Part shown: one piece after another, positions 1 through 31,193 of the stretch
Layout: each line of letters begins with the position of its first letter
How positions within the stretch are numbered: position 1 is the stretch's first letter
NCBI GenBank assembly: GCA_002683195.1
Contig: NYSW01000104.1
Coordinates: 1-31,193, forward strand
DNA from: Phycisphaerae bacterium
Lineage (GTDB): Bacteria > Planctomycetota > Phycisphaerae > Phycisphaerales > SM1A02
Reading direction: 5' to 3'
Length of the DNA stretch: 31,193 nucleotides
The notes under the pieces: model-generated
What the model was told of the DNA's origin: nothing
Seen by the model: only the letters and a program-made list of their open reading frames with translations
Databases searched by the model: none
Position numbers and translations under genes: made by a program

Positions 1-393
1 CACGAAGACCCCGCTGACGCAGGTCGAAAGCACCATCAGCCAGATGTAGAACTCTCGACGGCGTTCCTTGATCGCGGTCCAGGAGCCCAGCACGCAGGCT
101 GGCATGAGGATCACGTTCAGCAGCACCAAGAGGAGGGAGACCGAATCGACCCCCAGGATCAGCCGGAGACCGATGCCCGGCAGCACCGGGAACTGGTCTT
201 CGACCTGTTCGAGTCCGGGCCAGTACAGCCACTGCTCGGCTGACCAGTGGGGGAATTGCATCGCAATGAACACCGCCCAGGCCAGGGTCGCGAAGGAGCC
301 CACCAGCGCGATCGATCTGGCCCGGCGTTCGCCGCCGAGTCCGATGACCGCCGCGGTGACCAGGGGCAGAAGAAGGAGGATCCACAGACTCAT
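1..393 (-). CDS. nuoM: NADH-quinone oxidoreductase subunit M, partial (3' end outside window)
   Basis: Only the first 131 codons are present; the frame runs off the left edge. I translated the complement myself: it begins MSLWILLLLPLVTAAVIGLG and continues with a second hydrophobic stretch and the segment RLILGVDSVSLLLVLLNVIL, typical of the N-terminus of the antiporter-like subunit NuoM of complex I. The subunit lies in the inner membrane and takes part in proton pumping. A clear Shine-Dalgarno GAGGAGG lies 6 bases before the ATG. The start shares one base with the nuoL stop (TGATG), so translation is probably coupled. NuoM and NuoL are paralogues, but order (J-K-L-M) and sequence favour NuoM. 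Confidence 0.9.
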   Translation of the reverse strand, partial: MSLWILLLLPLVTAAVIGLGGERRARSIALVGSFATLAWAVFIAMQFPHWSAEQWLYWPGLEQVEDQFPVLPGIGLRLILGVDSVSLLLVLLNVILMPACVLGSWTAIKERRREFYIWLMVLSTCVSGVFV

Positions 394-2642
394 CAGACGC
401 CTCCTCGCATCCAGACCCAGACGACCCAGGCGAGAACGAGGGCGACCCCGCCTGCCATGGAAGCGCCGTAGCCCTGAAGCACGCCGTTGTAGAGGGGGCG
501 GAAGATCTCGCCCGCGAGTCGCGGAAGACGAGCGGTCCCGTTGACCGCGATGCCGTCCACGACGATTCGATCGAACACGTAGAGCGCCTGGCTGGTGATC
601 CAGAGCGGGAACCGGACGGTGGCGAGGTAGACCTCATCCACATACCACTTTCGTTCCATCGCTCTCGGAAGCCATGCGATCCAGGCCTGCCCGAGCAGCC
701 GGGTTCGAAGCCCGTCGGCGGCCTTGCGGTTGGCACAGTGGAGCCAGAAGGCGATGCTCAACCCGAACAGGCCGACCGTGCCGCTGACGAAGTACATCGA
801 GATGTGGGGGTCGTAGCCGAAGAGGGTCGCATGCGATCCCTCGGGGGAGAGCATCAAGGCGGTTCCGGCACTCGAGTGCTCGATCATCGCGTACGCCCAG
901 GGCTCGCTGCCCCAACCACCGGGCAGGAAGTAACCGACCGCGAGGAAGATCGCACCCAGGGCGAGCACCGACAGCACGAGGTTGATCCGGAAGCCGGGGG
1001 CATGCGGATGGAAGTCGTGATCGTCGCCGTGACCGTGGTCGTCGTGACCATGGTGGGCGTCGTCCGGCTTGAAGTGGGTCGGGCCCGTGAAGACCCGGAA
1101 CCACACCCGGAAGGTGTAGTAGGCGGTGAGTCCGGCGGTGGCGATGCCGATCCAACCGAGGATTCGGAATCCGGCCCCGTCGCTGATGAACGCCTGGGCG
1201 AGAATGATGTCCTTGGAGAAGTAGCCGGCGGTGCCCGGGAGACCCGCGAGCCAGAGGCTGCCGATCAACATGGTCCAGGTGACCACGCCCCAACCCTTGA
1301 CTCGACGAATGCCGCCGAGTTTGCGAAGGTCGAGCTGGCCGCCGAAGCCGTGCATCACCGCACCACAGCAGAGAAAGAGCAGTGCTTTGAAGAAGGCATG
1401 GGTCAGGACGTGGTAGCAGGCGCCGAAACTGGTCGCCAGACCGAGGCCCATGAACATGTAGCCGAGCTGGGAGACGGTTGAATAGGCCATCACCCGTTTG
1501 ATGTCGTACTGGGCCATGGCGATCGTGGCGGCGAGCAGGGCGGTCAGTCCTCCGACCCAGGCCACCACTTCGAGGGCATGTCCCCCCTCGGCCTGATTGA
1601 GCAGGAAGAGCGGCATGGTTCGGGCGATCAGGTAGATGCCAGCGGTGACCATGGTGGCCGCGTGGATGAGGGCCGACACCGGGGTCGGGCCTTCCATCGC
1701 GTCGGGAAGCCAGACGTAGAGCGGGAACTGGGCCGACTTGCCGAAGGCCCCGAGCATGAGGCACCAGGGGATGAGGCTCGCGGTCCAGCCGGCACCCGCT
1801 CCAGCGATCGAGTCGCCGTACTGGCCGGCTCCCGTATCACCCGTCTGCAGGGCGGCGAAGAGTGCGTCGTAGGAAAGACTGCCGTATTCAAGCCAGATCA
1901 GATAGATGCCGATCGCCAGACCGACGTCGCCGATCCGGTTCATGATGAAGGCCTTCTTGGCCGCCGCCACCGCTTCGGGCTTCTTGTAGTAGTAGCCGAT
2001 GAGCAGGTAGCTGGCGAGTCCCACGCCTTCCCAGCCCAGGTACAGCATCACCAGGTTCTCGCCGAGCACCAGGCAGCTCATGGCGAAGAGAAAGATGCTC
2101 ACGCCGCCGAAGAAGCGGCAGTATCCGGTTCCTCGGTCCTCTTCCATGTACTCGCTGGCGTACAGGGCGATCAGGGTTCCGAGGAAGGTGACGAAGAGGA
2201 TCCAGTAGGAACTCAATCCGTCGAGGTAGAGGGCGAAGTTCGCACGCAGTCCATGCCAACGATCCCCGGCCTCGCCGTTCGGCGAATTCCAGGAAAGGTC
2301 GATCCAGTCGAACAGGTGAACCACGGCGGGTTGGGCATTGGTGGGGTCGAGGCGGAGCACCGTCATGACCGCACAGAAGCAGGCGCCGGCCAGGGCTGCG
2401 ACCGTCGTCCACGCCGGGAGGCGACCCTTGACGCCGAGGGCGGCGTACAGGCCGCACAGCACGGCGCTGATGGCCGGCAGCCAGATGATCCACTGGGCGA
2501 AGGCGAGCGATGGTTCGTCCGCGACCGCGGGAATCGCGGTCTGGAAACCGAATGGTTCCCCCGCGGGAAGGCCGTGACCGGAATGTTCACCACCGTCACC
2601 GGCGAGTCCGGCGAGGGCGGCATGGGCGATGGCACTCAGCAT
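393..2642 (-). CDS. nuoL: NADH-quinone oxidoreductase subunit L
   Basis: This is a 749-residue multi-pass membrane protein, the distal antiporter-like, proton-pumping subunit of complex I. Family signatures include GWEGVGLASYLLIGYYYKK near residues 203-221, FGKSAQFPLYVWLPDAMEGP, and the conserved PVSALIHAATMVTAGIYL helix. It is longer than E. coli NuoL (about 613 residues). Part of the excess is a cytosolic or periplasmic loop near residues 524-552 that holds nine histidines among many aspartates. The start is an ATG with GGAG 9 bases upstream; it overlaps the end of nuoK by 7 bases, and its stop overlaps the nuoM start. The gene is clearly intact. Confidence 0.96.
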   Translation of the reverse strand: MLSAIAHAALAGLAGDGGEHSGHGLPAGEPFGFQTAIPAVADEPSLAFAQWIIWLPAISAVLCGLYAALGVKGRLPAWTTVAALAGACFCAVMTVLRLDPTNAQPAVVHLFDWIDLSWNSPNGEAGDRWHGLRANFALYLDGLSSYWILFVTFLGTLIALYASEYMEEDRGTGYCRFFGGVSIFLFAMSCLVLGENLVMLYLGWEGVGLASYLLIGYYYKKPEAVAAAKKAFIMNRIGDVGLAIGIYLIWLEYGSLSYDALFAALQTGDTGAGQYGDSIAGAGAGWTASLIPWCLMLGAFGKSAQFPLYVWLPDAMEGPTPVSALIHAATMVTAGIYLIARTMPLFLLNQAEGGHALEVVAWVGGLTALLAATIAMAQYDIKRVMAYSTVSQLGYMFMGLGLATSFGACYHVLTHAFFKALLFLCCGAVMHGFGGQLDLRKLGGIRRVKGWGVVTWTMLIGSLWLAGLPGTAGYFSKDIILAQAFISDGAGFRILGWIGIATAGLTAYYTFRVWFRVFTGPTHFKPDDAHHGHDDHGHGDDHDFHPHAPGFRINLVLSVLALGAIFLAVGYFLPGGWGSEPWAYAMIEHSSAGTALMLSPEGSHATLFGYDPHISMYFVSGTVGLFGLSIAFWLHCANRKAADGLRTRLLGQAWIAWLPRAMERKWYVDEVYLATVRFPLWITSQALYVFDRIVVDGIAVNGTARLPRLAGEIFRPLYNGVLQGYGASMAGGVALVLAWVVWVWMRGGV

Positions 2643-3001
2643 TCCTTCAGCTCCGACCAGGCTTCGGCGTCCAGCGTCGGCTTGCGCCGGTAGAGCAGGA
2701 CGACCAGTCCGAGGGCGAGGGCCGCTTCGGCCGCCGCCACCGTGAGAATGAAGATCACGAAGACCTGGCCCTGCGAATCAAGATGCATTCGACCGAAACC
2801 GATCATCGCGATCGCGGAGGCCTGGAACATCAATTCGGTACAGAGAAACATGAGAATCATGTTTCGTCGAGTCAGAAAACCGACCATGCCGATCGCGAAG
2901 ATCACGGCGCTGACCAGCAGGACCACCCGCAGCGAGCCTTCATCCATCGGCGTGGGGGCCGCGGCGAGGAGCGTGGGGGCTTGGGCGAAGAGCTCGGTCA
3001 A
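2636..3001 (-). CDS. nuoK: NADH-quinone oxidoreductase subunit K (TTG start)
   Basis: The 121-residue product is the small three-helix membrane subunit of complex I. Helices are visible at about residues 25-43, 48-70 and 80-103, with the conserved intramembrane glutamates in LCTELMFQA and AAAEAALAL. I chose the TTG at 3001 because GGGAGG lies 6 bases upstream and the start overlaps the nuoJ stop as TTGA. An ATG at 2947 would give a more usual length of 103 residues but has no ribosome binding site. With the TTG start the protein has an extra 18-residue, Ala/Pro-rich N-terminus. Confidence 0.93.
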   Translation of the reverse strand: MTELFAQAPTLLAAAPTPMDEGSLRVVLLVSAVIFAIGMVGFLTRRNMILMFLCTELMFQASAIAMIGFGRMHLDSQGQVFVIFILTVAAAEAALALGLVVLLYRRKPTLDAEAWSELKEC

Positions 3002-3996
3002 GAAGAACCTCCCGTGAGTTCCGATTCCTCATCTTCAAGGAGGGGCCCGAGGCCGGCGGCCATGCGGCGTTCGTCTTCGCCCAGGTCGATCTGGCGACGA
3101 GCGAGGACGACGGCACCGAACATCGCCATCAAGAGGATGACGCCGGCGACTTCGAGGCTGACGGGGAACACGGCGACCAGGGCCCAGCCCACCTGCTGGG
3201 TGTTGGAGGGCATGGCCGAGGTCGGAAGAACGAGGGTTCGTTCGGTTCCATCCACCACGACCTTGACCGTGGCATCGAGGCCGTCGGTGATCTGGAGGGC
3301 GTCACCGTCCTCGTCGCGAATGACCGTCACGTCCTGGGGGGCGTTGTCGCCCTGATCACGAGCTTCGGTCCGGAGGACATCGTTGACCGTTTCGTCCAGT
3401 TGCTTGGGCAACCCTTCCAGAATCGCCCATCGCTCCCGGGTCGCGGTGCTGACGGCGGTCGTGTCCGGGGGTGCGATACCACCGTCGACCACCAGGAGGG
3501 CATCCCCGATCGAGGCCAGAAGCACGAAACCGACGACCAGGGCGGCCACTGGTTCGCGTGGTATCCGGTCGTAGAGGGCCTCGCCGGCCGCGCTGGTCGC
3601 GTCCTGGGCCAGCATGAGCACGAACAGGTAGGTGATGAGAATCGCCCCGGCGTAGACGATGATCAGCGAGAACGCCATGAATTCGGCGTTCATCAGCAGG
3701 AACATGCCGCCGGAACAGACCACGACCACGACGAACCAGATCGCCGCGAAGACCGGTCTTGGATGGGTGACCATCCGCACGGCTCCGGCGATGCCGCCGA
3801 GGCCGAAGACCACTTCGAGGATTGGAACCGGGGCGTCGTCGGCGAGGTCTTTGAGAACCTGGACCAGGAGAAACGCCAAAGCGCCGGCACCGAGGACGGT
3901 GCCAGCGAGCCGGGTGGTCCGGCGATGGGGTCTCATGATCAGGAAGAGCCCGACCGCGCCGGCGAGGGAGGCCAGGTAGAGGATGGTTGGCGTCAT
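2998..3996 (-). CDS. nuoJ: NADH-quinone oxidoreductase subunit J with soluble insertion
   Basis: The product is a membrane subunit of complex I. The hallmark helix IIVYAGAILITYLFVLMLA (residues 112-130) identifies NuoJ, and further helices lie at about 3-20, 31-48, 83-102, 148-170 and 270-298. The length, 332 residues, is well above the common 160-220. The excess is a hydrophilic segment at about residues 171-266 between the last two helices, rich in Asp, Thr and Val, plus an acidic tail. It is the first gene of this nuo block; upstream lies the divergent pgsA. I see no Shine-Dalgarno site before this ATG. The insertion is in frame and has ordinary composition, so I regard it as real. Confidence 0.93.
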   Translation of the reverse strand: MTPTILYLASLAGAVGLFLIMRPHRRTTRLAGTVLGAGALAFLLVQVLKDLADDAPVPILEVVFGLGGIAGAVRMVTHPRPVFAAIWFVVVVVCSGGMFLLMNAEFMAFSLIIVYAGAILITYLFVLMLAQDATSAAGEALYDRIPREPVAALVVGFVLLASIGDALLVVDGGIAPPDTTAVSTATRERWAILEGLPKQLDETVNDVLRTEARDQGDNAPQDVTVIRDEDGDALQITDGLDATVKVVVDGTERTLVLPTSAMPSNTQQVGWALVAVFPVSLEVAGVILLMAMFGAVVLARRQIDLGEDERRMAAGLGPLLEDEESELTGGSS

Positions 3997-4119
3997 GCCG
4001 TGCTACACCCGTCTCGCGGAGTCTTGGACCGGGGCCGGACCCACGGGGCGCTCCCGTTGGAGCGTTCGAGGGACCCCGGTCTGCCGGGCCGGAGGAGGAA
4101 CTGTCTGACTAGAACCGTC

Positions 4120-4135
4120 GATCGCCGAGGCGATC
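4120..4135. promoter_or_regulatory. Perfect palindrome, possible operator for the nuoJ operon
   Basis: The sequence GATCGCC-GA-GGCGATC has perfect 7-base arms with a 2-base centre. It sits about 125 bases upstream of nuoJ in the divergent region and touches a TTGAGA hexamer read on the minus strand. An operator for a dimeric regulator is one reading. Chance is another, because GATCG-type words are common in this DNA. Confidence 0.3.
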
Positions 4136-4307
4136 TCAAGAATGATGTTCCCTGAGGGGGCGAGACAGGGTCAATGACCGTGCCGCGTCCCGGAGCAGAG
4201 ATGGCGAAGGATACGGGGGTCCGGAAAGAGCCGCAACCGACCCCGGAATCCGAACTTCCCTGAAAAGGGGGACGAGGCATTGAAATCCACCATCTCGAGA
4301 TCGTCGA

Positions 4308-4313
4308 TATCTT
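4308..4313 (+). promoter_or_regulatory. -10 box of a likely leaderless pgsA transcript
   Basis: TATCTT ends 6 bases before the pgsA ATG and there is no Shine-Dalgarno sequence. A transcript started from this box would begin at or within a base or two of the ATG. TTGAAA at 4280-4285 is 22 bases upstream, too far for a standard -35. Confidence 0.5.
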
Positions 4314-4319
4314 GCCTTC

Positions 4320-5012
4320 ATGCCCGATCAGGTCCGCCGAACCCTTCCCAACCTCCTGACCGTTGCCCGAGTGCTTCTGGCGATCGGCTTCTTCGCCATC
4401 ATCGCCTTCGGCCTCTGGCCTCGTGCCGGCTTTGATCCCGGGGCAAGGCAGTTCTGGGGCAATGTGGGGGTCGTGGTGTTCGTGGTGGCGGCCTTGACCG
4501 ATTTCGCAGACGGTTTCCTGGCCCGACGATGGGGCGTGGTCTCGGTCTTCGGTCGGGTCATGGATCCGTTCGGCGACAAACTTCTGATCATCGGGACCTT
4601 CGTCCTGCTTGCTTCGCCCGTGTTCCTGGCCGTTCAGGCGACGCCGGACGGAGGACTGGCCCTGAGCCTCGACGCGGATGGCCGAGTGGTCATGACCAGC
4701 GGGGTCCAGGTCTGGATGGCACTGGTCATCCTCGGGCGGGAATTGCTGGTCACCAGCATTCGCAGCGTCATGGAAGGTCTGGGCATCGACTTCTCGGCGG
4801 GCTGGAGCGGGAAGTGGAAGATGGTCCTGCAGTCGATCGCTGCGCCGACGGCGCTGTTCGTGGCAGTGAATCCTTTCGCCCTTGAATCCTCGTTCTGGGT
4901 GCTTCTTCGAGACGGCTTCGTCTGGGCGGCGGTGGTGGTGACGGTCTGGTCCGCGCTGCCGTATCTCTTGCGGGCTCGCCTTCTGGTGGGCGAAATGGAG
5001 TCGCGATCATGA
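4320..5012 (+). CDS. pgsA: CDP-diacylglycerol--glycerol-3-phosphate 3-phosphatidyltransferase
   Basis: The enzyme transfers the phosphatidyl group of CDP-diacylglycerol to glycerol 3-phosphate, giving phosphatidylglycerophosphate in the inner membrane. The CDP-alcohol phosphatidyltransferase motif D-x2-DG-x2-AR-x8-G-x3-D-x3-D is complete at about residues 60-86 (DFADGFLARR ... GRVMDPFGD). The 230-residue length and about five to six hydrophobic segments fit the family. The N-terminal NLLTVARVLLAI also resembles PgsA proteins. The stop overlaps the pgpA start as ATGA, so both steps are translated together. Other CDP-alcohol transferases (for example phosphatidylserine synthase) are less likely given the pgpA partner. 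Confidence 0.92.
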   Translation: MPDQVRRTLPNLLTVARVLLAIGFFAIIAFGLWPRAGFDPGARQFWGNVGVVVFVVAALTDFADGFLARRWGVVSVFGRVMDPFGDKLLIIGTFVLLASPVFLAVQATPDGGLALSLDADGRVVMTSGVQVWMALVILGRELLVTSIRSVMEGLGIDFSAGWSGKWKMVLQSIAAPTALFVAVNPFALESSFWVLLRDGFVWAAVVVTVWSALPYLLRARLLVGEMESRS

Positions 5013-5614
5013 CGGACGGCCACACATCCAAAGAAGCCACCCGGCGTTCCCGCCCCCGCCCTTCGGCGGTGGTCGCGGAGATGGGGGTGCTGCCGTCGAT
5101 GGCCGTGACCGCCCTGGGGCTGGGTTTTCTTCGGCCGGCATCGGGGACCTGGGGGTCACTTCCTCCGGCGGTGGTCGCGGGGTTGCTGCTGTTGATGCAT
5201 CAGCCCGCGTGGCTCATCGATCTGTCGATGGTGCTGTTGCTCGCGATCGGTTGTGTGGCCTGTCTTCGCTTCGGCAGAGCGGCGGAGCGAGCGTGTGGAG
5301 GCAAGGATCCGGGTCAGGTCGTCGCAGACGAAGTCGCCGGGCAGGCGATCGTGCTTCTGGCCCTTCCGTGGGCCAGCGTCGAGTCCTGGGGTTCCGGCAG
5401 CCTCGTGCCGCCCGCCGGGGTGTCGCCACTCCTCTTCGACCTCGGCCTCACCGCGGTCGCGTTCCTCTTGTTCCGGATCTTCGACGTCCTGAAGCCACCG
5501 CCGGCCAACGGCCTGCAGAAGCTCGGGGGTGGTCTGGGAATCCTGGTCGACGACCTGATCGCGGGTGCGATGGCGGCGGTGCTGCTGCAGGTCGTGATTC
5601 GGTTCCTCTTCTGA
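5009..5614 (+). CDS. pgpA: Phosphatidylglycerophosphatase A
   Basis: The enzyme removes the phosphate from phosphatidylglycerophosphate to give phosphatidylglycerol, directly after PgsA. PgpA motifs are all present: GLGFLRPASGTWGSL near residue 38, DPGQVVADEVAGQ near 102, FRIFDVLKPPP near 157 and GGGLGILVDDLIAGA near 175. The conserved acidic residues (ADE, FD, DD) are intact. The 201-residue length is slightly above the usual 160-170 because of a basic N-terminal extension of about 25 residues. The start ATG overlaps the pgsA stop (ATGA) and has GGAG about 8 bases upstream. Hydrophobic segments fit a membrane enzyme. Confidence 0.93.
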   Translation: MTDGHTSKEATRRSRPRPSAVVAEMGVLPSMAVTALGLGFLRPASGTWGSLPPAVVAGLLLLMHQPAWLIDLSMVLLLAIGCVACLRFGRAAERACGGKDPGQVVADEVAGQAIVLLALPWASVESWGSGSLVPPAGVSPLLFDLGLTAVAFLLFRIFDVLKPPPANGLQKLGGGLGILVDDLIAGAMAAVLLQVVIRFLF

Positions 5615-5620
5615 ACGAAT

Positions 5621-6823
5621 TCAAGGTTCGGTGACGGTGGCGATCTCGGCGGCATCCGGGTGCGACTCGTATTCCCCCGGTCCGAACCACGGTTCCCTCG
5701 CCGCGATCACTCGACGGCTGGGATCGACCATCACCAGTGCGGGAAGATCTTCGATGTGCCAGATCGTGGCGAGCAGATCGGGATGAATCCAGATTTCATC
5801 GCTGGAGCGGACTTCCCCGACACGCACCACCCGAAACTCGACCGCGAGATCCGAAACCGCATCTGCGAGTCGGCGGGGTGATTCCCGGTCATGGTGTTCG
5901 GCGAAGACGATCGCGACCGGACCCTCCACGTCAAAGAGGTCGTGGGGGTCATCCGATCGAAGGCGAACCGGTGTGTCGACCGCGAAGCGGCCGGCGAGAG
6001 ACTCGGTCGGATGCCAGGGGACGTCGGGATCGAGGCGGTCCGGGCGGGGGAGGGTCATCACCCGCGTCCAGTCCGTCGGCGGGGAAGGATCGAATCGACC
6101 GGGATCTTCGTCGTGAAACGATCCGAGAGACCATTCGTGGTATTCGAACTCCGCGGTTTCTCCTGAAGGCAGGGGCGTCACGACCGCGAGCGGGATCGGT
6201 GGGCCGTCCGCCGCGAATGCGAAATGAATCGGTCGGCCGTCGTCGGTGGCGGCGTCGGCGGTCAGCATCCGTGCCGGGTACGGGCCGATGTCGACCCGGC
6301 GCTCCGTTCCGACGACCGGTGGAATCATCGCCGGCTCGGCGAACATCAGGTCGATCAGGTGCATGGTCGCGGGACCGAGGCGGGCTTCCATGCCGGGTGA
6401 GTTCAGTCGGGCGAACAGCCATTCGGACGATGAGAGATCGTCTTCGCCCGGCAGGTATTCGACGCGTTCGAACAGGCGGCGACCGGGGAGACCGATCGAC
6501 AGGCTCCGTCCGTCGGAAACCACTCGAACGACTTCGTCCACGCCCCAGCGTTCGACGACCATCCGGACGCCGGAATCCTGCTCACGCTCGAAGATGATTC
6601 GACCATGGCTCTGCGGTCCGGTCCGTCGACCGGTCTGGTCGCGGACGAGGCTGGTGGTGCGGACTTCGAATCGCTCGAGGTCGCGGAGCGCGGTACGAGC
6701 GGCGTGATGCAGGGAGGGCTCCCCCGGGTCCACGGTCGCCGTCTCTTCTCCGACGGCATCGGTGGACGCGGTGATCAGCACGATCGAGGCGAGAAAAGCG
6801 AGGTGTGAAGGTCTGGATCGCAT
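5621..6823 (-). CDS. Exported DUF2092/LolA-like protein with a cysteine-free thioredoxin-like C-terminus
   Basis: The 400-residue product starts with a signal peptide (MRSRPSHLAFLASIVLITAS, cut near residue 25), so it should be exported. The middle (about 35-250), with repeated short beta-type stretches such as RIIFEREQDSGVRMVVERWG and RSLSIGLPGRRLFERVEYLP, resembles DUF2092/LolA-like sheets that bind lipid or act at the envelope. The last 110 residues read like a thioredoxin fold (GPVAIVFAEHH ... LPALVMVDPSRRVIA), yet the whole protein has no cysteine. I chose the ATG at 6823 because it places the signal peptide at the N-terminus and has GGGAG 9 bases upstream; an ATG at 6865 is possible. 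The precise function is unknown. Confidence 0.75.
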   Translation of the reverse strand: MRSRPSHLAFLASIVLITASTDAVGEETATVDPGEPSLHHAARTALRDLERFEVRTTSLVRDQTGRRTGPQSHGRIIFEREQDSGVRMVVERWGVDEVVRVVSDGRSLSIGLPGRRLFERVEYLPGEDDLSSSEWLFARLNSPGMEARLGPATMHLIDLMFAEPAMIPPVVGTERRVDIGPYPARMLTADAATDDGRPIHFAFAADGPPIPLAVVTPLPSGETAEFEYHEWSLGSFHDEDPGRFDPSPPTDWTRVMTLPRPDRLDPDVPWHPTESLAGRFAVDTPVRLRSDDPHDLFDVEGPVAIVFAEHHDRESPRRLADAVSDLAVEFRVVRVGEVRSSDEIWIHPDLLATIWHIEDLPALVMVDPSRRVIAAREPWFGPGEYESHPDAAEIATVTEP

Positions 6824-7057
6824 GGCGTGGGTCTCCCGAAAGTCGGCGAAGTCGTCCTGAAGCATCGGTCTCCCGGGTCACCGACTTGGACCCGACCGAG
6901 GCTTCCCGCCGATTTTCGATCGATTCGATGAATTCGCGGACTTTCCAGCCCCTCCTCACGGTCGGGATTCGGTGGTTCACGCCGATCTTTCGCCGGCAGT
7001 GGGTCCTCCCGCCGATTCAGGGCCATCCGGCCGATGGGCGGGCCTCGACTCCGGGCG

Positions 7058-7063
7058 TAGACT
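7058..7063 (+). promoter_or_regulatory. -10 box of a likely leaderless transcript
   Basis: TAGACT ends 7 bases before the ATG at 7071. No Shine-Dalgarno site is present. The same hexamer at the same distance precedes the genes at 10596 and 20017. Confidence 0.55.
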
Positions 7064-7070
7064 TTCGGGC

Positions 7071-7442
7071 ATGACCTTCGTCATCATTTCATCGATCATC
7101 TCGCTGCTGGTCATCTCCCTGATTCTGGCGGGGATCCTCCAGCTCGCCAGCCGCGTGGTGAACGGGCAGGCCATCGCCTATCGCGACGCGTTCAGCGTCA
7201 CCTTCGGGGTGCTGCTGGTCTCGAATCTGCTGAAGATGTTTCTCTGGACTCCACTTGGATTCGACGAGTGGTGGGTCCTGTCGCCGGTCAATTTCCTGAT
7301 GTGGTGGACCGCCCTCGCGTGCTGGGTTGGTCTGACCGTCGGCAAGGCGGCGCTCACCGCGGTGGTGTTCGTGGTGGCGACCACCCTGATCATGCTGGCG
7401 TTCTCGCTGGTGACCGTCGGCTTTGCCGCCATCGCCGGATGA
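7071..7442 (+). CDS. Small four-helix membrane protein, unknown function
   Basis: The 123-residue product is almost entirely hydrophobic, with helices at about residues 3-25, 38-58, 68-88 and 92-120. I do not recognise the family. The frame is open upstream to 6972, but the ATG at 7071 is preferred because TAGACT lies 7 bases before it and because residues encoded upstream are polar and of poor quality. It stands alone: the gene to its left is divergent, and pheA converges 7 bases after its stop. An inner membrane location is safe; nothing else can be said. Confidence 0.75.
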   Translation: MTFVIISSIISLLVISLILAGILQLASRVVNGQAIAYRDAFSVTFGVLLVSNLLKMFLWTPLGFDEWWVLSPVNFLMWWTALACWVGLTVGKAALTAVVFVVATTLIMLAFSLVTVGFAAIAG

Positions 7443-7449
7443 TTCTGGT

Positions 7450-8565
7450 TCAGAGCACCCGTTCGGCCCGGGGATACGAGCCTCGGATCTGCAGGCTGAC
7501 GCAGTGGGAACGCGCCGATTCGATCGCGTCGGAGACCGCCGGATCGGATCGATGTCCCTCGAGGTCGACGAAGAACGTGTAACTCCAGTTGTCCAGGCGC
7601 GAGGGGCGTTTGTCGATGTGGGCCAGATTCACGCCGGCGTTTCGGAAGTCGGTGAGCACGTCGACCAACGCACCCGGACGGTGGTCGGTCTGGAACTGCA
7701 CGGTGGTGCGATCCTTGCCGGTGGGGCCCGGCTCCTGACGGCCGATCACCAGGAAGCGGGTGATGTTCTCGCTGCGATCCTGAATGCGATCGAAGACCAC
7801 CTTGACTCCGTGGATCTCTCCACCGAGGCGACACCCGATGGCGGCGGTGCGTGGTGCGACCGCGGCCCGCTGGACCGCGGCGGACGTACTCGTGGTTTCG
7901 ATGACCTCGACGTTCGGAAGGTTCGTGCGGAGAAACTTCCGGCATTGGGAGAGGGCTTCAGGTTTGCTGGCGACCGCACGAATCTCCTCCGGGGCGCAAT
8001 TGGCCATCATCGCCTGGTCGATCGCGACCAGGGTCTCTGCGCAGACGGGGGCTTCGAATTCGGCGAGGGCATCGAGCGTCTCGGTGATCGAGCCGCCGAT
8101 GGAATTTTCGTAGGGCACGAGGCCGTAGTCGGCCCGGCCGTTGGTGACGTCTTCGACCACCGCTTCAATCGCGGGGACTGGAATCAGGTCGGTGCTCGAG
8201 CCGAAATGTCGAAGTGAGGCGAGGTGACTGAAGGACCCAGCCGGGCCCAGGTAACCGATTCGCAGCGGGCGTTCGAGCCGGAATGACCCGGACATCAGTT
8301 CCCGCCAGATTCCTTCCAGCGTGCGGTCGGGCAGGGGGCCGTGATTGTTGGAGAGCACTCTTGCGAGCACCGAGGATTCCCGATCCGGGGCGTAGATCGG
8401 AGTTCCGTCGGTCTGCTTGGCCCGGCCGACGTCGACCACCACCTGAGCACGCTCATTCAGGAGATCGACGATTCGGCGGTCAAGACCATCGATCAGCTCC
8501 CGGAGTTCCGAGAGGGGTGGAACGCCCTTGGAGGGCGGGTTGGCGTCGGCATCATGGTCTGGCAT
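7450..8565 (-). CDS. pheA: Bifunctional chorismate mutase / prephenate dehydratase
   Basis: The enzyme converts chorismate to prephenate and then to phenylpyruvate, the branch leading to phenylalanine, in the cytoplasm. An AroQ-type chorismate mutase domain covers about residues 17-97 (ELRELIDGLDRRIVDLLNER, later RESSVLARVL). The prephenate dehydratase domain follows from RIGYLGPAGSFSHLAS and holds the hallmark TRF motif in ENITRFLVIG. An ACT domain from about 285 (RPGALVDVLTDFRNAGVNLAHI) suggests feedback control by phenylalanine; the usual ESRP is DKRP here. I chose the ATG at 8565, with GGAG 9 bases upstream, giving 371 residues; upstream starts to 8667 add an unlikely tail. Confidence 0.95.
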   Translation of the reverse strand: MPDHDADANPPSKGVPPLSELRELIDGLDRRIVDLLNERAQVVVDVGRAKQTDGTPIYAPDRESSVLARVLSNNHGPLPDRTLEGIWRELMSGSFRLERPLRIGYLGPAGSFSHLASLRHFGSSTDLIPVPAIEAVVEDVTNGRADYGLVPYENSIGGSITETLDALAEFEAPVCAETLVAIDQAMMANCAPEEIRAVASKPEALSQCRKFLRTNLPNVEVIETTSTSAAVQRAAVAPRTAAIGCRLGGEIHGVKVVFDRIQDRSENITRFLVIGRQEPGPTGKDRTTVQFQTDHRPGALVDVLTDFRNAGVNLAHIDKRPSRLDNWSYTFFVDLEGHRSDPAVSDAIESARSHCVSLQIRGSYPRAERVL

Positions 8566-8696
8566 CTGAAAGGCTCCGGAAGATCGATCCCTGAAGGCGG
8601 ATGGCACCGATATCGTCATGGTCGGCCGTGGATGTCCACCCGGACTCTCCGGACCCTGTGGAATCATCGGGCACTCGTCGGGTCGGCATCCTCTCC

Positions 8697-9650
8697 ATGA
8701 CGAACTTGGTTTTCATTTTCCTGCTGGGCCTCGAGGCCGGTTCTTCGGAGCCCGGCCCCGGCGGTCAGTGGAATGCGATCGATCCTCTGATGCTGATCCT
8801 CGTGGCTGGAACCGGAATCGGCTTGCTTCTGGTCGGTGGGCGGCTCCTGAAGCCGGCGGTGGTTCTGGCGGCCGCGTCGCTGGGAGCGGTGGTGGGACTC
8901 CGCCTGGCCACCGGGACTCGGCAAGAGACGTTGCCGGGTTGGCTGTTGGCGCAAGGGATTCCGTCGCTGGTCTGGGTCGCGGGCCTGCCGCTGATCATGG
9001 GGATCATTTCCATGATCATCGCGAGATTCGTACTCGCCGTCATGCTCGGCGCCGCGACCGCGACCGCGGTTCTGGTGCTCGGGCTGGCCATCGTGGAGCA
9101 GAGGGAGCCGGATGCCGCATCCGTGGTTCGGGTCTCTCTGGCTCACGTTTCGACGGTGGATGTGGATCCCGGCGACGAAGACGCCGAGATCGAACCGGCC
9201 GATACCGTCTCCGACGCCGTGACGCAGGCCGTCAACGACGCTGTGATGGAGTCGATGCTCGATCGAGCGAGTGATCTGGCGGACGGTGTCGTGGGTGATC
9301 TCTCGGGGTGGTCACCGGCCGTGCCGGGTTGGATTCGAACCTGGTGGTCACGTTCGACCGCGGGCGTGCCCCCGTCCACGATCGATCTGCTGGTGGCCCT
9401 CGCGTCGGTGTCGGCGATCTGTGCCTTGTTGTTGGGCCTGCTGCTGCCGGATCGGACGGCGATCGTCGCCACCTCGATCGCCGGAGCCTGGCTCCTGAGC
9501 GCCGCGCTCGCGGCGGCCTGGTCTCGATTCGGTGACGGCTCGCCGCCTCCGCCGTTCCCGTCGCTTCTGGGTGGCGGTCTGCTGGCGGGGGTCGGGATCC
9601 TCATTCAGCATCGTTGGGCACCGCGAGCGGTGGTTCGGACTGAATCCTGA
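8697..9650 (+). CDS. Glycine-rich multi-pass membrane protein, first of a tandem pair
   Basis: The 317-residue product has hydrophobic segments at about residues 2-15, 30-46, 50-70, 87-112 and 114-138, then an acidic soluble stretch (about 145-235), and three more segments at 238-305. The repeated Gly/Ala-rich helices and the pattern GGRLLKPAVVLAAASLGAVVG recall TMEM198/TM7S3-like (DUF4203-type) proteins, a weak assignment. Start ATG 8697 puts a hydrophobic segment at the N-terminus; no Shine-Dalgarno or -10 box is evident, and the frame is open upstream to 8601. The next gene encodes a protein of similar design, so the two probably work together in the membrane. Confidence 0.72.
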   Translation: MTNLVFIFLLGLEAGSSEPGPGGQWNAIDPLMLILVAGTGIGLLLVGGRLLKPAVVLAAASLGAVVGLRLATGTRQETLPGWLLAQGIPSLVWVAGLPLIMGIISMIIARFVLAVMLGAATATAVLVLGLAIVEQREPDAASVVRVSLAHVSTVDVDPGDEDAEIEPADTVSDAVTQAVNDAVMESMLDRASDLADGVVGDLSGWSPAVPGWIRTWWSRSTAGVPPSTIDLLVALASVSAICALLLGLLLPDRTAIVATSIAGAWLLSAALAAAWSRFGDGSPPPPFPSLLGGGLLAGVGILIQHRWAPRAVVRTES

Positions 9651-9823
9651 AGTCGATGGCTGCCCCGTTCCAGCTCCGCCGGAGCGTGTTTTCATCGACT
9701 TTCCACCGGGCATCCGGGGCTTGAAACTGGCCGATTCCACCACGGTTGGCCGATATCTCCAAATCGACCGGCAACGGATGATCGATCCTACGCGCCGGAT
9801 CTGCGCTTTCTGAGCCAACTCGG

Positions 9824-10537
9824 ATGCCCAATCCCATGTTCACTTCTCTGCTCGCGGCCGACATTCCGACCTTCTCCTCCAGCTGGGAGAGTCTGATCTC
9901 CTCGCTTGACCTGGCCCGGCGGCCGGAGGAGATCCTCGGGCACCTTTCCGCCCTGCCCCTGGTCGCGGCGGCGATCGTGACCGTCGTCGGTGCCGCCTGC
10001 ATCATGCAGGGCTATCGATGGCACAAGGCGATCGTGGTGGTTCTGGCACTCATGCTGGGCTTCGGGGTGGGACGGATGATCAGTGCCGAAGTGGGCAAGT
10101 CGACCGTGGTCGCCGTGGCGTTGGGCATTCTGCTGGCCGCGATCGCGTCGCCGCTGCTCCGCTACACCGTCGCACTCTTCGCCGGCATCGCCGGGGCGGG
10201 CATCGGCGCGACCTTGTGGACCTTCATCAACCCGGATCAGGCGTCGCTGGCCTGGGCCGGTGGAGGCATGGGATTCATCGCGCTCGCCCTGCTCAGTTTC
10301 ATGTTCTTCCGCCTGGTGGTGATCCTCTTCACCAGTGTCGGAGGAGGCGCGATGTTCGTCATGGGCGGTGTGGGACTGCTTCTGCATTCGGACTACGCGT
10401 CGGTCTTCGTCCGGGAGCAGGTTCTTCTCCACCCGGGCGTCCTTCCATTGCTCGTTCTGACGGCCGCGGTGGTGGGCTTCGTTCATCAGCAACGCTCGGG
10501 CGGTGGACATTCAGCCAGTGAGTCCGACGAGGAATAG
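9824..10537 (+). CDS. Glycine-rich multi-pass membrane protein, second of a tandem pair (DUF4203-like)
   Basis: The 237-residue product has about seven hydrophobic segments from residue 47 to 227, spaced by very short loops. The stretch GYRWHKAIVVVLALMLGFGVGRM resembles the corresponding segment of the preceding protein, and the order of Gly-rich helices fits TMEM198-like (DUF4203) membrane proteins. The N-terminus (about 45 residues) is soluble and the C-terminus is a short polar tail with SASESDEE. The function is unknown. It lies 173 bases after its neighbour in the same direction; the gap holds no gene and no clear promoter that I can see. I see no Shine-Dalgarno site before the ATG. Confidence 0.75.
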   Translation: MPNPMFTSLLAADIPTFSSSWESLISSLDLARRPEEILGHLSALPLVAAAIVTVVGAACIMQGYRWHKAIVVVLALMLGFGVGRMISAEVGKSTVVAVALGILLAAIASPLLRYTVALFAGIAGAGIGATLWTFINPDQASLAWAGGGMGFIALALLSFMFFRLVVILFTSVGGGAMFVMGGVGLLLHSDYASVFVREQVLLHPGVLPLLVLTAAVVGFVHQQRSGGGHSASESDEE

Positions 10538-10583
10538 CGACTTTCCGGCGACTGAACGACGGCCGGGCGGCGAGTGGACCTCG

Positions 10584-10589
10584 TAGACT
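10584..10589 (+). promoter_or_regulatory. -10 box of a likely leaderless transcript
   Basis: TAGACT ends 6 bases before the ATG at 10596. No ribosome binding site precedes the start. The local word cTCGTAGACTgCGGgC is nearly the same as that before 7071 and 20017. Confidence 0.55.
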
Positions 10590-10595
10590 GCGGGC

Positions 10596-12989
10596 ATGCC
10601 GCGTCGATCAACCGTCATCGTCACGGTCCTCTCTCTTCTCACGGTCGCACCCGGAGCAGCGATGACCACTTGGGAACCCCCCGTGCCGGGCGAAGCGCCC
10701 GGCAAAGGGAACCGACTCCAGTTCGAGTCGAGTCCCTACCTTCTCCAGCACGCCTACAACCCGGTCGACTGGTGGCCATGGTCGCCGGAGGCGATCGCCG
10801 AAGCCCGTCGCCGGGATGTGCCGATCTTCGTCTCGATCGGTTACTCGACCTGCTATTGGTGCCACGTCATGGAACGGGAGAGTTTCGAGGACCCGGCGAT
10901 CGCCGAGATCCTGAATCGAGACTTCGTCGCGATCAAGGTCGATCGGGAGCAACGCCCCGACGTCGACGACATCTACATGACGGCCTGTCAGGTCTACACC
11001 CGGATGACCGAAGGTCGGGCATCCGGCGGATGGCCGTTGAATGCCTTCCTCGATCCGGAGACGCTGGCTCCGTTCGTGGTCGGTACCTATTACCCACCGA
11101 AGGCGATGACGGGTCGTCCCTCGTTCACCGACCTTCTGGGCGGCATTTCACGAGCCTGGTCGGAGCAGCGACCGGAGATCGAAGCCCAGGGGGCGAGAAT
11201 CGCGTCCGTGGTTCGGTCCGAACTCGAAGCCGGGGAGGGGCGACAGGACCTGCCCGGAGATCTCGGTGACGCCGCGGTCTCGGCCCTGCTTCGATATCAC
11301 GATGCGACGGAGGGTGGATTCGGTGGCGCGCCGAAGTTCCCCCAGCCGGTCTTCCTCGAGCTCCTCTTCGAACTCGGGTTCGACCGTCCGGAAGTCCAGG
11401 GGGCCATTCGACGCACCCTCGACCGGATGGCCGCCGGAGGCATTCACGATCAGGTCGCCGGTGGGTTTCATCGGTACGCGGTCGACGGGACCTGGACCGT
11501 TCCACACTTCGAGAAGATGCTCTACGACAACGGGCAGCTGGCTTCGATCTACGCGGAGAGCGTGGAACGGACCGGGGATGAGGATCATGCCCGGGTTCTT
11601 CGGGGCATTCTCGAGTACGTGCTTCGTGAGATGACGGAGTCCGACGGAGCCTTTCGTTCCGCCCAGGACGCCGAAGTCGACACCCGGGAAGGTGGCACGC
11701 ACATCTGGCGTCCGGAGGAGATCACCGAGGCCCTCGAGGCCGGCGGGCTCGCGGACGAAATCACCTTCGCGCTCGAGGTCTACGGACTCGATCGCGGACC
11801 CAACTTCCGTGATCCGCACCATCCCGGTGAACCCCCGGCGAACGTGCTTCGTCTGGAAGATCGATCGGAGGTGGTGGCGGCGGAACTCAAACTCGAACCC
11901 GAAGCCTTCCTGAAGCGATTGAAGTCGGTGAACCAGGTCCTGTTGGAGGCTCGCGATCGGCGGCCGCAGCCTGCGATGGACGACAAGGTGCTGGCGTCCT
12001 GGAACGGACTGATGATTCAAGGCTTCGCCGATGCCGGGCGGGTGCTTCAGGAGCCTCGATACCTCGAGGCCGCCGGCCGCGCCGCGGATGCGGTGCTGGC
12101 CCGGCTCGGTGGGATCGATGACCTCCGTCGAACCGCGCGGGGCGAGATTCGTGGCGGCCCCGCATTCCTCGACGATCACGCGATGCTCGCCGACGGCCTC
12201 CTGGCCATTCATGCGGCGACCGGTGACGAGCGGCGACTCGAGCAGGCTCGAGCCATCGTCGCCGCGGCCCGGAGGCATTTTCGAGATGCCGACCGCGGCC
12301 TGTGGTTCGACACGCGTCCCGACCAGGCGGATCTCCTGGTTCGGGCATGCAACATCAATGACGGGGCCACGCCCAGTGGTGCGGGCACCATGATGCTCGT
12401 GTTGGCGGCGCTTGCGGAAAGAACCGGTGACCCGTCTCATCTCGACGATCTCGAAGCGTTTCTGGCCGCGACCAGCGTCTCATTGGCCGAGAACCCGGTC
12501 GGCCCCATTCGGGCGGTGCTCGCCCGTCGAAGGCTGGGGGAACTCGATCCCGAGCGATCGGCGCGACTGGCTCGACTTTCCACCGATGCGGCCGTGGGGC
12601 AGGTGGCGGTGGCGGACGACGACGGCGTCCAGGTGGAAGTCCTGATCGATTCCCCGGAAGACGGCCGATGCCGGCTGCGGCTCACGCTTCGAGAGGGCTG
12701 GCACGTCAATGCGCACGATCCCGGAGAGGGGGAGGTCGCCTCGGGAATGATCGGCCTCACGCTCGATGTGGTCTCCGGTGGAACGGTCGAGGTCGATTGG
12801 CCGGCGGGTGATCCGTGGAAGGACGGGGTGCTGGTTCACTTCGACACGATCGAGATTCCCTTGCGGGTGGTTCGAGATTCGCCGGAAGAGACCGTCGTGG
12901 TTCAAATCGGCTGGCAGGCCTGTGACGATCGAGTCTGCTTCCGCCCTCGTCGCGCAGACATCGCCATCAAGCCGGAGACGACCCCGTGA
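10596..12989 (+). CDS. Exported SPATA20/YyaL-like thioredoxin protein with a DsbD-alpha-like C-terminal domain
   Basis: The 797-residue product begins with a signal peptide (residues 1-22). The DUF255 thioredoxin domain follows (about 38-170) with the family hallmark [18 protein letters not shown] and active site CYWC (C86, C89). An (alpha/alpha)6-type region (about 220-620) contains [24 protein letters not shown] and [13 protein letters not shown], all typical of SPATA20/YyaL. From about 667 to the end is a beta-rich domain ending in [12 protein letters not shown] (C776, C781), which resembles the N-terminal domain of DsbD. Known relatives lack a settled reaction. The downstream asparaginase overlaps by GTGA, so the two are co-translated. 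Confidence 0.9.
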
Positions 12990-13528
12990 GCCGAGGCCGA
13001 CGCATCGCCCTGATCACCACTGGGGGCACGATCGAAAAGACCTACGACGAACTCGGTGGAGTGCTCAGCAATCGGGTCAGCAACCTTGACGTGATGCTCT
13101 CCCAGCTCGAAATCGGCGGGGTCGATCTGTCGCGGGTCGGTCTCATGAACAAGGACAGCCTTGATCTGACTGAAGCCGATCTTGAATTGATCATCACCAC
13201 GGTCGCCCACTACGTCCGTGATCATGACGGCGTGATCCTGGTTCACGGGACCGATCGGCTCGCGGAGACGGGCCAGCTCCTCCACGCCCGGCTTTCCAGT
13301 CTCCAGGTCCCGGTGGTCATGACCGGAGCCATGCGTCCGTACGAACTTCGTCATACCGACGCGACTCAGAACCTCACCGAAGCCATGCTGGCGGTGCAGT
13401 TCCTCGATCCGGGGGTCTGGTGCGTGATGCACAATCGAGCCCTTCGATTCCCGGAAGTGATCAAGGACCGATCCCGAATGACTTTCGTCACGCCGGCGGA
13501 ACTCGCCGATTCCCGGCAGGATGCCTGA
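12986..13528 (+). CDS. Single-domain L-asparaginase-like protein (GTG start)
   Basis: The 180-residue product matches only the N-terminal domain of two-domain L-asparaginases. Catalytic residues of that domain are present: the [10 protein letters not shown] segment (nucleophile Thr and Tyr), the NKDS serine, HGTD (Thr-Asp pair) and the Lys of [17 protein letters not shown] is also kept. The C-terminal domain, which completes the active site across the dimer in classical enzymes, is absent, and the stop is followed by an ordinary intergenic region, so this is not an obvious frameshift. Short stand-alone members exist in other bacteria. The GTG start overlaps the upstream stop (GTGA). Asparagine hydrolysis is plausible but not assured. 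Confidence 0.85.
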
Positions 13529-13656
13529 ACGGCGGACCGCCGCGGTCCTGATTTTGAATCATCAGGCCCGCTCATTCCCGGGAACCGGGCACCGCTGGAG
13601 GTCGGGAAGACTTCGGATCGGGCCTCGAGACATCCGCGTTCGGGCAGGGACGGCGA

Positions 13657-13662
13657 TATAGT
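13657..13662 (+). promoter_or_regulatory. -10 box of the POT transporter gene
   Basis: TATAGT lies 29 bases before the ATG at 13692, and AGGAG (13677-13681) lies 10 bases before it. This gene therefore seems to have a short leader with a ribosome binding site, in contrast to the leaderless starts nearby. No -35 match is seen at 17 bases. Confidence 0.4.
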
Positions 13663-13691
13663 CGCGGTCTACCTCCAGGAGAGCCGAACCG

Positions 13692-15734
13692 ATGTCCACC
13701 TTCATGACAGCCCCGGTACCCACCAAGAAGATGCCGGGCGGCATCCCCTACATCATCGGCAACGAAGCCGCGGAGCGATTCAGCTTCTACGGGATGAAAG
13801 GCATTCTCGTCGTCTTCATGACGAGTTTCATGTTCCTGATGCCCGGCGGTGCCGCGGAGGGAATGTCGGACACCGAGGCGATCGCCTACTACCACCTGTT
13901 CACCACGGCGGTCTACTTCACGCCGATCCTCGGCGCGTTGTTGAGCGACATTCTGCTCGGCAAGTACCTGACGATCATGATTCTCAGCATCGTGTACTGC
14001 GCCGGCCACGGCGCATTGGCATTGATGGGGACCGGGGGGGGAATCGATCCGGGTTGGATGCTCTTTCTCGGGCTCGGTCTGATCGCGTTCGGTTCCGGTG
14101 GCATCAAACCCTGCGTGTCGGCCCACGTGGGTGACCAGTTCGGTTCGACCAATGCCCACCTGTTGAGCAAGATCTTCGCGTGGTTCTACTTCTCGATCAA
14201 CGTCGGCGCGTTCCTGTCGACGCTGCTGACGCCGTGGTTCCTCGAGTGGTACGGCCCGCACCTGGCGTTCGGAGTTCCGGGCGTGTTGATGTGCATCGCG
14301 ACGTTCCTCTTCTGGTGCGGTCGCAAGCGGTTCGTTCACGTCCCCGCGGGTGGGATGACGTGGTTTCGAGAGACCTTCAGCTGGCAGGGGCTCAGCGCCA
14401 TCCTCAAGCTGGGCGTGATCTACATCTTCGTCGCGGTGTTCTGGGCGTTGTTCGACCAGACGGGATCGTCCTGGGTTCTCCAGGCGGAGGACCTCGATCG
14501 TGAGTGGCTCGGCGTCACCTGGCTGCCCTCCCAGATTCAGGCCGTCAATCCGATCATGATTCTGATTCTGATCCCGGTGTTCACCTATCTGGTGTACCCG
14601 CTGATCAACCGGGTCTTCCCCCTCAATCCGATCCGCAAGATTTCGCTCGGACTTTTCGTGATGGTCAGCGGGTTTTCGCTGGTCGCCCTCGCCCAGGCCG
14701 GCATCGATGCCGGTCAACGACCGAGCATCGGCTGGCAGGTGGCCGCGTATGCGTTGCTCACCGCCTCCGAGGTCATGGTCTCGATCACCTGCCTCGAGTT
14801 CTCCTACACCCAGGCACCGCGGACCATGAAGTCGGTCATCATGGCGCTGTTCCTCATGAGCGTCTCCCTGGGGAATTTCTTCACCGCGGGGGTCAACGGG
14901 TTCATCCAGGTTGAATCCAACGCCGCCCCCGTCAAGGATGTCGCCGCTGCGATCGCGATGCCCGCGGACGACGAAACGGTCGCCGATCCGACGGTCCTCG
15001 CGGGCGAGGCCGGATTCGGCCACGAGTCGCTTCCGCTCGAAGGTTTCGCGTTGTCGATGGCGGGCATCGACGGAGTGCTCGGATCCGAGGACGACATCAA
15101 GCTCGGTTTCGCGGCGGACGGCACCATGACCGGTTTCGTCCAGGACGAGGCGGACGCCCTCAACCAGGGCATCGATCGAGTGGGGCGATTCTGGGACGAC
15201 AACGACCGGCTGCCGAACAACGAGGAAGGCCTCGGCCTTCTCGCCGGTCTCGTCGACCCCTGGGGCCAGCAGATCCGCTACGGCATCCGCACTGGAAGCA
15301 GCTTCGATGTCACCAGTGACGGCCCCGATCGCACCTGGCAGAGTGAATACGACATTCGAGCCGAGGTGACGGTGACCTCGCAGACCACGGCGCAGCAGGC
15401 GCGGGCTCTGGCAGCGGAGGGCGACTCCGATTTCTTTGCCTGGGCTCATCCCGAGACGAGTTGGCGGGAACGACGGATGGCGGAAATGGAAGCCGCCGCC
15501 CCGACCAGCGATGCCGGCGGGACCGCCGAGGATGTGACCGGCTTCGACCGGTCGATTCGCTGGGACGTGGGTGGCGCCAATCTTCTCCAGGGTGCCGGCT
15601 ACTTCTGGTTCTTCACCTACTTGATGCTCGGAACGGCGATTCTCTTCGTTCCGGTCGGCTTCCTCTACCGACCTCGAACCTACCTCCAGATGGAAGAGGA
15701 TTCCGAGTCGCAGCCCGAGGGCGCGGCGGGCTGA
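13692..15734 (+). CDS. POT-family peptide transporter with a GspG-like domain inserted before the last helix
   Basis: The 680-residue product is a proton-coupled oligopeptide transporter (POT/PTR2, MFS). Motifs: ExxERFxFY at about residues 25-34, GALLSDILLGKYLTI near 75 and FYFSINVGA near 160. Family members usually have about 450-550 residues. Here about 220 residues (about 408-628) are inserted between the helix GNFFTAGVNGFI and the last helix (about 633-660). The insert holds a DGVLGSEDDIKLG loop and then EEGLGLL ... D522-P-W-G ... FDVTSDGPDRTW ... YDI, the signature order of the major pseudopilin GspG C-terminal domain. The insert would face the periplasm if topology is normal. It is followed after 4 bases by a NUDIX gene. 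Confidence 0.9.
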   Translation: MSTFMTAPVPTKKMPGGIPYIIGNEAAERFSFYGMKGILVVFMTSFMFLMPGGAAEGMSDTEAIAYYHLFTTAVYFTPILGALLSDILLGKYLTIMILSIVYCAGHGALALMGTGGGIDPGWMLFLGLGLIAFGSGGIKPCVSAHVGDQFGSTNAHLLSKIFAWFYFSINVGAFLSTLLTPWFLEWYGPHLAFGVPGVLMCIATFLFWCGRKRFVHVPAGGMTWFRETFSWQGLSAILKLGVIYIFVAVFWALFDQTGSSWVLQAEDLDREWLGVTWLPSQIQAVNPIMILILIPVFTYLVYPLINRVFPLNPIRKISLGLFVMVSGFSLVALAQAGIDAGQRPSIGWQVAAYALLTASEVMVSITCLEFSYTQAPRTMKSVIMALFLMSVSLGNFFTAGVNGFIQVESNAAPVKDVAAAIAMPADDETVADPTVLAGEAGFGHESLPLEGFALSMAGIDGVLGSEDDIKLGFAADGTMTGFVQDEADALNQGIDRVGRFWDDNDRLPNNEEGLGLLAGLVDPWGQQIRYGIRTGSSFDVTSDGPDRTWQSEYDIRAEVTVTSQTTAQQARALAAEGDSDFFAWAHPETSWRERRMAEMEAAAPTSDAGGTAEDVTGFDRSIRWDVGGANLLQGAGYFWFFTYLMLGTAILFVPVGFLYRPRTYLQMEEDSESQPEGAAG

Positions 15735-15738
15735 TCGG

Positions 15739-16452
15739 ATGCCCGCGGAGCATGGACGTCTGATCCGACTCCGTCGGCCGCCGGTTCTGAACGTCATCCC
15801 CGACCGTTGGGTGCCGGAGGGCGTCGACCTTGATGAGGTCGACGCCCTCTGGCGCACGCTGGTTGAATCGAATCCTCGATATCACGATGGCGATCTGTTT
15901 CACGTCCTCGGGGTGATCCGCAACGGCCATGCGGGCGCGACCATCCATCTCGTGCCTTCGAGTTATCGATTTCACGCGGTCCGGCGATTGGGATTCGACA
16001 CCGGGGTTCGTCCTCTCGGCGTCAAGGGGCTCTTCGTGGCGAACGATCCGGGGAATGGCGAGCGGGGGCTGGTGGCGGGGCGGCGAAGCGAGTCGAGCGG
16101 GTCGTATCCCGGTTGCTGGGAATACCTTCCTGGTGGTGGGGTGGAGCCCGAGTTCGTCGCCGGCCGTCAGCAAGCGGATCCGCTGGCGGTGATTCGCCGC
16201 GAACTGTTGGAAGAGACCGGGGTTCGAGGATCGGTCGATCCGATCGCGTTGGCGATTCTCGAAGATCGATCGGTGGGCACCTGGGAGATCGTGTACCGCG
16301 GGGTGCTCGACTCCTCGCCGCTCGCGCCGCCGGGTTGGGAACACGACTTGATTCGAACGGTGACGCCGGGGACGCTCCCTTCACCGGCGAGTGACGCGGC
16401 GACCATGCTCGCGGGGCTGGCCCGTGATGTCCTGCGTTCGCCCCCGGTCTGA
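15739..16452 (+). CDS. NUDIX hydrolase
   Basis: The 237-residue product hydrolyses some nucleoside-diphosphate-linked compound, not identifiable from sequence. The NUDIX box is present at about residues 132-164: GGGVEPE, a spacer of about 16 residues with an unusual insertion of some eight, then RRELLEETGV, which supplies the metal-binding glutamates. An N-terminal region of about 85 residues precedes the domain and has no recognised family. The ATG comes 4 bases after the stop of the transporter and has no Shine-Dalgarno site, which suggests translation by reinitiation and a shared mRNA. Confidence 0.85.
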   Translation: MPAEHGRLIRLRRPPVLNVIPDRWVPEGVDLDEVDALWRTLVESNPRYHDGDLFHVLGVIRNGHAGATIHLVPSSYRFHAVRRLGFDTGVRPLGVKGLFVANDPGNGERGLVAGRRSESSGSYPGCWEYLPGGGVEPEFVAGRQQADPLAVIRRELLEETGVRGSVDPIALAILEDRSVGTWEIVYRGVLDSSPLAPPGWEHDLIRTVTPGTLPSPASDAATMLAGLARDVLRSPPV

Positions 16453-16475
16453 CGGCGGGAGTCGATGCGTTCGGG

Positions 16476-17129
16476 TCAGCGGACGGCCGAGGCGAGGTGG
16501 TCGGCCGGGGAGTCCGGGCCGATCCATCGAGGTCGTCCGAGTCGGTTGGTGACCAGTTGGCTGACCGCATCCCGCATCTCCACCGTGATGGTGGCGTCGA
16601 GCGGGGCTCCGATGGATCCGAGGATGGTCGCGGGGCTCAGCAGATCCTGAAAGCCGGGCGAGGAATCGACGAGGGCGACGCTGCTGCCGGTGATTCGAAG
16701 GCCGAATCCGGTTTCGCCCGGGGTGCCGGTCGGCCAGCCGAAGCCACCACCGCCGTAGACGCCCACCTGATCACCGACCAGCACGATGTGCCGGATCACC
16801 AGGTTGGTGGAGTCTCGACTGACGGGAGTGCGGCCGGCGGTTGGCTTCCACATGTACCGGACATCGACCACCTGGGCTTCCGTGAAGTCGCCATCCTGAA
16901 GTTGCTTCAGCGGGACGGTCGAGAGCACGAGCGAAACCCCCGAGGGTTCCGAGGCGTAACCACCGTGTTCGAACCGAGCGTCCAGTCGAACGGGTCGTGC
17001 GGTCACCGAGGTGAGGGCCAGGTTGCCTTCGGGTCGATCGGGGGCGCAGCCGACCATCGACACGACCATGGTCATGCCGAACAGGATCGATCGAACCAGA
17101 CCCTTGCGGGTCATCGGATCACGCTTCAT
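16476..17129 (-). CDS. Lipoprotein of unknown function
   Basis: The 217-residue product has a lipoprotein signal: basic start, hydrophobic SILFGMTMVVSMVG and a lipobox ending MVGC at about residue 28. The mature part is beta-rich, ending near RPRWIGPDSPADHLASAVR. I do not recognise a family. Two starts are possible: the ATG at 17129, overlapping the amidohydrolase-like gene by 11 bases, and the ATG at 17114, 4 bases after its stop. Neither has a good ribosome site, so coupled translation is likely. The open frame extends to 17306 within the neighbour, but there the signal peptide would be buried. Confidence 0.75.
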   Translation of the reverse strand: MKRDPMTRKGLVRSILFGMTMVVSMVGCAPDRPEGNLALTSVTARPVRLDARFEHGGYASEPSGVSLVLSTVPLKQLQDGDFTEAQVVDVRYMWKPTAGRTPVSRDSTNLVIRHIVLVGDQVGVYGGGGFGWPTGTPGETGFGLRITGSSVALVDSSPGFQDLLSPATILGSIGAPLDATITVEMRDAVSQLVTNRLGRPRWIGPDSPADHLASAVR

Positions 17130-18051
17130 CGAGGTTGGAGCCCCGCTCGGCGATCTTGGTCGCCGGATCGGTGTCGAGCGGTGATTGGGCGGTCTGCCGT
17201 CCCGGTGCGATGGGCATGCCCAGCACGGTCGGGAGATCTCGCTCGACGATCGAGGACAGTTCGGGTCGAGGAATCGCCGGCAACTGGGTTCCGTGGCTGA
17301 ATCCATTCACGGAGTAGATCGTCTCGATCGCCTTGGCCGGGGTCTCGGTGGGCCAGCCGCTGGCGAACAGGAGCTTGTCGGTGACGCCCTTGGATGAGGC
17401 TCCGAGCAGGGCCTGAAAGAGTTGCCACGGTCGTTCGACCAGGCCGGCGGTGTCCGCGAAGATCCTTGGATGCTTCTGGAGCAGGAGCAGGGTCTCTTCC
17501 ACCCACGGTGTCCCGATGCCGCCCAGTACGATCGCCAGTTCGGGAATCGATCTCGCCACTTCGTCCCAGTTGAGGGGGCGGTCGAAATCAAGAATCGAAC
17601 CCGGGCAGGGGGGGCCCGGCCGGCTCACGAAGATCGGAAGGCCGAGGTGTTGGCACCGTTCCCAGATCCGCATCGCGGATGAGTTGGTGGGGTGGAAACC
17701 CTGATCCGAAGGGCAGACGGTGATCCCGACGAATCCCATGTCCACCGCGCGGTCGAGTTCCTCGATCGCATCCGTCGACATCGGATCGATGCCCGCGACG
17801 CCGATCAATCGGCCGCGGCTCCGCCCGACGACGTCGGCGACCCATTCGTTGGCGATGCAGGCGTCCTGACGTTCGGATCGGTATCCAAAGACCAGCGCGG
17901 CATCGATGGGATCGAGATCGGCTTCGAGCTGGTTGGGCTCGGCCGAATCCTGAATCCAGCGTGCCTCTTGTCGCCGTCGGGCGATGTCGGCGGACTCTCG
18001 TCCGAGGTGGTCCACGGAGGGCCAGATTCGGGTCTGGGCGTCGATGATCAT
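17119..18051 (-). CDS. Amidohydrolase-2-fold protein lacking metal ligands (likely pseudoenzyme)
   Basis: The 310-residue product follows the amidohydrolase family 2 (TIM barrel) along its length: MIID at the start, GFVGITVCPSDQGFHP, WERCQHLGLPIFV, IVLGGIGTPWVEETLLLL, HPRIFADTAG and LLFASGWPTE. Each place where the family has a metal or catalytic residue is changed: the N-terminal HxH is Q6-T-R8, the HP after GIK is CP, the H of PVxxH is replaced, the AHxG is GGIG and the SDYP aspartate is glycine. It may bind a ligand or act as a scaffold rather than hydrolyse. Start at 18051 is chosen to match MIID; frames to 18144 would add a Cys/Gly tail. The lipoprotein gene follows. Confidence 0.8.
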   Translation of the reverse strand: MIIDAQTRIWPSVDHLGRESADIARRRQEARWIQDSAEPNQLEADLDPIDAALVFGYRSERQDACIANEWVADVVGRSRGRLIGVAGIDPMSTDAIEELDRAVDMGFVGITVCPSDQGFHPTNSSAMRIWERCQHLGLPIFVSRPGPPCPGSILDFDRPLNWDEVARSIPELAIVLGGIGTPWVEETLLLLQKHPRIFADTAGLVERPWQLFQALLGASSKGVTDKLLFASGWPTETPAKAIETIYSVNGFSHGTQLPAIPRPELSSIVERDLPTVLGMPIAPGRQTAQSPLDTDPATKIAERGSNLDEA

Positions 18052-18182
18052 CGGGCAGGACTCGCACGGGCCGCCCCCTCGAACCACGGCGAAGCGGCTT
18101 CCGGAGGGCGTTCCACACATGGTACCCCAGCCGGCGGGCGACATCGAGTCGGAAGATCAACTTGAAGGTCCGTTCCGGGTCC

Positions 18183-18188
18183 TATACT
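18183..18188 (+). promoter_or_regulatory. -10 box of a likely leaderless ubiE transcript
   Basis: TATACT ends 6 bases before the ATG at 18195. TTGAAG at 18162-18167 is 15 bases upstream, a possible -35. No Shine-Dalgarno site lies between. Confidence 0.55.
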
Positions 18189-18194
18189 TGCCCC

Positions 18195-18980
18195 ATGACA
18201 CCTGCCCCGACCGATCCATCCACGCCCCCCAAGGAGGCCTGGAGCCGTCAGGAACTCGATCAGAACCCGCATCGCTCGTCCGAGAAGGCGGGGAAGGTTC
18301 GGGCGATGTTTGCTTCGATTTCCGCGAGTTACGACCTCAATAATCGTCTCCACTCCTTCGGCCGAGACCAGGCTTGGAGGCGACAGGCGGTCAGACTGGC
18401 CGAGGTCGGACCGGAAGATCTCGTTCTGGATGTCGCGTGCGGCACCGGCGATCTCACCGAAGCGTTCGCCGCGGCCGGCGCCTCTCGGGTGGTGGGCGGG
18501 GACTTCACGCCGGAGATGCTTGATCACGCGCGGCGGAAGGCGTTGCGGCTGCCTGCCGATCGCCGACCGACCTACGAGCATGCGGACGCGATGCATCTGG
18601 CCTACGAGGATGCGAGTTTCGACGTGGTCAGCATCGCCTTTGGCATTCGCAACGTGAGTGACCCCGCCACCGCGATTCGAGAGTTCGCCCGTGTGTTGCG
18701 CCCCGGGGGGCGGCTGGTGATTCTCGAATTCGCAGAACCGTCCTGGGCGCCGATTCGTTGGGCCAACCACCTGTACACGTCGCGGATCATGCCGTTGACC
18801 GCGTCGTTGGTCGCTCGTGACGGATCGGGAGCCTATCGGTACCTGCCGCGATCGATTGAAACCTTTCTGTCTCCCGCTCAACTCGCCGGTCGAATCGAAG
18901 ACGCCGGCCTCCGGGTTGAACGGCAGGTGCCGATGACGTTCGGCGTCTGTGTCGCCACGCAGGCGATTCGGGACGCGTGA
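18195..18980 (+). CDS. ubiE: Demethylmenaquinone methyltransferase
   Basis: The 261-residue cytoplasmic enzyme adds the ring methyl from S-adenosylmethionine in the last step of menaquinone (or ubiquinone) synthesis; menaquinone is more likely in this kind of bacterium. UbiE/MenG signatures: MFASISASYDLNNRLHSFGR near residues 37-56, the SAM-binding DVACGTGDL, FGIRNVSDP, LRPGGRLVILEF, and YRYLPRSIETF. The length fits the family with a short N-terminal extension. The ATG 18195 is chosen over the upstream frame (18162) because TATACT lies 6 bases before it. Its quinone product would be reduced by the complex I encoded at the left of the window. Confidence 0.94.
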   Translation: MTPAPTDPSTPPKEAWSRQELDQNPHRSSEKAGKVRAMFASISASYDLNNRLHSFGRDQAWRRQAVRLAEVGPEDLVLDVACGTGDLTEAFAAAGASRVVGGDFTPEMLDHARRKALRLPADRRPTYEHADAMHLAYEDASFDVVSIAFGIRNVSDPATAIREFARVLRPGGRLVILEFAEPSWAPIRWANHLYTSRIMPLTASLVARDGSGAYRYLPRSIETFLSPAQLAGRIEDAGLRVERQVPMTFGVCVATQAIRDA

Positions 18981-19182
18981 AAGGTCCGGTCGTGCGGATG
19001 GCGCCGTTCGTGCGCCGGGGTGAATTCCTCTGTTGACATCATGGGTGACCGGGGGTGAACGGATTCAATCGCCGGTGGGTTCTCATGGTGCCCCCCTGCG
19101 ACGGATGATCCGTCGATCACGCCCCCTCACGAGGAAAACGGTGGAGGATCCCGCCCGGACCGACCTTTGCAAGGAATCGACC

Positions 19183-19902
19183 ATGAATCACGACACGGAT
19201 GTCGAGCGTCTTCTGGAAACCTGCCTGCACGGTGAACGTGCTGAAGTCAGGGCCTGCGTTGCAGAACTGCTGTCCGGTCAAGCGCCGGACATGCTGCTGA
19301 CCAGCGTGGTGCTACCAGCCATCGAACGGATCGAAAGGCTCGATCGTGAAGATCGAGTGAGTGCTTCGGCCCTCGCGGTTCTGAACGGTGCCATGCGACT
19401 GGCGGCCAATCACATCGTGGATCGACTTCAGGCCCGGCCGATCCGAAACGATCACACGGCCGGAACCCTGAGTGTTTCGTTGTACTGCGGCGGGAGCGCC
19501 CGGGAAGCGATGCAGGGTGAGATCATGGCCGCGATTCTCGAGCACGATGGTCATCACGTCCACTTCGGCGGAAGTGGCGTGCCGGCGGACGAGATTCTTT
19601 CGGAAGTCGGACGGGGAAAGCCCGACCTTCTCCTGCTCTTCGCTTCTTCGGCGAGCGATGGGCCCGCAGCCCGCGAGGTGATCGACACCATTCGCAGCAT
19701 CGGCAGTCGGCCGGAGATGCAGATCGTCCTCGCCGGAGGAATCTTCTCGCGGGCCCCGGGACTGGCCGAAGAGATCGGTGCCGATCTCTGGACCGACGAT
19801 CCCGAAGCCCTGCGACTTGCGATCGTGGAGGAGGCGGATCTTCGATCGACCCCGGCCCAGCGCACCGTGGGTCGTGGAAGACGGATATCCCGCGCGGCCT
19901 GA
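19183..19902 (+). CDS. Cobalamin-binding-fold protein lacking the B12 ligands
   Basis: The 239-residue product has the two-part layout of MerR-type/methionine synthase B12 modules: a helical cap (about 6-85, VERLLETCLHGERAEVRACV) and a Rossmann-like domain (about 95-215) with CGGSAREAMQGEI, HHVHFGGSGVPADEIL, LLFASSAS and VLAGG. Positions for the DxHxxG motif read R107-E-A-M-Q-G112, so the cobalt-binding histidine is absent. The cap W-x9-EH signature is also missing (ERIERLDREDRVSASAL). It could sense something else or serve as a partner protein. Start 19183 has AAGGA 7 bases upstream; upstream frame to 19033 is not needed. The ECF sigma gene follows 114 bases later. Confidence 0.8.
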   Translation: MNHDTDVERLLETCLHGERAEVRACVAELLSGQAPDMLLTSVVLPAIERIERLDREDRVSASALAVLNGAMRLAANHIVDRLQARPIRNDHTAGTLSVSLYCGGSAREAMQGEIMAAILEHDGHHVHFGGSGVPADEILSEVGRGKPDLLLLFASSASDGPAAREVIDTIRSIGSRPEMQIVLAGGIFSRAPGLAEEIGADLWTDDPEALRLAIVEEADLRSTPAQRTVGRGRRISRAA

Positions 19903-20004
19903 ATCCTCGGGCGGTGTGCCTCTTGAAAACGTCCCGTTCGGCGACGGCATCGCCTCTTTCGACCGCTTCGGAAGAGACGATGCCGTTTCTCGCGGTTCGT
20001 CGCG

Positions 20005-20010
20005 TAGACT
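20005..20010 (+). promoter_or_regulatory. -10 box of a likely leaderless sigma factor transcript
   Basis: TAGACT ends 6 bases before the ATG at 20017, with no ribosome binding site between. Context cgcGTAGACTtcGGaC parallels those before 7071 and 10596. Confidence 0.55.
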
Positions 20011-20016
20011 TCGGAC

Positions 20017-20691
20017 ATGGACCGGACCGAGGAACTGCAGCTGATTCGACGAGCGAAGCGAGGCGATCGCGATGCGGTGGCTGCGTTGGTGAGCGGACAC
20101 CGCCGGTCCCTGCACCACTTCCTTCTTCGGCTGACTCGGCGTGAGGATCTTGCGGAGGACATCGCCCAGGACGCCTTCGTCCGCGTCCTGCGGCACCTCG
20201 ATCGATTCGACGAGCGTTTTCGTTTCAGCACCTGGTTGTTCACGATCGCTCGCCGTCTCTGGATCAATCACATCCAGAAGTTCCGGCCGGTCTCCGATTC
20301 GGAAACCGTGGGGAATCGCGAGGCTGCACGCGAATCGGACCCCGTCCTCGAACGGCAGGAACGTCGGGCGCTGGCGGAGGCCGCGGTCTCCAAGGCGCTC
20401 TGCGGTCTGAATCCGCGTCAGCGAGAGATCGTGGAACTCTTCCACGGCCGCGGCCTTCCGATCGAAGAGATCGCCAATCGATTGGAGATTCCCGTCGGCA
20501 CCGTGAAGAGTCATCTCTTCCGCGGGCGGCGTCGAATGGGTGAACTCGTGGCGGATGAGCCTCGCTTCCGCGAACTCGCCACCGCGTTGGATCTTCCGTC
20601 GACCGCGGGGACTGCGATTCCGGGAGTCCTCCGGCGATCGCCGGACTGGTCTCGTCGCGGTGAGAACGCTTCGGGAGGCACATCGTCATGA
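20017..20691 (+). CDS. ECF-type RNA polymerase sigma factor
   Basis: The 224-residue product has region 2 at about residues 12-85 (LAEDIAQDAFVRVLRHLDRF, then FSTWLFTIARRLWINH) and region 4 at about 128-180 (GLNPRQREIVELFHGRGLPIEEIANRLEIPVGTVKSHLFRGRRRM), giving it both promoter-recognition parts of sigma-70 family group 4. A tail of about 40 residues follows. Its stop overlaps the next gene (ATGA), which encodes a single-helix membrane protein. This layout often marks a sigma/anti-sigma pair, though the partner lacks a zinc anti-sigma motif. The subfamily cannot be named from sight. The leaderless-type start is shared with several other genes here. Confidence 0.93.
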   Translation: MDRTEELQLIRRAKRGDRDAVAALVSGHRRSLHHFLLRLTRREDLAEDIAQDAFVRVLRHLDRFDERFRFSTWLFTIARRLWINHIQKFRPVSDSETVGNREAARESDPVLERQERRALAEAAVSKALCGLNPRQREIVELFHGRGLPIEEIANRLEIPVGTVKSHLFRGRRRMGELVADEPRFRELATALDLPSTAGTAIPGVLRRSPDWSRRGENASGGTSS

Positions 20692-21035
20692 GGCGATCCA
20701 CCAAAGACCCGTTCGTCGATGGCGTGCTCGATCGGATCGAGGATCTGGAGACGCCGCGTGCCCTGGATCGGGATGCTCGCCGGGCGATTCTTTTGACCGG
20801 CCTGGTGACCCTGCTGATGATCGGGGTCGTGATCGTTGGGATGGTCGGGAACGACGAAGACCAGTCGACGGCTGCCGTGGGGCCATCGATCGATCCGGCA
20901 GCGATCGGAGAGGCCTTGCGGCGTCTGCAGGTCGATTCTCCGTCCTCTCAGCCTTCCGGACCGAACCCGGCAACCCCGGCGGGAGACGACCGGTATGAAT
21001 CCGGGGACGCCTCCGCACCGGGACGTCGCACCTGA
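20688..21035 (+). CDS. Single-pass membrane protein, possible anti-sigma partner
   Basis: The 115-residue product has a basic/acidic N-terminus of about 30 residues, one transmembrane helix (about 33-53, AILLTGLVTLLMIGVVIVGM) and a Pro/Ser-rich outer tail. A cytoplasmic N-terminus next to a single helix and direct overlap (ATGA) with the sigma gene fit an anti-sigma factor or its tether. No HxxxCxxC zinc motif is present, so it is not the common ZAS type. GGGAGG lies 9 bases before the ATG. The assignment as anti-sigma is context only. Confidence 0.7.
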   Translation: MRRSTKDPFVDGVLDRIEDLETPRALDRDARRAILLTGLVTLLMIGVVIVGMVGNDEDQSTAAVGPSIDPAAIGEALRRLQVDSPSSQPSGPNPATPAGDDRYESGDASAPGRRT

Positions 21036-21077
21036 ATCGCCCGTCATTCCGATCTCGATCGAGAAGGTCCCCGTCCC

Positions 21078-22775
21078 TTGCCGAGCGACCCTGGAAAATC
21101 CCGTCTCCGTTCGTTCATCCCGGTTGAATCCGGGCTCGCGATCCTGTGGAGCGGTCTTCTTCTCATGGCGGGGCTGGAGCGAGAGGTCGAGGCGGCTCCC
21201 CCGGACCCCGAGGGTTCGGATCGGGTCGTCTGGCTGGCGCCGGAGGAATCAAAGGTGGTCATCGCCTGGGCCTCGGATGGATCGGCCGACCCATCGGCGG
21301 CGGCAGCCGACGCCAGGAGCGTCTGGGGCGAGTTACTGGTGGAGACGATCGACGAGGTGATTCATCCGATCCGGTCCGGTTGGGATCTGGTCGCCCCGGT
21401 CAGGTCGAGTCTGGTTCCGAATCCGGAGGCGTTCATCCACGCGGTCGCCGATGACGGGCGGACCTGGTTGCAGGGCGTTCGTTGGCAGGATCCGGTGGTC
21501 ATTCAGCGAGGGCTGATGTCCCTCGGGGCTCGATTGATGGGGGGAGGACGATTCCGACTGCCGGAGCAGAGATTGGATGTCTTGTTGGCGGAACCGTGGC
21601 TGCTGATCGGGCCGCAGAACGGTCGCTGGCTGGATTCCACCGCTGATCGCCTTCGCGACCCGGAGTGGGAGAGCGTTCGGCCGTTCGAGACGCCACGATC
21701 GAATGGTCCACAGCCGGGGGCGATCGAAGTGGTGCTTCGGCATGCTGCTCCGACCGGGGGGGCGACGCTGCTTTCCATTCATCCGCAGAACCGATTCTCG
21801 GCGGACATCGACTTCCTCGGTGAGTACGACGCCAGTCCGCTCCCGATCCGTACCGCGGTTCGGCTGGATACCAGTCCCATCGCTCGCCTCGATGGTCGGA
21901 TGGCCTGCGTGATGCAGGAAGGCGGGGTCGGCCTTCTCGATCCGATGATCATTCGCCATGCTTCGAGCGTTCCGGAGCTGGTGCCCGAAGCCTGGATTCG
22001 TCGGCGATTCGCGCCCCGCCGGCTGGTGGCCATCGACGGAGAGTCGGTGATTCTGGGTGAACTCGGTGCGATCGAGGTTCCTTCGGTCTGCATCGCGGTT
22101 CCGATGCGGGGGGGAGAGGCGGTCGATCCTCGGAAACTTGAAGACGCGGTGGATGCGTGGTTGGCTTCGGCGGGCACCGCCGTTCGGTCGAACTGGGATG
22201 AGGGAGCCTCCTCCGGGGTCGAGCGATCGCGCGACGGCCGCCTTCGACATTTTTCGCTCGGACCGGGATTCCTCGAGGCCGTCGATGGACATCCCGCAGC
22301 CCTGGCGGCCAGCCTTGACTGGACGGTGTGTGGCGGAATCGACGATGACCGAGGATGGCTGGTGGTTGGTTCGTCGCCTCGAATCGTTCGGCGGGTTTCC
22401 GAAGCTCTGGAACCGGTGGGAGATGACGATGGGTCGCCCCGGCTCACCGTGGATTCAAGGGCGATGTGGGGTGTGGCCAGTCCCTCGCGGATCGGCCTTC
22501 AGTTGTCGGAGCTCGGGTTGTTGCGAGGCCGAGGCTCGGATGCGGTCGCGGCCGGGGATGCGACCCTTCTCCAACGTGCTTCGGTCTGGCTCGAACAATT
22601 CGACCACGTGGAATGGTCGACAGAGCGTCAGGATGATCGCGCGGTTCAAGGGCGGGTTCGAATCCGTCTGACCCGCGTCTCCGCGGCACAGGAATGGAAC
22701 CCCGAATCGCTTCCGGAGACCGATGCGTCGGCCCCCGGGGGCCGAACCGCAGGGGGGCGGACCTCCTCTCCGTGA
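21078..22775 (+). CDS. Large exported protein of unknown function (TTG start)
   Basis: The 565-residue product has a hydrophobic N-terminal segment (about 16-31, ESGLAILWSGLLLMAG) consistent with a signal peptide or anchor, and the rest is soluble. I do not recognise the family. TTG at 21078 is the only plausible start between the previous in-frame stop (21033-21035) and the signal segment; GAGAAGG lies 10 bases upstream. It sits in the same reading frame as the membrane protein before it, 42 bases after that gene's stop, and probably in one transcription unit with the ECF sigma factor. The stop overlaps the tilS start (GTGA). Confidence 0.75.
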   Translation: MPSDPGKSRLRSFIPVESGLAILWSGLLLMAGLEREVEAAPPDPEGSDRVVWLAPEESKVVIAWASDGSADPSAAAADARSVWGELLVETIDEVIHPIRSGWDLVAPVRSSLVPNPEAFIHAVADDGRTWLQGVRWQDPVVIQRGLMSLGARLMGGGRFRLPEQRLDVLLAEPWLLIGPQNGRWLDSTADRLRDPEWESVRPFETPRSNGPQPGAIEVVLRHAAPTGGATLLSIHPQNRFSADIDFLGEYDASPLPIRTAVRLDTSPIARLDGRMACVMQEGGVGLLDPMIIRHASSVPELVPEAWIRRRFAPRRLVAIDGESVILGELGAIEVPSVCIAVPMRGGEAVDPRKLEDAVDAWLASAGTAVRSNWDEGASSGVERSRDGRLRHFSLGPGFLEAVDGHPAALAASLDWTVCGGIDDDRGWLVVGSSPRIVRRVSEALEPVGDDDGSPRLTVDSRAMWGVASPSRIGLQLSELGLLRGRGSDAVAAGDATLLQRASVWLEQFDHVEWSTERQDDRAVQGRVRIRLTRVSAAQEWNPESLPETDASAPGGRTAGGRTSSP

Positions 22776-23872
22776 ATGACGTCGATCTCAAGCCTCCGAT
22801 CGACGCGGACCAACTGCTTCTGGCCGCCTCGCGATCTCCGCTGGCCGCCCGGATGGCCGAAGGGCTCGAACGAACCGGAGTGATCGGGGCTTCGATGTTG
22901 GTCGCGGTGAGCGGGGGGCCGGACTCCACCGCGTTGTTCCTGCTCGCCCGCGCCTTGAAGGAACGCCGACGCCCGCCCGGCGTGGGCCGTCTGGCGCTGG
23001 GGCACGTGGATCATGGGCTCCGCGCGGAAAGCGTGGAAGAAGCTCGCAAGGTTGGCGAACTCGCCCTCGCCACCGGGACGCCCTTTGAACATCGTCGGCT
23101 GACCTGGCCCGAAGGAGCTTCGATCTCCAGCGAAGACGCCCGTGACGCCCGCTGGCGAGCGCTGCATGAGATGGCACTCGAACAGGGCGCGACGGTGATT
23201 CTCGCCGGTCATCATGCGGATGACCAGGCGGAAACGGCCCTGCTTCGGCTGGCCCGGGGAACCGGACTTGCCGGACTCGCCGGGATTCCCGAAACCCGAA
23301 CGATCGACGACCGAGTGACGATCGTGCGGCCGTTGCTCGATGTGAGACGGGTCGAGATCGAGTCGTTCATTCGTGGGTGTGGGGTATCGGTGGTCGATGA
23401 CCCCTCGAACCGACGGATGGATCGAGCCCGAGGGCGAGTGCGGGGTGAAGTCCTGCCCGCCCTGGAGGCCATTCATCCCGGGGCGGGCGGTCGAATCGCG
23501 GCGACGGCGCGGGAGGCGATCGAGTTTCGAGCCGGGAGTCCGACGCCGTCCTCGTCGGTGCCGCCCCCTTCGTTGGTTCGTTGGCTGCGGGCCGGTCTGA
23601 CGAATGGAGACGAGCGGATGGTGGCCGGACGGATCCGGACGATGGTGGCGTCGACGCCCGGTGTCGATCGGAGGCGGGTCGATGCGGTCGCTCGAACCTT
23701 CTGGAAGTCGGTCGCGGTCGCGGTTCTGGATTGCGAGCGATCACCGAGGACGTTCGGCGTTCCAGGGGTCGGAACCCTTCAGGTTCGAGCGGAAGAGATC
23801 GATTTTCATCCCGGGTCGGCTTCCCTCGGTTCCTCCGGGTCCCTAGGCTGCGGGAATGATCACGCCCCCTGA
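22772..23872 (+). CDS. tilS: tRNA(Ile)-lysidine synthase (GTG start)
   Basis: The cytoplasmic enzyme converts cytidine-34 of the CAU-anticodon tRNA-Ile to lysidine with ATP and lysine, an essential step for reading AUA. The N-type PP-loop SGGPDS lies at residues 47-52, followed by GHVDHGLRAES and GHHADDQAETALLRLARGTGL, the classic TilS motifs. The C-terminal region is short and divergent, giving 366 residues. I chose the GTG at 22772 because it overlaps the upstream stop (GTGA); a longer frame starts at 22694 inside the upstream gene. The last 17 bases overlap the next gene, whose -10 box TAGGCT therefore lies within tilS. Confidence 0.93.
   Translation: MNDVDLKPPIDADQLLLAASRSPLAARMAEGLERTGVIGASMLVAVSGGPDSTALFLLARALKERRRPPGVGRLALGHVDHGLRAESVEEARKVGELALATGTPFEHRRLTWPEGASISSEDARDARWRALHEMALEQGATVILAGHHADDQAETALLRLARGTGLAGLAGIPETRTIDDRVTIVRPLLDVRRVEIESFIRGCGVSVVDDPSNRRMDRARGRVRGEVLPALEAIHPGAGGRIAATAREAIEFRAGSPTPSSSVPPPSLVRWLRAGLTNGDERMVAGRIRTMVASTPGVDRRRVDAVARTFWKSVAVAVLDCERSPRTFGVPGVGTLQVRAEEIDFHPGSASLGSSGSLGCGNDHAP
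23844..23849 (+). promoter_or_regulatory. -10 box of a likely leaderless transcript, inside the tilS end
   Basis: TAGGCT ends 6 bases before the ATG at 23856 and lies within the tilS coding end. No Shine-Dalgarno site is visible before that ATG. Confidence 0.5.
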
Positions 23873-24284
23873 TACCGTTCAGTCGCCTCTCTTTCTCGCC
23901 GTCGGACACTGCGGCCCGGATTCGTGGATGCTGCGGACCGCGGTTCAGCGGGTGCTCGAAGGCGCGGAGGTGGAGTCGGTTTCCGAAGAGAGCGATCTTC
24001 GCGACCGCCTTGCATCCGGGGGCGATCGCCCGACGGTGCTGATGGTCAATCGAAGCCTCGATGGCTTCTTCGATTCCGCCGATGGCATTGAATTGATTCG
24101 CGGCTTCCACCAGCCGGAAGCTCACCACGTCGCGATGCTGGTTTCCAACCTCGACGATGCGCAGGAAAAGGCGACGCAGGCCGGGGCGATCGCCGGCTTC
24201 GGCAAGACGGCGCTCAACGCGGCCGAAACCGGAGAGGTGCTTCTGGCCGCGGCCGAAGCCGCTCGCGTCCGGTCGATCCGCTGA
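23856..24284 (+). CDS. Degenerate response-regulator receiver domain protein
   Basis: The 142-residue product reads like a stand-alone CheY-type receiver: a first strand FLAVGH, a third strand VLMVNRSLDG, a fourth strand AMLVSN and a last strand GAIAGFGKTAL. The conserved lysine (K117) and the serine of the fourth strand (S97) remain. The phosphorylation aspartate is N65, and the N-terminal acidic pair (DD) is absent (AVGHCGPDSW). It is likely a pseudo-receiver controlled by binding rather than phosphorylation. It overlaps the tilS end by 17 bases but has its own promoter-like box. Assignment to the receiver fold is by pattern only. Confidence 0.7.
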   Translation: MITPPDTVQSPLFLAVGHCGPDSWMLRTAVQRVLEGAEVESVSEESDLRDRLASGGDRPTVLMVNRSLDGFFDSADGIELIRGFHQPEAHHVAMLVSNLDDAQEKATQAGAIAGFGKTALNAAETGEVLLAAAEAARVRSIR

Positions 24285-24290
24285 GGCGGG

Positions 24291-25268
24291 TCAGCCGGCC
24301 TTGATCTCCTTTGCCTGCTCCCGGTACAGGGCTTCCGCCTGGGTGACGGCGTCGGAGATGCATCGGTCGTAGTCGTCGGTCGAGACGCAGGTCACGACGC
24401 CATCGACCACCTCGATCACCACCGGTGATTCCACCAGCCACACCGGGCCTTCGGGCAGGACGAGCTTGATGCAGTCTGCGCAGTACACGTCCGAGGGGAG
24501 ATCGCTTTCGCCCATGGTGACCCCATCGGCCGGAGGCACCCGAATGGCGATGACCCTCGCTGGAAGTCGCTCGCCGAAGTGACCGTCGAAGAGATCGTGA
24601 CACGAGTCGCAATTCGGGCGGTAGAAGGAAATCAGCGTCGGTTGATCCGCCACCAGGGCTCGGACCGCGGGAAGATGTTCGTGGAGTGGCGTTTCCTCGA
24701 TCCGCTGTCCGACCCATTGTTCGGCCGAGAGTTCGTGAACGGCGAAACGTCCGTCACGCTCGCGTCCCGGCGCCTGATTGCGGAACCCGTCGGGCATCGA
24801 CACGCTCAGATTCGCGGCGATGGCGGCGCCGACCAGCACGGACGCCACGGCCCCCGAGCCGGCGAGCATCGGATGGCGGAGCTTTCGTTCATCCGGCTTG
24901 CCGCGAAGGAGGCCGATGAAGGCGACGGTTCCGAAGAGCAGTTGGATGGCTGGTCGCAGGAATCCGACCGAGGCGTCATCACCGAGGGAAAACAGGGCCG
25001 AAGCATCCGCGATTCCGCTGAAGGTGAGGCCGCCGGCCGCGATGATCGCGGGGATCCGGCCACGACGTCCCAGAGCCAGCAGGATGCCGGCGATCGCCAC
25101 GCAGGCGCCCGCGGTCACTCGTCCGGCCAGTTCCGGGTCGACGCCCGCCTTGCCCGCGATGCCGATGATCCACAAGGGGATGGCGTGGCCTCCCACGGTG
25201 GCGATCGTGATGGCCGCCGCCACGAGCGCGACTGAGAGCAGGAGGCGGATGGGGGTGGTGGAATTCAT
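24291..25268 (-). CDS. Multi-pass membrane protein with C-terminal thioredoxin-like domain (third of the triplet)
   Basis: The 325-residue product has about five hydrophobic segments (residues 8-26, 28-40, 52-68, 73-92, 108-122, 137-155), then a soluble domain from about 175. That domain has EQWVGQRI, TLISFYRPNCDSCHDLF (C220, C223) and a second pair CADC (C263, C266) just before a probable cis-proline (VESPVV). It resembles a thioredoxin fold with CxxC active site. Two proteins encoded upstream on this strand share the same domain pattern. Start 25268 follows the upstream stop by 4 bases, with no Shine-Dalgarno site. A disulfide-exchange or electron-transfer role at the outer face of the membrane is inferred. 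Confidence 0.8.
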   Translation of the reverse strand: MNSTTPIRLLLSVALVAAAITIATVGGHAIPLWIIGIAGKAGVDPELAGRVTAGACVAIAGILLALGRRGRIPAIIAAGGLTFSGIADASALFSLGDDASVGFLRPAIQLLFGTVAFIGLLRGKPDERKLRHPMLAGSGAVASVLVGAAIAANLSVSMPDGFRNQAPGRERDGRFAVHELSAEQWVGQRIEETPLHEHLPAVRALVADQPTLISFYRPNCDSCHDLFDGHFGERLPARVIAIRVPPADGVTMGESDLPSDVYCADCIKLVLPEGPVWLVESPVVIEVVDGVVTCVSTDDYDRCISDAVTQAEALYREQAKEIKAG

Positions 25269-25272
25269 GGGA

Positions 25273-25839
25273 TCAATCGGAATTGGAGGAGAGACAGGCT
25301 TCGACCTGGTCCGGTTGGTCGGGGTCGCTTGCGAAGCCGGTGACCACGCCGTCCTTGATCGCAAAGAGTGCCGGGGTGCTGATCACGTATTGCGGTCCGA
25401 CGGGGAGCGAGCGTCTGTCGACCAGGGTTGATGGGAAGGGGATTGCATTCTCCGGATCCGCATCTGGAACCGCCACCGCGATGGTGGGTGCCGGGACGGA
25501 CTGCGTGAACCATTCCTCGAGCATGTGATGGCAATGCTCGCAGTCCTCCCGGTAGAACATGAGGAACGCCCGGCCTTCGTCGAGCGAGGCTGGAATCGGT
25601 CGCTGGATGAGTCTTGCCAGGTCCTGCGTGGCGATCGGTTGGCCGACCCACTGCTCGAATTCCGTGAAGTAGAACGGCTCGACCGTTTCCGGCATCGGGC
25701 CCCACGGATCAGTCGTGGCCGCGGCGGCGCCGGTCGGAGCCGGTTCGGCCGGGGCTTCCGCCGGAGGCTCGCACCCGGGCAGGAAGAAAAGGGCGGGAGA
25801 GAGGGCGAGGATGGTTGACCGTTGGATTCCGCGACGCAT
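25273..25839 (-). CDS. Lipoprotein with thioredoxin-like domain (second of the triplet)
   Basis: The 188-residue product has a lipoprotein signal with lipobox LPGC (C23), a Pro/Ala-rich linker (about 24-50), and the thioredoxin-like domain: EPFYFTEFEQWVGQPI, FLMFYREDCEHCHHMLEEWF (C100, C103), and GPQYVISTPALFAIKDG with a probable cis-Pro. The second CxxC of its two paralogues is missing here; that position reads FPSTLVDRR. GGAG lies 11 bases before the ATG. An 80-base gap separates it from the gene before it, and the gene after it starts 4 bases beyond its stop. It probably acts as a lipid-anchored thiol-disulfide protein; CxxCH as haem site is an alternative I consider weaker. Confidence 0.82.
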   Translation of the reverse strand: MRRGIQRSTILALSPALFFLPGCEPPAEAPAEPAPTGAAAATTDPWGPMPETVEPFYFTEFEQWVGQPIATQDLARLIQRPIPASLDEGRAFLMFYREDCEHCHHMLEEWFTQSVPAPTIAVAVPDADPENAIPFPSTLVDRRSLPVGPQYVISTPALFAIKDGVVTGFASDPDQPDQVEACLSSNSD

Positions 25840-25919
25840 CGTTTTTCTGCTCCACTGAGGCGATCGGTGATTTTCAGCAAGGGAAACGCTGTTCGGTGTG
25901 ACTTTCGGACCGGATTCTT

Positions 25920-27035
25920 CTATCGGCCCGCCTCGATGGTGTCCGCCACCAGGTTCAGGTCATCGGAGTCCTCGCAGGCGGCAAGAACCACCCCGTCTTC
26001 AACCGTCAGCAGGACGGGAGTACTGAGGACGTACTGCGGTCCCGACGGGAGTTCGTGCAACCGGCAGGCTTCGCAAGGCATCGGGAGGGCCGCCTCGGGG
26101 TCGGAGTCGGGGATTTCGACCGCGATCACCGGGGTGTCCAGGGGGCCGCTGAAGAAATCCTCGAGCAACGTGTGGCAGTGCTCGCAGTCGGCCCGGTGGA
26201 AGACCAGATGGAATCGGTCCCGATCGATCCAGTCCGGGAGGGGGCGAGAGATGAGTCTCGCGAGCGGTTGGGCGGAAAGAGGTTGGCCGACCCATTCGGA
26301 AAATTCGGTGAAGTAGAACGGTTCGAGATCGGTCGGCGCGGTGCCCCAGCCGGCGTCGGCCCGGGTGGGCTCGTCGGTCGTGACCGGGGTGGTGTCCAAC
26401 GGTTGGATTGGGGCGGGAGCGGGAGCCGGTGTGAGCTTGATCACCGGCGTCGGACGGCCGAAGCCGATGCCGGCGCCGATCGCGAGCGAGGCGAGCACCA
26501 TGCCGGCCCGCAACGGAACCCCGGGTTCGTGGATCGGTCGGATGAAGATGACGCCGAGCAGCAGGATTCCATCGATCGCGAACATGCCGATCGGTGGAGG
26601 GCTGGCGGAGCCGAAGCACCCGCAGCTCCCGCTCCAGATCGCGGAGATGCCATCTCGTTGCGCCGATTTGGCCATGGTCGCCACCAGGACCGCGAGGAAG
26701 ACCGCGAGGATGAAACTCGCCACGAATCTGGCCAGTCGAGGCGAGGCGAACATGATGAGGGCCGCCGCGACCTCCGTCGCCACGAAGAAACGCAGCCACA
26801 TGGCCAGCCACCAACCGAGGTTGGAAACTCCGAACAGACTTGCGCTCTCCTTCACCAGATCTAGAATCGGCTCCGGCAGCAAGCCGGGATTGAAGGTCCA
26901 GAGTTTCACCGACGCACCGGCCACGACCCAGAGTGGGATCACGATCCGGACCAGGATGGTGCCGATCAGGTGGCCATTGGACGGTACTCCCGCCATGGAG
27001 TCGACGGGGGACGTGGTCGTGTGGTTGGTGCTCAT
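25920..27035 (-). CDS. MauE/DoxX-like membrane protein fused to a thioredoxin-like domain (first of the triplet)
   Basis: The 371-residue product has a four-helix MauE/DoxX-like region (about 22-165) carrying SCGCFGSASPPP (C138, C140), the cysteine motif common in MauE-type proteins, a further helix near 177-192, a Pro-rich linker and the C-terminal domain from about 235. This holds EPFYFTEFSEWVGQPL, HLVFHRADCEHCHTLLEDFF (C284, C287), a second pair CEAC (C321, C324) and a probable cis-Pro in YVLSTPVLL. MauE proteins feed electrons to periplasmic redox partners. The start overlaps the stop of the SIS gene (ATGA). The combined architecture suggests a membrane thiol relay. Confidence 0.85.
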   Translation of the reverse strand: MSTNHTTTSPVDSMAGVPSNGHLIGTILVRIVIPLWVVAGASVKLWTFNPGLLPEPILDLVKESASLFGVSNLGWWLAMWLRFFVATEVAAALIMFASPRLARFVASFILAVFLAVLVATMAKSAQRDGISAIWSGSCGCFGSASPPPIGMFAIDGILLLGVIFIRPIHEPGVPLRAGMVLASLAIGAGIGFGRPTPVIKLTPAPAPAPIQPLDTTPVTTDEPTRADAGWGTAPTDLEPFYFTEFSEWVGQPLSAQPLARLISRPLPDWIDRDRFHLVFHRADCEHCHTLLEDFFSGPLDTPVIAVEIPDSDPEAALPMPCEACRLHELPSGPQYVLSTPVLLTVEDGVVLAACEDSDDLNLVADTIEAGR

Positions 27036-27658
27036 GGTTTCTTCGTCTCGAGCGGGGGTTCGAACTGTTCACAGCAGGCGTGCATCAGGAACTGGTGGAC
27101 TTCCTGGATCGCGGCCGAATCGGGCCCCGGCACGATGACCGAAGCATCGCAGCGTTCGGCCGCGGTTCCTCCATCACCCCCCAGGAATCCGACGCGAGTC
27201 GCGCCGCGGGCGATCGCGACGTCGAGGGCGGCGCGTAGGTTTTCGCTTCGCCCGGAAGTCGTGAAGACCACCAGGCAGTCGTCCGGACCGAGCAGCGATT
27301 CGCACTGGCGGCTGAACACCGCGTCGAATCCGAAATCGTTGGCGATGCAGGTCAGGGCGGTGGGGTCCGCGTTCAGGCAGATCGAGGCGATCCCGGGCCG
27401 ATCGGTGCGATACCGGCCGACCAGCTCTTCGGAAAGGTGGAGGGCTTCGGCGGCGCTTCCTCCGTTGCCACAGGTCACGATTCGCCCGCCGGTCCGGACG
27501 GTTCGTCCGATGGCGTCGATGACCGCGATGGCGTCGGCGGAGGCGGCGTCGAAGGCGGCCAGGGCCTGATCGAGGCGTCGCCGTCGATCGGCCAGAAGAC
27601 CGGGAATGTCGGATTGCGGCACCATTATCTCGGGTCTGGATCCAGAAGGGGTCGTCAT
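27032..27658 (-). CDS. gmhA: SIS-domain phosphoheptose isomerase-like protein
   Basis: The 208-residue product matches GmhA-type sedoheptulose 7-phosphate isomerases, which make the precursor of ADP-heptose or GDP-heptose for surface sugars. Motifs: ATP-like phosphate loop CGNGGSAAEALHLSEELVGRY, TTSGRSENL and IQEVHQFLMHACCE, the last holding the conserved Glu/His pair. I chose the second ATG (27658), 7 bases after the TACCAT box; the first ATG (27661) differs by one residue. It heads the thioredoxin-triplet operon, overlapping the next gene by ATGA. The related DnaA-interacting DiaA shares the fold, but the catalytic-type residues favour GmhA. The link with thiol proteins is unexplained. Confidence 0.85.
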   Translation of the reverse strand: MTTPSGSRPEIMVPQSDIPGLLADRRRRLDQALAAFDAASADAIAVIDAIGRTVRTGGRIVTCGNGGSAAEALHLSEELVGRYRTDRPGIASICLNADPTALTCIANDFGFDAVFSRQCESLLGPDDCLVVFTTSGRSENLRAALDVAIARGATRVGFLGGDGGTAAERCDASVIVPGPDSAAIQEVHQFLMHACCEQFEPPLETKKP

Positions 27659-27665
27659 CATGTGG

Positions 27666-27671
27666 ATGGTA
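27666..27671 (-). promoter_or_regulatory. -10 box of a likely leaderless gmhA transcript
   Basis: On the minus strand TACCAT ends 4 bases before the first ATG (27661) and 7 bases before the second (27658). No ribosome binding site is present. The second ATG fits the 6-7 base rule seen on the plus strand. Confidence 0.45.
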
Positions 27672-27802
27672 GGGGGTGCTTCGGATCGGGGTCGGTCTGC
27701 AAGTGCTCGGAATCCCGGTCACACTGCGTCTGGATCCCTTCTCCGTCGAAGCCGGATCCAGGGCCGTTGGTGCCCGACTCCACGGTTCAGGATCGATCAA
27801 CC

Positions 27803-29230
27803 ATGTCCGGCAGCACGAATCACACCCGAACGGGCTCCGCCCGAACCTTTCGCCACGAGAGCCGCATCGCCGCTCCGGTCGCCGAACTGGCCGACTGGCA
27901 TTTTCGGCAGGGGGCGCTGGATCGGCTGCTTCCACCCTGGCAGGACGTCCGGGTCATCGAGGACGCCGGGCCGATGCGGGTCGGAGCGGAGACGGTCCTG
28001 TCCGTGCCGCTGGGACCGGTCCGCAAGTCCTGGCGGGCGAGGATCGACGAGGCGGTTCGCGGAGAATATTTCGTCGATGTGCAGGTATCGGGGCCGTTCG
28101 GGGCGTGGCGGCACGAACACCGGTTCGAAGCCGACCCCGGTGGAGATGCGGGTGCCAGCCGATTGGCGGATTCGATCGCGTATCGCATGCCGCTCGCGCC
28201 GTTCGGAAACCTCGGCGCGGGCCTCGCGAAGAACGACCTTGAGAAGCTGTTCCGTTGGCGTCACTGGCGAACCTCGAGCGATCTTCGACGTCACCTCGAA
28301 GAAGGACCCGGCCGCCCGCTTTTGGTCGTGGTGACCGGTGCCAGTGGCTTGATCGGTCGGCAGTTGGTGGCCTTCCTTCGGACCGGTGGCCACGAGGTTC
28401 GGACGCTGGTCCGGCGTGAACCGGTTCGAGATGCCGGCGAGTACCGATGGAACCCGGATGCAGGATCGATCGACGCCGCGGTCTTCGATGGTGCGGACGC
28501 CGTGGTGCATCTGGCGGGGGCCGGCATCGCGGACGAACGATGGACCGACGAGCGAATGCAGGTGCTTCGCGACTCACGGATCCGGGGAACGACCCTTCTC
28601 GCGGAGACGCTGGCCGGCCTTGAGCGACCGCCGGCGGTTCTGGTGTCCGCCAGTGCCGTCGGGATCTACGGCGATCGAACGGAGGTCGCGGACGACTCGG
28701 CCGACCCCGGGGATGGTTGGCTGGCGCAGGTCGCCGTCGACTGGGAGCGAGCGGCGGATCCGGCCCGGGCCGCAGGTATTCGGGTGGTTCACCCGCGGAT
28801 CGGAATCGTCCTCACACCCAAGGGAGGGGCGCTCGGCAAGATGTTGTTGCCATTCCGAATGGGTGCGGGGGGACGAGTGGGATCTGGAAGACAGGGGATG
28901 AGTTGGGTCGGCATGGATGATCTTCTGGGCATTCTGCATCGGACGATCGTCGACGAGTCGATCGAAGGCGCGGTCAACGCGACGGCGCCCGAGCCGGTCA
29001 CCCAGGTCGACTTCGCCCGCACGCTTGGAAGGGTCCTTCGTCGTCCGGCGATCGCACCGCTTCCGGCCTTCGTGGTTCGAGCGATGTTCGGGCGGATGGC
29101 CGAGCCGCTTCTGCTGGAGGGGGTCCTGGCGACGCCGTCGACCTTGGAAGATAAAGGTTTCCGTTTCGAAACCCCGGGACTTGAAGGTTGTCTGCGGATG
29201 CTGCTCCACGGCGTTCCGCCGGAAGCCTGA
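27803..29230 (+). CDS. TIGR01777-family NAD-dependent epimerase with N-terminal SRPBCC domain
   Basis: The 475-residue product begins with an SRPBCC (START-like) domain of about 155 residues (FRHESRIAAPVAELADWHFR, then VLSVPLGPVRKSW), followed from about 172 by an extended short-chain dehydrogenase of the TIGR01777/YfcH type: nucleotide loop VVTGASGLIGRQLV, ADAVVHLAGAGIADERWTDE, LVSASAVGIYGDR and FRMGAGGRVGSGRQ with a conserved C-terminal region GVLATPSTLEDKGFRF. The reaction is unknown for this family. The fusion is also found in some other bacteria. I chose ATG 27803; the frame is open to 27437, but upstream sequence lies across the divergent promoter region. No strong ribosome site is visible. 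Confidence 0.88.
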   Translation: MSGSTNHTRTGSARTFRHESRIAAPVAELADWHFRQGALDRLLPPWQDVRVIEDAGPMRVGAETVLSVPLGPVRKSWRARIDEAVRGEYFVDVQVSGPFGAWRHEHRFEADPGGDAGASRLADSIAYRMPLAPFGNLGAGLAKNDLEKLFRWRHWRTSSDLRRHLEEGPGRPLLVVVTGASGLIGRQLVAFLRTGGHEVRTLVRREPVRDAGEYRWNPDAGSIDAAVFDGADAVVHLAGAGIADERWTDERMQVLRDSRIRGTTLLAETLAGLERPPAVLVSASAVGIYGDRTEVADDSADPGDGWLAQVAVDWERAADPARAAGIRVVHPRIGIVLTPKGGALGKMLLPFRMGAGGRVGSGRQGMSWVGMDDLLGILHRTIVDESIEGAVNATAPEPVTQVDFARTLGRVLRRPAIAPLPAFVVRAMFGRMAEPLLLEGVLATPSTLEDKGFRFETPGLEGCLRMLLHGVPPEA

Positions 29231-29231
29231 G

Positions 29232-30563
29232 TCAACGGCGGCGGGCTCGCCACCACGGCCGGATCGCCGGCCAGGCCGCCGCGGCGGGGAGCAACAGGCT
29301 CGACGCGATGACCAGGCCGCCACCACCGGCGATCACTCCGACCGCGGCCGCGGCCGGGCCCGCGGCATATCCGACGCCGATGAGTCCCTCGTGGGTGCTG
29401 GCCGCATCGATGTCCGCGTCGCCCACTCGCATCACGTAGTACAGCGAGCCGTAGTAGATGACCGCCTGGCCGAGGCCGAAGACGGTGAGTGCGATGATGA
29501 TCATGGTGATCGACGGCGATGCGATCACGCCCACGAAGCCGCCAAGGAGCAGAGTCGCGCCGAGAACCGCGGTGGTCCAACGCCCGTGCCACCAGGGAAC
29601 GAAACGCAGCACCGTGATCCCGGCGACTCGGGCGAACATCCAGGTCGCGGTCAAGGGAGTCTGCCAGAGGAGGGGGGCTTCCAGATCGCTGAGGAGATAG
29701 GGCATCAGTGGACTGAGTGCGCCGATGAGCGCGTAGGCCAACGGCAGCATGGCTCGATGGGACGCGAGGAGATCGTGATACCCCGGGGGGGGCTGGGTCT
29801 CGGGTTGCACTTCCGCGTGGGCGGCGGGGCGAGGCGGAAGTCCCACCAGCAGCACCGCGAGGCAGATCAGATTCAGGGGCGCCAGGGCGACGATCGCCCA
29901 CGCCGCATGTCCGGCGGCTAGAAACGGTGCGATCGCCACCAGCGCGAGCCCCAGGGCGGTCATCCAGGTCGCGTTCCACCATCCGATGGCATGCCGCATT
30001 CGATCCGGGGTGCGACCCGCGGCGACGAAGGCCTCGATCACCGGCCAGAAGAACGCGGCGAGTCCGGACATGGCGCCGGCCACCACGAAAAGAAGCACCG
30101 TGGAGGATCCGGCCAGGACCATGGGGCAGATCAGGACCTGAAGGAGAAAGACCCACGCCAGGACGGTGCGAGGTTTCATGAAGCGTTCGAGTCGCCGGAG
30201 GACGGCTCCGGATCGAAACGCCGCAAGGGCGTAGACGGCGCCATTCCAGATGGCCAGGGCGAGGTTCCAGCCTTCATCGAATCCGTAGGCTTCCTTTGCG
30301 ATGAACGCCAGCCCGTTCCAAAGGACCGCCGTCCCGAAGGTCGCGAGAAAGGAGAGGGCGAGGATGGGGGCGAGGGGCGCCGGTCGATGAGCGTGCACCA
30401 ACCCATCATCGTCGATGACGCCGGACCTTGTCCGATGTGCCGCGTGATCCGTCTTCGCGGTGTTGGGGTGATCTCGGCCTCGTGATGCGCTCACCGGAAC
30501 CTCGATGGTGCCGTTCGTTCGTCCGGACGGCGAGCGTGAGAGAAGATCCGGTGATCCATGCAA
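29232..30563 (-). CDS. MFS-type transporter, substrate unknown (TTG start)
   Basis: The 443-residue product has about twelve hydrophobic segments between residues 62 and 438 and a long hydrophilic centre (about 245-265), as in the major facilitator superfamily. Strong motifs such as a clear GxxxDRxGR are not seen, so substrate and subfamily stay open. The start is uncertain: a TTG at 30563 has GAGGTGA 6 bases upstream, an unusually good ribosome site, but leaves about 60 residues before the first helix; GTG at 30398 would give a normal N-terminus without a ribosome site. The gene converges on the TIGR01777 gene with a 1-base gap. Confidence 0.82.
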   Translation of the reverse strand: MHGSPDLLSRSPSGRTNGTIEVPVSASRGRDHPNTAKTDHAAHRTRSGVIDDDGLVHAHRPAPLAPILALSFLATFGTAVLWNGLAFIAKEAYGFDEGWNLALAIWNGAVYALAAFRSGAVLRRLERFMKPRTVLAWVFLLQVLICPMVLAGSSTVLLFVVAGAMSGLAAFFWPVIEAFVAAGRTPDRMRHAIGWWNATWMTALGLALVAIAPFLAAGHAAWAIVALAPLNLICLAVLLVGLPPRPAAHAEVQPETQPPPGYHDLLASHRAMLPLAYALIGALSPLMPYLLSDLEAPLLWQTPLTATWMFARVAGITVLRFVPWWHGRWTTAVLGATLLLGGFVGVIASPSITMIIIALTVFGLGQAVIYYGSLYYVMRVGDADIDAASTHEGLIGVGYAAGPAAAAVGVIAGGGGLVIASSLLLPAAAAWPAIRPWWRARRR

Positions 30564-30843
30564 TCACGCTCACCTCGGAGACGGGCTTTCCTGCTGGCCA
30601 GCGGAGGTGTCTTCTCCGCTCGCCGTCCCCAGGCCGCTCGAGCAGGCCGTCCCACGGAAGATTGAAGGCATTCACCACCCCGTCTGCCGACATCGGAAGG
30701 GGTACCCGGGAGAGCGCCGGGGGGCCACCTGTCATCGTCCGAGGGGGTGGGACGGTCAACTTCTCGGTTGCCGGGTGGCACAAGTGTTGTGCGGCTAGTA
30801 CGATCTCCCATCCCTGCCGGTTTCGATCGGTCGGGCACCGTTC
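30564..30843. other. Intergenic region before tRNA-Gly
   Basis: This 280-base stretch holds no gene I can support. It must contain the tRNA promoter and the region before the MFS gene. A short inverted repeat, CACAA-GTG-TTGTG (30779-30791), lies just upstream of the tRNA -10 candidate. Open frames across it, in both directions, resemble no protein and one runs through the tRNA. Confidence 0.55.
30799..30804 (+). promoter_or_regulatory. Candidate -10 box of the tRNA-Gly gene
   Basis: TACGAT lies 39 bases before the tRNA 5' end, which would put the transcript start about 33 bases upstream. No good -35 hexamer is found at the usual distance (TGGCAC at 30776-30781 is weak). Confidence 0.35.
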
Positions 30844-30916
30844 GCGGGTGTAGCTCAATTGGTAGAGCGTCAGCCTTCCAAGCTGAATGTTGCCGGTTCG
30901 ACCCCGGTCACCCGCT
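30844..30916 (+). tRNA. tRNA-Gly (anticodon TCC)
   Basis: The 73-base gene folds into a full cloverleaf. The acceptor arms GCGGGTG (30844-30850) and CACCCGC (30909-30915) pair in 7 of 7. The D arm GCTC/GAGC, the anticodon stem TCAGC/GCTGA with loop CTTCCAA and the T arm GCCGG/CCGGT with loop TTCGACC are all present. The anticodon TCC is at 30877-30879 and reads GGA/GGG. The discriminator is T; CCA is not encoded. An integrase gene begins 118 bases downstream on the same strand, so the 3' half of this tRNA is a likely attachment site. Confidence 0.97.
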
Positions 30917-30955
30917 TTCATCTAAACCGTGTCGAATCCTCCATTTGGGGGATAC

Positions 30956-30972
30956 CCCGGATCGGATCCGGG
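30956..30972. repeat. 17-bp perfect palindrome between tRNA-Gly and the integrase
   Basis: CCCGGATC-G-GATCCGGG has perfect 8-base arms with a single central base. It overlaps a smaller GGGG-GATA-CCCC hairpin at 30947-30958. Either may be a transcription terminator for the tRNA (no T run follows) or a protein-binding site for the integrase or its control. Confidence 0.5.
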
Positions 30973-30990
30973 CTGCGACTTTCACTCCAC

Positions 30991-31021
30991 GTGTCAAACC
31001 CCGCGTCAAACGCGGAGACAC
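30991..31021 (+). repeat. Imperfect stem-loop just before the integrase ribosome binding site
   Basis: The inner stem CCGCGT-CAA-ACGCGG (31001-31015) is perfect. It is enclosed by GTGTC (30991-30995) and GACAC (31017-31021). The stem ends where the CGGAG ribosome site (31021-31025) begins, so folding could limit access to the site. Confidence 0.5.
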
Positions 31022-31034
31022 GGAGCCAGTCGCC

Positions 31035-31193
31035 ATGCCCGACAAGCCAAAAAACCGCCCCGCATTCAAGACCCAAACCGTCAAGGGAAGCCACTACGCG
31101 TACACCCGCGTCGACGGCCGCCGCCTGTCCCTCGGTCGCGCCGGCTCTCCGGAAGCACTCAGCAAGTACCAGCGGATCGTGGCAGAGTGGGAC
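31035..31193 (+). CDS. Tyrosine-type site-specific integrase, N-terminal fragment (cut by window edge)
   Basis: The first 53 codons are present (MPDKPKNRPAFKTQTVKGSH ... GRRLSLGRAGSPEALSKYQR ... VAEWD). The pattern of a short basic start, a HYAYTRVDGRRLSLG hairpin and an SKYQRIVAEW helix is that of planctomycete-type phage integrases (arm-binding N-terminal domain); the catalytic domain is outside the window. CGGAG lies 9 bases before the ATG. Position just beyond a tRNA 3' end supports an integrative element whose body continues to the right. The assignment is from this short N-terminus and context, so moderate. Confidence 0.7.
   Translation, partial: MPDKPKNRPAFKTQTVKGSHYAYTRVDGRRLSLGRAGSPEALSKYQRIVAEWD

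Follow-up and report, generated by a model that had tools for sequence, protein, structure and literature searches.

The POT-family transporter encoded at 13692..15734 on the + strand of the window (the whole 31,193-nucleotide stretch of DNA from a Phycisphaerae bacterium that was analysed here) carries, between its last two membrane helices, a periplasmic domain homologous to the head of GspG, the major pseudopilin of the type II secretion system (T2SS). The parts are already known; what appears to be new is their combination, for which we found no description. It was not encountered in the accessible text of the open-licence PMC literature, in agreement with the original prediction, whose author knew of no described role for it. 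We are highly confident of the anatomy and homology of the insert as described below. On balance, we favour as the best overall explanation a POT in which a GspG-derived head has replaced the TM11-TM12 loop and acts as a docking platform.

The 680-residue product matches the proton/peptide symporter family PF00854 at 7.6e-79 in a Pfam profile search (265.8 bits, cut-off 27). The best 120 homologues listed are 659–718 residues long and align over 96–100% of the window protein, and the closest of those with a named organism, at 77% identity, are MAGs of Phycisphaerales. Modelled at full length (mean pLDDT 84.8), the protein has twelve membrane helices. The N-terminal six-helix bundle, TM1-TM6, is predicted at residues 18–209 (13743..14318, +) and TM7-TM11 of the C-terminal bundle at residues 231–405 (14382..14906, +), with TM11 at residues 377–405; TM12 follows at residues 634–658 (15591..15665, +) and contains the conserved stretches YFWFF and TAILF. 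E25, E28, R29, F30 and Y33 are invariant columns in an alignment of 50 sequences, and we take E25-x-x-E28-R29-F30 in TM1 to be the POT motif (ExxER). Both the 12-TM MFS fold of solved POTs and ExxER in TM1 are therefore present. Against about 85 residues in PepTSo, the window protein has 12 at the equivalent place; its interbundle linker thus leaves no room for the two additional helices (HA/HB) that PepTSo-type bacterial POTs have. Unlike PepTSo, PepT1 and PepT2 (PF00854), the window protein has a GspG-derived domain in its TM11-TM12 loop; apart from this insert, it is, judged by its sequence, an ordinary 12-TM POT peptide/proton symporter. As the N and C termini of POTs are generally both cytoplasmic, the TM11-TM12 loop is periplasmic, the orientation that had been predicted for the domain. 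Antisense to the gene runs a 761-aa open frame (13572-15857, −), rich in arginine and histidine, which looks like a GC-rich shadow frame rather than a gene. Directly upstream of the transporter is a 180-aa asparaginase-like ORF (12986-13528, +) that consists of the N-terminal domain alone, its PF00710 match ending at profile position 161 of 193.

The insert occupies residues 408–631 (14913..15584, +; about 220 residues), as delimited from insert-free relatives and from a model of the domain alone (pLDDT 88.3), so that a POT, identified as such by PF00854 and the model, is indeed interrupted by some 220 residues between its last two helices, as had been claimed. From N402 to Y637 the window protein has 236 residues; among the best 120 matches of an insert-free relative, the equivalent stretch has 10–19 residues in 118 and a few more in one, and is missing from the remaining one, a fragment. 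Within the insert, residues 484–561 (15141..15374, +) make up a GspG-like head core of helix, LPxxEEG, DPWG, tyrosine strand and calcium loop. This likeness to GspG/PulG/EpsG (PF08334, TIGR01710) runs from the second half of helix 1 of the head to the calcium loop, and includes DPWG, the tyrosine strand and the loop ligand positions of 3G20.

T2SSG was matched by 28 of 56 inserts in Pfam (E up to 1) and gspG by 21 of 56 in NCBIfam (E up to 0.1); these are family-level matches, and the window insert sequence by itself scores under the Pfam cut-off for T2SSG. A profile-profile alignment of the insert with GspG spans 68 columns, with the helix, LP..EEG and DPWG, and scores 78.1, while 200 shuffles reach at most 20.6. 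For this, the GspG profile was built from 8 of 13 loci (L086 and L090-L093 were left out, L093 being the POT itself). In a fold comparison of the domain model using VIA-align, rows 1–6 are all GspG; Foldseek with the domain model gave no confident match. Two profile libraries (at family level), the profile-profile alignment, genome searches and the fold comparison agree that the insert is homologous to the GspG head. The originally predicted GspG-like domain before the last helix was thus upheld by profile, by structure and by a survey of POTs, and neither a lack of T2SSG similarity nor an assembly error was found. There are also differences from GspG: in the profile-profile alignment, GspG heads have some 15–20 more residues than the insert between the EEG helix and DPWG, and the insert has an extra calcium loop upstream and a W-R helix downstream. 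The latter, W591-R595...E598 (residues 591–602; 15462..15497, +), is a conserved predicted helix C-terminal to the GspG-aligned region and a candidate contact site, with W591 kept in 198 of 199 inserts and R595 in 180 of 199. Inserts of 14 representatives are 24–52% identical to that of the window, and a search for standalone relatives of the insert gave, among the matches listed at E up to 0.01, three fragments of the same POT and nothing else.

Considering that the ligand positions are kept in 198 of 199 inserts, the insert very probably binds calcium. In 3G20, D117, T122 and D125 of GspG bind the ion through their side chains, and P114 and V119 through the main chain (available text of PMC3396595). 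The C-terminal loop of the window insert, GPDRTWQSEYD (residues 544–554; 15321..15353, +), corresponds to GspG 115–125 of 3G20, and D117, T122 and D125 align with D546, S551 and D554, its predicted ligands. The triplet D-[STN]-D is found here in all but one insert (that of L006), with S or T in 197. The calcium claim of the original prediction is therefore strengthened at the level of ligand positions, and binding itself stays a prediction. A second, PERCAL-like loop of calcium type, GIDGVLGSEDD (residues 458–468; 15063..15095, +), lies upstream, with D460, S465 and D468 as predicted ligands; 127 of the 199 inserts have D-[STN]-D at these positions. It had been listed as an additional DGVLGSEDD loop; the loop is present and, rather than a mere extra, is on sequence comparison a second copy of the GspG-type calcium loop. 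The first third of the insert scores 31.9 against the GspG profile, to whose calcium loop it aligns (none of 150 shuffles above 14.6), and 30.2 against the remainder of the insert (no shuffle above 15.1). PERCAL is the calcium motif of bacterial animal-type haem peroxidases (PMC3396595, available text), and its strict consensus, G-x-D-G-x-x-[GN]-[TN]-x-D-D, is present in 34 of the 199 inserts and absent from all 121 transporter cores examined. Neither window loop is strict, the first having S for T/N and the second deviating at four positions (R, Q, S, Y), but the ligand positions are the same.

The insert, 210–262 aa long, is present in 120/120 of the best homologues listed and whole in 77 of 80 genome loci. 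Because both sets were taken from the top of the match lists for the window protein, the sharing of the insert is partly an effect of selection. Of the three remaining loci, L077 and L079 stop before the insert or within it, and L011 is frame-broken within it; L077 and L079 were left out of the 199 inserts and L011 was kept up to the frame break, and all three were left out of both trees described below. In L011, from a Neomarinimicrobiota record (genome G007), the break is at about 5241. Most insert-bearing loci are labelled Planctomycetota or Verrucomicrobiota. Single records are labelled Bacillota (L003), Neomarinimicrobiota (L011) and Bradymonadia (P0109), and these may be misbinned or transferred. 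Among evenly drawn genomes, an insert-bearing POT was found in 10/199 Planctomycetota, 2/194 Verrucomicrobiota and 1/100 Neomarinimicrobiota; these phyla were reached through the known carriers G001, G003 and G007, which are counted within, and without them the numbers are 9/198, 1/193 and 0/99. POTs of any kind were found in 47/199 Planctomycetota and 44/194 Verrucomicrobiota genomes. The proposed survey of POTs thus yielded both an insert conserved in these two phyla and relatives that do not have it. Four insert-free POTs from Planctomycetota (L168, L173, L175, L176) are 54–60% identical in the core and have 1–4 residues in the columns of 413–629; Gimesia is among the Planctomycetota with an insert-free POT.

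In a FastTree core tree of 129 rows (95 with and 34 without the insert), the insert-bearing rows form one clade, with weak support (0.546) for its separation from L173. In an IQ-TREE core tree of 52 rows, hand-picked from these 129, the insert trait changes once (support 68/98); this result was obtained in 72% of 200 bootstrap trees, and a shuffled trait changed 17 times on average. If the tree is rooted on distant insert-free POTs, the simplest reading would be a single gain of the insert on the line to this clade, and a gain followed by loss in L173 would also be compatible with the trees.

Heads of this kind are found in other proteins as well. Thirteen Planctomycetota proteins (L090, L124-L127, L130, L131, L210-L213, L215 and L216) have a T2SSG domain and no prepilin signal by eye and look like genuine proteins other than pilins; all seven of those scanned in Pfam are above the T2SSG cut-off. 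They include a HEAT protein with three GspG heads (L124), a TPR protein (L131), a TraB-like protein with a head inside it (L090, whose TraB match is under its cut-off), L211, in which the head occurs four times, and a lipoprotein-like protein (L216). L210 is long and has a hydrophobic stretch in its N-terminal part, with one copy by Pfam and more by eye; L213 and L215 are long proteins of the same kind. Further apparent T2SSG fusions (seven loci, L128, L129 and L214) were rejected, being ordinary pseudopilins with GC-rich read-through upstream.

Domains are also found in another loop of POTs. Four insert-free POTs among the best 120 matches of an insert-free relative (P0235, P0240, P0168, P0189) have 178–234 residues in the TM9-TM10 loop. 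Two of these stretches match F5/8 type C, a discoidin-like domain (PF00754), above the Pfam cut-off (2.7e-9 and 3.3e-8); of the other two, one is under the Pfam cut-off for F5/8 type C and one is without a match. The F5/8 type C domains are in the same loop as the extracellular domain of mammalian PepT1/PepT2, which has about 200 residues. This mammalian domain, between TM9 and TM10, comprises two immunoglobulin-like domains and binds trypsin (PMC4597091, available text). Like it, the window insert is a folded domain set into a POT loop that faces outward and belongs to the C-terminal bundle; unlike it, the insert is in TM11-TM12, and its best fold rows are GspG rather than immunoglobulin-like.

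We propose that the periplasmic TM11-TM12 loop of an ordinary POT was replaced, probably in one gain on this line, by a GspG-derived head. Ca2+ probably binds at the C-terminal loop and in most members also at the N-terminal loop and, once bound, would clamp both, keeping the domain folded in the periplasm. The domain may stand outside transport itself, as a docking or capture platform on the C-terminal bundle near the substrate entrance. Its likeliest partner would be a periplasmic peptidase or other envelope protein, possibly contacted through the W591 helix and the GspG face, and its action would parallel that of the mammalian PepT1/PepT2 extracellular domain, with another fold in another loop. 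Different folds have been added to the outer face of the same POT half, a pattern that favours an accessory platform over participation in secretion or in the cycle of transport. For docking as such, we see close to an even chance.

Several other explanations were considered. A likeness confined to a short calcium-loop motif, with no homology to GspG, could appeal to the looser G-x-D-G-x5-D-D, which is also present in unrelated proteins (available text of PMC3396595), and to the sub-threshold Pfam score of the single window sequence. This is very improbable given the helix, LP..EEG and DPWG within the 68 aligned columns, and the shuffles and fold rank rule out a chance motif. Nothing was found in favour of two genes being joined by an assembly or annotation error, which we rule out considering that the same architecture recurs in the best homologues and genome loci counted above. 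A polymerising pseudopilin was also rejected. GspG polymerisation needs a cleaved prepilin signal, of the form GFTLxE, and a hydrophobic helix; a GFTLxE-type N-terminus is seen in L082 and L083. The insert, which sits between two membrane helices, has neither: a hydrophobicity scan of residues 401–635 gave no peak, and no class III signal precedes the GspG-like core, which begins some 80 residues beyond TM11. The insert thus derives from GspG but is not itself a pseudopilin. These same absences weigh against a domain that joins or docks on the T2SS pseudopilus by head-head contacts, coupling peptide uptake to secretion, which we consider improbable even though the insert is a GspG head and T2SSG is matched in each of the ten Planctomycetota genomes that carry it, with a best E of 5.1e-10 or lower. 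Of the 189 Planctomycetota genomes that lack the insert, 175 have such matches too, and the co-occurrence is uninformative because 185/199 have them overall; the Neomarinimicrobiota genome G007, which may be incomplete, carries the insert but gave no match to T2SSG up to E 0.01. A GspG gene would be expected among gsp genes, whereas no T2SS family was found among the 20 window ORFs scanned in Pfam (12 with a family, all of housekeeping type, and 8 without any). ORFs within 7 kb were also clustered across 40 loci, made up of the window and 39 genome loci out of the 80. In the 14 largest clusters, inspected by eye and some of them antisense shadow frames, no T2SS link was seen; the largest, presumably TatD-like, covers 9 of 40 loci. 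The suggested link to an extracellular assembly is thus not borne out, with no polymerising helix, no T2SS family among the ORFs scanned and T2SSG about as common in Planctomycetota genomes without the insert as with it.

A passive calcium-stiffened cap or spacer, which would stabilise the transporter or shield its periplasmic face without any specific partner, is unlikely but deserves more weight. The sequence drifts fast outside the ligand and core positions, and unrelated proteins carry GspG heads, which would suit a fold that is stable and generic; however, the retention of W591 and R595 outside the GspG-aligned region goes beyond a spacer's need, unless these residues only pack against the domain. 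It is less likely still that Ca2+ occupancy shifts TM11/TM12 and so tunes or gates uptake in response to external calcium or salinity. The insert does lie directly between two helices of the C-terminal bundle, and the C-terminal loop ligands are almost invariant, but the affinities given for a PERCAL peptide and the PepA domain (12–79 uM; available text of PMC3396595) suggest that the calcium of sea water and of most fresh water would fill such sites, and PepT2 transport does not need its inserted domain (PMC4597091, available text).

A domain inserted within an MFS transporter is described as unusual, and a study of its in vivo role is called for, in the available text of PMC4597091. What such a domain does can be tested directly by deletion and transplant in this family, which has members with and without the domain, split at one branch. 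The head of a secretion-filament subunit has been reused in other proteins, and for this reason a PF08334 match alone can mislead when Planctomycetota proteins are named GspG. More speculatively, and with a rather low probability, the GspG head could be a portable calcium-clamped envelope recruitment module in Planctomycetota and their kin, freed from the secretion filament and put into transporters and into TraB-like, HEAT, TPR and other exported proteins, which in the POT would gather peptidases or peptide-bearing partners. If this were true, the insert would be an independent bacterial counterpart of the protease-docking domain of PepT1/2.
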